This document shows positions 1 to 51,262 of a stretch of DNA of 51,262 bases, piece after piece; positions within the stretch are counted from its first letter, which is position 1, and the number at the start of each line of letters is the position of its first letter. Position numbers and translations under genes: made by a program. The stretch comes from Serratia marcescens. Lineage in GTDB: Bacteria > Pseudomonadota > Gammaproteobacteria > Enterobacterales > Enterobacteriaceae. Location of the stretch: assembly GCA_015548865.1 (NCBI GenBank), contig JADMXW010000030.1, positions 1 to 51,262 on the forward strand, read 5' to 3'. The notes under the pieces were generated by a model. It made no database searches and was not told the DNA's origin. It saw nothing but the letters and a program-made list of their open reading frames with translations.

Positions 1-1
1 T

Positions 2-77
<76 letters not shown>

Positions 78-239
78 AGGAATAACCATCTTCACACGCA
101 CCACAAATCTACTGCGGTACGGGGTGCGAATTATACGAGAAATCGTTGCCGCCGCAAGCCCCTTACCGCGAAAAAATGACTGATTGCCGATAAAAACAGC
201 AATTTTACCACCAGCCGGACAAAAAACAGCCCATGACAA

Positions 240-800
240 CTACAGACGGATAAAATGCTCGCGATAGTAAGCCAGCTCTGCCACAGATTCACGAATATCA
301 TCCATCGCCTGATGCGTTCCCTGTTTTTTCAGCCCGGCCATGATCTCCGGTTTCCAGCGCCGAGCCAGCTCTTTCAGCGTACTGACATCCAGGTAGCGGT
401 AATGGAAATACGCTTCCAACGCTGGCATATAACGAAACAGGAAACGGCGATCCTGCCCAATGCTGTTACCACAAATCGGAGATTTCCCTGCTGGTACCCA
501 CTGCTGCAAAAAAGCAATGGTTTCTGATTCAGCGGCATGTTCATCGTAGGTACTGGCTTTAACGCGTTCAATCAGGCCGCTGGCACCGTGCGTGCGTACG
601 TTCCAGTCATCCATTAGCGCTAATTGTGTATCGGATTGATGTACTGCAATCGTCGGTCCTTCGGCCAACACGTTGAGATTGGCATCGGTCACTAACGTCG
701 CGATTTCAATAATGCGATCCTGCTCAGGATCCAATCCCGTCATTTCTAAGTCAATCCAAATAAGATTGTTTTCGCTTACCTGACTATTTTCAACAGACAT
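240..800 (-). CDS. orn: Oligoribonuclease
   Basis: Orn is a 3'-to-5' exoribonuclease of the DEDDh family that degrades 2-5-nt RNA fragments (nanoRNAs, pGpG) to mononucleotides. The 186-residue protein is nearly identical to E. coli Orn (181 aa). The DEDD acidic motif [10 protein letters not shown] is near the N-terminus, and the C-terminal part carries [13 protein letters not shown] with the catalytic His and Asp. An upstream in-frame ATG exists at 824, but the start at 800 is preferred because an AGGTAGGTAA ribosome-binding sequence precedes it and it matches the family N-terminus. The gene is divergent from rsgA, as in E. coli, with ERIC elements filling the intergenic space. Confidence 0.97.
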
Positions 801-880
801 ACATTTACCTACCTTTTCCAGCAATCCCCATGGAAGCGGGAATAACAGGCATCAGTTAATTAAAATCAAATAGTGTGTAT

Positions 881-1052
881 TATACACCCTAAATAATCCG
901 AGTTGCAGGAAGGCGGCAAGTGATTCGGATGACAACTTTAGCAAGCGCCGATTTGAACGCCGCGTGCGGCGGCCTCGCAAGAGGTGAGGCCCATGGAGGG
1001 GTCGAATAATGAGCGCAGCCAACACACCTGCAACGTGAAGTATGATGGGTAT
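881..1052. repeat. ERIC element, variant with an atypical core
   Basis: Both ends match ERIC repeats: a left arm CACCCTAAATAATCCGAG then TTGCAGGAAGGCGGC, and a right arm GAGCGCAGCCAACAC then CTGCAACGTGAAGTATGA. The usual central block (AGGAGCTTAC-type and GACTGGGGTGAGCG) is replaced by a GC-rich sequence containing GATTTGAACGCCGCG and its own inverted repeat (CGCCGCG/CGGCGGCC). It is about 172 bp instead of about 126 bp. It shares the GATTTGAAC block with the element at 26859-26994. Confidence 0.8.
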
Positions 1053-1176
1053 ATACCCTAAATAATTCATGTTGCAGGAAGGCGGCAAGGGAATGAATCC
1101 CGATGAGCTTACTCAGGTAAGTGATTCGGGTGAGTGAGCGCAGCCAACACATCTGCAACGTGAAGTATGACGGGTA
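1053..1176. repeat. ERIC element, near-canonical
   Basis: A 124-bp imperfect palindrome abuts the previous copy, sharing the TATA at the junction. It carries the ERIC landmarks TACCCTAAATAATTCA, TTGCAGGAAGGCGGCAAG, the GAATCCCGATGAGCTTAC block, GATTCGGGTGAGTGAGCG and the terminal CTGCAACGTGAAGTATGA. ERIC elements are non-coding, transcribed into strong hairpins and confined to intergenic space. Together the two copies occupy most of the orn-rsgA gap. Confidence 0.9.
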
Positions 1177-1224
1177 TCGCCGTGTCAGCCATCGCGGGCG
1201 ATAACCCCTGTTAAGTGAGGCTCA

Positions 1225-2280
1225 GTGAGCAAAAATAAACTGTCCAAAGGACAGCAACGTCGAGTAAAAGCAAACCACCAACGTCGTCTTAAGCATGCAG
1301 ACAGTAAAATCGAATGGGATGACAACCAGCTGGAAGAGCCGCAAGAAGGCATCATTATCAGCCGTTTTGGCATGCATGTGGATGTGGAAGCCCAAGATGG
1401 CATTATCCATCGGTGTAATATTCGTCGGACCATCAAATCACTGGTGACAGGCGATCGCGTCGTTTGGCGCGCCGGTAAAGAGACACAGGCTGGGATCAGC
1501 GGTATCGTTGAGGCTGTGCACCCGCGCGAGTCAGTGCTGACACGCCCAGACTTTTATGACGGCGTTAAACCTATCGCCGCCAATATCGATCAGGTAGTGA
1601 TCGTTTCCGCAATATTACCTGAGCTGTCATTGAATATTATTGACCGCTATCTGGTGGCCTGCGAAACATTAGAGATTGCCCCCCTGATTGTGCTGAACAA
1701 AATCGACCTACTGGATGATGAAGGTCGCGCGTTTGTGGATGGACTGATGGACATCTACCGCGCGCTGCACTATCCGGTAATTATGGTATCAAGCCACACG
1801 CAGCAAGGGATGGAAACGCTGGAGCACGCTTTAACGGATAGGATCAGTATTTTTGCTGGCCAATCCGGGGTTGGGAAATCCAGCCTGCTGAACGCATTAC
1901 TCTATCCTGATGCCGCCAAAATTCTGGTGAATGACGTATCCGATGCATCTGGACTGGGTCAACATACGACCACTGCCGCACGATTGTACCACTTCCCACA
2001 CGGCGGCCATGTGATTGACTCCCCCGGCGTGCGCGAGTTTGGTCTGTGGCATCTGGAGCCAGAACAGGTCACACAGGGCTTTATCGATTTCCGGCCTTAT
2101 CTTGGTACCTGTAAATTCCGCGATTGCCGCCACGATAACGATCCCGGCTGTGCGCTACGTGCTGCAGTTGAGCGCGGCGAGATTGCCGAAGAACGCTTTG
2201 ACAACTATCACCGTATTCTGGAGAGCATGGCGCAGGTCAAAACGCGTAAAACCTTCTCTGATTCTGATACAGACCGCTGA
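1225..2280 (+). CDS. rsgA: Small ribosomal subunit biogenesis GTPase RsgA
   Basis: RsgA is a circularly permuted GTPase that helps late maturation of the 30S subunit. At 351 residues it matches E. coli RsgA (350 aa) along its length. Motifs appear in the permuted order G4-G1-G3: NKID at 158-161, GQSGVGKSS at 212-220, DSPG at 265-268. A C-terminal zinc motif follows with Cys296, Cys301, His303 and Cys309. The N-terminus [17 protein letters not shown] is the basic ribosome-contacting tail. The start is GTG, preceded by GTGAGG. It is followed by psd and mscM in the same order as E. coli. Confidence 0.97.
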
Positions 2281-2303
2281 CATTTACCGCATCCATCGCT
2301 ACA

Positions 2304-2329
2304 ATGCGCCCCTTTTTATATGGGCGCAT
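2304..2329. terminator. Hairpin between rsgA and psd
   Basis: ATGCGCCC and GGGCGCAT form a perfect 8-bp stem around a 10-nt AT-rich loop. It is followed on the plus strand by AAAAACC rather than a T-run, so it is a weak or partial terminator, or a structure in the psd leader. It lies 20 bp before the psd start. Confidence 0.45.
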
Positions 2330-2349
2330 AAAAACCTAAGGGGCTCACT

Positions 2350-3315
2350 GTGCTGGATAAACTGAAAATCGCCTTACAATACTGGCTACCAAAAATCGCA
2401 CTGACGCGGTTAGCTGGCTGGGGTGCAGACAAACAGGCCGGCAGGCTAACCAAAGGGGTTATCGATCTTTTTGTTCGCTACTACAAAGTGAACATGCAGG
2501 AAGCACAACACCCAGATACCGCTGCCTATCGGACATTCAATGACTTTTTCGTGCGCCCACTGCGCCCAGACGTACGTCCGATTGACCCACACGCACATCG
2601 CCTGGTGCAACCCGCTGACGGCGTGTTATCGCAAATGGGCGCGATTGTAGAAGGCAAGTTGATTCAGGCCAAAGGCCATGACTACTCTTTGGAAGCGCTG
2701 TTGGCGGGCAACTACATGATGGCCGAACACTTCCGAGATGGCCTGTTCGCCACTACCTATCTTTCACCACGCGATTATCACCGCGTGCATATGCCATGCA
2801 ACGGCGTACTGCGTGAAATGATTTACGTACCGGGAGAACTGTTTTCCGTCAACCTGTTTACCGCTGACAACGTGCCCAATCTGTTTGCACGCAACGAACG
2901 CGTGATCTGCCTCTTCGATACAGATTTTGGCCCAATGGCGCAAATTTTGGTGGGTGCCACCATTGTCGGCAGCATTGAAACGGTTTGGTCTGGTACCGTT
3001 ACGCCACCGCGTGAAGGTATCATAAAACGTTGGACCTACCCCGCAGCGGATGAAACCGGTGCGATCGCGCTGCAAAAAGGGGAAGAAATGGGGCGCTTTA
3101 AACTGGGCTCTACGGTGATCAACCTGTTTGCTCCCGGCAGGCTTCAGTTCGCTACTCATCTGAATATTATGGGTGTTACGCGTGTAGGTGAGCCTTTTGC
3201 CGAGGCAAAAATGGCTGACTCTTCCGAAGCAGCACCAGACGTCGCGGAATCAGTTCTGAATACAGCGGACCAACGCGATCAACACGGCGATAGCGCGACT
3301 CATCGCACACCGTAA
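2350..3315 (+). CDS. psd: Phosphatidylserine decarboxylase proenzyme
   Basis: Psd is an inner-membrane-associated, pyruvoyl-dependent enzyme that converts phosphatidylserine to phosphatidylethanolamine. The 321-residue proenzyme contains the self-cleavage motif LGST (252-255), which splits between Gly253 and Ser254 to give a beta chain and an alpha chain whose N-terminal Ser becomes pyruvoyl. The residues expected for the processing triad, Asp90 (PADGV) and His147 (HRVH), are present at the E. coli positions. The start is GTG with AGGGG upstream. The C-terminal tail after about residue 290 is low-complexity and divergent, as is normal in this family. mscM follows 44 bp downstream and is probably co-transcribed. 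Confidence 0.97.
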
Positions 3316-3359
3316 GCCATGGCATGTCAGCGAACTCGCGTGAGAGAGGGAGAACAATC

Positions 3360-6300
3360 GTGCGTCAAATAGTGATTTTCTTTGTTGCTGTTCTGCTCTC
3401 TGTCACCGCGCTGGCCGCACCAGTGCCTAACGAAGCACAGGTGCGCCAACAATTAGAACAGGCCGAAGCCAATAAAAATACCCCTGACCAGGCTGATATT
3501 GTCGAACAGTTTCGCCTTGCGTTAAACACATTGCAGGAACGCAAAGAATCTCTGGCGCGCACTGAACAGTACCAGCACATTATCGATGACTTTCCCAAGC
3601 TCACTCAAGAGCTGCGCCGTTTGTTAGCAGTGGAAGAAAACAAGACGCCCGCCGTGAGTGACAAACTGTCCGTTATCGAATTAGAACAAAAGGTAGTGCA
3701 AACCAGCAGCCAACTGCTTGATCAATCACGTCAACTGCAGCAGGAACGAGAACGACTACGTGAAATTATCGATTCTCTGGCCCAACTACCGCAACAACAA
3801 ACCGAAGCCAGCCGAGTATTAAACGAAACTGATCGCCAGATCCAATCATTAGGCAACCCGGTAACACCGTTGGTCCAGGCGCAGCTCGTTTTATTGCAAG
3901 CTCAACAGGCACTGCGCCAAAGTCGAGTTGATGAATTGGAGCTGGCACAACTTTCCGCCAGCAATAGGCAAGAGCTGTCTCGCTTACGTGTTGAACTCTA
4001 CCAGTTACGCCACGATCGCCTAGACCAGCTATTACAAATATTACGTTCTAGAATCAATAGCTTACGCCAGCGCGAAGCAGAGAAAGTGCTTGAACGAACG
4101 GAACAGTTGGCGGAACAAGGCGATGATTTGCCCGCAGTCATTAGTGAGCAGTTACAGCTTAACCGTGAACTCTCTCAGGAGCTGAATCAGCAGGCACAAC
4201 ATCTCGATCTGATTGCCTCACAGCAACGCCAAGCCACCACTCAAACGCAGCAAGTTCGGCAAGCACTCAGCACCCTGCGTGAGCAGGCTCAATGGATTGG
4301 GGCATCAACCGTGTTGGGTGAAGCATTGCGCGCACAGGTAGCACGGCTGCCGGATATGCCGCAACCGCAACGGCTGGATACCGACATGGCCCAGCTGCGT
4401 GTACAGCGATTACGTTACGAAACCTTGCTCAGTGCCTCCCGAACCGCAGAACGCCCTAGGCTAGAAAATTGCACCCCAACCAGTAACAATCAACAGTGTG
4501 TGCTCGGCGATCAAATACGTACCCAGCGAGATTTACTCACGTCGCTGATTTCAGGCACTGATGCGCAGATCCTTGAACTGACCAAGCTCAAAGTGGCTAC
4601 CAGCCAGCTCGAAGAAGCACTGCTGGAAATCCGGGAGGCAGTTCACCGCTATCTGTTCTGGGTTGCAGATGTTAATCCTATTTCCTTCTCCTTCCCAGTA
4701 CAGGTAATTCAAGCCCTTTACCATCTGCTCTCTCTGGATACTTTTACCCAGCTCAGCAGTGCCGTCATTATGGTGGTGACCAGCCGAGAAACCGCGTTCC
4801 CCTTAATAGGTGCACTGATCTTAGTTGGCTTCGGCATCAGTTCACGCCGTCATTATCATGCCTTTTTGGAGCGAGCCAGCAGCCGTATTGGTAAAGTCAC
4901 ACTCGATCATTTTTCATTGACATTACGCACCCTGTTCTATTCGGTACTGACAGCGCTCCCGCTTCCTGTGTTGTGGGCAGCATTGGGATACGGTTTGCAA
5001 AACGCCTGGCCCTACCCCATTGCGGTCGCCATGGGGGACAGCGTGACCGCGACCGTGCCGCTAATGTGGCTGGTCATGGTCAGCGCATCGTTTGCACATC
5101 CAAATGGACTGTTTATTGCTCACTTACGTTGGTCGCCAGAGCGCGTGGTGCGAGCCATGCGCTACTATCGGCTGTCAATCGCGTTTATCGTTCCGCTGAT
5201 CATGGCGATCATCACGTTTGAAAACCTCAATGAGCGTGAGTTTTCAGGTACGCTGGGTCGCCTGTGCTTTATTTTGCTGTGCCTGGCCCTGAGCCTGGTC
5301 ACCAACAGCCTGAAACGAGCAGGCATTCCGCTCTACCTGAATAAGGAAGGCTCGGGGGAAAACACTATTAACCTCGCGCTATGGAATTTGTTGATCAGCG
5401 CGCCGCTGATCGCAGCGCTGGCGTCGGGTGTAGGCTATTTAGCCACTTCAAAAGCTTTGCTCGCACGTTTGGAAACGTCGGTGGCCATCTGGTTCTTCCT
5501 GCTGGTGGTATACCATGTGATACGCCGCTGGATGCTGATTCAACGCCGACGCATCGCATTCGACAGGGCAAAACAGCGGCGCGCCGAAATATTGGCGCAG
5601 CGCGCGCGTGGTGAGGAAGAGTCTAACCCCGTAACGGAAACGACTGCAGACACCATTGAAGAACCCGTGGTCGATCTGGATACCATCAGCGCTAAATCAC
5701 TCCAGTTGGTACGCTCTATACTGACGCTGATAGCATTGGTATCCGTGATTGCCTTATGGTCAGAAATCCACTCTGCATTCAGCTTTTTGGAAAACATCAA
5801 CCTGTGGGAAGTGACCAGCACGGTAAAAGGGGTGGAAAAAATTCAGCCCATTACGCTCGGTGCAGTGCTGATTTCCATATTGATATTTAGCATAACAACC
5901 CAAGTCGTTCGTAATTTGCCCGCACTGCTGGAGTTGGCCTTACTACAGCATCTCGATTTATCCCCCGGTTCCGGATATGCCATTATCACTGTCAGTAAAT
6001 ACATGCTGATGCTGGTCGGCTGTCTGGTCGGGTTCTCTTTTATCGGGATTGAATGGTCGCAACTCCAATGGCTGGTTGCCGCGCTCTCTGTAGGGCTAGG
6101 GTTTGGGTTACAGGAAATTTTCGCCAACTTCATTTCCGGCCTGATCATCCTGTTTGAAAAACCGATCCGTATCGGCGACACCGTAACCATTCGCGATCTT
6201 ACTGGCAGCGTCATGCGCATCAATACTCGCGCGACAACCATCACCGATTGGGACAGAAAAGAGATTATTGTGCCCAACAAAGCCTTTATTACCGAGCAGT

Positions 6301-6677
6301 TTATCAACTGGTCACTGTCAGATTCGGTAACGCGCGTAGTGCTCACTATTCCGGCTCCGGCTGATGCCGACAGTCAGAAAGTTACCGAGATGCTACTCAA
6401 CGCCGTGAAGCGTTGTCCCTTAGTATTGGAAAATCCGCCCCCAGAAGCATTTTTGGTGGATTTGCGTCAGGGTATCCAGATTTTTGAGTTGCGTATCTTT
6501 GCCGCAGAAATGGGGCACCGTATGCCGCTGCGCCATGAGATTCATCAACTCATTCTAGAAGCCTACCGTCAGAACAATATGGAGATGCCGTTCCCACCGT
6601 TCCAAGTGCAAATGAGTTCAGTGCGTATTGATGGACGCAGCCCGAATTCGGCTAACCGGGCGGAAGGTGGGTTGTAG
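3360..6677 (+). CDS. mscM: Miniconductance mechanosensitive channel MscM
   Basis: This is a large MscS-superfamily channel of the inner membrane (YjeP in E. coli) that opens under membrane tension during osmotic downshift. At 1105 residues it matches E. coli MscM (1107). It has an N-terminal signal sequence, a long Gln/Arg/Glu-rich periplasmic coiled-coil region (about 25-430), many membrane helices (about 440-900) and a C-terminal MscS domain. The pore-lining segment GLGFGLQEIFANFISGL begins near residue 912 and is followed by FEKPIRIGD. The GTG at 3360 is chosen over one at 3324 because GAGAGGGAGAA lies just upstream and the signal peptide then starts the protein. Confidence 0.95.
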   Translation: MRQIVIFFVAVLLSVTALAAPVPNEAQVRQQLEQAEANKNTPDQADIVEQFRLALNTLQERKESLARTEQYQHIIDDFPKLTQELRRLLAVEENKTPAVSDKLSVIELEQKVVQTSSQLLDQSRQLQQERERLREIIDSLAQLPQQQTEASRVLNETDRQIQSLGNPVTPLVQAQLVLLQAQQALRQSRVDELELAQLSASNRQELSRLRVELYQLRHDRLDQLLQILRSRINSLRQREAEKVLERTEQLAEQGDDLPAVISEQLQLNRELSQELNQQAQHLDLIASQQRQATTQTQQVRQALSTLREQAQWIGASTVLGEALRAQVARLPDMPQPQRLDTDMAQLRVQRLRYETLLSASRTAERPRLENCTPTSNNQQCVLGDQIRTQRDLLTSLISGTDAQILELTKLKVATSQLEEALLEIREAVHRYLFWVADVNPISFSFPVQVIQALYHLLSLDTFTQLSSAVIMVVTSRETAFPLIGALILVGFGISSRRHYHAFLERASSRIGKVTLDHFSLTLRTLFYSVLTALPLPVLWAALGYGLQNAWPYPIAVAMGDSVTATVPLMWLVMVSASFAHPNGLFIAHLRWSPERVVRAMRYYRLSIAFIVPLIMAIITFENLNEREFSGTLGRLCFILLCLALSLVTNSLKRAGIPLYLNKEGSGENTINLALWNLLISAPLIAALASGVGYLATSKALLARLETSVAIWFFLLVVYHVIRRWMLIQRRRIAFDRAKQRRAEILAQRARGEEESNPVTETTADTIEEPVVDLDTISAKSLQLVRSILTLIALVSVIALWSEIHSAFSFLENINLWEVTSTVKGVEKIQPITLGAVLISILIFSITTQVVRNLPALLELALLQHLDLSPGSGYAIITVSKYMLMLVGCLVGFSFIGIEWSQLQWLVAALSVGLGFGLQEIFANFISGLIILFEKPIRIGDTVTIRDLTGSVMRINTRATTITDWDRKEIIVPNKAFITEQFINWSLSDSVTRVVLTIPAPADADSQKVTEMLLNAVKRCPLVLENPPPEAFLVDLRQGIQIFELRIFAAEMGHRMPLRHEIHQLILEAYRQNNMEMPFPPFQVQMSSVRIDGRSPNSANRAEGGL

Positions 6678-6729
6678 CGAAGCCAAGTTACAGCATGGTG
6701 CGTTGCAGGAAATAAAGAAACTGGGCACG

Positions 6730-6755
6730 CTACCCTCCGCTCACGCAGAGGGTAG
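6730..6755. terminator. Hairpin between convergent mscM and epmA
   Basis: CTACCCTC and GAGGGTAG form an 8-bp perfect stem in the gap between the two convergent stop codons. Neither strand shows a strong T-run, so it may act as a weak bidirectional terminator. Confidence 0.5.
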
Positions 6756-6765
6756 GCTACGAAGA

Positions 6766-7743
6766 TTACGAACGCCCAACGGTGAAGGCCATCACTTCAC
6801 CAATGGTTTCCGCTTTTAGCGCCAGCATAATCAGACGATCCACCCCTAGCGCGACGCCAGAGCAGGCGGGCATTCCCTGTTTCAACGCCGCCAGCAGATA
6901 CTCATCAATCGGTTGCTGAGAAAGCCCGTTAGCAGCACGTTTACGGTTATCCTGCTCAAAACGCTGACGCTGCTCATCGCTGTCTGTCAGTTCGCGAAAA
7001 CCGTTTGCCAGCTCAATGCCTTTGAAATAGGCCTCAAAGCGCTCCGCCACTCGGTGATCCTCAGAACTGATTTCAGCCAGTGAAGCCTGTGACGCAGGGA
7101 AGTGATAAACAAAGGCCGGTTTATCATGCCCAATATGTGGCTCCACACCGAAGGTAAACAGCATTTGCAACAGCGTGTCGCGATCCTCTTCACGGCTGGC
7201 AAGGTCACCCATGCCGAGCTTATCTGCGGCTTCACGCAGCTGCGCCTTTTCCGCTGAAAGTGGATCCACGTCAAGATGACGCTGAAAGGCCTGCTGATAC
7301 GAGAGGCGCTCCGCGCTTTCACACTCCAGTACTTGCTGTAATAAATCGTCCACTTCGTCCATCAGGCGATACATATCGTAGTGGGGGCGATACCACTCGA
7401 GCATGGTGAACTCCGGATTATGGTATCGCCCGGACTCTTCATTACGGAAACTACGGCACAGTTGAAAGACAGGTCCACTACCTGCAGCGAGCAACCGCTT
7501 CATATGGTATTCGGGGCTGGTCATCAGGTAGAGCGTCATCCCTTCAGATACACCTGGCCCGACAAAACGCGTCTGGAACGGTACCATATGCACATCCGTC
7601 ACCGTTGCCTGACTCATGGCCGGTGTTTCTACTTCCAACACACCACGATCGGAAAAAAAACGCCGAATTTCAGAAACTATGGCTGCACGCTTCAATAAGT
7701 TTTCAATGGTGGCTGTGGGCTGCCAAAGTGCGCCTTCGCACAT
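6766..7743 (-). CDS. epmA: EF-P--(R)-beta-lysine ligase EpmA
   Basis: EpmA (GenX/PoxA/YjeA) is a paralogue of the lysyl-tRNA synthetase catalytic domain without an anticodon-binding domain. It activates (R)-beta-lysine with ATP and attaches it to Lys34 of EF-P. The 325-residue protein equals the E. coli length and shows class II motifs: motif 2 [20 protein letters not shown] and motif 3 [14 protein letters not shown] near the C-terminus. An in-frame ATG lies upstream at 7803, but the start at 7743 has GGAG in front and matches the family. Its substrate gene efp and partner epmB lie at 23.0-24.7 kb in this window. It is divergent from frdA. Confidence 0.96.
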
Positions 7744-8018
7744 GTCTTTTACTCCGAATGCAAACAGGGGATGCAGTCTACCCGCATATTCGCCTGCAAA
7801 CAATTCAACTCCTCTACAATCGCGCTGTCCCTGCCGCCGCTTCTCATACTCTGGTTACCCCCAGTGAAAGCCATTTGATACCGATATCCAGAACATTATG
7901 TGCAATTACCGTGAGCCAGTTCCTTATTAAAGAAATAAAAGTGTTATTTATCCGGCAATAGCGTTAACGATCATGCTGTTATTGTCAAAACCAAAACACA
8001 ATAAAAAAAACAAAATGC

Positions 8019-8066
8019 TGGATCACATCAAATTTCACCTACTCATAATTCGGTATAATCTTTTCC
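8019..8066 (+). promoter_or_regulatory. frdABCD promoter with FNR-type site
   Basis: TGGATCACATCAAATTTCA at 8019 closely resembles the E. coli frdA FNR site TCGATCTCGTCAAATTTCA. A perfect TATAAT lies at 8054-8059. This puts a start site near 8066 and the FNR-like site about 41 bp upstream, the class II activator position. The remaining epmA-frdA gap (7744-8224) is AT-rich. It holds a leader of about 160 nt before frdA and no gene I can support. Confidence 0.75.
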
Positions 8067-8224
8067 ACACAAAAAATATAGGTTTAGCTATTCTTAATAT
8101 GTGTCCGCGAATTGCTTTAAATATCGATGAATTACAGAAAGCGTTCGATGGGAAATAGAGATTAAGAAATAGAATATATTATTTTTAATTTAACTTAATT
8201 AACTTTAGTAACTGGAGGAGTGCA

Positions 8225-10021
8225 GTGCAAACCTTTAATGCCGATTTGGCCATTATCGGGGCCGGGGGCGCTGGTTTACGTGCGGCAATAGCTGCCGCTG
8301 AAGCTAATCCCCAACTGAAAATTGCGCTGATATCAAAAGTCTACCCAATGCGTAGCCACACCGTGGCCGCCGAGGGTGGTTCAGCCGCAGTCACTCAGGA
8401 TCACGATAGTTTTGATTTTCACTTCCACGACACCGTCGCAGGTGGCGATTGGCTCTGCGAGCAAGATGTCGTTGAACATTTTGTTCATCAATGTCCACAG
8501 GAGATGATCCAGCTAGAACAATGGGGTTGCCCTTGGAGCCGTAAACCCGACGGTTCCGTCAACGTCCGTCGTTTTGGCGGTATGAAAATTGAGCGCACCT
8601 GGTTTGCCGCGGATAAAACCGGCTTCCATATGCTGCACACCTTGTTCCAGACATCACTGAAATACCCACAAATCCAACGCTTTGATGAGCACTTTGTATT
8701 GGATATTCTGGTTGATGATGGTCAAGCGCGTGGCCTTGTCGCCATCAATATGATGGAAGGCTCACTGGTGCAAATCCGCGCTAACGCAGTGGTGCTGGCG
8801 ACCGGCGGTGCTGGCCGCGTTTACCGCTACAACACCAACGGCGGCATTGTCACCGGTGACGGAATGGGCATGGCGTTCCGCCACGGCGTAGCGCTGCGCG
8901 ATATGGAATTCGTGCAATACCACCCGACCGGTTTGCCGGGCTCTGGCATCTTGATGACCGAAGGTTGCCGCGGTGAAGGCGGTATCATGGTCAACAAAGA
9001 CGGCTATCGCTATCTGCAAGATTACGGCATGGGGCCAGAAACGCCGCTCGGTGAACCTAAAAACAAATACATGGAGTTGGGCCCACGCGATAAAGTGTCG
9101 CAAGCCTTCTGGCACGAATGGCGTGCAGGCCGTACAGTTTCCACCCCGCTGGGCGACGTGGTTTACCTCGATCTGCGCCATCTGGGTGAGAAAAAGTTGA
9201 AAGAGCGTCTGCCGTTTATCTGCGAATTGGCAAAAGCTTATGTTGGCGTCGATCCGGTGAAAGAACCGATTCCGATTCGCCCTACGGCGCACTACACCAT
9301 GGGGGGTATCGAAACCAATCAGGATTGCGAAACCACCATTAAAGGCCTGTTCGCGGCTGGCGAATGTTCCTCGGTTGGTCTGCACGGTGCTAACCGTCTT
9401 GGTTCAAACTCACTGGCGGAGTTGGTGGTGTTTGGTCGTATGGCAGGGGAAAATGCGGTGCGCCGTGCGCAAGAAGCCGCGCCCGCCAACGGCAGTGCTC
9501 TGGATGCACAGACTCGCGATATTGAGCAGCGCCTGCATGATCTGATGAACCAGGAAGGCACCGAGAGCTGGGCGAAAATCCGCGATGAAATGGGCATGTC
9601 AATGGAAGAAGGCTGCGGTATCTATCGCACCACTGACCTGATGCAGAAAACCGTGGATAAACTCGCTGAACTGAAAGAACGCTTCAAGCGCGTTAAAATT
9701 CACGACCATTCCAGTGTGTTCAATACCGATTTGCTCTACAACATCGAATTGGGCCACAGCCTGGATGTCGCTGAATGTATGGCGCACTCTGCTATCAACC
9801 GTAAAGAATCACGCGGCGCACACCAGCGTCTGGACGAAGGTTGCACTGAGCGTGATGACGTTAATTTCCTGAAGCATACGCTGGCGTATTACAATCCGAA
9901 CGGCACACCGCGTCTGGCTTATGGTGACGTGAAGATCACCACGCTGCCACCGGCAAAACGCGTGTACGGTGCCGAAGCGGAAGCCCAGGAAAAGAACAAG
10001 AAGGAGCAAGCGAATGGCTGA
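8225..10021 (+). CDS. frdA: Fumarate reductase flavoprotein subunit
   Basis: FrdA is the catalytic subunit of the menaquinol:fumarate reductase, which reduces fumarate to succinate as the terminal step of anaerobic respiration on the cytoplasmic face. At 598 residues it is near family length. It shows the dinucleotide-binding [15 protein letters not shown] (about 12-26), His45 in [10 protein letters not shown] for covalent FAD attachment, and the active-site segments [21 protein letters not shown] and [10 protein letters not shown]. The start is GTG with GGAGGAG upstream. frdB overlaps its end by 8 bp. The long leader and FNR-type promoter fit oxygen-regulated expression. Confidence 0.98.
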
Positions 10022-10751
10022 GTTAGCTACCCTGAAAATGGAAGTCATGCGCTATAACCCAGAAACGGACAAGGCACCACACATCGAGACGTTCGAAGTG
10101 CCTTACAGCCGGGAAACGTCCCTGCTGGATGCGTTGGGTTACATCAAAGACAACCTGGCACCGGATCTCTCTTACCGTTGGTCCTGCCGTATGGCTATCT
10201 GTGGCTCCTGCGGCATGATGGTGAATAACGTGCCGAAGCTGGCGTGCAAAACCTTTTTGCGCGACTACGCCACCAGCGGCATGAAGGTGGAAGCGCTGGG
10301 TAACTTCCCAATCGAACGCGATCTGGTGGTCGATATGACCCACTTTATCGAAAGTCTCGAAGCTATTAAGCCTTACATCATCGGCAACAACAAAACGCCT
10401 GCTGACGGAGCTAATAAGCAGACTCCGGCACAGATGGCGAAATACCATCAGTTCTCCGGTTGCATCAACTGCGGCCTGTGCTATGCCGCATGCCCACAGT
10501 TTGGTCTTAATCCTGAGTTTATCGGCCCAGCAGCTATCACGCTGGCGCACCGTTACAATCTGGATAACCGCGACCACGGCAAGAAAGAGCGTATGCCGCA
10601 ACTGAACGGTAAAAACGGCGTCTGGAGTTGTACCTTTGTCGGTTACTGCTCAGAAGTGTGTCCGAAGCATGTTGATCCTGCCGCTGCCATTCAGCAAGGT
10701 AAGGTCGAAAGTGCCAAGGACTTCATGATCGCTATGCTGAAACCGCAATGA
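10014..10751 (+). CDS. frdB: Fumarate reductase iron-sulfur subunit
   Basis: FrdB carries three Fe-S clusters that pass electrons from menaquinol in FrdCD to FrdA. The 245-residue protein shows ligands for the 2Fe-2S cluster (Cys58, Cys63, Cys66, Cys78), the 4Fe-4S cluster (Cys150, Cys153, Cys156) and the 3Fe-4S cluster (Cys160, Cys206, Cys212 with Cys216 completing the pattern). The ATG at 10014 overlaps the end of frdA and has AAGGAG in front. A longer reading from 9969 would run inside frdA and is not needed. Confidence 0.98.
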
Positions 10752-10762
10752 GGGAGGCAACA

Positions 10763-11158
10763 ATGACAACCAAGCGTAAAGCATACGTTCGCAGCATGCC
10801 TGCAAGCTGGTGGCAACGGCTCGGGTTTTATCGCTTTTACATGCTGCGCGAAATGACCGCCGCCCCGGCGGTATGGTTCAGCATTGTGCTGATCTATGGT
10901 GTTTTTTCGTTGAAACACGGCGCAGAAGGTTGGGCCGGATTTGTCAGCTTCCTGCAAAATCCGCTGGTGCTGCTACTCAACGTCGTTGCGCTAGTGGCGG
11001 CGTGCATTCACACCAAATCCTGGTTTGAACTGGCGCCAAAAGCCAGCATCATTATCGTAAAAGATGAAAAAATGGGGCCAGAGCCTGTTATCAAAGGGCT
11101 GTGGGCTGTAACCGTCATTGTCACGCTGGCTATTCTCGCCATCGCGTTACTATTCTGA
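10763..11158 (+). CDS. frdC: Fumarate reductase membrane anchor subunit C
   Basis: FrdC is one of two hydrophobic anchors that bind menaquinone and hold FrdAB to the inner membrane. It has 131 residues, the same as E. coli, with three predicted membrane helices. Conserved segments are [18 protein letters not shown] near the N-terminus, FELAPKA, and [16 protein letters not shown] before the last helix. The start at 10763 has GGGAGG upstream; a start at 10748 would overlap frdB and lacks family support. It lies 11 bp after frdB and 15 bp before frdD. Confidence 0.97.
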
Positions 11159-11173
11159 TTGGAGGGGAACAAC

Positions 11174-11530
11174 GTGATTAATCCAACACCAAAACGTTCC
11201 GATGAGCCTCCCTTCTGGGGGCTGTTCGGTGCCGGTGGGATGTGGAGCGCCATTTTTTCGCCGGTGATTATCCTGCTGGTGGGCGTGCTGCTGCCGCTGG
11301 GGATGTTCCCCGACGCACTAAGCTACGAACGTATCATAGCTTTCTCCCAGAGCCTTATTGGGCGGCTGTTTCTGCTGCTGATGATTATTCTGCCGATCTG
11401 GTGTGGTTTGCACAGATTGCATCACCTGATGCATGACCTGAAAATCCACGTTCCGGCAGGGAAATGGGTATTCTACGGTCTGGCAGCCATCCTGAGTGTG
11501 GTGACAGTTATCGGAGTAGTGACATTGTAA
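11174..11530 (+). CDS. frdD: Fumarate reductase membrane anchor subunit D
   Basis: FrdD is the second membrane anchor of fumarate reductase, with three helices. The 118-residue protein aligns with E. coli FrdD (119 aa) throughout, with one residue fewer in the FPDALSYER segment. It carries [16 protein letters not shown] and [23 protein letters not shown]. The start is GTG at 11174 behind GGAGGGGAA. In E. coli ampC follows and the frd terminator acts as its attenuator; here ampC is absent and a plain terminator ends the operon. Confidence 0.97.
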
Positions 11531-11561
11531 TCAACCATTAGTGCCTACTACTTGTGTAGAG

Positions 11562-11603
11562 CCCCTGACTGGGTTAGCTATCCAATCTGGTCAGGGGTTT
11601 TTT
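11562..11603 (+). terminator. Rho-independent terminator of frdABCD
   Basis: CCCCTGAC (11562-11569) and GTCAGGGG (11590-11597) form a perfect 8-bp stem around a 20-nt loop, followed by TTTTTT. Confidence 0.93.
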
Positions 11604-11702
11604 ATGTGCCATTCACCATGACCACGGCTTCCCTCACCTTCCGTTCTGTCTGCCTTTCCCGCAGTTTCTGTGTTGCCCTCTTTTGTATCACCACAAACGT
11701 TT

Positions 11703-11719
11703 TGCACCAAATTGGTGAT
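11703..11719. promoter_or_regulatory. NtrC-like enhancer site
   Basis: TGCACCAAATTGGTGAT matches the NtrC dyad TGCACC-N5-GGTGCA at 11 of 12 fixed positions. It is centred about 99 bp upstream of the start site predicted from the sigma-54 promoter at 11783, in the range of the E. coli glnA enhancers. A second, looser TGCA-rich stretch (TGCAATTTTGCA, 11729-11740) follows; its spacing is too short for a standard site. Confidence 0.65.
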
Positions 11720-11782
11720 CACTTATCGTGCAATTTTGCATAGCTAATCTAGCTAAACAACGAAAATTCAACTAAATACAGA

Positions 11783-11799
11783 TTGGCACTCTTATTGCA
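11783..11799 (+). promoter_or_regulatory. Sigma-54 (RpoN) promoter
   Basis: TTGGCACTCTTATTGCA matches the -24/-12 consensus YTGGCACG-N4-TTGCW except at two less conserved bases. GG (11785-11786) and GC (11797-11798) are spaced by exactly 10 bp as required. The predicted transcription start is near 11810, about 34 nt before the first gene of the operon. Confidence 0.75.
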
Positions 11800-11837
11800 G
11801 TTTCATTTTATGAAACTAAAGTCCCATTTTATGAGAC
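11800..11837. promoter_or_regulatory. Twin 17-bp operators, probable IclR-family binding sites
   Basis: GTTTCATTTTATGAAAC (11800-11816) is a perfect inverted repeat with a 3-bp centre. GTCCCATTTTATGAGAC (11821-11837) is a near copy starting 21 bp later, two helical turns apart. They begin directly after the sigma-54 -12 element and end 6 bp before the regulator's ATG, so they span the start site and leader. Tandem short dyads are typical of IclR-family operators, which suggests autoregulation and operon repression. Confidence 0.7.
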
Positions 11838-11843
11838 CACCCA

Positions 11844-12608
11844 ATGTCAATATTAGAAACGACAGCCAAGATCCTCACCCTGATGGTGGAGCGGCAAAGC
11901 GGAGTTCGTATCAGTGATGTCATCACCCATCTTGGAATGCCAAAAAGCACAGCATCACGCGTCATGAGCCAGTTGGAATCTTATGGCTATCTTGAAAAAG
12001 ATGATGTGCACGGCACCTTTTTACCGGGTCCACTGATTATGTCAGCCTCCCATTTAGTCAACCGTCAAATCTCTCTGAGCGATCATGTGGATGCCGCATT
12101 GCGCAATCTGTGTGAACGTACGGGGTATACCGGCTATATCTCTATACTCGATAACCAGGAAATTCTGGTGCTACGCGTTATCCATGGCCGTCAGGCGCTC
12201 CCTATCATCACTTGGCCTGGCTCACGCTCCCCAGCCTGGGGTACATCCACTGGACGCGCATTGCTGGCGCGTTTCTCTGATCGGCAATTGCATGATTTTT
12301 TTGCCAGCCCACAGGTGGTATCCCAACTCAGCGGCACCACGCAGGATGTCAGCATGCTAGCGGCCTCTGTGGCGCGCACCAGAGATGCAGGTTATGCCAC
12401 GGCGGTCAATGAATCCGTGGCCGATACAGCTTCGGTAAGCTGTGCAGTAGGCGATCCAACCACCCAAGAAGCCATAGCGTTCTGCCTGTCATTTCCACAG
12501 CAGTTGGCCACTGCCGAAGAGTTGCAACGGATCGCAACATTACTGAAAGAGGCCGCCATCACCATTGCCCGTAAAACCGGCGATACCCAGGTGTCGGGCT
12601 CGTTTTAA
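11844..12608 (+). CDS. IclR-family transcriptional regulator
   Basis: This 254-residue regulator has an N-terminal winged helix-turn-helix (about 1-65, with RISDVITHLGMPKSTASRVM as the recognition region). A C-terminal IclR-type effector-binding domain (about 80-245) includes SPAWGTSTGRALLA and VADTASVSCAV. The ligand is unknown. It is the first gene of a six-gene operon and lies 34 bp before the OPT transporter. It is not the glyoxylate regulator IclR, which is encoded at 42393-43226. Twin dyads in its leader suggest that it represses its own operon, released by a peptide-related or amino-acid inducer (inference). The ribosome-binding sequence is weak and overlaps the second operator. Confidence 0.88.
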   Translation: MSILETTAKILTLMVERQSGVRISDVITHLGMPKSTASRVMSQLESYGYLEKDDVHGTFLPGPLIMSASHLVNRQISLSDHVDAALRNLCERTGYTGYISILDNQEILVLRVIHGRQALPIITWPGSRSPAWGTSTGRALLARFSDRQLHDFFASPQVVSQLSGTTQDVSMLAASVARTRDAGYATAVNESVADTASVSCAVGDPTTQEAIAFCLSFPQQLATAEELQRIATLLKEAAITIARKTGDTQVSGSF

Positions 12609-12641
12609 TTTGTCGTCACTGTCTATGCCAGGAGAGTCACC

Positions 12642-14264
12642 GTGAGTCAAACCCTCGATTCAGAAACACAACCGGATAAACACGAGCAACATCCACGTGC
12701 TTTTGCCCCAACCACGCTGCTATTGTTGCTGGTACTCAGCATCTTTGGTGCCGTGATCGGCGTCCAATTGCTCACGACATTGGGCGTGACGCCAAATACG
12801 TCGATTATTGGTGCAATGGCGGCGATGATCATCGCGCGAATTCCATTGCAATGCTTCGCCCGTTTTCGTTCTATCCATATCCAAAACCTAGCCCAGAGCG
12901 CCACCTCTTCCGCAACCTTTGGTGCAGCAAACTCGTTGTTGCTCCCCATTTCTATACCCTGGTTGTTTGGTCATGAGGAAATGGTGATGCCGATGTTTAT
13001 CGGCGTGGCGTTAGCCATGTTGCTGGATGCCTGGCTGCTGTATCGCCTGTTCAACACCCGTATTTTCCCAGCTGAGGGCGCCTGGCCTCCCGGTATTGCA
13101 GCAGCGGAATCCATCAAGGCAGGCGATCAAGGTGGGAAACAAGCCGCACTGCTCGGCACTGGCATAGCCATCGGCGCGATCGGCTCCTGGTTTAAATTTC
13201 CCATGGCTGCGCTGGGCACTGCCTTTATCGGCAACATATGGGCGCTGGGAATGCTGGGCGTGGGCTTTCTGTTGCGCGGTTATTCACAACCGCTGTTCAA
13301 TATTGATATCAATAAGCTCTATATTCCACACGGCGTCATGGCAGGTGCGGGTGTAATTGCCCTATTCCAAATCATCAAATTGATCCGTAAAAGCAAAAGT
13401 AATGCGCCCGTGGCCCATAACGCCAAGGACGAATTGCTGCCGGAAGCACAGAGTGAACAAATCGGAAAAACCATTCGTTTCGGCGCGTTAGGTTTTATGG
13501 CGATTTCGGTAATGATCGCATTGAGTAGCGGACTGTATGCTCATTTGTCGCTACCGTGGCTCATCGCCTTTATGGTCTACGCGGCATTCGCTGCTTTTCT
13601 GCATGAGATGATCGTAGGTCTCGCTGCCATGCACTCCGGTTGGTTTCCGGCATTTGCAGTGGCATTAATCACCTTGCTTATCGGTATCCTCATCGGATTC
13701 CCACCTGAAGCACTGGCCATGTTGTGCGGTTTCTCCGCCGCAACTGGCCCGGCCTTTGCTGACATGGGATATGACCTGAAAGCTGGTTGGATTTTGCGGG
13801 GTAAAGGCGTGCATTCCCGCTTTGAACTGGAAGGCCGTCGCCAGCAACTTTTCGCAGCCATGTTAGCATTTGTTGTCGCCATGCCGGTCGTGCTGTTTAT
13901 CTTCCGCGACTATTTCTCTCAGGGCTTGGTGCCGCCCGTCGCCAAAGTGTATGTCGCCGCAATCAACGCCGGGGTATCGATGGATATCGCCAAATCACTG
14001 CTTATCTGGGCCATCCCAGGGGCCATTATCCAATTGATTGGTGGCCCAAGTCGCCAAATGGGTGTGTTGTTGGCAACCGGTTTGCTGATCAATAACCCGT
14101 TGGCAGGTTGGGCTGTCATGATCGGTATCACCATTCGTACCCTTGTTTTGCGCATAGGCGGCGACCCCATCCGTAACAAACTCGAAGTCTTGGCTGCGGG
14201 TCTTATCGCAGGCGATGCCTTGTTCAGTTTCTTCAATTCCGTCCTGCCAGGCGGGAAAAAGTAA
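12642..14264 (+). CDS. OPT/YSL-family transporter
   Basis: This 540-residue integral membrane protein has a hydrophobicity pattern of well over ten helices. OPT-type signatures include the motif IYIPHGVMAGAGVIALFQ and the segment EGAWPPGIAAAESIKAGD. OPT transporters are proton-coupled importers of oligopeptides, or in the YSL branch of metal chelates. Bacterial members are rarely characterised, so the substrate is open. The start is GTG with AGGAGAG upstream. Its place ahead of a peptidase E homologue and a racemase-like protein points to a small peptide or amino-acid conjugate as cargo (inference). Confidence 0.85.
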   Translation: MSQTLDSETQPDKHEQHPRAFAPTTLLLLLVLSIFGAVIGVQLLTTLGVTPNTSIIGAMAAMIIARIPLQCFARFRSIHIQNLAQSATSSATFGAANSLLLPISIPWLFGHEEMVMPMFIGVALAMLLDAWLLYRLFNTRIFPAEGAWPPGIAAAESIKAGDQGGKQAALLGTGIAIGAIGSWFKFPMAALGTAFIGNIWALGMLGVGFLLRGYSQPLFNIDINKLYIPHGVMAGAGVIALFQIIKLIRKSKSNAPVAHNAKDELLPEAQSEQIGKTIRFGALGFMAISVMIALSSGLYAHLSLPWLIAFMVYAAFAAFLHEMIVGLAAMHSGWFPAFAVALITLLIGILIGFPPEALAMLCGFSAATGPAFADMGYDLKAGWILRGKGVHSRFELEGRRQQLFAAMLAFVVAMPVVLFIFRDYFSQGLVPPVAKVYVAAINAGVSMDIAKSLLIWAIPGAIIQLIGGPSRQMGVLLATGLLINNPLAGWAVMIGITIRTLVLRIGGDPIRNKLEVLAAGLIAGDALFSFFNSVLPGGKK

Positions 14265-14288
14265 TCACGCAATATCAGGAAAATTTTT

Positions 14289-15227
14289 ATGAGCTTACAA
14301 CAAACATTACAGGTCTTTGAATTACTCGACAGTGCTTATGCTAGTGGTGAAAAAGTAAAAACCCTGTTGGCCGAATACCCACATATCGACGTGAGAGTGA
14401 AAGCCGTAAGTGGCCCAAGAGGCAGCACTGATTTTGTCAAAATCGTGATTCCAGGTACGCACGGTAAACGTGGCGGGGGTAACGCCCCCACACTGGGCAT
14501 CGTGGGCCGTCTGGGTGGCATTGGCGCACGTCCGGGCCGTATCGGACTGGTATCAGATGCAGATGGTGCCGTTGCAGCTATCGCCAGCGCACTAAAGTTG
14601 GCAGAAATGCAACGTCAGGGCGACAGCTTGCCGGGCGATGTGATTGTCACCACCCATATCTGCCCTGACGCGCCAACACGCCCTCATGAACCGGTCGATT
14701 TTATGGATTCACCCGTGGAAACCGAGGACATGAATGAGCAAGAAGTATCCGATGAGATGGATGCCGTGCTCTCGATTGATACCACCAAGGGCAACCGCAT
14801 TATCAATCACAAAGGTTTCGCAATCTCTCCCACAGTAAAAGAAGGTTATATCCTTCGTGTCTCGGACGATTTACTGCGCGTAATGGAAATGACTACCGGA
14901 CTGTTGCCGGTAACCTTTCCTATCACCACGCAGGATATCACCCCTTATGGTAACGGTGTTTATCACCTCAACAGTATTCTGCAACCGTCTATCGCCACCA
15001 CCGCACCGGTGGTGGGCGTTGCGATTACCAGTGTCAGTGCAGTGCCTGGATGCGGTACTGGCGCCAGCCATGAAACGGATATCGCGCTGGCATGCAAATT
15101 TGCTGTGGAAACAGCCAAAGAGTTTACGCGTGGAACCTGCCAGTTCTTTGATAAAAAAGAATATCAGCGCCTGCTGGATCTCTATGGTTCGCTAGCGCAT
15201 TTACAAAAACGCCAGCCAGGAGTGTGA
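14289..15227 (+). CDS. DUF1177-family protein
   Basis: This 312-residue soluble protein is of the DUF1177 type, whose function is not established. The most distinctive segments are PGTHGKRGGGNAPTLGIVG (about 56-74), GRLGGIGARPGRIGLVSDADGA, and a central acidic segment around MDSPVETEDMNEQEVSDEMDA. A potential metal or acid/base cluster (THICPDAPTRPHE) and a late VPGCGTGASHETDIALACKF are also visible. There is no signal peptide or membrane helix. It sits 24 bp after the transporter and 1 bp before the aroM-like gene, so tight co-expression is expected. The Gly-rich, Asp/His-bearing pattern would suit a hydrolase or amidase, but that is speculation. Confidence 0.8.
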   Translation: MSLQQTLQVFELLDSAYASGEKVKTLLAEYPHIDVRVKAVSGPRGSTDFVKIVIPGTHGKRGGGNAPTLGIVGRLGGIGARPGRIGLVSDADGAVAAIASALKLAEMQRQGDSLPGDVIVTTHICPDAPTRPHEPVDFMDSPVETEDMNEQEVSDEMDAVLSIDTTKGNRIINHKGFAISPTVKEGYILRVSDDLLRVMEMTTGLLPVTFPITTQDITPYGNGVYHLNSILQPSIATTAPVVGVAITSVSAVPGCGTGASHETDIALACKFAVETAKEFTRGTCQFFDKKEYQRLLDLYGSLAHLQKRQPGV

Positions 15228-15228
15228 C

Positions 15229-15909
15229 ATGGCTATCCAGAAAATCGGTACGTTGACCATCGGTCAGGCACCTCGACGTGATATCACGCCGATACTGGAA
15301 GCGGCCCTTCCCAAGCACGTTACTTGCCTGCATGCTGGCGTGCTTGATGGCTTGGACGATGACGCGATTGCGGTACGTTTTACGCCACACTCCGGAGATG
15401 CATTGTTGACTTCACGTCTGTTGGATGGACGTGCTGTAGTGATGGGCAAACCTGCCGTCGGGGCAGCGTTACAGCAAAAGATCGATGCGTTAGAAGCACA
15501 GGGATGCGAGCTCATCGCCATCCTGTGTACGGGTGAGTTTCACGGTTTGCACAGTAAAAAAGCCTGGCTCGTCGAGCCAGATCGGATTTTACCGCCAACG
15601 CTGAATGCCCTAGTGGGATCACGTCGCGCTGGGATACTGGTACCACTCGCAGCGCAAGTAGCCAGTGAGTTGGAGAAATGGCGAGGTGCCGTGCAAACAC
15701 CGGTGTTTGCCGTAGCGTCCCCCTATACCGCCAGCGAAAGCGAAGTGGCCACCGCCGCCCGCTCACTGGAAGCACAAGGCGCAGAGGTGATTCTGACCGA
15801 TTGTATGGGCTATACCGATTGGCATCAGGCGGTTTGTACACGCCATGTAACCGTGCCCGTCGTGTTATCCAACAAATTGCTGGCGGATCTGCTGCGTAAT
15901 TTGTTGTAA
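15229..15909 (+). CDS. AroM-family protein
   Basis: This 226-residue cytosolic protein has the AroM fold family pattern: LTIGQAPRRDITPIL at the N-terminus, CTGEFHGL in the middle, and a C-terminal AEVILTDCMGYT plus VPVVLSNKLLADLL. E. coli AroM (225 aa) is an orphan of the tyrR regulon without a known activity. The family resembles Asp/Glu/hydantoin racemases, and the Cys in CTG and in TDCMGYT are candidates for a two-cysteine active site. The start lies 1 bp after the DUF1177 stop, with AGGAGTG in front. Its operon neighbour at 16627 is also racemase-like, so the two may act on related substrates or as a pair. Confidence 0.82.
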   Translation: MAIQKIGTLTIGQAPRRDITPILEAALPKHVTCLHAGVLDGLDDDAIAVRFTPHSGDALLTSRLLDGRAVVMGKPAVGAALQQKIDALEAQGCELIAILCTGEFHGLHSKKAWLVEPDRILPPTLNALVGSRRAGILVPLAAQVASELEKWRGAVQTPVFAVASPYTASESEVATAARSLEAQGAEVILTDCMGYTDWHQAVCTRHVTVPVVLSNKLLADLLRNLL

Positions 15910-15921
15910 AAGGAGAAAATC

Positions 15922-16614
15922 ATGAATGTGCTGTTATTGAGCAACTCCGTACTCCCCGGTAGTGGATATTTAGAATATGCACTGCCGGTATTGAAAACCC
16001 ATCTCGGTAAGGGACGCAACGTGGTGTTTATCCCTTTTGCTGGTGTGACACAGAGCTGGGATGCCTACACCGAGAAAGTCCGTTTGGCATTAGCAGAACT
16101 GGCGCTGGAGATCACCGGCATTCACACCCTGAGCGATCCACTCGCAGCGATTACCGCAGCAGACATTGTCATGGTCGGGGGTGGCAACACCTTTAATCTG
16201 CTGAAACATTGCCGTGAGCGTGGTTTGCTTGCGCCTATCCGCCAGGCAGTGAAACGCGGTGCGCTCTACGTTGGCTGGAGTGCCGGTGCCAACCTGGCCT
16301 GCCCCACCATCCGCACCACCAATGACATGCCTATTGTCGATCCCGGCGGATTAGAAGCCCTGAACCTGGTGCCATTACAAATCAACCCTCACTTCACTAA
16401 TGTGCTACCCGCTGGTCATCAGGGAGAAACGCGAGAGCAACGGTTACGTGAACTGCTGGTGATTGATCCCGCGTTGGAGGTGATCGGTTTACCCGAAGGC
16501 AATTGGATCTCGGTACAACATGGCCATGCACAATTAGGAGGTAACAATCCCACATTGTTGTTTAAAGCCAACTGCGCGGCAATTCCGCTGACTGCCAATC
16601 ACCGTTTTTTCTGA
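15922..16614 (+). CDS. pepE: Dipeptidase E (alpha-aspartyl dipeptidase), family S51
   Basis: Peptidase E hydrolyses dipeptides with an N-terminal aspartate (Asp-X), giving free Asp. The 230-residue protein has Ser120 in VGWSAGAN, Asp135 (TTNDMPIVD) and His157 (INPHFTN), the same positions as the enteric enzyme. The N-terminal LLLSNS and [10 protein letters not shown] motifs are typical of this cytosolic glutamine-amidotransferase-like serine peptidase. AAGGAG precedes the ATG. In E. coli pepE stands alone between metH and lysC; here it is in a transport operon, 12 bp from each neighbour, which ties the operon to aspartyl peptides or an analogue. Confidence 0.92.
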
Positions 16615-16626
16615 CGGAGGGAGATT

Positions 16627-17253
16627 ATGCTGGGCATTATTCGGGTATTAACCCATGATGATCCCCACTTTGTGGAAGAGCATGGGCGTTTAATCCAACA
16701 AGAGTACGGTATCACCTCTGTCAGTCGTTGTATTGCCGATCAACCCAGGGGGATTTTTGATCTTACCAGCGAAGCGTTGGCCGTGCCGAAAATTGTGGCG
16801 TTAGGGAAAACGCTGGAAGCGCAGGGGTGTAGGGCGTTGTTTCTCAGTTGTGCCGCCGATCCGGGATTAACATCACTGCGAGAGGCCGTTTCACTGCCGG
16901 TGATCAGCGCGGGCAGTGCCTGCGCCAGCATTGCCGCCATGCTCAAACGCCCCGTAGCCGTGATGGGGATTGGCGAAACGGCTCCGACACCATTTCGTGT
17001 ATTGTTGGGCGAGAACGTACGCTATGCGCGACCGCAAGGGGTAACAAACACCACGGATTTACTGGCACCTCACGGACGCGACAGTGCACTGGCCTGCGCC
17101 GAAGGCTTGTATCAGGAAGGCGTGGAAGTGATCGCATTCTCCTGCACCGGCTTTTCCACCATAGCGCTGGCAGATACCATCCGAACTCGGCTGGGTAACA
17201 TTGCCATCGACGCAGTCAGCGCCGCGGGACTGTTTGCCAGCCAGCTCACGTAA
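16627..17253 (+). CDS. Asp/Glu/hydantoin racemase-family protein
   Basis: This 208-residue protein belongs to the cofactor-independent two-cysteine racemase superfamily. Candidate catalytic cysteines are Cys75 (FLSCAADPG) and Cys173 (AFSCTGFS), each in the expected small-residue context. Members racemise aspartate, glutamate or hydantoins, or act as maleate isomerases or decarboxylases, so the exact reaction is open. GGAGGGAG precedes the ATG, 12 bp after pepE, and a strong terminator follows. In context it could convert a D- or L-amino acid or hydantoin released by the preceding enzymes (inference). Confidence 0.82.
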   Translation: MLGIIRVLTHDDPHFVEEHGRLIQQEYGITSVSRCIADQPRGIFDLTSEALAVPKIVALGKTLEAQGCRALFLSCAADPGLTSLREAVSLPVISAGSACASIAAMLKRPVAVMGIGETAPTPFRVLLGENVRYARPQGVTNTTDLLAPHGRDSALACAEGLYQEGVEVIAFSCTGFSTIALADTIRTRLGNIAIDAVSAAGLFASQLT

Positions 17254-17277
17254 GTCAGGGAAAACCAGACGACCTCC

Positions 17278-17307
17278 AAACGGCTTGCCTACGCGAGCCG
17301 TTTTTTT
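17278..17307 (+). terminator. Rho-independent terminator of the OPT operon
   Basis: AAACGGCT (17278-17285) and AGCCGTTT (17296-17303) form a perfect stem around a 10-nt loop and run into TTTT. It closes the six-gene operon. Between here and 17510 I see no gene. Confidence 0.92.
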
Positions 17308-17509
17308 CGTGCTGATCAACCCAGTATTTTATTTTTAAACATAAAGAACACCGCCCCCAATAAACAGAGACCAACTCAGATAAAATCGGTGCGGAACGGC
17401 GCCTTCAAAATGACCATTGACAGAGCGTTGGCTGCACTCGCTATCCAGCCCATCCCTGAGCCTCACCGCTCACAAGGTCGTCGCAAACGCGGTTCAAAAC
17501 GTGAGCATT

Positions 17510-17539
17510 TTTCCTGCAACTCGAATTATTTTGGATATA
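17510..17539. repeat. ERIC end fragment
   Basis: TTTCCTGCAACTCGAATTAT followed by TTTGGATATA matches the terminal 30 bp of the ERIC elements in this window. No partner arm is visible nearby, so it is a truncated remnant. It lies just downstream of the entericidin stop. Confidence 0.65.
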
Positions 17540-17562
17540 GCACAATCTTTGCAGACAGCTCT

Positions 17563-17694
17563 CTATTGCGCACTGCGTTGAATGGCTTTCCCCCCCGCCT
17601 CAACATCCTGACCAATACCACGAGTAGTATTGCAAGCGGTCAACGCGGAGAGCATCAGTAATGAGGCAAGAATAAGCACGCTTTTCTTGAACAT
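17563..17694 (-). CDS. Entericidin A/B-family small lipoprotein
   Basis: This 43-residue gene reads MFKKSVLILASLLMLSALTAC, then NTTRGIGQDVEAGGKAIQRS and AQ. The lipobox LTAC puts the lipidated Cys at 21, and the mature CNTTRGIGQDVEAGG is the hallmark of entericidins EcnA/EcnB, envelope lipoproteins of a bacteriolytic toxin-antidote module. AAGGAAAATAACC precedes the ATG. E. coli has ecnA-ecnB directly after efp. Here a single copy lies 5.3 kb away from efp, separated by cargo genes. I cannot tell A from B: the 22-residue mature part is short and no second copy is visible. Confidence 0.88.
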   Translation of the reverse strand: MFKKSVLILASLLMLSALTACNTTRGIGQDVEAGGKAIQRSAQ

Positions 17695-17860
17695 GGTTAT
17701 TTTCCTTCTCAAGGGAGAATAAAAGGGAAAGTAAAAATGTCGAGACGATCTCTATCGCCTTTAGTAAGCGTAGCCAATCCTGCTGAGATAAGCGTTTTTT
17801 GTTCCGGTTTCACTAAAAATAGGCGGCACACTGGCATTCACGCTTATCAGGAGCAACGTC

Positions 17861-18337
17861 ATGACACTGTCAACGCCACAGAATGCAGATCTTGTTATCA
17901 CCCGTGTATTGGATGCCCCCCGACATGCAATATGGCGTGCCTGGTCAGATCCTGAGTGGTTCAAAACCTGGTGGGGCCCCAAACCGGGAACAACTGAAGT
18001 TATCGCACTCAACCTGCAACCTGGAGGGGCATTTCATACCTTGATTCAGGGGCCTGGTGAATTTCGCAGCGAACTCATCGGATGTTTTTTGGAGGTGATT
18101 CCCCACTCTCGTATTGTGTTCACTTCTATGCTAACAGCAGGTTGGCGCCCGGCCACGCCCACATTGGCGTTTACCACACTCATTTCGTTATCTGACTATG
18201 CCTTGGGAAGCTGCTATACCGCTCAGGTTATCCATCAGGACGAAATCACGCGTGAACAACATGAAAAATCAGGTTTTTTTGAAGGATGGAACAGAGCTAT
18301 CAGTCAATTGGACGAGGTCGCCTGTACACTACGCTAA
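17861..18337 (+). CDS. SRPBCC / AHSA1-domain protein
   Basis: This 158-residue cytosolic protein starts DLVITRVLDAPRHAIWRAWSDPEWFKTWWGP, the signature of the AHSA1-like branch of the SRPBCC (START/Bet v1-like) fold. It ends with HEKSGFFEGWNRAISQLDE, also typical. These proteins have a hydrophobic cavity; many are uncharacterised and some are linked to ArsR regulators or chaperones. CAGGAG precedes the ATG. The EamA gene lies 74 bp downstream on the same strand, with an imperfect GC-rich inverted repeat near 18344-18374 between them. I can assign the fold but not a function. Confidence 0.85.
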   Translation: MTLSTPQNADLVITRVLDAPRHAIWRAWSDPEWFKTWWGPKPGTTEVIALNLQPGGAFHTLIQGPGEFRSELIGCFLEVIPHSRIVFTSMLTAGWRPATPTLAFTTLISLSDYALGSCYTAQVIHQDEITREQHEKSGFFEGWNRAISQLDEVACTLR

Positions 18338-18411
18338 CAGACAAGGGGGGATGGCTTATAGGCCATATTCCCCCTATGATGGAAAACTGATCTCTTTTAT
18401 TTAGATATGTA

Positions 18412-19351
18412 ATGCGACGTTATTTTTCTGCTTCTCCCCAGCCAATACTGGGTATAAAACCTCAGGAGTGGGCGCTGATCCTGATCACTCTGGTGTGGGG
18501 AACCACTTTTTTAGTGGTTCATTTAGCAATGCAACACAGTGGCCCCCTGTTTTTTGTCGGATTACGCTTCACTACGGCCGGCGTTATAAGTCTTCTGGTC
18601 TTTAGACGCGTACTGTCGGGACTGACGATTCAAGAGTGCTATGCGGGTTTCGCCATAGGAACCAGTATTCTGCTGGGCTACGGCCTACAAACTTACGGTC
18701 TGCAAACCATCACCAGCAGTCAGTCTGCGTTTATTACCGCGCTGTATGTCCCTTTGGTACCGCTGCTGCAATGGCTGGTGCTACGGCGCCGTCCCGGCGT
18801 CATGAGTTTGGTAGGGATTGTTTTCGCTTTTGTCGGCCTGATATTGCTCGCCGGACCCGACGCGGGCCATTTGAGCATGAGCCAAGGCGAATGGGCTACG
18901 CTGATCAGTGCACTGGCGATTGCTGCCGAGATCATTCTTATTGGTCATTTTGCCGGAAAAGTCGATGTGCGCCGTGTGACTACCGTACAGTTGCTGACGG
19001 CGGGATTGCTATCACTGCTGCTCATGCCTGCAACCGGTGAGTCTCTGCCTGCATTTTCTTGGACTTGGTTGCTAGGCGGCCTTGGCCTCGGTGCTGCAAG
19101 CATTGTGATCCAACTGACCATGAACTGGGCACAAAAGTGCCGTATCACCTACGCGTGCCACCGTCATCTATGCCAGCGAGCCCGTGTGGGCAGGTATTGT
19201 CGGTCGTGTTGCTGGCGACCGTTTACCCGGTTTGGCCATCGTGGGCGCCGCATTGATTGTTATTGGGGTACTTGTCAGCGAATTGAAACCCACCCAGTGG
19301 CGACGTAGCAAAAAAGTGCCGGCGTGCGGCACAGAGAGTGAAGGGGTTTAA
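18412..19351 (+). pseudogene. EamA/DMT-family transporter, frameshifted
   Basis: The first 242 codons encode a drug/metabolite transporter with EamA repeats (LVWGTTFLVVHLAMQHSGPL; TITSSQSAFITALYVPLVPL) and most of the ten helices. Just after NWAQK, near 19137, the frame is lost: the original frame continues as Cys/Arg-rich nonsense to 19308. A different frame immediately resumes family sequence AVSPTRATVIYASEPVWAGI and GLAIVGAALIVIGVLVSELK and ends at TAA 19349-19351. A net shift of one base (one removed or two added) near the CAAAAGTG stretch restores a complete protein of about 312 residues. This is either a real recent inactivation or a sequencing error. Confidence 0.85.
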
Positions 19352-19384
19352 CATGGGGTGTGAGCGCCTGAACATCCTCGCGTG

Positions 19385-20557
19385 TTAAGACGGCACCGCA
19401 GGAAAGCCCTGCTGTTTGGCAGTCAGCACCACGATCAGCGTCGCCATCAGCAGCACTAAAAGCGCTGGAGAGAATGCCGCAACGCCCAGGCGGTCCAGCA
19501 ACAACCCACCGAGGATACCACCGCCTGCGATCGCCATGTTCCAAGCCGTCACCAGCATCGCTTGCGCCACATCGGCCGCATCTCCGGCTGTCTTGGCAAT
19601 GGCGGTTTGAAACAACGTCGCCGCACCGCCAAATGCCAGTCCCCAAATCGCCACTGCTGTATAAACCACGACAGACATATCACTTGCCACACCAAGTGCC
19701 AGCGCAGACAGACCGAATAACACCGTACTGGTAAGCGTCAATGCACGCAAATGACGGTCAATCATAACACCGATGATCCAGATACCTAGAAACGAAGCGA
19801 TGCCAAACACCAGCAGCACCACATCCGTCCGATCAACCATGCCTGCCGCGGCCAGAAACGGTGCGATATAGGTGTAAAGGATGTTATGCGCCAACACGAA
19901 GGACAATACTACGAACAGCACCGGACGTACCCCAGAGATGATAAACACAGACCCTAACGGCAACCGCTTGCCCACAGGTTGCCCTGCAAAGTCGGGAACC
20001 TGAAAACGTACCCATAGCATAAGCAGTACCGCCAATAGACTCATGAGGCCGAAACACATCCGCCAGCCTACCAGATTGCATAAAAACGTTCCTGCAGGTA
20101 CGCCGAGCGAGAGCGCCAGGGGAGTGCCGACCATGGCGATAGCAATGGCGCGCCCCTTCTGATGGTCGGGTACCATACGCGCCGCGTAACCTGCCAGCAA
20201 GGCCCATAGCAACCCGGCAGATACCCCCGCCAGAAAACGCGCCACCATCGTGAGCATATAGCTGTCGGAGAATGTCGTGACGGTATTCGCGATCGCGAAC
20301 CCCGCAATGGTCAACAGCAGTAACGAGCGCCGGCGCACACCTTGTGTGGCAGCCGTCAGTGGGATCGCAGCAACCAGTGAGCCGATAGCATAGAAGGTGA
20401 CAGTTTGGCCAACCCATGCTTCTGATACCGCAAGTCCTTGCGCCATCTGCGGTAACAGCCCCGCAGGCAGGGCTTCGGTCAAGATAGTGATAAAAGCCGC
20501 CGTAGCCAACGCTAGCAGCGAAGCCAGAGGTAAACGCTCCTGTTGGCGGGATGTCAT
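19385..20557 (-). CDS. MFS transporter, DHA1-like drug/metabolite antiporter
   Basis: This 390-residue major facilitator has twelve predicted helices and the DHA1-type pattern ITILTEALPAGLLPQMAQGL in helix 1. It contains RFLAGVSAGLLWALLAGYAARMV in the fourth and fifth helices and the antiporter-like motif VGTPLALSLGVPAGTFL. It resembles AraJ/YdhP-type exporters; the substrate is unknown. Its ATG overlaps the stop of the esterase gene (ATGA, 20554-20557), so the two are translationally coupled. The likely control gene is the divergent LysR at 21876. Confidence 0.88.
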   Translation of the reverse strand: MTSRQQERLPLASLLALATAAFITILTEALPAGLLPQMAQGLAVSEAWVGQTVTFYAIGSLVAAIPLTAATQGVRRRSLLLLTIAGFAIANTVTTFSDSYMLTMVARFLAGVSAGLLWALLAGYAARMVPDHQKGRAIAIAMVGTPLALSLGVPAGTFLCNLVGWRMCFGLMSLLAVLLMLWVRFQVPDFAGQPVGKRLPLGSVFIISGVRPVLFVVLSFVLAHNILYTYIAPFLAAAGMVDRTDVVLLVFGIASFLGIWIIGVMIDRHLRALTLTSTVLFGLSALALGVASDMSVVVYTAVAIWGLAFGGAATLFQTAIAKTAGDAADVAQAMLVTAWNMAIAGGGILGGLLLDRLGVAAFSPALLVLLMATLIVVLTAKQQGFPAVPS

Positions 20558-21747
20558 CTTGCTTCCTCCAGCACACCGTACACCGCGTCACGCAGGTCGG
20601 CCACGAAACGGCCCGACATACCTTCGTACAGTGTATTGGTAAAAGCCACTACACTCAGCCCCTGTGCACGATCCACGAACCAGGCATGGCCATAAGCCCC
20701 CCCCCAGCGCCAGGTTCCCAGTGATTCTGGCGAGGCCGCCAGTTCAGGATCGCGTAGAACAGAAAAGCCTAGGCCAAAGCCAAACCCTGGCGCATTGGGT
20801 AGCTCCAGTCCATGAGTTTGGTCGCGCCCCATCTCCTCAATCAGTTCACTGGGCAACAATGCACCGCCACCCCGACGCAAGGTTTCGAGCAGGCAAAGGA
20901 TGTCTCTGGCCGTACCCGCCATGCCTGCACCACCTGAAGGAAAGGCTTCAGCGTTGAAAATACGCGCCGGGCTATAAGCAATACCGACCGCCCCCTCAAA
21001 GGCAGAAACAGTTTCGCCTTCCCCCAACTTATGGGGCTGCGGTGTGTCATTCACATAGGCCGTTGCCACACGTTGCGGATCGTTAACGACGAAGCCGGTA
21101 TCCACCATACCCAGCGGACCGGTCACAAGTTCACGTACCGCCTTGTCCAGTGACGTGCCATGAACACGCGCAATCAAGGCTCCCAGCACATCCGTCGCCA
21201 ACGAATACCCCCAGGCTGTGCCCGGCGCATACAGCAGCGGCACACTGGCAAGGCGACGCAGATTCTCATCCAGAGTGATGCCGGAAGCGTCCATACCATC
21301 CGATACCCCAGCCCGTGCGTAGGAACCGTGCGCATCAGTCTCGAAGAAGCGGTAGCTGAGACCCGCAGTATGACTGAGCAACTGCCGTACGGTGATCTGC
21401 GCCGCTGAGCCATTGGTCAACCGAGGCTGGAATTCGGGCAGCCAGCGAGAGATGTCGTCATCCAGACCAAGTTGTCCCTGAGCCACCAGAACCAACGCCG
21501 CAGTCGACACGATGGGTTTACTCACCGAAGCCAACCGAAAGATTATACCTGGCTCCATCGGATGTAAGTGTTCACGATCGGCCCAGCCAGCGGCCTGCTG
21601 GTAAATTAACTCACCGTTGTGTGCCACTAATACAACGCTCCCCACCAGACGATGTGTATCCAGCGCCTGCTGGGTAACATCCTGAATGCGGGTGGAGAGA
21701 TGCGCAGAGAGAACGCCTGAGCGCAGGGAAAAGAGAGGAGTTGTCAC
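20554..21747 (-). CDS. Family VIII esterase / class C beta-lactamase-like serine hydrolase
   Basis: This 397-residue hydrolase has the class C beta-lactamase fold. Ser74-x-x-Lys77 (SVSK) is the nucleophile motif and Tyr181 (YSL) the general base, spaced almost exactly as in EstB-type esterases (S75, K78, Y181) and unlike the YxN of AmpC. A late WGGAYGHAWFVD segment fits the third box. No signal peptide is seen, favouring a cytosolic esterase over a periplasmic beta-lactamase. I choose GTG 21747 because AAGGA lies at the right distance; ATG 21786 is an alternative without a clear ribosome site. The gene is coupled to the MFS gene. Confidence 0.85.
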   Translation of the reverse strand: MTTPLFSLRSGVLSAHLSTRIQDVTQQALDTHRLVGSVVLVAHNGELIYQQAAGWADREHLHPMEPGIIFRLASVSKPIVSTAALVLVAQGQLGLDDDISRWLPEFQPRLTNGSAAQITVRQLLSHTAGLSYRFFETDAHGSYARAGVSDGMDASGITLDENLRRLASVPLLYAPGTAWGYSLATDVLGALIARVHGTSLDKAVRELVTGPLGMVDTGFVVNDPQRVATAYVNDTPQPHKLGEGETVSAFEGAVGIAYSPARIFNAEAFPSGGAGMAGTARDILCLLETLRRGGGALLPSELIEEMGRDQTHGLELPNAPGFGFGLGFSVLRDPELAASPESLGTWRWGGAYGHAWFVDRAQGLSVVAFTNTLYEGMSGRFVADLRDAVYGVLEEAR

Positions 21748-21875
21748 GGTAAAGTCCTTGGTTTCATCAGTTGTTAAATCGGGCATGCTTTGACGATAGA
21801 GAACTTGTGACTCAAGAAAAAGACGGATACAGTTCCTTGGTATGCGGAACAAAATGTCCGCAATTGGAGAGCAAT

Positions 21876-22763
21876 ATGGACAGCCTTAACGGTTTTGTGG
21901 TGTTCGTACAGGTGGCGGAAACGCGCAGCTTCGTGGCAGCAGGACGGCTGCTGGGCGTATCCGCATCGGCCGTCGGCAAGAGCGTGGCGCGTCTGGAAGA
22001 AAAGCTGGGCGTGCGCCTGTTCCACCGCAGCACGCGTAACATCACACTGACGGCCGAAGGCACACTGTTTCTGGAACGCTGTCGGCGCATTCTGTCTGAA
22101 ATCGAAGCCGCAGAGCAGGATCTACAGGCCAACGGCACACCGCGCGGACGCTTGCGGGTAAGCCTGCCTCTGGTCAGCACGCTGGTATTACCGGTACTCA
22201 GTGAATTTATGCATGCCTATCCTGAGATCGAGCTGGATCTCGACTTCACCGACCAGATTGTCAATGTAATCGAAGAAGGTTTTGATGCTGTAGTGCGCAC
22301 AGGCGAGCCCAACGACTCACGTCTCACCGCTCGTCGGCTTGGTACATTCAGTTCGCTACTGGTCGCTTCTCCAGACTATCTGGCACGGCATGGCACACCA
22401 CAGGTGCCCACCGATCTTCTGCGACACCGATGCCTGCACTATCGCTTTCCTCACAGCGGAAAGCTCGAGCCTTGGGCGCTGCGTCTTGCCCCTGGTGAAC
22501 CGCAGTTGCAACTGCCAACGGCGATGATTTGCAACAACATTGAGACGCGTGTGTGCTTCGCACTGCAAGGATTGGGCATCGCCTATTTGCCGGACTTCTC
22601 TATCCGCAACCTGTTGGCCGAAGGCCGGTTACAGCCCATTCTGGTCGACCATGTGGAACGCACAGGCGTTTTCCACGTACTGTGGCCAGCGAGCAAGCAT
22701 CCGTCACCGAAAGTACGCGTGCTGGTGGACTTCCTTTGCGAACGGGTATTTCCTGGTTCGTAA
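21876..22763 (+). CDS. LysR-family transcriptional regulator
   Basis: This 295-residue LTTR has an N-terminal winged HTH (FVQVAETRSFVAAGRLLGVSASAVGKSVARLEEKLGVRLF, about 8-47), then the linker helix and a substrate-binding domain (about 90-290). It resembles the large subgroup near DmlR/YafC. GGAGAGCAAT precedes the ATG. It is divergent from the esterase-MFS pair with a 128-bp intergenic region, the classic LTTR arrangement, so it probably controls that pair and itself. The inducer is unknown. Confidence 0.92.
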   Translation: MDSLNGFVVFVQVAETRSFVAAGRLLGVSASAVGKSVARLEEKLGVRLFHRSTRNITLTAEGTLFLERCRRILSEIEAAEQDLQANGTPRGRLRVSLPLVSTLVLPVLSEFMHAYPEIELDLDFTDQIVNVIEEGFDAVVRTGEPNDSRLTARRLGTFSSLLVASPDYLARHGTPQVPTDLLRHRCLHYRFPHSGKLEPWALRLAPGEPQLQLPTAMICNNIETRVCFALQGLGIAYLPDFSIRNLLAEGRLQPILVDHVERTGVFHVLWPASKHPSPKVRVLVDFLCERVFPGS

Positions 22764-22836
22764 GCACAAGCGTCAATATCTGAAAGCACGCGGCGCCTTA
22801 ACACAGGCCAAAGACAGAACGGGCGGCGAACGAGGG

Positions 22837-22966
22837 TATATACCCGTCATACTTCAAGTTGCAGGTGCGTTGGCTGCTCTCAGTCACCCGAATCACCTAC
22901 CTGAGTAGGCTCATCGGGATTCCTTCGATTGCCGCCTTCCTGCACCTCGAATTATTTTGGGTATAG
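22837..22966. repeat. ERIC element
   Basis: About 130 bp beginning TATATACCCGTCATACTTCA, then GTTGCAGGTGCGTTGGCTG, a central ACTCACCCG-like block with CCTGAGTAGGCTCATCGGGA, and ending GCCGCCTTCCTGCACCTCG then AATTATTTTGGGTATA. It fills the space between the LysR gene and the efp terminator. Confidence 0.88.
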
Positions 22967-22980
22967 GCGTCATTCTGGAC

Positions 22981-23007
22981 AAAAAAAACCGCCAGCAAAG
23001 CCGACGG
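22981..23007 (-). terminator. Rho-independent terminator of efp
   Basis: On the minus strand CCGTCGGC-TTT-GCTGGCGG makes an 8-bp stem with two G-T pairs, followed by eight T. Confidence 0.88.
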
Positions 23008-23028
23008 TGTTTTTTGGCAGGGAAGTGT

Positions 23029-23595
23029 TTATTTCACGCGAGAGACATATTCGCCAGAACGCGTATCCACTTTAATCACTTCGCCAATCTGAACAAACAA
23101 CGGCACTTTTACCACGGCACCGGTGGTCAAGGTTGCCGGCTTACCGCCAGTCCCTGCTGTATCGCCCTTCAGACCCGGATCGGTATCCACGATCTCCAGT
23201 TCCACGAAGTTTGGCGGCGTTACCGAAATCGGTTGGCCGTTCCACAAGGTAACGATACATTCGGCTTGATCCAGCAGCCATTTGGCGTTGTCGCCAACAG
23301 CTTTGGCATCAGCGGCCAGTTGTTCAAACGTTTCATTGTTCATGAAATGCCAGAACTCACCGTCGTTATACAGGTAGGTCAGGTTCATATCGACCACATC
23401 GGCACCTTCGGCGCTGTCGGTAGATTTGAAGGTTTTTTCAATCAGTTTGCCGGTCAGCAAACGGCGCATTTTAACGCGCGCGAAAGCCTGCCCTTTACCT
23501 GGCTTAACGAATTCACTGGATTCGACAGCGTAAGGCTCGCCTTCAAACATGATTTTAAGACCGGAACGAAAATCGTTGCTAAAATAAGTCGCCAT
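23029..23595 (-). CDS. efp: Translation elongation factor P
   Basis: EF-P binds ribosomes stalled at polyproline stretches and promotes peptide bond formation. The 188-residue protein has the three-domain EF-P layout. Lys34 at the tip of domain I (KPGKGQAF) is the residue that EpmA beta-lysylates after EpmB has converted lysine to (R)-beta-lysine. The domain III end [18 protein letters not shown] is canonical. It is divergent from epmB with only 40 bp between the start codons. In E. coli ecnAB follows efp directly; here an ERIC element and cargo follow instead. Confidence 0.98.
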
Positions 23596-23635
23596 AAAGG
23601 CCCTCTACTATTTGATACTGGTACTCAGCCAAAAA

Positions 23636-24667
23636 ATGGCACACATTGTAACCCTAAAACCCCATCCCAGAGAAGATTGGTTGCATCAACTTGCGGATGT
23701 CATTACCGATCCTCTCCAACTTTTGCACTTTTTGGCGCTGGAAGACCACCCTCAGCTACGTAAAGGAGCGGAAGCGCGCACGCTGTTTCCGCTGCGCGTG
23801 CCTTGGTCATTTGCCGCACGGATGCGCAAAGGGGACCCTCTCGATCCGCTATTGTTACAAGTGCTGACCGCCCAGGATGAATTTGCGATAACGCCGGGAT
23901 TCAGCGTCGATCCGCTCGATGAACAGCAAAGCGTGGTGCCTGGATTGCTGCATAAATACCACAACCGTGCATTGTTGTTGGTTAAAGGCGGCTGTGCGGT
24001 CAACTGTCGCTATTGCTTCCGTCGCCACTTTCCTTATCAGGATAACCAAGGCAATAAGAGTAACTGGCGTCAGGCGCTGGACTACATTCGCCAGCATCCT
24101 GAGCTGGATGAAATAATCTTCTCCGGTGGCGACCCACTGATGGCGAAAGACCATGAGTTAGGCTGGCTTATCAGCGAACTGGAGAGCATTTCCCATGTGC
24201 AACGCTTGCGCATTCACAGTCGGTTGCCGGTCGTTATCCCAGCGCGTATTACTGAGACGCTGTGTCAGCACTTATCGCAAACGCGTCTTAGCGTGTTGCT
24301 GGTAACACATATCAACCATGCTAACGAGATAGACCACGAACTGAAAGAAAGTATGGCACGTTTGCGTCAGGCTGGCGTTACCCTGCTAAATCAAAGCGTA
24401 TTACTGCGTGGAGTGAATGATAACGCCTCGACGCTTGCCTCCCTGAGCAACGCATTGTTTAACGCGGGCGTGTTGCCCTACTACCTGCATGTGCTGGATA
24501 AAGTGCAAGGCGCTGCGCATTTTCTGGTTAGCGATGAGGAAGCACGAGATATCATGAAAAAACTGCTATCTCAGGTATCCGGCTATCTGGTGCCACGTTT
24601 GACGCGCGAGATTGGCGGGCAAGCCAGCAAAACACTGCTGGATTTACAGTTAATTAAGAACGGCTAG
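23636..24667 (+). CDS. epmB: EF-P (R)-beta-lysine pathway: lysine 2,3-aminomutase EpmB
   Basis: EpmB (YjeK) is a radical-SAM, PLP-dependent enzyme that makes (R)-beta-lysine from L-lysine for EF-P modification. The 343-residue protein has the 4Fe-4S motif Cys120-x3-Cys124-x2-Cys127 (CAVNCRYC) at the E. coli positions. The SAM-contact GGD follows in IIFSGGDPL. The ATG at 23636 matches the conserved MAHIVTL start; a longer form from 23612 would run into the efp promoter. The ribosome-binding sequence is weak. Confidence 0.96.
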   Translation: MAHIVTLKPHPREDWLHQLADVITDPLQLLHFLALEDHPQLRKGAEARTLFPLRVPWSFAARMRKGDPLDPLLLQVLTAQDEFAITPGFSVDPLDEQQSVVPGLLHKYHNRALLLVKGGCAVNCRYCFRRHFPYQDNQGNKSNWRQALDYIRQHPELDEIIFSGGDPLMAKDHELGWLISELESISHVQRLRIHSRLPVVIPARITETLCQHLSQTRLSVLLVTHINHANEIDHELKESMARLRQAGVTLLNQSVLLRGVNDNASTLASLSNALFNAGVLPYYLHVLDKVQGAAHFLVSDEEARDIMKKLLSQVSGYLVPRLTREIGGQASKTLLDLQLIKNG

Positions 24668-24673
24668 AACAAA

Positions 24674-24713
24674 GCATCCACAGGTGGCTTGGCTATTATC
24701 CGCCTGTGGATGC
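24674..24713. terminator. Hairpin between convergent epmB and yjeI
   Basis: GCATCCACAGGTGG and CCGCCTGTGGATGC form a long, nearly perfect stem (14 bp with one G-G mismatch) around a 12-nt loop between the two convergent stop codons. A strong T-run is lacking on either side, but the stem is stable enough for a bidirectional role. Confidence 0.7.
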
Positions 24714-24720
24714 CTGTCAC

Positions 24721-25062
24721 TTATGGGCAGTGATAAACCTGCCCAACCAGCTTGCTATCAAGTGGGGCGAAGCTCGACCAGAAACTTTCGCTGGAGCTGG
24801 TGGCCCCATAAATAACGTTGCCACCTAGCGCCGCTGCCTTGTTACGCAGATCGTTGGCCGCGCCGCGCTGAGCATTTCCCTCATCATGTCCTGTTAACCA
24901 GGTAGATTGCGAGCCTGTCACCTGACCCACCAGACGACATTCACTGCCGGGTTGCTTATCGGTAAACTTGACCGACTGCCCGGCTGAATTCAATTCTTTG
25001 CTGGTACTGCACCCTGCCAGTAAAACAGCCACGGCGATGCCCAGTAAAGCACGTTTCTGCAT
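24721..25062 (-). CDS. yjeI: DUF4156 lipoprotein YjeI
   Basis: This 113-residue small lipoprotein has a signal peptide MQKRALLGIAVAVLLAGC with lipidated Cys18. Mature landmarks shared with E. coli YjeI are SAGQSVKFTDKQPGSEC, RGAANDLRNKAAALGGNVIYG and the C-terminal LVGQVYHCP. Two further Cys could form a disulfide. Its function is unknown. GGAGGGACGT precedes the chosen ATG; an ATG at 25119 would add a non-signal extension. In E. coli it also lies beside epmB (next to groEL). Here pgi follows upstream on the same strand. Confidence 0.92.
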   Translation of the reverse strand: MQKRALLGIAVAVLLAGCSTSKELNSAGQSVKFTDKQPGSECRLVGQVTGSQSTWLTGHDEGNAQRGAANDLRNKAAALGGNVIYGATSSSESFWSSFAPLDSKLVGQVYHCP

Positions 25063-25122
25063 ACGTCCCTCCATGTTGGTGACAAAAGGGGAGATATATT
25101 CCCCCCTATCGGCGTCCACTAC

Positions 25123-26835
<1,713 letters not shown>

Positions 26836-26858
26836 TCACTTGCGCTCCCTTTTCTTGC

Positions 26859-26994
26859 TATACCCATCATACTTCACGTTGCAGATACGTTGGCTGCGCT
26901 CGTTATTAGGGCCAGAGCAAGCACTGTTCAAATTTGTTCCAGACAAATTTGTCTCTCACTGGCCGGCTTCCTGCAACGCGAATTATTTAGTGTG
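26859..26994. repeat. ERIC element, variant core
   Basis: The ends are ERIC (TATACCCATCATACTTCACG then TTGCAGATACGTTGGCTGCG; GGCTTCCTGCAACGCGAATT then ATTTAG). The centre is unlike standard ERIC: GCAAGCACTGTTCAAATTTG with a second inverted repeat CAAATTTG / CAGACAAATTTGTCT. Read on the minus strand it shares ATTTGAAC and the flanking GCGCAGCCAAC with the element at 881-1052, suggesting one variant subfamily. Confidence 0.75.
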
Positions 26995-27093
26995 AAATAC
27001 GCATTAACTCCGCGTTTGCGGGTTGACAGCCGCAAGATAACCCGTTATTTGTAAGCGTGAACTTGTGCATCCACGCCGAAGGCGGTTGCATAA

Positions 27094-27292
27094 GCCAGAA
27101 GAGGAGCACCGCCCAGGTAGTTTATCCGAGGATCCGTAAATCCAGTGACGATAAACCAGGGGGAGCGGTGCCGAGATGATGTGTTAAACGGGAACGACAT
27201 CATCGACTACAGGGGCTGAATCCTCTGGGTTGTCACCAGCAACGTGCATGCACACTAAAACTGCACGTTCAGCAAGGTGGAGCGCTTCTGGG
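27094..27292 (+). promoter_or_regulatory. Lysine riboswitch (L box) upstream of lysC
   Basis: The closing helix P1 is visible as CCAGAAG (27095-27101) pairing with CTTCTGG (27285-27291). Between them are the conserved L-box segments AGAGGAGCACCGCCCAGGTA, CAGGGGGAGCGGTGCCGAG, CAGGGGCTGAATCCTCTGGG and TTGTCACCAGCAACGTGC, in the same order and context as the E. coli lysC leader. Downstream, CCTTGTGCCAAGGCTGA and CCCCTGACACGAGG, also conserved with E. coli, form the expression platform around the ribosome-binding site. Lysine binding is expected to block lysC translation and expose the transcript to decay. Confidence 0.95.
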
Positions 27293-27428
27293 TGTATCGT
27301 AGTGACGCTTACTTATCTACGCCTGCTCCCTGCTTACCGCTCTTTCCTTGTGCCAAGGCTGATTTTATGGACGGCTGATGTGCGATATCCATCGCCACAG
27401 CGCCCCTGACACGAGGTGTTTTTTATTT

Positions 27429-28787
27429 ATGTCTACAACAACTTCTTTAAGAATCGCTAAATTTGGCGGCACAAGCGTGGCCGATTTTGACGCCATGAAT
27501 CGCAGTGCTGATATTGTACTTTCCGATCCCGCAGTGCGCGTTGTCGTACTCTCCGCTTCTGCTGGCATCACCAACCTGCTGGTTGCATTAGCGGAAGGGG
27601 TGTCGCAAGAGCACCGCGATGCCCACTTGGAAAAAATTCGTCACATCCAATATGCCATTATCGATCGTCTGAGTAATCCGCAGGTGATCCGTGAAGAGAT
27701 CGATCGCATGCTGGAAAATGTGGCGCGCCTGTCGGAAGCCGCAGCGCTCGCGACGTCTAACGCGTTAACAGATGAATTGGTCAGCCACGGCGAATTGATG
27801 TCAACGCTGCTGTTCGTTGAAATCCTGCGCGAACGCCAAATCAGCGCCGAGTGGTTCGATGTGCGTAAAATCATGCGTACCAACGATCGCTTTGGCCGCG
27901 CAGAGCCGGATTGCGACACGCTGGGCGCATTAACGCGCAGCCAGTTGCAACCGCGTCTGGCAGAGAGTCTGATCATTACACAAGGGTTTATCGGCAGTGA
28001 GGCCAAAGGCCGCACCACCACTCTGGGTCGCGGTGGCAGCGATTACACCGCAGCGCTTCTGGGCGAAGCGTTAAACGTTGACCGCATTGATATCTGGACT
28101 GACGTCCCCGGTATCTACACCACCGATCCTCGTGTGGTGCCCACAGCGCACCGTATCGACCAAATAACCTTTGAAGAAGCAGCTGAAATGGCGACCTTTG
28201 GTGCCAAAGTGCTGCACCCCGCCACCCTGTTGCCCGCCGTACGCAGTGATATTCCGGTATTTGTTGGTTCCAGTAAGGATCCTTCTGCCGGTGGCACGCT
28301 GGTGTGCAATAAAACAGAAAACCCGCCGCTGTTTCGCGCGCTGGCACTGCGCCGTAAACAAACACTGCTCACATTGCATAGCCTGAATATGCTGCACGCA
28401 CGCGGCTTTCTGGCAGAAGTATTCAGTATTCTGGCGCGCCACAACATTTCGGTAGACCTTATTACCACGTCGGAAGTGAACGTAGCGCTGACGCTGGACA
28501 CCACTGGCTCCACCTCTGCGGGTGATGGCCTGCTCTCCAGCGCCATGCTGACAGAACTCTCTTCCCTGTGCCGCGTCGAGGTGGAAGAGAACCTGTCGCT
28601 GGTTGCGCTTATCGGTAATCAGCTTTCTCAGGCGTGTGGTGTTGGCAAAGAGGTGTTTGGCGTACTGGAGCCGTTTAACATTCGCCTGATTTGCTATGGC
28701 GCCAGCAGCCATAACCTGTGTTTCCTGGTGCCAGGCAACGACGCTGAACGCGTGGTGCAGACGCTACACCACAGCCTGTTTGAATAG
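27429..28787 (+). CDS. lysC: Lysine-sensitive aspartokinase III
   Basis: LysC phosphorylates L-aspartate, the first step to lysine, threonine and methionine, and is feedback-inhibited by lysine. The 452-residue protein matches E. coli LysC (449). The kinase domain starts at KFGGTSVADFDAMNRS (Lys11 on) and includes TLGRGGSDYTAALL and DVPGIYTTDPRVV. Two C-terminal ACT domains begin near residue 315 (LLTLHSLNMLHARGFLAEVF). The start at 27429 is 11 bp after GAGGTG, a longer spacing than in E. coli. A start at 27378 would lie inside the riboswitch platform and is rejected. Confidence 0.97.
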   Translation: MSTTTSLRIAKFGGTSVADFDAMNRSADIVLSDPAVRVVVLSASAGITNLLVALAEGVSQEHRDAHLEKIRHIQYAIIDRLSNPQVIREEIDRMLENVARLSEAAALATSNALTDELVSHGELMSTLLFVEILRERQISAEWFDVRKIMRTNDRFGRAEPDCDTLGALTRSQLQPRLAESLIITQGFIGSEAKGRTTTLGRGGSDYTAALLGEALNVDRIDIWTDVPGIYTTDPRVVPTAHRIDQITFEEAAEMATFGAKVLHPATLLPAVRSDIPVFVGSSKDPSAGGTLVCNKTENPPLFRALALRRKQTLLTLHSLNMLHARGFLAEVFSILARHNISVDLITTSEVNVALTLDTTGSTSAGDGLLSSAMLTELSSLCRVEVEENLSLVALIGNQLSQACGVGKEVFGVLEPFNIRLICYGASSHNLCFLVPGNDAERVVQTLHHSLFE

Positions 28788-29080
28788 CGCCCTGCCAAGG
28801 CGAAAAAAAATCTGCCTTTAGGCTGGTGAGATTGCTGACAAACCCTTTTCGACATGTCCGTGTTTCCCGGCGAATCACGGACGTTGTCATCAGTCCTCCT
28901 CCCACCGTCATTCCTGACTGTCCCGTCATTTCCGCGAAGGCCGGAATTTCTCACAGGCTAAACGCGTTGTTTCTGCCTGAGATCCCCCCGCTTTTGCGAG
29001 GATGATGAGGAGTAAAGTGAGGTTGTCGGTAATCTCGGTTTTTTTATCTGGACCATCATAATGATAAGGATTGATATTTT
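28788..29080. other. Intergenic region with degenerate repeats between lysC and the panS-like gene
   Basis: This 293-bp non-coding stretch contains a hairpin GTCCGTG...CACGGAC (28856-28882). Two segments of the form CGTCATTCCTGAC and CCGTCATTTCCGCGAAGG, then CCGGAATTTC, resemble the widespread TCATTCCCGCG-type intergenic repeats. No gene and no clear T-run terminator for lysC is seen; an A-run (AAAAAAAA) directly follows the lysC stop. Confidence 0.5.
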
Positions 29081-30004
29081 ATGCTCGCCATACTGACTCG
29101 GCTGTTTCCGTTATGGGCCGTTTTGCTCTCCGTCGCCGCCTATGCGTCACCAGACACCTTTACGGGTATCAGTCCTCATATCAGCACGCTGCTGATGCTC
29201 ATTATGTTCGCCATGGGCGTCACACTGCATATTGGGGACTTTAAACGTGTGCTCACCCGCCCAGCGCCTGTTGCTGCGGGTATATTCCTGCACTATCTGG
29301 TGATGCCACTCGCCGCCTGGGTATTGGCGCGCGCGTTTAACATGCCGCCAGACCTCTCGGCGGGTATGGTGCTGGTGGGCAGCGTTGCCAGCGGCACCGC
29401 TTCAAACGTGATGATCTACCTGTCTAAAGGCGATGTCGCCCTGTCAGTAACTATTTCCTCCATCTCCACGCTAGTCGGCGTCTTTGCCACGCCGCTGCTG
29501 ACCCGGCTCTACGTTGATGCCGCCATCAGTGTCGACGTAATGGGTATGTTGCTCAGCATCCTGAAGATCGTGGTGATCCCGATCGGCGCAGGGCTGATTA
29601 TTCATCACCTGTTCAGCGGCGTGGTGAAGCGTATCGAGCCTTATCTGCCAACGCTTTCAATGGTGTTTATTCTGGCGATTATCAGCGCGGTTGTCGCTGG
29701 AAGCCAGAGCCATATTGCTTCCGTCGGTTTTATGGTGATTATTGCCGTCATCCTGCACAACGGCATTGGCTTATTGGGTGGCTACTGGGGTGGCAGATTG
29801 TTTGGTTTTGATGAATCTACCTGCCGTACATTGGCTATCGAAGTCGGCATGCAGAACTCCGGTCTTGCCGCCACTCTGGGCAAGATGTACTTCTCTCCTC
29901 TGGCCGCACTGCCCGGCGCGCTGTTCTCCGTCTGGCACAACCTTTCCGGCTCACTGCTGGCAGGATACTGGTCAGGTAAATCTCTGGAAAAAGAGAAACA
30001 GTAA
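29081..30004 (+). CDS. panS: BASS-family transporter, PanS-like (ketopantoate/pantoate/pantothenate)
   Basis: This 307-residue inner-membrane protein of the bile acid:sodium symporter superfamily has about nine or ten helices. Family motifs are [48 protein letters not shown] and [30 protein letters not shown]. The closest characterised relative I recognise is Salmonella PanS, a ketopantoate/pantoate/pantothenate transporter; a general BASS label is the safer reading. AAGGA lies 10 bp before the ATG. It is followed by its own hairpin. Confidence 0.75.
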
Positions 30005-30016
30005 CAAGCGCCCCAA

Positions 30017-30048
30017 GCCAACCCCTCCTCACCTGAATAGGGGTTGGC
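30017..30048 (+). terminator. Hairpin terminator after the panS-like gene
   Basis: GCCAACCCCT and AGGGGTTGGC form a perfect 10-bp stem with a 12-nt loop, followed by ACATTTTG, a weak T-tract. Confidence 0.75.
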
Positions 30049-30085
30049 ACATTTTGAATATAACGTGGCACAGCTTGCGAGTGAC

Positions 30086-30145
30086 GCAGCAGCCGAGGTT
30101 AAGATAGGCTTTTCCGGTGACTTTTTAACCTTTCGACGCTGCTGC
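30086..30145. repeat. Long imperfect inverted repeat upstream of the SDR gene
   Basis: GCAGCAGC (30086-30093) pairs with GCTGCTGC (30138-30145). Inside it GGTTAA pairs with TTAACC, giving a long bulged hairpin that ends 53 bp before the SDR start. Its role is unknown; it could be a terminator of upstream reading or a leader structure. Confidence 0.45.
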
Positions 30146-30198
30146 AATCCGGTTCCAACCATCCTGGTGGTGCTCGGGCGCTCAGCAAGGATTCCACC

Positions 30199-31266
30199 AT
30201 GAAAAAATTCGACATTGATAAGCGCAGTCCGGTGATGGTTACCGGAGCAACAGGCTATGTTGCAAGTTGGATAGTGAAACGGTTATTGGAAGAAGGTGTT
30301 ACCGTCCATGCCGCAGTACGAGATCCCTCAGACCGAAACAAAGTACGTCACCTCGATGCATTAGCGGCCACACTGCCAGGCACCCTGCGTTATTTCAAGG
30401 CAGATCTACTAAATAAAGGTTCCTATGCTGAGGCTATGGCGAATTGCAGTATCGTCTTTCACACAGCGTCTCCCTTCATGCTCGCCATTAAAGATCCCCA
30501 AAAGGAGTTGGTTGAACCTGCACAGTTAGGCACCCGTAATGTTCTTGAAACGGCTAACCAAACCGCATCTGTCACACGCGTTGTGGTGACCAGCAGTTGT
30601 GCCGCGATATATTCTGATAATGCGGATCTGGAAAACACCCCTGACGGTGTATTCACTGAAGCAGCGTGGAACACCCGTTCGTCCCTACAGCACATCCCTT
30701 ACGCCTATTCCAAAACCGTGGCGGAACAGGAAGCATGGAATATCGCTAAGCACCAGTCCAGGTGGCAGTTGGTTGTTATCAACCCGAGTTTCGTCATTGG
30801 CCCAGGCATCAAGCCTAACGGCACATCAGAGAGCTTCAATATCGTTCAGCAGATGGGAAATGGTCGAATGAAGGCTGGCATCCCTGATATCGGCCTCGGC
30901 GCAGTCGATGTACGGGATTTGGCAGAAGCTCACTTACGAGCAGCCTATTTACCCGAGGCAGAGGGACGCCACATCATTTCGGGCCACAATACGTCCTTGC
31001 CCGAGATTGCCAGGGCACTGTTACCCGCTTTCAATGCCTATCCAGTGCCACGCCGTACGCTGCCTAAATGGCTGGTCTGGCTGATGGCTCCGTTGGTAGA
31101 TAAATCGACAACACGCAAATTTATATCGCGCAACGTTGACTTCCCATGGCGTGCAGACAACAGCAAGAGTGTTAAGGAACTCGGCATGGAATACCGCCCG
31201 TTAGAAACGTCAATTCAAGACATGTTCCAACAGATGATAGACAATGATGTGATTCCGCGGCGCTAA
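30199..31266 (+). CDS. NAD(P)-dependent extended SDR (dihydroflavonol reductase-like)
   Basis: This 355-residue cytosolic oxidoreductase is an extended short-chain dehydrogenase. It has the Rossmann motif VTGATGYVASWIVKRLL (TGxxGxxA) near residue 14, AAVRDPSDRNKVRHLDAL typical of the DFR/cinnamoyl-CoA-reductase/methylglyoxal-reductase group, FHTASPF, and the catalytic YAYSKTVAEQEAW (Tyr-x3-Lys) near residue 170. The substrate is probably an aldehyde or ketone but cannot be read from sequence. An AraC-type regulator follows 31 bp downstream on the same strand, so a small regulated detoxification unit is likely (inference). Confidence 0.88.
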   Translation: MKKFDIDKRSPVMVTGATGYVASWIVKRLLEEGVTVHAAVRDPSDRNKVRHLDALAATLPGTLRYFKADLLNKGSYAEAMANCSIVFHTASPFMLAIKDPQKELVEPAQLGTRNVLETANQTASVTRVVVTSSCAAIYSDNADLENTPDGVFTEAAWNTRSSLQHIPYAYSKTVAEQEAWNIAKHQSRWQLVVINPSFVIGPGIKPNGTSESFNIVQQMGNGRMKAGIPDIGLGAVDVRDLAEAHLRAAYLPEAEGRHIISGHNTSLPEIARALLPAFNAYPVPRRTLPKWLVWLMAPLVDKSTTRKFISRNVDFPWRADNSKSVKELGMEYRPLETSIQDMFQQMIDNDVIPRR

Positions 31267-31297
31267 TGACCGACCGCCAGACAGAGAGGGGACATTG

Positions 31298-32319
31298 ATG
31301 AAACACGCTACACACTTCACCCTTCAGCCCGGCTGGCGGTTGCTGCTCACCGACATGGGCGTAGATTCGGCACAGGTGCTCCGCCTCGCCAACCTTCCTG
31401 CAGACCTGTTCTTACGGCCTGACATCACGGTTGCACCCGCTCAGTTTTTCGAATTATGGCACGCTATAGAACAGGTATCGGGAGATGCACATACGCTTCC
31501 GCTCACAATAGGCCAGGCAATCTCCGTTGAGGCATTCGCCCCCCCCCCATTTTTTCCAGCCTGTGCAGCCCAAATCTCAACGTGGCCTATCAACGCTTGG
31601 CGACATTCAAAAGACTGATTGCTCCGATGACGTTGACCGTTGATATCACAGCGCGGCAAACATCCGTAACACTGCAATGTTATGCACACGTTGGCATTAT
31701 CCCGCATAGCCTGGCAATGACAGAAATGGTGTTCTTGACGGCACTGGTCAGGCTCGCCACACGCCATCGCATCATCCCACGCGAAGTGATCTTACCCGAA
31801 CTTCCCAAGCCAATTGAACGCTACACAGAATACTTCGGCATCAGACCCAAAAACGGTAAAACAATCCGTGTGTCCTTTTCTAAAGAAGATAGCCTCCGCC
31901 CCTTTTTAACGGCTAACGAGCCTATGTGGGCGTTTTTTGAATCTGGCTTGCGTCAGCGCCTAGCGACCCTGGATTTAACGGCAACAATGAGCGATCGCGT
32001 CAAGGCGGTATTGTTGGAAGGGCTCCCCGCGGGGCAATGTACTGTTGAGGATGTCGCAAAACAATTGGCGGTAAGTAAACGTTCGCTGCAACGGCAATTA
32101 AGCGAGGAGTCATCGACGTTTAAAGCCATCCTCAATGCCACCCGGCAGCAACTGGCATTGCACTATCTGAATAAACCCGCCATCAGACAAACGGAGATCG
32201 GCTTCTTGCTAGGGTTTCAGGACGTTAACTCCTTTATTCGGGCATTCAAAGGGTGGCAAGGAACAACACCCGGAGCGTATCGGCATGGTGCGCAGCAAAA
32301 CGAAAGAACGCCAACATAG
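31298..32319 (+). pseudogene. AraC-family regulator split by a poly-C frameshift
   Basis: The first frame (from ATG 31298, GAGGGG upstream) encodes the N-terminal ligand-binding-like domain up to ISVEAFAPP and then runs out of family sequence, stopping at 31618. A second frame resumes exactly after the tract as PIFSSLCSPNLNVAYQRLATFKRLIAPM. It continues to a full C-terminal AraC HTH domain (CTVEDVAKQLAVSKRSLQRQ; RQTEIGFLLGFQDVNSFIRAF). The break is a run of ten C at 31539-31548; eight or eleven C would restore one protein of about 340 residues. This is either inactivation, sequencing error or slippage-based switching. Confidence 0.88.
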
Positions 32320-32449
32320 CCTACGCATCAATGTTAACAAAATGATGCCAATAGGTTCCTATTATATTAATCCTCCTATTTTCATCACTTTTCCCCTTTT
32401 TTTGTACATCCCGCACGGCACCTGCGTTTGTCATATTTTGTCACAATTA

Positions 32450-32471
32450 AAACGTGAGTTACTTCACATAA
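32450..32471. promoter_or_regulatory. Candidate CRP site upstream of the DASS permease
   Basis: AAACGTGAGTTACTTCACAT followed by AA fits TGTGA-N6-TCACA with a single mismatch in the core. It is in the 320-bp non-coding gap (32320-32639) before the permease, about 170 bp before its start, next to AT-rich sequence. Nothing else that I can name lies in the gap. It suggests carbon-source control. Confidence 0.55.
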
Positions 32472-32639
32472 TTATTTAACTAACAATATTTAGAAAAACC
32501 GATTCAAATCAATAAGCATGTCATTTTCATCCCGCGTTTTTTATCAGTAGGGCTATGATCGCTCATAACCCTGTAACCCATAGGGATTACACTGATTACA
32601 TCTCCCCTTCAGACACCTATTAAGTTGTAAGGAAAACGG

Positions 32640-34094
32640 ATGAAGACCAAAACGTCGTACGGCCTGAACTGGCTTGCTTTGGCGATTATTCTGCTTGTCG
32701 CCGTCTTTTTTTGGCACCTGTCTCCACCAACTGGCCTAAGCGCACCTGCCTGGCACTCTGCGGTTCTTTTTGTCGCGACTATCGTCTCCATTGTGGCTAA
32801 CGTGCTACCCATCGGTGCCATTGGTATCATCAGTATGACGCTGTTTGCGCTGACGGCTGCCGCAGGCGATACCAGTGCCAGCGGTGCTATCCAAACCGCG
32901 TTGAGCGATCTGAATAGCGCCTTGATTTGGCTTATCGTCGTAGCGTTTATGATCGCACGCGGTTTTATCAAGACCGGACTGGGCCGGCGCATTGCGTTAC
33001 AGATGATTCGCCTGCTGGGGAAGAGAACGCTTGGGTTGGCCTACGGCCTGGCTTTTGCCGATCTGGTGCTATCCCCCGCCATGCCAAGCAATACGGCACG
33101 CTGCGGCGGCGTTATCTACCCGATTGCAGATTCATTGGCGCGCAGTTTCGACTCCAAACCGGAAGACGCCTCGCGCAGCAAGATCGGGACATTTCTGGTG
33201 GTCTGCATCGGCAACGTCAACGATATTACCGCCGCGCTGTTTATGACCGCCTACACCGGCAACTTGCTGGCAGTGAAGCTGGCAGCCAACGCGGGCGTAC
33301 ACATTACCTGGGGCAGTTGGTTTCTGGCTGCCGTTGTGCCTTGCCTGATCTCTCTGATGATTATTCCACCGCTGGTGCTGTGGTTGACTAAACCGGAAAT
33401 CCGCCACACGCCTGATGCGCCTAAACTGGCGATTAGCGAACTGGAGAAAATGGGGCCGATGGCGCGTGGTGAATGGTTGATGGCCTTTACCGTGCTACTG
33501 CTGCTGGTGCTGTGGATTTTCGGCGACACGCTGGGTGTTGATGCCACCACCGCCTCCTTCGTTGGCCTCTCCTTTCTGCTGTTAAGCGGCGTACTGCGCT
33601 GGGAAGACATCAAAAGTGAAAAGGGGGCATGGGATACCCTGATCTGGTTTGCAGCACTGCTGATGATGGCCAATCAGCTTAAAAAACTGGGCTTCACCAC
33701 CTGGTTTGGCGATCTGATTGGCGGCAGCGTCGGTCACTTGATGGCTGGGACCAGTTGGGTTCTGGTGCTACTGCTGCTGAACGCCGCCTACTTTTATACC
33801 CACTATTTCTTTGCCAGCGGCAATGCGCAGATCGCCGCGCTCTACGCTGTGTTCCTGAGTGTGGGGATTAACCTAGGGATACCGCCGATGCCGATGGCGC
33901 TGATGCTGGCATTCACTAGCAGCCTGTACTGCTCACTGACACAATATACCCATGCACGTGGCCCGATTCTGTTTGGCGCGGGCTATGTTCCCACCGCCGT
34001 ATGGTGGCGCTCCGGATTCATTATCAGTCTGGTGAATCAGGCTGTATTTATGACCGCGGGATTGCTGTGGTGGAAAGTCGTCGGGCTGTATTGA
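32640..34094 (+). CDS. DASS-family anion permease (CitT/TtdT-like)
   Basis: This 484-residue membrane protein has about twelve to fourteen helices and the divalent-anion:sodium symporter pattern. Visible are IGAIGIISMTLFALTAA, AFMIARGFIKTGLGRRIAL, and the signature SPAMPSNTARCGGVIYPIADSLA holding the SNT substrate motif. A second half-repeat contains WFAALLMMANQLKKLG and HYFFASGNAQIAALYAV. Relatives exchange di- and tricarboxylates such as citrate, tartrate, 2-oxoglutarate and succinate, but the exact substrate cannot be read here. AAGGAA precedes the ATG. No catabolic gene is adjacent. Confidence 0.88.
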   Translation: MKTKTSYGLNWLALAIILLVAVFFWHLSPPTGLSAPAWHSAVLFVATIVSIVANVLPIGAIGIISMTLFALTAAAGDTSASGAIQTALSDLNSALIWLIVVAFMIARGFIKTGLGRRIALQMIRLLGKRTLGLAYGLAFADLVLSPAMPSNTARCGGVIYPIADSLARSFDSKPEDASRSKIGTFLVVCIGNVNDITAALFMTAYTGNLLAVKLAANAGVHITWGSWFLAAVVPCLISLMIIPPLVLWLTKPEIRHTPDAPKLAISELEKMGPMARGEWLMAFTVLLLLVLWIFGDTLGVDATTASFVGLSFLLLSGVLRWEDIKSEKGAWDTLIWFAALLMMANQLKKLGFTTWFGDLIGGSVGHLMAGTSWVLVLLLLNAAYFYTHYFFASGNAQIAALYAVFLSVGINLGIPPMPMALMLAFTSSLYCSLTQYTHARGPILFGAGYVPTAVWWRSGFIISLVNQAVFMTAGLLWWKVVGLY

Positions 34095-34260
34095 TTCCGA
34101 CACGCTGCGCCAGATGATCGGCGCAGCAAGCTTAATGCTCACGGACACGCCTTCAAGAGCGCCATACACTCTTGCTTAGCGACCTTCCCCTCTACTACCG
34201 CATTCTTCAAGGTCAAACTGGCCATCGGGAAACACGGTAATACCGGGGAAATAGAAAGGA

Positions 34261-36381
34261 TCAAAACGAATAAGACAGGCTTCCCACCACGCTGCGCTCT
34301 GCGCCAAAGTAGCAGTAATCCAGTGAGTTACAGGCACCAACGTAGCGTTTGTCCGTCAGGTTATTGACGTTCAACTGTGCACTCAGCCCCTTTAAACCCA
34401 CCTTGGAGAGATCGTAACCCACCGCCATATCCACCAGCGTGTAAGAAGGTAACGTATGGGTGTTGGCACGATCGCTCACCACGCCGTTCACATAGCGAAC
34501 GCCGCTCCCCAGCGTTAAACCGTCCAATATTCCACTCGTGACGTCATAGCTCACCCAGGCACTGAGTTGATTACGCGGTGCATATATTGCCCGCTTGCCC
34601 TGCTCGCTGGCCGTTTCGCTTTTTTTATAACGAATATCGTTATAGCTGTAGGCCGCCTGAATGCTCAGATTATCAGTAATATGAGTTAACGCTTCCAGTT
34701 CGAGCCCTTCCGATTCAATCTCACCAATGGCACGGTATGGATCAATAGGTTGGGTTTTCGTCGCTACGTTGGTCTGGTTGATGCGATACAGGGAAACGCT
34801 GTACTGATCTTGCGTACCTACGGGCTGATATTTCAGCCCAGTTTCCCACTGTCTTCCTTCCATCGGTTTAAGCAGTGAGCCGTTAGCATCGGTAAAGTTA
34901 GTGGGCGTAAATGCCGTTGAGTAGCTAACGTAGGGAGCCACGCCACTGTCAAACAGGTAAAGCAGTGCCGCACGTTTGCTGAAATGGCCTTCATCCAATT
35001 CGCTCCGCGCCGCGGTATTTTGGTTAGTGCTCGATATTTTGACCGCATCATAACGGCCACCCAGCGTCAGACGCCAGCGATCCAGGGAGATCTGATCCTG
35101 AGCATAGAACCCAGTTTGTTGCAGCTTGTGTTTTTCAAGCGTAGCCGGATACCAAGCAAGCGGCCCACCACCATAAACGGGATCAAACGCATTCAGATTA
35201 GAGAAAAGCCCCTGAGGCCAGTTGACATCATTTTGACGCTGCTGATAATCCATCCCCACTAACACGCGGTGGTTCAGAATGCCCGTATCAATGCTGCCAT
35301 CCAATTGATTATCCAGCGTCCACGCTTTGAGCTTTTCGCGCGCACCTTGATAGTAACGGATCAGCTCATCGCTATTCCCCGACCAACCATAACCATAGAC
35401 CTGATCCAAGTGCACTCGGCTTTCCAGATAACGCACTTTCTGGCGCACCGACCAGCCGCTATCAAAGTTGTGCTCAATGTTGTAACCGACCATATTCTGA
35501 CGACGATCGTATTTTTCGTCGTTCTTCTCACCATCGTAAAAGCCGTTCGAAATATAGCGGCCATTGTGCGGTACAACCGATCCTTCATATGGCACACCCG
35601 AGTGGCTCCCCCCTTCCGGATCGCGATGCAGGTACGCCATCAGATCAAGACGCGTTTTATCGCTGATGCGCCAGGTCAAACTTGGCATCAACGCATAACG
35701 CTCTTCTTTAGTGGTGAATTGCGTCTCTGCCTTGCGCACGATCCCTCCGAGACGGAATGCTACGCGATCGTCATCGTCCAGTGGACCTGTCACATCAAAT
35801 GCGGCACCACGCTGGGCATTATTACCGGCAAACAGTTTGATCTGACCGCTTTGCTCGAAGGACGGGCGGCGTGAACTCAGTGCCACGATGCCTCCCGGAG
35901 AAGCGCGTCCATACAGCACCGAAGCCGGACCACGCACGACTTCCATGCTTTCAAGGAACCAAGGGTCAACCACCAACGAACTGTGTGAGTTAGTATCACC
36001 CATGATTTTCAGCCCATCGAGAAATACGTTGTCTAAGCTGCCATCTGAAAAGCCACGCATCACGATGTAGTCAAAACGGTTGGTGCCCCCAACCTGGTTG
36101 TTGTACACACCCGGTGTATAACCCAACGCTTGACGCACATTGGTTGCGCCTTGTTGTAGCATCTGCTCGCGCGTGACAATAGAGACTGACTGGGGCGTTT
36201 CAATATCGGGCGTTACCAGCTTGGTGGCCCCACTTTGTACCTGAGAGGTCACTACCAACGTATCTGGCTTGCTCGTTGTTGAATTGTCCGTTGCTAAATT
36301 AACGTTATCCAGCGCCAACGCGCCGCCGGCAAACCCGCTTGCCAGATAGCCGACCACCAGCGCTAACCGTGTTTTTCTCAT
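34261..36381 (-). CDS. TonB-dependent siderophore receptor (ferrichrome/ferrioxamine type)
   Basis: This 706-residue outer-membrane receptor starts with a signal peptide ending ALALA or nearby and a TonB-box-like DTLVVTS about 15-20 residues into the mature part. The plug domain contains PQSVSIVTREQMLQQGATN, YIVMRGFSDGSLDNVFLDGL and VVRGPASVLYGRASPGGIV. A 22-strand-type beta barrel follows, ending in the aromatic SLSYSF. The C-terminal CNSLDYCYFGAERSV, with paired cysteines, is typical of the FhuA/FoxA branch, so a hydroxamate siderophore is the best guess. GAGGAG precedes the ATG. A Fur-like box lies 29 bp upstream and an AraC regulator is next to it. Confidence 0.9.
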   Translation of the reverse strand: MRKTRLALVVGYLASGFAGGALALDNVNLATDNSTTSKPDTLVVTSQVQSGATKLVTPDIETPQSVSIVTREQMLQQGATNVRQALGYTPGVYNNQVGGTNRFDYIVMRGFSDGSLDNVFLDGLKIMGDTNSHSSLVVDPWFLESMEVVRGPASVLYGRASPGGIVALSSRRPSFEQSGQIKLFAGNNAQRGAAFDVTGPLDDDDRVAFRLGGIVRKAETQFTTKEERYALMPSLTWRISDKTRLDLMAYLHRDPEGGSHSGVPYEGSVVPHNGRYISNGFYDGEKNDEKYDRRQNMVGYNIEHNFDSGWSVRQKVRYLESRVHLDQVYGYGWSGNSDELIRYYQGAREKLKAWTLDNQLDGSIDTGILNHRVLVGMDYQQRQNDVNWPQGLFSNLNAFDPVYGGGPLAWYPATLEKHKLQQTGFYAQDQISLDRWRLTLGGRYDAVKISSTNQNTAARSELDEGHFSKRAALLYLFDSGVAPYVSYSTAFTPTNFTDANGSLLKPMEGRQWETGLKYQPVGTQDQYSVSLYRINQTNVATKTQPIDPYRAIGEIESEGLELEALTHITDNLSIQAAYSYNDIRYKKSETASEQGKRAIYAPRNQLSAWVSYDVTSGILDGLTLGSGVRYVNGVVSDRANTHTLPSYTLVDMAVGYDLSKVGLKGLSAQLNVNNLTDKRYVGACNSLDYCYFGAERSVVGSLSYSF

Positions 36382-36409
36382 CACGCTCCTCTCCACCTAA
36401 CCCGATCTT

Positions 36410-36428
36410 GTAAATGCGAATTATTACC
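36410..36428 (-). promoter_or_regulatory. Fur-like box upstream of the siderophore receptor
   Basis: GGTAATAATTCGCATTTAC (minus strand) agrees with the 19-bp Fur consensus at 12 positions. It sits at promoter distance from the receptor ATG, so iron repression is likely. Confidence 0.55.
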
Positions 36429-36532
36429 GTTTTCATGCAAGAGCAAGCTATGCGCGCTGACAGGTTACGTATGCGCAGTGACAAAAGTGCTCATGCCGGG
36501 AAACCTGGAGTGGCATAAACACTGTTTAACCG

Positions 36533-37522
36533 CTATGCGCGTCTCTGGGAGAAAGGTACATCGCTGGGGGCAATGCCATAGTGTCGCCGAAAGGCGGTGG
36601 CAAGATTGGTAGCATGCTGATATCCCGACATCCATGCCGCTTGCTGTACTGGATACCCCTGCTCCAGTAAACGGTAGGCCAGTGCCAACCTGCTGTTGCG
36701 CAAGAAATCAAACACTGAGATACCGTAGGCTTCGCGGAACTTATTGCGCAGGCTGGTCGGGCTCATGGCAGCCTGTTGCGCGAGTGCTGTCAGGGTATAA
36801 GGTTTTTCTGGGTGCAACTGTAACTGATCGCGCAGGGCATCCAGCCGCCGCCGCTCGCTGGGGGGGGCAGTAATGCCCTGCGGTTGGCCCGCAGGATCAA
36901 GCGCCAAACCATGCCCCAGCAGTTGTAACATCGCCCCTTCCAGAATCAACTGACGCGCCAGACTTTCTCTCGAAGGAGATAACGCCTGCTGCAAGCCCGC
37001 AAGAAGGTAATCCGGCACAGGCCAAACAAAAGCAGCATTCTCGCGACGTTCCCACTGATGCAATAAAGCAGCAAGCAACGGAGGGAGTTGAAGCTGGCCG
37101 GGATGAACGCCCAATGCCAGGGTACGTAGTGGATGATCGACCGCATGACGCACATGCATCACTTCTTGCTCCCCCAGGCGAGTACTGAATGCCATTCCCG
37201 CACGCACCACAAACTCCCGCTGGTTCACCCGCAGGTTGATGCAACCTCCCAACACCACCAACGTGTAGAGCGGAGAACCTTGCAGTGAGGTGGACTCATA
37301 AGGTTGCATCACGCGCACATCGGAACTGGTCAGGCTGATGCCGGAAGAGAGCACCATCTCTTCAACGTGGCCTTGTACCACTACGCGCTGCTCTTTACGC
37401 CGATCGTGGCTGGATGCCAACGCAGGGAAGCGGTAGTCAATACCGTAGCGTTCACCAAAAGCAAAGAAATCATCAACGAAAAACTGGCGTTCAGGCAGTG
37501 AGGGAGAATAGGCGTTCATCAT
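36533..37522 (-). CDS. AraC-family regulator, PchR-like
   Basis: This 329-residue regulator has an N-terminal effector domain and a C-terminal double HTH: KPYTLTALAQQAAMSPTSLRNKFREAYGISVFDF and LEQGYPVQQAAWMSGYQHATNLATAFRRHYGIAP. Together with its location beside a TonB-dependent receptor, this resembles the PchR/AlcR/YbtA group, which sense a ferric siderophore and activate its uptake genes. Two consecutive Met codons start the protein; I take the first. A Fur-like box lies about 100 bp upstream. It probably activates the receptor at 34261-36381 (inference). Confidence 0.87.
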   Translation of the reverse strand: MMNAYSPSLPERQFFVDDFFAFGERYGIDYRFPALASSHDRRKEQRVVVQGHVEEMVLSSGISLTSSDVRVMQPYESTSLQGSPLYTLVVLGGCINLRVNQREFVVRAGMAFSTRLGEQEVMHVRHAVDHPLRTLALGVHPGQLQLPPLLAALLHQWERRENAAFVWPVPDYLLAGLQQALSPSRESLARQLILEGAMLQLLGHGLALDPAGQPQGITAPPSERRRLDALRDQLQLHPEKPYTLTALAQQAAMSPTSLRNKFREAYGISVFDFLRNSRLALAYRLLEQGYPVQQAAWMSGYQHATNLATAFRRHYGIAPSDVPFSQRRA

Positions 37523-37624
37523 CGTCAGGGGTCCACCGTCAGGCCAGCGCGGCTGGGAAAATGGTCGAGGGGGAATACCACAGGCCTTACCTTAACACTC
37601 GACGAAAACCGCTTCAATAAAGAT

Positions 37625-37643
37625 GATAACAATTCTCATTAAA
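37625..37643 (-). promoter_or_regulatory. Fur box upstream of the AraC-family regulator
   Basis: On the minus strand the core TGAGAATTGTTATCATC strongly resembles known Fur boxes (13 of 19 matches to the consensus). It ends next to an ERIC element at 37649. Confidence 0.65.
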
Positions 37644-37648
37644 TAATA

Positions 37649-37775
37649 TATACCCTAAATAATTCGAGTTGCAGGAAGGCGGCGACGCAGTGAACCCCCA
37701 GGAGCATACTCAAGTATGTGACTGGGGTGAGCGAGGAAAGCCAACGCACCTGCAACTTGAAGTATGACGGGTATA
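37649..37775. repeat. ERIC element, canonical
   Basis: About 127 bp with all ERIC landmarks: TATACCCTAAATAATTCGAG, TTGCAGGAAGGCGGC, GTGAACCCCCAGGAGCATAC, AAGTATGTGACTGGGGTGAG, GCACCTGCAACTTGAAGTAT, GACGGGTATA. This is the best match to the published ERIC consensus in the window. Confidence 0.95.
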
Positions 37776-37858
37776 ACACGTGGATCGCTGTGGGCATCAA
37801 GGTGTTCGATACACAAAGCCGGAACGTAGTGCATACCCTATTTAGTACTAGTGAAAAA

Positions 37859-37884
37859 ACCTCATCATTGTACAATGATGAGGT
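37859..37884. promoter_or_regulatory. YefM-YoeB operator palindrome
   Basis: ACCTCATCATTGTACAATGA followed by TGAGGT is a perfect 26-bp palindrome centred on TGTACA, the core recognised by YefM in E. coli. It lies 17 bp before the yefM ATG, so it covers the promoter or leader and allows autorepression by the YefM-YoeB complex. Confidence 0.88.
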
Positions 37885-37901
37885 GCGAAGAGGAGAACAT
37901 G

Positions 37902-38153
37902 ATGAGAACTATCAGTTACAGCGAAGCCCGCCAGAATTTATCAGCAACGATGATGAAAACAGTGGAAGATCACGCTCCCATATTGATTACACGGCAAAAC
38001 GGTGAGGCTTGTGTTCTCATGTCCCTAGAAGAGTACAACTCTTTGGAAGAAACCGCCTATCTGTTACGCTCACCGGCAAATGCCAAAAGGCTTATGAACG
38101 CAATAGAAAGTTTGAAAGCAGGCGAAGGAACAGAAAAGGGCATTATTGAATGA
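37902..38153 (+). CDS. yefM: Antitoxin YefM
   Basis: YefM is a Phd/YefM-family antitoxin: its N-terminal half binds DNA and its disordered C-terminal half wraps the toxin. At 83 residues it is nearly identical to E. coli YefM ([40 protein letters not shown]-terminal [10 protein letters not shown]). Two adjacent ATG codons (37899 and 37902) follow AGGAG. The second has better spacing and matches the family start. The stop overlaps the yoeB ATG by 4 bp, giving the usual coupling. Confidence 0.96.
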
Positions 38154-38404
38154 AGCTAACGTGGTCTGAAGTAACATGGGAGGATTATCTGTACTGGCAG
38201 GATGCAGATAAACGCATGGTTAAGAAGATCAACGTACTCATTAAAGATGTTTTGAGAACGCCTTTTGAAGGTAAGGGTAAACCAGAGCCTTTGAAACACA
38301 ATTTGTCCGGTTTTTGGTCCCGACGCATCACCGAAGAGCATCGCCTGGTTTATGCCATTGCAGAGGGTTCTATTCTTATAGCCGCCTGCCGCTACCACTA
38401 TTGA
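38150..38404 (+). CDS. yoeB: mRNA interferase toxin YoeB
   Basis: YoeB is a RelE-like endoribonuclease that cleaves mRNA in the ribosomal A site and arrests translation. The 84-residue protein equals E. coli YoeB. The catalytic residues Glu46, Arg65, His83 and Tyr84 are all present (GKGKPE, EEHR, RYHY). There is no sign of inactivation, so the pair should be functional. Confidence 0.96.
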
Positions 38405-38429
38405 AGTCATCGCTTAGGAAGTCGTCCCA

Positions 38430-38458
38430 CGGTCAGCAAACAGCAAGTTTGCTGACCG
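38430..38458. terminator. Hairpin between convergent yoeB and metH
   Basis: CGGTCAGCAAAC and GTTTGCTGACCG form a perfect 12-bp stem with a 5-nt loop between the convergent genes. T-runs are lacking, so its strength is uncertain; it may serve both directions. Confidence 0.7.
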
Positions 38459-38479
38459 AGAAGAGCATATCCCATCGTA

Positions 38480-41400
38480 TTAATCCGCATCATACCCCAG
38501 ATTGGGCGCCAGCCAGCGTTCGACATCGGCCACTGACATGCCTTTACGCGCAGCGTAGTCTTCGACCTGATCGCGCTGAATCTGTGCGACCGCGTAATAT
38601 TTGCTTTCCGGGTGACTAAAATACCACCCCGAGACCGAAGCGCCTGGCCACATGGCATAGGATTCCGTCAGTTTCATTCCTGTGTGCGTCTCCACATCAA
38701 GCAGTTGCCAGATTTGTGCTTTTTCCGTGTGGTCTGGGCAGGCAGGGTAACCCGGAGCCGGACGAATACCTTGATAATTCTCGCGAATCAACTCGTCATT
38801 GCTCAGGTTTTCGTTAGCAGCATAACCCCAATATACCTTACGCACCCGCTCATGCAGATATTCCGCAAACGCCTCTGCCAAGCGATCTGACAGCGCTTTG
38901 ACCATGATCTTGTTGTAATCATCGTGCTGGGCTTCCCAGGCATCGGCCAACGCGTCTTCTTCCAGACCGCCAGTTACCGCAAACGCACCGAGATAGTCCG
39001 GCTTGCCACTGGTTTTAGGCGCGATAAAATCTGCCAGACAGTAGTTAGGGAAATCCGTTTTTTCCGTTTGTTGACGCAGGTGGTGAGTCACCAACAGCAC
39101 CTCATCACGGCGTTCATCGGTATACACCTCAACATCGTCCCCCACCCGATTTGCAGGGAACAAGCCAACCACACCGCGTGGATTCAGCGTCCCTTGCTCA
39201 CTGAGGGTATCAAGCATGGCGTTCGCATCGGAAAACAGGCGCTTGGCCTCTTCGCCGACCACGTCATCTTCCAGAATGCGTGGATACTTGCCCGCCAGGG
39301 ACCACGTCATAAAGAACGGTGTCCAGTCAATATAGTTGCGCAACGTTTCAATGCTGGCGGTGACGGCCTGCACGCCAAGCCGGTGTGCCACGGGGGGTGT
39401 ATATTCATCCCAATCAAGCTGGCTGTGGTTAGCTCGCGCCACCGCCAGCGTCACTGGCGGGGTACGCGGTTTTTTTCGCCCATGCTGAATGCGCACAGTC
39501 TCATACTCTTTGCGGGTACGCGCCACAAACTCATCACGCTGGCCATCTGACAGCAGCGCCGACACAACGCCGACAGAGCGTGAGGCATTCTGCACATAGA
39601 CCGTCGCCCCACTGTAATTTTGTTCGATCTTCACCGCCGTGTGCGCTTTGGAGGTGGTCGCGCCACCAATAAGCAGCGGCAACGTGAAGCCTTGACGCTC
39701 CATCTCTTTCGCCACGTTGACCATTTCATCCAGCGACGGGGTAATCAGCCCGGAAAGGCCGATAATATCGACGTTCTCTTCGCGGGCAGTTTTCAGGATT
39801 TTCTCGGTCGGCACCATCACGCCAAGATCGATGATCTCGTAATTGTTGCACTGCAACACCACGCCGACGATGTTTTTGCCAATGTCATGCACATCACCTT
39901 TGACCGTTGCCAGCAAAACTTTACCTGCACTGCTCCCTTTCGCCTTACTCGCTTCAATGTAAGGTTGCAGGTACGCGACGGCCTGCTTCATCACCCGAGC
40001 AGACTTCACCACCTGTGGCAGGAACATTTTCCCTGCGCCAAACAGGTCGCCCACCACGTTCATACCGTCCATCAGCGGCCCCTCAATCACTTCGATAGGG
40101 CGTGAAGCCTCCTGACGCGCTTCCTCAGTATCCAGCTCGATAAACTCGGTAATGCCTTTGACCAGCGCGTATTCCAACCGTTTTTTCACGGGCCAACCGC
40201 GCCACTCCGCCTGCGTTTTATTGCTCTCATCGTCGGTTTTGCTGCCGCGATAGCGCTCTGCCATTTCCAGCAGTCGCTCGGTACCATCTTCACGACGGTT
40301 GAGCACCACATCCTCCACCGCATCACGCAGCTCCGCGGGCAAGTCATCATAGATTGCCAACTGACCGGCGTTGACGATCCCCATGTCCATCCCGTTACGA
40401 ATGGCGTGATAGAGGAACACCGCGTGAATTGCTTCACGCACCGGTTCGTTACCGCGAAATGAGAACGACACGTTCGAGACACCACCGGAAATCATCGCAT
40501 GTGGCAACTGTTCCTTGATATCAGCACAGGCTTCGATGAAGTCTACTGCGTAATTGTTATGTTCATCGATGCCGGTTGCGACGGCAAAAATATTCGGGTC
40601 AAAGATAATGTCTTCCGGCGGGAAGCCAACTTCTTGCGTCAGAATCTGGTAGGCACGGCGACAAATCTCGATTTTGCGCGCGCGGGTATCCGCCTGCCCC
40701 ACTTCATCGAATGCCATCACCACCATGGCAGCACCGTAACGCCGTACCTGACGTGCGTGATCGATAAAGACGTCGAGCCCTTCTTTCATCGAGATGGAGT
40801 TCACGATGCCCTTGCCCTGAATGCACTTCAGCCCTTTCTCAATCACCTCCCACTTGGAGGAATCAATCATGATCGGTACACGAGCGATATCCGGCTCACC
40901 CGCAATCAGATTGAGAAAGCGCACCATGGCCGCTTCGGCATCCAACATGCCTTCATCCATGTTGATGTCGATAATCTGTGCGCCACTCTCCACCTGCTGA
41001 CGGGCAACATCCAGCGCTTCACCGTATTTTTCTTCTTTGATCAGTCGTTTGAAACGTGCCGAACCGGTTACGTTGGTACGCTCCCCTACGTTAACAAACA
41101 GCGTCGCCGCATCAATGGTCAGCGGCTCCAGTCCAGCAAGGCGGCACGCCACCGGAATGTCCGGTAGCGGGCGCGGCGCAACGCCGTCAACCACCTTGGC
41201 AATGGCAGCAATGTGTTGCGGCGTGGTACCGCAGCAGCCGCCAACGATATTGAGGAATCCGGCACGCGCCCATTCCCCAATATGCACCGCCATATCGGCG
41301 GCATCGAGATCGTATTCGCCGAACGCATTCGGCAGACCCGCATTAGGGTGAGCGGAGACATAGCACTCGGCCACGCGAGACAGTTCCGCCACGTATTGAC

Positions 41401-42187
41401 GCAGCTCATCCGGCCCCAGCGCACAGTTCAAACCAAAAGAGAGTGGGCGCGCATGGCGCAGCGAGTTATAAAACGCTTCCGTTGTCTGCCCTGACAGGGT
41501 GCGACCAGAGGCATCGGTAATGGTGCCAGAGATCATCACTGGCAGTTCAATACCTAACGCCTCGAATTCGGTTTCTACCGCATACACGGCGGCTTTCGCG
41601 TTCAGGGTATCAAAGATGGTTTCAATCATAATGATATCGACACCGCCCTCAACCAACGCGCGGGTTGATTCTCGGTAGGCATCGACCAACTGATCGAAAC
41701 TGATATTACGGTAAGCAGGGTCGTTTACATCCGGCGATATGGATGCCGTGCGGTTAGTTGGGCCTAATACACCGGCCACATAGCGCGGCTTGGCCGGGTT
41801 TTGCGCCGTCCATTCGTCCGCACAAGCGCGAGCAAGGCGTGCAGCGACCAGGTTTATCTCTGCCGACAGCGAGGCCATGTCGTAATCGGCCATCGCAATT
41901 GGCGTGGCGTTAAAGGTGTTGGTTTCGATGATATCCGCGCCGGCCTCAAAATAGGCATCGTGGATTGTAGCAATAATGGCAGGTTGGGTGATCACCAGCA
42001 GATCATTATTCCCCTTCAGGTCACTGTGCCAATCAGCAAAGCGTTCACCACGATAATCAGCTTCCTGCAATCGGTAGCCTTGGATCATCGTGCCCATACC
42101 GCCATCCAGCACCAAAATGCGCTGCGCCAACTGTTCGCGTAATGCCGCAGCCCGATTCACCGCCGTTACCTGTTTTTGCTCTGCCAC
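38480..42187 (-). CDS. metH: Methionine synthase, cobalamin-dependent
   Basis: MetH transfers a methyl group from 5-methyltetrahydrofolate through cobalamin to homocysteine, the last step of methionine synthesis. The 1235-residue protein has the full four-module layout. The homocysteine module has [12 protein letters not shown] and zinc ligands in FGLNCALG and [10 protein letters not shown]. The folate module has [20 protein letters not shown]. The cobalamin module has the axial-His motif [11 protein letters not shown] and [13 protein letters not shown]. The AdoMet reactivation module ends [12 protein letters not shown] and [24 protein letters not shown] 42187, with GGTGGGG upstream, gives the family start; an ATG at 42262 adds 25 unsupported residues. 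It is divergent from iclR. Confidence 0.97.
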
Positions 42188-42392
42188 CCTAACCCCACCG
42201 AACTTGTTAGACTTATTCAAATTATGATTGCTTATCGTAACAATCTGCCCGTTCCACGTCACATGAGAGTTTTTCAGTCTTTCACCACTTTTTTTCGCCT
42301 TTCGCTACTAACGTACCTGAAACCTAAAGAATAGTTGCAATCCTGAGTGAAAAAATGAAAACTAATTCCATCATACAGAAAGGAGCCGAACT

Positions 42393-43226
42393 ATGACGCC
42401 ACCGGAGCCCGCCAAACGCGGTAAAAAACCACGGGGTGCAGTCAGCACCAACGTACAGGCTACGGGCCAGGTACAGTCTTTGACGCGTGGGCTAACACTG
42501 CTGGAACTGATTGCCCAGGCTAACGGCAGCGTCGCGCTGACAGAACTGGCACAGCAGGCGGGTCTGCCTAATTCCACCACCCACCGTTTACTGACCACCA
42601 TGCAGCAGCAGGGTTTTGTGCGTCAGGTGGGAGATTTGGGGTTATGGACCATTGGCTCACATGCCTTTATCGTCGGCAGCAGCTTTCTGCAAAGCCGCAA
42701 TCTGCTTGCCATGGTGCACCCCATGCTGCGCAAACTGATGGAAGCGTCGGGCGAAACCGTTAATCTGGCTGTGTTGGACCACAGCGATTACCAAGCCATT
42801 ATTATTGACCAGGTACAGTGTACTGCGCTTATGCGTATGTCCGCGCCGATTGGTGGCAAACTTCCGATGCACGCCTCAGGTGCAGGGAAAGCCTTTCTGG
42901 CAAATCTGAACGACGATCAGGTGAGCAGTTTGCTGCATCGTAAAGGATTACATGCTTATACCCACGCCACGTTGGTTTCTCCCGTGCACCTGAAAGAAGA
43001 TCTGGCGCAAATCCGTAGACGTGGCTATTCCTTTGATGATGAAGAACACGCGCTGGGGCTACGCTGCATCGCCGCCTGCTTATTCGACGAGCACCGCGAA
43101 CCGTTCGCCGCGATTTCTATCTCCGGCCCTATTTCCCGCATCACGGACGATCGCGTTACCGAACTCGGGGCGTTAGTGATCAGCGCCGCCAAGGAAGTGA
43201 CGCTAGCTTACGGTGGAACCCGTTAA
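42393..43226 (+). CDS. iclR: Glyoxylate bypass repressor IclR
   Basis: IclR represses aceBAK and is relieved by glyoxylate, while pyruvate stabilises repression. The 277-residue protein is close to E. coli IclR (274). It has the wing-HTH stretch VALTELAQQAGLPNSTTHRLL and then APIGGKLPMHASGAGKAFLA and EHALGLRCIAACLFDEHREP of the effector domain. The basic N-terminus PAKRGKKPRG is slightly longer than in E. coli. AAAGGAG precedes the ATG. Its target operon lies downstream on the opposite strand; E. coli has arpA between iclR and aceK, absent here. Confidence 0.97.
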   Translation: MTPPEPAKRGKKPRGAVSTNVQATGQVQSLTRGLTLLELIAQANGSVALTELAQQAGLPNSTTHRLLTTMQQQGFVRQVGDLGLWTIGSHAFIVGSSFLQSRNLLAMVHPMLRKLMEASGETVNLAVLDHSDYQAIIIDQVQCTALMRMSAPIGGKLPMHASGAGKAFLANLNDDQVSSLLHRKGLHAYTHATLVSPVHLKEDLAQIRRRGYSFDDEEHALGLRCIAACLFDEHREPFAAISISGPISRITDDRVTELGALVISAAKEVTLAYGGTR

Positions 43227-43245
43227 TTTTTCTGCAGAATTGGCT

Positions 43246-43348
43246 ATAATGTGCGCTCTTGATCTCAATTCACGAGCACACTGTTATGGAAAAGGACATC
43301 CAGGATCGCCGCACTGGTGTTCTTTCACGTAGTTCGCTATTTCTATAG
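43246..43348 (+). other. Candidate small transcript with 20-codon reading frame
   Basis: A perfect TATAAT (43246-43251) with the loosely fitting TTAATT region upstream predicts transcription starting near 43258. The transcript could begin with a hairpin (GTGCGCTC...GAGCACAC). ATG 43286 opens a 20-codon frame MEKDIQDRRTGVLSRSSLFL ending at TAG 43348. No strong ribosome-binding sequence is seen and I do not recognise the peptide. It sits in the short convergent gap before the aceK stop, with an inverted repeat GCTAA/TTAGC just after it. Confidence 0.3.
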
Positions 43349-43365
43349 CTAAGCGACATCCAGCG

Positions 43366-45108
43366 TTAGCTAGCCTGTTGGCGCTTACCGTAGCGCACGC
43401 TGAAGCGTTGCCGCCTGCGGTAAGCGTACACATCTTCCACATAGCCTTCACGAATACGTGCCTGCAAATGACGCCAGTAATCGGCTGAAAACAGCTCGCT
43501 ATGCATCTCCTCAAACATGGCCAGCAGCGCCTTGTCTGCAAACAGGAATTGGCGAAATTCCTCGGGAAAAACATCATTAGGCGCTACGCTGTACCAAGGC
43601 TCACAGGCCAACTCATCCTCTGGGTAACGCGGAGCGGGAATATCGCGGAAATTCACCTCGGTCATATAGCAAATTTCATCGTAATCATAAAACACCACCC
43701 GTCCATGGCGCGTTACGCCAAAATTCTTGAACAGCATATCACCGGGAAAAATATTGGCCGCCGCCAACTGCTTGATGGCATTACCATACTCCTCAATCGC
43801 ATCACGCTGCTGCTGCACCGATGCACAATCCAGATACAGGTTAAGCGGCGTCATACGACGCTCCATGTAGAGGTGGTTGATCAGGATCTGATCGCCTAAA
43901 TCTTCGAGCTTCTCAGGCACTTCGCGGTAGAGCTCCTCCAGCAGTTCCGCGCTGATGCGACGTTTATCAATCACGAAATTCTCATACTCCTGGGTATCTG
44001 CCATGCGCCCTACCCGGTCGTGTTCTTTCACCAACTGATAGCAGGACCTTACTCGGGCGGCGCTGACCTCTTTCTGCGGTGCAAAGCGGTCTTTGATAAC
44101 TTTGAATACCCGATCGAAGGACGGCAGAGTAAAGACCAACATCACCATGCCCTTAACGCCGGGGGCAATAATGAATTGTTCGTGAGAGGCAGCGACATGA
44201 TTGAGGTATTCGCGGTAATACTCGGTTTTGCCATGTTTTTGGCAGCCAATAGCGCAATAAAGCTCCGCCGTTGTTTTCCCAGGCAAGATATCTCGCAACC
44301 ATGCTACCAGCGCCCCCGGCAGTGGGGCGTACACCATAAAGTAGGAACGAGCGAAACCAAACACGATGCTGGCTTCCGCTTTGCCAATCAGGCAGGTATC
44401 GATAAACAGCGCGCCCTGTTCGGTTTGGTGAATGGGCAGCAGGAACGGCAGCGTATCGTCCGGCAACACCAGCTTGCCCACCAACCACGCCGCCTTGTTA
44501 CGGTAAAACAGCTCGTTAGCAACCTGTAAGCGCGCCTCAGCTAACTGCTGTACGGTAAATACCTGTGTCAGGCTGGTGACGATATTGCCGATATCACACG
44601 CCAAATCTTCCCACGGCAGGCGCAACGGCAATTCCGACAGCAGTTTATCTAATGTATCATGCCAGCCTTCACGCAGGGTGATATCCCGGTACAGTGGGCG
44701 TGATATCTCGCACATACGCCGCTCAGGCTGAGAACTGAACACAAACAGCTTATCCGTCGTGAGTTCACGATGATTGAACAATCGGCAGTAGACGGAATTG
44801 AAGAAACTTTCAGCAATCTCGAAACGAGGATAATCAGGTAACAAGGTGGTATATACGGTTTTCACGCTGGCGAGAAACGTTGCGTCGTAACAACGTGGCC
44901 CAGTGATACAACGCAACTGTTCCACCACCAACCCAACATGGTGGTCGTAAAGATGGATACGTTGCCTCATTGCCTGCTGTACCGCCTGCCAATCAGCCTG
45001 TTCGAAACGCTGCTGTGCGCCTGCGGTCACCTCTAAAAAACGGCCATATTGCGCATCGAATCCCTGCAAAATGGTCTGCGCCACCAGTTGCTCCAAATTA
45101 CGTCTCAT
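43366..45108 (-). CDS. aceK: Isocitrate dehydrogenase kinase/phosphatase
   Basis: AceK phosphorylates and dephosphorylates isocitrate dehydrogenase, setting the split between the TCA cycle and the glyoxylate bypass during growth on acetate or fatty acids. At 580 residues it matches E. coli (578). The nucleotide-binding segment is [19 protein letters not shown] (about 310-330), and the kinase core carries [29 protein letters not shown] with the catalytic Asp residues. It is third in aceB-aceA-aceK. Its ribosome site AGGCAC is weak, and a 202-bp spacer precedes it, both consistent with low expression relative to aceBA. Confidence 0.97.
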
Positions 45109-45310
45109 GATGTGCCTCGCAATAACGGCCAGCTTACTGGCTCGTCGTCAGACGGATGACGAAGCCCGTTGTTAGCCGAAGTGTGGCGATGGGGTCGTAA
45201 CGACCTTGGCCATCGGAGTCCCCCTCAGCGCGATTCGCCGGGAAACGCGGGCATACAGAAAAAAACTTGTCCGAGGTCTCAAGGCCAGCCTGCTGACTGG
45301 CTGATGAGGA
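45109..45310 (-). other. aceA-aceK spacer with REP-like hairpins
   Basis: This 202-bp non-coding spacer holds GCCAG...CTGGC (45284-45301) and GC-rich imperfect dyads. In E. coli a similar place carries REP structures that lower aceK expression. I see no gene here. Confidence 0.5.
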
Positions 45311-46618
45311 TCAGAATTGCTGTTCTTCCGTCGAACCGGTCAACGCGGTCACTGATGAGGCACCGCCCTGAATGATGGTGGTCACTTTATCGAAATAGCC
45401 GGTACCCACCTCCTGCTGATGGGAAGAGAAGGTGTAACCCTTATTGATAGCGGCAAATTCCGGCTGCTGCACTTTTTCCACGTAGTGTTTCATCCCCTCG
45501 CCCTGCGCATAAGCATGGGCCAGATCGAACATGTTGAACCACATGCTGTGGATGCCTGCCAGCGTAATAAACTGGTATTTGTAGCCCATTTCCGATAGCG
45601 CATCCTGAAAGCACGCAATGGTGGCATCATCCAGATTCTTCTTCCAGTTGAAGGAGGGAGAGCAGTTGTAGGCCAGCAACTTGTCGGGATATTGGCGATG
45701 AATGGCATCGGCAAAGCGCTGTGCCAACGCCAAATCCGGCGTAGAAGTTTCACACCACACCAGATCGGCATAGGGTGCGTAAGCCAAACCGCGGCTGATA
45801 GCCTGCTCAATACCGGCGTGGGTGCGGTAGAATCCCTCTACGGTGCGCTCGCCTGTCACGAATTCGCGATCGTAAGGGTCGCAATCTGACGTCAACAGAT
45901 CGGCAGCATCCGCATCAGTGCGTGCCACCAGCAACGTCGGAACCCCCATTACGTCAGCCGCAAGACGAGCGGCCACCAGTTTCTGAATTGCTTCCTGGGT
46001 AGGTACCAAAACCTTCCCCCCCATATGGCCGCACTTTTTCACTGAGGCCAGTTGGTCCTCAAAATGGACTGCCGCCGCCCCGGCTTCAATCATGGATTTC
46101 ATCAGTTCAAAGGCATTCAGCACACCGCCGAAACCGGCTTCCGCATCCGCTACAATCGGCAGGAAATAATCCACATGACGATCGTCATTGGGTTCAATAC
46201 GGTTGGCCCACTGAATCTGATCGGCACGGCGGAACGTGTTGTTAATGCGCGCGACGACCGCAGGCACAGAGTTTGCCGGATAGAGAGACTGATCCGGATA
46301 CATACTGGAGGCTAAATTCGCATCCGCCGCCACCTGCCAGCCGGAAAGATAGATAGCTTCAATACCCGCTTTCGCCTGCTGTAATGCCTGCCCACCGGTC
46401 AGTGCGCCGAGGCAATTCACATAGCCCTTACGCGCACTGCCGTGCAACAGTGCCCACAGTTTGGCTGCACCGTGCTGGGCCATCGTCGCTTCTGGATTCA
46501 GCGAACCACGCAATGTAATCACATCTTCTGCGCTGTAGGGACGTTTAATACCAGCCCAACGTTCGGTTTTCCATTCTTGTTGCAGTTGTTCAATTTGTTG
46601 AGTACGAGAGGTTGTCAT
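45311..46618 (-). CDS. aceA: Isocitrate lyase
   Basis: AceA cleaves isocitrate to glyoxylate and succinate, the first step of the glyoxylate bypass. The 435-residue protein has the E. coli length. It shows the catalytic loop [10 protein letters not shown] with Cys196, the metal-site segment [19 protein letters not shown], and [15 protein letters not shown]. It lies 28 bp after aceB with an AGGACA-type ribosome site, so it is co-transcribed under IclR control. Confidence 0.98.
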
Positions 46619-46646
46619 TATGAGGTGTCCTATTTATCAAGCACGG

Positions 46647-48245
46647 TTAGTCGAGCAGGGAGTAACCTGGCAACGTCAGGAAATCGATCAGTTTGTCTTG
46701 TGTGGTTATCTGATCCATCAGACGCGCCGCTTCTTCAAAGCGTCCGCCGCTAAAACGCGCCTCGCCTAACTCCTCCTGAATCACCAGCATCTCTTCTGCC
46801 AGCATGCGCTGGAACAAGGCTTTGGTGACAACTTGTCCATCACTCAGCGTTTTGCCATGGTGGATCCACTGCCAAATAGAGGTACGGGAAATCTCTGCCG
46901 TCGCCGCATCCTCCATCAGCCCGTAAATCGGCACGCAACCATTACCGGAGATCCAGGCTTCGATGTACTGCACTGCAACGCGAATATTGGCGCGCATCCC
47001 CGCTTCGGTGCGTTCACCGGGACAAGGTGCCAGCAATTCTGCTGCACCAATCGGCGCATCTTTCTCTCGGCTGACGTCAAGCTGGTTTATACGTTCGCCC
47101 AATGCGTTATCGAAAATCTCCATCACGGTATCCGCCAGACCGGGATGCGCGATCCAGGTGCCGTCATGGCCATTTTTCGCTTCTAACGTTTTATCTTGTC
47201 GAACTTTTTCCAAAACCCACTGATTGCGCGCTGGCTCTTTACTGGGAATAAATGCCGCCATACCACCCATGGCGAAAGCGCCACGTCGGTGACAGGTTTT
47301 GATGAGCAAGCGTGAGTAAGCATTGAGGAACGGCTTCTCCATGGTCACGGATTGCCGGTCAGGCAACACGCGATCGGCATGGTTTTTCAACGTTTTGATA
47401 TAGCTGAAGATGTAATCCCAACGACCGCAATTCAGCCCGACAACATGGTCACGCAGCGCATGTAGAATTTCATCCATCTGGAATACCGCTGGCAGTGTTT
47501 CAATCAGTACCGTGGCCTTGATGGTGCCTCGCGGTAAATCAAAGCGATCTTCGGTATAGCTGAACACCTCGCTCCACCAAGCGGCCTCGCGCCAGGATTG
47601 CAGCTTAGGCAGGTAAAAATAAGGACCGCTACCCTTTGCCAGCAATGCTTGATAGTTATGGTAAAAGTAGAGAGCAAAATCGAACAATCCACCGGGAATC
47701 GCCTCTCCCTGCCAAGTGACATGTTTTTCTGGCAGATGCAGACCACGTACCCGACAAATCAGTACGGCAGGATTCGGTTTAAGCTGGTAGATCTTACCTT
47801 CATCATTGACGTAAGAGATGGTGCCTCGCACCGCATCGCGCAAATTGAGCTGGCCATCGATCACCTTTTCCCATGAAGGAGACAGCGAATCTTCAAAATC
47901 CGCCATAAACACTTTTACGTTAGCGTTCAGTGCATTGATGATCATCTTCCGTTCGACTGGTCCGGTAATCTCCACGCGGCGATCCTGTAAATCTGCAGGG
48001 ATACCACGAATCGTCCAGTCAGAATTCCGAATGGAACTCGTTTCCGAAATAAAATCAGGCAACTCACCTGCATCGATCTTCTGCTGCTGTAGCTGTCTTT
48101 CCAGCAGTAAACCGTTTCTTGGCAACAAGAAATGGTTTACCAACCCAGCCAAAAAATCGGTGGCCTCTTCTGTCAAAATGCTCTTCTCTGCCATGCCAAA
48201 ACGTTCACTGAATACCAACTCTCTGCTTATCGTCTGCTGTGTCAT
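46647..48245 (-). CDS. aceB: Malate synthase A
   Basis: AceB condenses glyoxylate with acetyl-CoA to malate. The 532-residue protein equals E. coli malate synthase A (533). Visible motifs are GPVERKMIINALNANVKVFMADFEDS, KDEILHALRD-type segment (MDEILHALRDHVVGLNCGRWDY) and the signature KTCHRRGAFAMGGMAAFIPS. The ATG at 48245 follows a purine-rich AAGGAACCCGAGAG and gives the family N-terminus; an ATG at 48317 would add 24 unsupported residues. It is the first gene of aceBAK. Confidence 0.97.
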   Translation of the reverse strand: MTQQTISRELVFSERFGMAEKSILTEEATDFLAGLVNHFLLPRNGLLLERQLQQQKIDAGELPDFISETSSIRNSDWTIRGIPADLQDRRVEITGPVERKMIINALNANVKVFMADFEDSLSPSWEKVIDGQLNLRDAVRGTISYVNDEGKIYQLKPNPAVLICRVRGLHLPEKHVTWQGEAIPGGLFDFALYFYHNYQALLAKGSGPYFYLPKLQSWREAAWWSEVFSYTEDRFDLPRGTIKATVLIETLPAVFQMDEILHALRDHVVGLNCGRWDYIFSYIKTLKNHADRVLPDRQSVTMEKPFLNAYSRLLIKTCHRRGAFAMGGMAAFIPSKEPARNQWVLEKVRQDKTLEAKNGHDGTWIAHPGLADTVMEIFDNALGERINQLDVSREKDAPIGAAELLAPCPGERTEAGMRANIRVAVQYIEAWISGNGCVPIYGLMEDAATAEISRTSIWQWIHHGKTLSDGQVVTKALFQRMLAEEMLVIQEELGEARFSGGRFEEAARLMDQITTQDKLIDFLTLPGYSLLD

Positions 48246-48349
48246 CTCTCGGGTTCCTTTTCTCAGGGCCACGCTCCCTGTTAACAGAGAGGGGTTATCA
48301 AGGGGCGAAATTTTCAACCAACAGAATTAAGCGTAATCCAATTAACCTA

Positions 48350-48373
48350 AAAATCAAAAACGATTTCCATTTT
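48350..48373 (-). promoter_or_regulatory. IclR-box-like sequence upstream of aceB
   Basis: The minus strand reads AAAAATGGAAATCGTTTTTG then ATTT, nearly the same as the E. coli aceB operator region AAAATGGAAATTGTTTTTGA. It lies about 105-130 bp upstream of the aceB ATG, in an AT-rich stretch. Confidence 0.65.
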
Positions 48374-48461
48374 TATTCATTATTTAATTTATCATATTGA
48401 TTTAAATTGATAAAAAGACAAAAAAATCAGGGAAATTATTTTCACTATAAATTGATGAGCA

Positions 48462-48486
48462 TAAAAAAGGGTGCCATTAGGCACCC
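48462..48486 (-). terminator. Rho-independent terminator of metA
   Basis: On the minus strand GGGTGCC-TAAT-GGCACCC forms a perfect 7-bp stem with a tetraloop and is followed by TTTTTT. Confidence 0.94.
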
Positions 48487-48507
48487 TGAGTAAAACGGTA
48501 GAAGGTT

Positions 48508-49437
48508 TTAGTCCAGCGTTGGATTCATACGACGCAGGTCGAACGGCGTGATCTGATAAACACAGTAGTTAAGCCAGTTAGCAAACAACAAATGCCCGTG
48601 GCTGCGCCAGCTCGCTTTTGGCGCGTTCTCCGGATTATCGCCAGGGAAGTAGTTCAACGGCACGGTCGGATTCAAACCTGCATCTCGGTCACGGAAGAAT
48701 TCGCTGGCAAGCGTATGTGCATCATATTCAGGGTGTCCAGTGACGAATACCTGGCGCTTGTCTTTGCTGGCAAACAGATAAGCACCGGCCTCATCAGACT
48801 CAACCAAAATATCCAGATCGGCATACTCACGAATAATATCCGTGGGAAAATCAGCGTAACGCGAATGGGGGGCCAGGAAGGTTTCATCAAAACCACGGGT
48901 AAGCAGCGCATGCTGCTGCACCGTGTGATGCGTATATACGCCAGAAAGCTTCTTGCTGCGCGTCATCTTGGGGATGCCATACAGCAGATTTAGCCCAGCC
49001 TGCACCGCCCAACAGACAAACAGCGTAGATGTCACATGATCCTTTGCCCAATCGATCACTTTTGCTATCTGTGGCCAGTAAACCACATCGCAGAAATCCA
49101 CCAGACCCAGCGGCGCGCCAGTGACAATCAGACCATCGAAGTTCTCATTCTCAATGTCCTCAAAGTTACAGTAAAAGTTATTGAGATGTTCTGTAGGCGT
49201 ATTCTTGGATTCACGGCTATCAATACGCAGCAGTTGAATATCCACCTGCAACGGTGAGTTCGAAAGTAGGCGCAGGAACTGGTTTTCTGTCTCGATCTTC
49301 TTCGGCATAAGGTTTAATACCAACACCTTTAGCGGACGAATCTCCTGAGTACTGGCACGAGAAGTGGTCATGACGAACACATTCTCATTGCGCAAAAAAC
49401 TTACCGCAGGTAACTCATCAGGGATCCGAATTGGCAT
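48508..49437 (-). CDS. metA: Homoserine O-succinyltransferase
   Basis: MetA transfers succinate from succinyl-CoA to homoserine, the first dedicated step of methionine synthesis. The 309-residue protein equals E. coli MetA. The catalytic Cys142 (FVCWAVQAG) and the His235/Glu237 pair (VTGHPEYD) are at the expected positions. The ATG at 49437 gives the conserved [12 protein letters not shown] start and has GAGGTG upstream; an ATG at 49452 is rejected. Five tandem Met boxes upstream indicate MetJ control. The order metA-aceB-aceA-aceK is as in E. coli. Confidence 0.98.
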
Positions 49438-49455
49438 GACACTACACCTCACAAC

Positions 49456-49495
49456 AACCGTTTATACGTTTATACATTTATACGTTTAGACATCC
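49456..49495 (-). promoter_or_regulatory. Tandem Met boxes (MetJ operator)
   Basis: Five contiguous 8-bp units run on the minus strand: GGATGTCT, AAACGTAT, AAATGTAT, AAACGTAT, AAACGGTT. They match the MetJ consensus AGACGTCT at 5, 6, 5, 6 and 5 positions. Head-to-tail 8-bp spacing is the arrangement needed for cooperative MetJ-AdoMet binding. The array ends 18 bp before the metA start. Confidence 0.85.
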
Positions 49496-49585
49496 AGATG
49501 CATGAAGATAACCAGTTTTCCTCAACTTGTACAGCGCATAGGTCGAAGTTGAATAATCTTCATCCTATGCGCCGTGCAGCGCCGT

Positions 49586-50887
49586 TTACATCTGCACCTC
49601 TTTCCCTTTTCTATGCAGCATCAGAGACACAAACATCGCCATCAGGCACATGGCAGAAACATACCAAAAAAACGTTGTTTCTATCCCAGCTGATTTCAGC
49701 GACAGCGCTACGTATTCAGCCGAACCGCCAAACAGCGCGTTCCCTATCGCATAGGAAAGTCCCACTCCGAGCGCACGTACCTCAGGAGGAAACATCTCAG
49801 CTTTCAGCACACCGCTGATCGAGGTGTAAAAGCTGATGATCATTAACGCCACCACAATAATGCCAAAGGCTACGTAAGGGCTTGCCACATTCTGCAATGC
49901 GCTGAGAATCGGGACGGTAAATAATGCCGCCATTGATCCAAAAATGATCATCATCGTACGCCGACCGATTTTATCTGACAGCGCACCAAACAGCGGTTGT
50001 AACAACATAAATACCACCAGAGCAGCTGTCATCACCCCGCTTGCGGTTTTTGCATCCATACCTGCCGTATTCACCAGATACTTCTGCATATAGGTGGTGT
50101 AAGTATAAAAGCTCAACGAACCTGCGGCGGTAAAACCCAGAACAATCATAAAAGCACGCCGATTGCGCCATAAACCAGAAAGTGTTCCCGCATCTTTGCG
50201 CTGGCGAGTGGTGGTGCTCGATGTTTCATGCAGAGAACGCCGTAGGTATAAAGCCACAATTGCCAGCAGCCCCCCTAATGCAAAGGGGATACGCCATCCC
50301 CAGGCTTTCAGCTCTTCGGTGCTGAGCAACTGTTGCAGGATAACCAGCACCAACAGCGCTAACAACTGCCCCCCAATCAACGTGACATATTGAAAAGAGG
50401 CATAAAACCCGCGCTTGCCCTCAACGGCGACTTCACTCATGTAGGTTGCGCTGGTGCCATACTCTCCGCCAACAGAAAGCCCCTGAAACAAACGGGCAAG
50501 TAATAACAATGCGGGAGCCCAGTGACCAATCACGCTGTAGGTAGGTAAACAGGCGATAACAAACGAGCCACAGCACATCATACAAACGGAGATAAGCATC
50601 GAGGTTCGGCGGCCATGCTTATCGGCAATATAGCCAAATAGCCAACCGCCAATCGGGCGCATCAGAAACCCGACGGCAAACACACCAGCGGTTTGCAGGA
50701 GTTGTGTGGTGGTATCACCACTAGGGAAAAATGCAGCAGCAAAATAGAGTGCGCAGAATGAATAGACATAAAAATCGAACCATTCCACAAGGTTACCTGA
50801 AGAGGCTCCCACAATGGCGAAGATCCTCTTGCGCGTATCATGGGGCTCCAAGTGTTGATCCGCAAGCGGTGGAGTTACATCTGCCAT
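49586..50887 (-). CDS. kgtP: Alpha-ketoglutarate permease (MFS, proton symporter)
   Basis: KgtP imports 2-oxoglutarate with protons. The 433-residue protein matches E. coli KgtP (432) along its length. It contains [20 protein letters not shown], then [21 protein letters not shown] (the MFS loop 2-3 motif), [23 protein letters not shown] and [13 protein letters not shown]. The ATG at 50887 gives the family start; a longer reading from 51031 runs through AT-rich leader sequence. The AT-rich stretch 50888-51141 is its upstream region. In E. coli kgtP also lies near an rrn operon, but a different one. Confidence 0.95.
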
Positions 50888-51141
50888 AGTAAAATCCCTA
50901 TAAGAGTCATCAATGTGTGTCGCGGTATGCCCATGCATACGGCAAAAGTAAATTGTTATAATTTGGTAAAACGTTATGAAAACAGAGTATAAAAATGCGT
51001 AGTGACAGCGAGTTATCCTCGATGGTGTCACAGACTTGGGGTAAGAGAAAGGTTATTACATTAATGAAATGGGATGTAAAGCGAGTCTTGATGTTCGTTG
51101 TTTGTGCACAAATAACCAAGAAAATAAAAATGACGCCCAGC

Positions 51142-51168
51142 AAAAAGGGCTGTCCTCTCGGACAGCCC
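51142..51168 (-). terminator. Terminator of the rRNA operon
   Basis: On the minus strand GGGCTGTCC-GAGA-GGACAGCCC is a perfect 9-bp stem with a tetraloop, followed by TTTTT. It lies 16 bp downstream of the 5S gene. Confidence 0.95.
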
Positions 51169-51184
51169 CTTCGCTTTGTTTAAA

Positions 51185-51262
51185 GCCTGGCAGTTCCCTA
51201 CTCTCACATGGGGAAGCCCCACACTACCATCGGCGCTACGGCGTTTCACTTCTGAGTTCGGC
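51185..51262 (-). rRNA. 5S ribosomal RNA, 3' part
   Basis: The reverse complement is the last 78 nt of enterobacterial 5S rRNA: GCCGAACTCAGAAGTGAAAC, GCCGTAGCGCCGATGGTAGT, GTGGGGCTTCCCCATGTGAG, AGTAGGGAACTGCCAGGC. The 5' part lies beyond the right edge. In E. coli rrnE runs toward metA in the same relative direction, so this is probably the equivalent operon. Confidence 0.98.

Follow-up and report, generated by a model that had tools for sequence, protein, structure and literature searches.

A conserved operon linking DUF1177, AroM and peptidase E in Serratia marcescens, and its possible role in scavenging cyclic amides of amino acids

Analysis of a 51,262-nucleotide stretch of Serratia marcescens DNA (the window) identified six co-directional open reading frames at positions 11844-17253 of the forward strand, and ORF calls together with Pfam and NCBIfam matches confirmed that they form a real operon (Table 1). 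It is plausible, if somewhat short of probable, that this operon scavenges nitrogen from a cyclic amide of amino acids, most likely a cyclo(Asp-X) diketopiperazine, through OPT import, ring opening by DUF1177, epimerisation by AroM or the racemase-like protein and cleavage by PepE. The initial annotation had described six tightly spaced genes between a sigma-54 promoter and a terminator. The reading frames, family matches, promoter motif and terminator hairpin were all recovered, and the gene spacers, given there as 34, 24, 1, 12 and 12 nt, are 33, 24, 1, 12 and 12 nt on recount, so that only the first changes. No near copy of the 5.8-kb operon stretch was found in the E. coli genomes searched.

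Table 1. Coordinates of the operon genes and of the associated regulatory elements in the window.
Feature	Position	Strand	Remarks
NtrC-like enhancer site TGCACCAAATTGGTGAT	11703..11719	+	15/17 to consensus; putative
Sigma-54 (-24/-12) promoter motif TTGGCACTCTTATTGCA	11783..11799	+	Exact match
Repeats TTTCATTTTATGAAAC / TCCCATTTTATGAGAC, probable IclR operator	11801..11837	+	Between promoter and start codon; function inferred
IclR-family regulator	11844..12608	+	PF01614/PF09339
OPT-family transporter, 540 aa, taken as importer	12642..14264	+	PF03169
DUF1177 protein, proposed ring-opening amidase	14289..15227	+	PF06675; predicted di-zinc aminopeptidase-like fold, remodelled site
AroM, proposed epimerase	15229..15909	+	PF07302; Asp/Glu-racemase fold; invariant C100 and C192
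PepE aspartyl dipeptidase (S51)	15922..16614	+	NF003642; S120, D135, H157, R171, E192 kept
Hydantoin/Asp/Glu racemase-like protein	16627..17253	+	PF01177; invariant C75 and C173
Intrinsic terminator	17278..17307	+	Hairpin 17278-17303, 11 pairs, then T's

The region upstream of the IclR gene combines a -24/-12 motif with upstream enhancer-type sites, the motif arrangement of an NtrC/sigma-54 operon. The sequence TGGCAC-N5-TTGC at 11784-11798 is the sole exact match within the 51-kb window, but by itself it proves little, since allowing one mismatch yields 9 matches against 7.0 expected. The motif rises above chance because it is conserved upstream of PepE-type operons. Among 58 upstream regions, that of the window included, ten have a match ahead of the IclR gene (nine to the strict pattern and one to a looser version, with near-matches in L006, L007 and L012 left out of the ten); a Pantoea (L002) is one example. 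All ten operons are PepE-type, and in the nine with a recorded distance the match lies 59-74 nt ahead of the gene. Scored against what we take to be the NtrC consensus, the best 17-bp NtrC-like sites of 13 chosen regions summed to 180 of 221 positions, compared with a mean of 137 and a maximum of 145 in 200 shuffles. The score of 15 for TGCACCAAATTGGTGAT was reached by none of 200 shuffles of the window's own region; the top site in each of the other 12 regions reaches between 13 and 15, and per region 0 to 5.5% of shuffles attain the observed score. This test is partly post hoc, because the choice of the 17-mer followed inspection of the alignment and drew on 13 regions out of 58; an earlier NtrC consensus with another spacer gave modest scores. 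The second repeat of the putative IclR operator was recognisable in 13 of 13 aligned upstream regions. As sequence elements, the sigma-54 motif, the NtrC-like sites and the putative operator recur in related operons, and nitrogen-type promoter elements are kept, at the level of motifs, in close relatives.

A conserved neighbourhood, which the initial annotation had named as the test of its proposal, was found in other genomes. We compared 119 DUF1177 loci, comprising 80 of at least 571 confirmed relatives, taken from a list ordered by how closely they resemble the window, 6 of 7 plasmid matches, 32 genome stretches and the window itself, with near-duplicates kept. When genes up to 8 kb away on the same strand as DUF1177 are counted, AroM is found in 100 loci, OPT in 81, a racemase in 50 and PepE in 28, while an M29 aminopeptidase occurs in 37, none of which has PepE. 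OPT is missing from 38 loci, and 20 of these have an ABC peptide-permease pair; DUF917 or hydantoinase (A/B) genes appear in some other DUF1177 loci. The labels for DUF917, M29, hydantoinase, PucR, M20 and AlbA/AlbB derive from one-seed profiles, with representatives checked by Pfam or PDB. It is the cyclodipeptide oxidase, DUF917, hydantoinase A/B and hydantoin-type racemase partners in other genomes that suggest a cyclic amide, for example a diketopiperazine, as substrate.

Several features of the same comparison argue against a cyclic dipeptide. The AlbA/AlbB-like (cyclodipeptide-oxidase-like) gene pair occurs in only 4 of 119 loci; in the window, the 8-kb surroundings on the strand of the operon hold no AlbA/AlbB-like match, and no DUF917 or hydantoinase gene was found among same-strand genes within 8 kb of DUF1177. 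In 28 of the 119 loci OPT and AroM stand without PepE, M29, DUF917 or racemase, and the PepE/M29 split mostly tracks phylum. The pairing of DUF1177 with AroM is not strict either, because AroM is missing from 19 of 119 loci and the control genome of Sulfolobus acidocaldarius has a DUF1177 match and no AroM match. An even Bacillota draw lacks AroM in 10 of its 29 loci and all typed partners in 7; it took in 29 of the 33 genomes with a match that share a phylum with Brevibacillus genome G399 (G546, G616 and G692 were left out, and G399 was already counted as L020).

DUF1177 (PF06675, 454.9 bits) has a predicted structure, based on 51 rows, that matches the di-zinc aminopeptidase (MH) fold. The matches also include the transferrin receptor, a member of this fold that is not known to have peptidase activity. 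Among 54 non-redundant rows of 117, H123, H226 and R74 (in GRLGG) are invariant, and D90 is probably the bridging Asp of the metal site, a residue mapping that relies on what we take to be the di-zinc motifs, including the position of the first His ligand. No column ahead of D90 holds His in at least 90% of the 54 rows, and the active site is, on the predicted model, apparently remodelled. Profile comparison with M42 and M28 gave no significant match in a thin test (4 M42 sequences and one M28 sequence), and a sequence search of the PDB returned nothing useful. The absent His, the lack of detectable M28/M42 similarity and the transferrin receptor match all weigh against the cyclic-dipeptide reading. 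The literature searched yielded neither a measured activity for DUF1177 or AroM nor a gene for a diketopiperazine hydrolase, and the available portions of PMC12915319 and PMC9503626 held nothing bearing on DUF1177. Degradation of cyclo(Asp-Phe) has been demonstrated in Paenibacillus chibensis DSM 329, Rhizobium sp. NA04-01 and Streptomyces flavovirens DSM 40062. We advance only tentatively, and with more doubt than confidence, that DUF1177 might be the missing cyclic-dipeptide hydrolase, with a rebuilt zinc site (Arg for the first His; His123, His226, Asp90 and Asp164 invariant) that would open peptidase-resistant diketopiperazine rings, usually alongside AroM as diketopiperazine epimerase, in a swappable import-and-digest module spread across bacteria and archaea.

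AroM (PF07302, 246.5 bits; NF007788 equivalog, 264.4 against a cut-off of 198) has a predicted Asp/Glu-racemase fold with two cysteines invariant in 50 chosen non-redundant rows of 63, although it scores 21.3 bits against PF01177, below the cut-off of 31, and a PDB search gave weak ankyrin-type matches only. The last gene product matches PF01177 at 67.2 bits (cut-off 31), and its two cysteines are invariant in 34 of 41 rows selected in the same way. AroM and DUF1177, which the initial annotation had left as families of no known activity, therefore both gain chemical suggestions from their predicted two-cysteine racemase and metallopeptidase-like folds and, with their conserved residues and partners, one concrete assayable hypothesis.

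PepE, the sole S51 copy found in the genome, scores 331.3 bits against the NF003642 equivalog (cut-off 156). Its Ser-His-Glu triad is invariant in 20 of 20 aligned rows (20 of 25 candidates), with residue numbers and catalytic and Asp-binding roles as we take them to be. The earlier assignment as an Asp-X dipeptidase accordingly agrees with the residues kept. A cyanophycinase identity was rejected (TIGR02069, 19.7 against a cut-off of 126.6), and for that reason the cyanophycin-like dipeptide among the substrates first proposed is weak. The transporter matches OPT (PF03169, 94.1 bits; cut-off 25.8), a family known for uptake. Plasmid records carry an OPT/YSL annotation, and one of the operons lies on a conjugative plasmid.

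Under the cyclic-amide reading, nitrogen limitation would switch on the sigma-54 promoter via the NtrC-like sites, while the IclR protein, bound between promoter and start codon, would provide substrate control. The OPT protein would bring the compound in, and DUF1177, acting as an amidohydrolase built on a metallopeptidase fold whose active site has changed, would open the ring and so yield a linear dipeptide. AroM, the second two-cysteine racemase or both may epimerise an alpha-carbon to make D- or racemised forms usable, and PepE would release free aspartate and X from Asp-X.

PepE can equally serve linear peptides, which counts against a cyclic substrate. In line with the initial annotation, the operon could import and hydrolyse linear Asp-X, iso-Asp or D-Asp peptides; DUF1177 would then be an additional peptidase, and D-Asp would be converted by the racemases. 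This proposal fits the peptide transporters of the loci, both OPT and ABC, and their PepE, M29 and M20-family genes, as does the activity of Streptomyces dipeptidase E on isoAsp-Leu, described in the available part of PMC11078827. It leaves the DUF917, hydantoinase and cyclodipeptide-oxidase partners unexplained, however, and gives no reason for two racemase-fold proteins, and the cyanophycinase model falls far below its cut-off. The neighbourhood, promoter elements and PepE residues support the original operon reading in part. Linear or iso-Asp peptides are possible, but the partner genes favour a cyclic amide, and we regard the linear substrate as unlikely. Breakdown of hydantoin-like or purine-derived (allantoin-type) heterocycles to N-carbamoyl amino acids would account for the DUF917, hydantoinase A/B and hydantoin-type racemase partners, for the PucR-type regulators that 34 of the 119 loci contain and for M20-family genes in 7 of 119, a family that also includes N-carbamoylases. 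Yet the transporters are peptide-type ones, a PepE or M29 peptidase is often found, and no N-carbamoylase or ureidoglycolate gene is named in five annotated plasmid regions. Purine metabolism or secondary-metabolite biosynthesis is nonetheless what the authors of PMC11055893, in the portion available, proposed for related clusters, which speaks against a cyclic dipeptide; we consider heterocycle breakdown about as unlikely as a linear substrate.

Detoxification of a peptide-type antibiotic, in which PepE would cleave a payload such as an aspartyl-nucleotide, is highly improbable: S51 peptidases can confer microcin C resistance (available part of PMC9239234) and the conjugative plasmid location would suit it, but the nitrogen-type promoter motifs, the racemase partners and a transporter family that we take to be of uptake type do not. 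Most improbable of all is that, in OPT/YSL-like fashion, the operon takes up a metal chelate and goes on to recycle the peptide-like ligand, an idea in keeping with the OPT/YSL annotation and at odds with both those promoter motifs and the ABC peptide-permease pairs of loci that lack OPT.

Compared with the M28/M42/M20 di-zinc aminopeptidases (1amp, TET), DUF1177 has R74 of GRLGG at the place where a ligand His would be expected, shows no conserved pair of Glu residues in the strand that follows, and has the invariant H123 and H226. The available text of Andreas and Giessen (2024; PMC11055893) describes cyclodipeptide-oxidase clusters without CDPS that likewise contain AroM, a PF01177 racemase, OPT, ABC dipeptide transporters, DUF917 and peptidases; they carry the oxidase, whereas the window operon is without CDOA/CDOB, and DUF1177 is absent from the main text. 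We infer that such clusters may act in diketopiperazine catabolism. The window AroM passes the equivalog score of E. coli AroM (NF007788/PRK10481), although the control E. coli genome has an AroM match and, unlike the window operon, no DUF1177. PepE matches peptidase E (PDB 1fy2, an aspartyl dipeptidase presumably from Salmonella) over its full length at 344 bits with the catalytic residues kept, and differs from it in sitting within a presumed catabolic operon.

The window carries six co-directional genes encoding, by family, an IclR regulator, an OPT transporter, DUF1177, AroM, PepE and an Asp/Glu/hydantoin racemase, separated by spacers of 33, 24, 1, 12 and 12 nt and bounded by a sigma-54-type motif and a terminator. 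A genome search found DUF1177, the S51 peptidase and AroM once each in the host genome, all within this operon, and base composition around it (positions 8000-22000) is not unusual.

To the right of the operon and upstream of it lie several open reading frames recognized by eye (see table). The frdD-like frame upstream, together with the entericidin-like gene, indicates that the operon occupies the frdD-ecn interval, which in E. coli contains ampC, blc and sugE. EamA proteins also occur within some DUF1177 clusters of other genomes (such as L073).

Coordinates of the operon and of neighboring open reading frames in the window; neighbors assigned by eye
Feature	Position	Strand	Remark
Six-gene operon	11844-17253	+	
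Small entericidin-like lipoprotein	17560-17694	-	
EamA-like ORF	18412-19308	+	possibly disrupted, because the final ~65 residues resemble a shifted frame
432-aa ORF, serine beta-lactamase/esterase-type hydrolase-like	20554-21852	-	adjoins MFS-like transporter
frdD-like ORF			upstream of the operon

Inspection of 58 upstream regions revealed a TGG[CT]A-N6-TTGC motif ahead of the IclR gene in 10, nine by the strict pattern and one, from a Klebsiella plasmid (L086), by a looser one, with printed distances to the gene of 59-74 nt. All 10 regions (the window, the Pantoea locus L002, L003, L004, L005, L009, L010, L024, L086 and L087) precede PepE-type operons, that is, DUF1177 loci with the S51 aspartyl dipeptidase PepE; neither sigma-54-type pattern matched in the remaining 48, which include ~18 PepE-type operons of other lineages. 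Across 13 related upstream regions, the best NtrC-like 17-bp sites together matched at 180 of 221 positions, compared to a mean of 137 and a maximum of 145 in shuffled sequences, using a consensus that was settled only once the alignment had been seen. Between promoter and start codon, a CCATTTTATGAGAC-like repeat is recognizable in all 13 regions and likely constitutes the IclR operator. Taken as sequence motifs, the promoter and NtrC-like elements support predicted nitrogen control of the operon.

DUF1177 is an uncommon family, present in 3 of 398 evenly drawn genomes of the window's phylum and in 33 of 299 from the phylum of a Brevibacillus. The initial annotation had called for a conserved OPT, DUF1177, AroM, PepE and racemase neighborhood in other genomes, and such a neighborhood is indeed present. 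Among 119 DUF1177 loci (the window, the 80 best of at least 571 relatives ranked by similarity, six plasmid loci and 32 genome stretches), same-strand genes within 8 kb, with near-duplicate loci included, comprise AroM (100 loci), OPT (81), an IclR-type regulator (63), the racemase (50), an M29 aminopeptidase (37), a PucR-type regulator (34), DUF917 (30), PepE (28) and M20 (7). In the 29 evenly drawn Bacillota loci alone, the corresponding counts are 19 for AroM, 16 for the racemase, 14 for DUF917, 13 for PucR-type regulators, 12 for M29 and 10 for OPT, with none of these six partners in seven loci.

Since PepE is single-copy in a host genome of 5.39 Mb, its proximity to DUF1177 in the 28 loci is far above chance, although 80 of the 119 loci were chosen by similarity to the window and the loci are related by descent. 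Mapped onto a phylogeny of 117 DUF1177 proteins, PepE linkage requires at least eight changes, five of them forced by well-supported branches. PepE and M29 never occur together in the 119 loci, an exclusion that largely tracks phylum. An ABC peptide-permease pair lies somewhere in the fetched stretch of 20 of the 38 OPT-less loci, and one locus (L004) has both OPT and such a pair. ABC ATPase genes resembling LivG/LivF by eye flank DUF1177 in L145, L146 and L147, possibly representing a third type of transporter.

Close relatives of the window operon also reside on plasmids: a Klebsiella plasmid typed as conjugative (L086) carries all six genes, with a DUF1177 92.6% identical to that of the window and several transposase genes on either side, and a second relative lies on a 450-kb Sodalis plasmid. 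A haloarchaeal plasmid presents a different layout, with an ABC transporter, DUF917, DUF1177, AroM, an M29-like aminopeptidase, a racemase and an AstE-like protein. Of the archaeal control genomes, Haloferax volcanii matched both DUF1177 and AroM, and Sulfolobus acidocaldarius matched DUF1177 and not AroM. Four loci (L142, L143, L149 and L150) contain none of the typed partners; their surroundings resemble housekeeping neighborhoods, and DUF1177 may have a different function there. Among individual loci, a gammaproteobacterial genome (G328) has two divergent DUF1177 copies (L154 and L155), each near a PepE-like gene; OPT is broken into two frames in L031 and L071; DUF1177 itself is fragmented or has internal stops in G414 (L157), G616 and G546, reflecting decay or assembly errors; and a second nitroreductase-like protein of ~290 aa accompanies the clusters L055, L063, L073, L074 and L085.

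These gene contents bear on the substrate of the window operon, for which the main rival readings are linear Asp peptides and hydantoin-like rings. Hydantoinase A/B genes lie near DUF1177 in four of the 119 loci, and a hydantoinase A/B fusion occurs in a DUF1177 locus of an alphaproteobacterial MAG. AlbA/AlbB-like cyclodipeptide-oxidase gene pairs are likewise found in four loci. Bacteria degrading cyclo(Asp-Phe) and cyclo(Asp-Asp) are on record, diketopiperazines resisted the peptidases tried on them, and an Asp-X product fits the PepE of the window operon. In a published survey, AroM, DUF917 and PF01177 racemases are enriched around cyclodipeptide oxidases, and peptidases, OPT proteins and ABC-type dipeptide transporters also lie nearby (PMC11055893). 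The oxidase pairs, the survey, the cyclo(Asp-Phe) degraders and the fit with PepE therefore lead us to favor, tentatively, an Asp-containing diketopiperazine, cyclo(Asp-X), as the substrate; for the clusters in the survey, its authors proposed a role in either purine metabolism or secondary-metabolite biosynthesis (PMC11055893).
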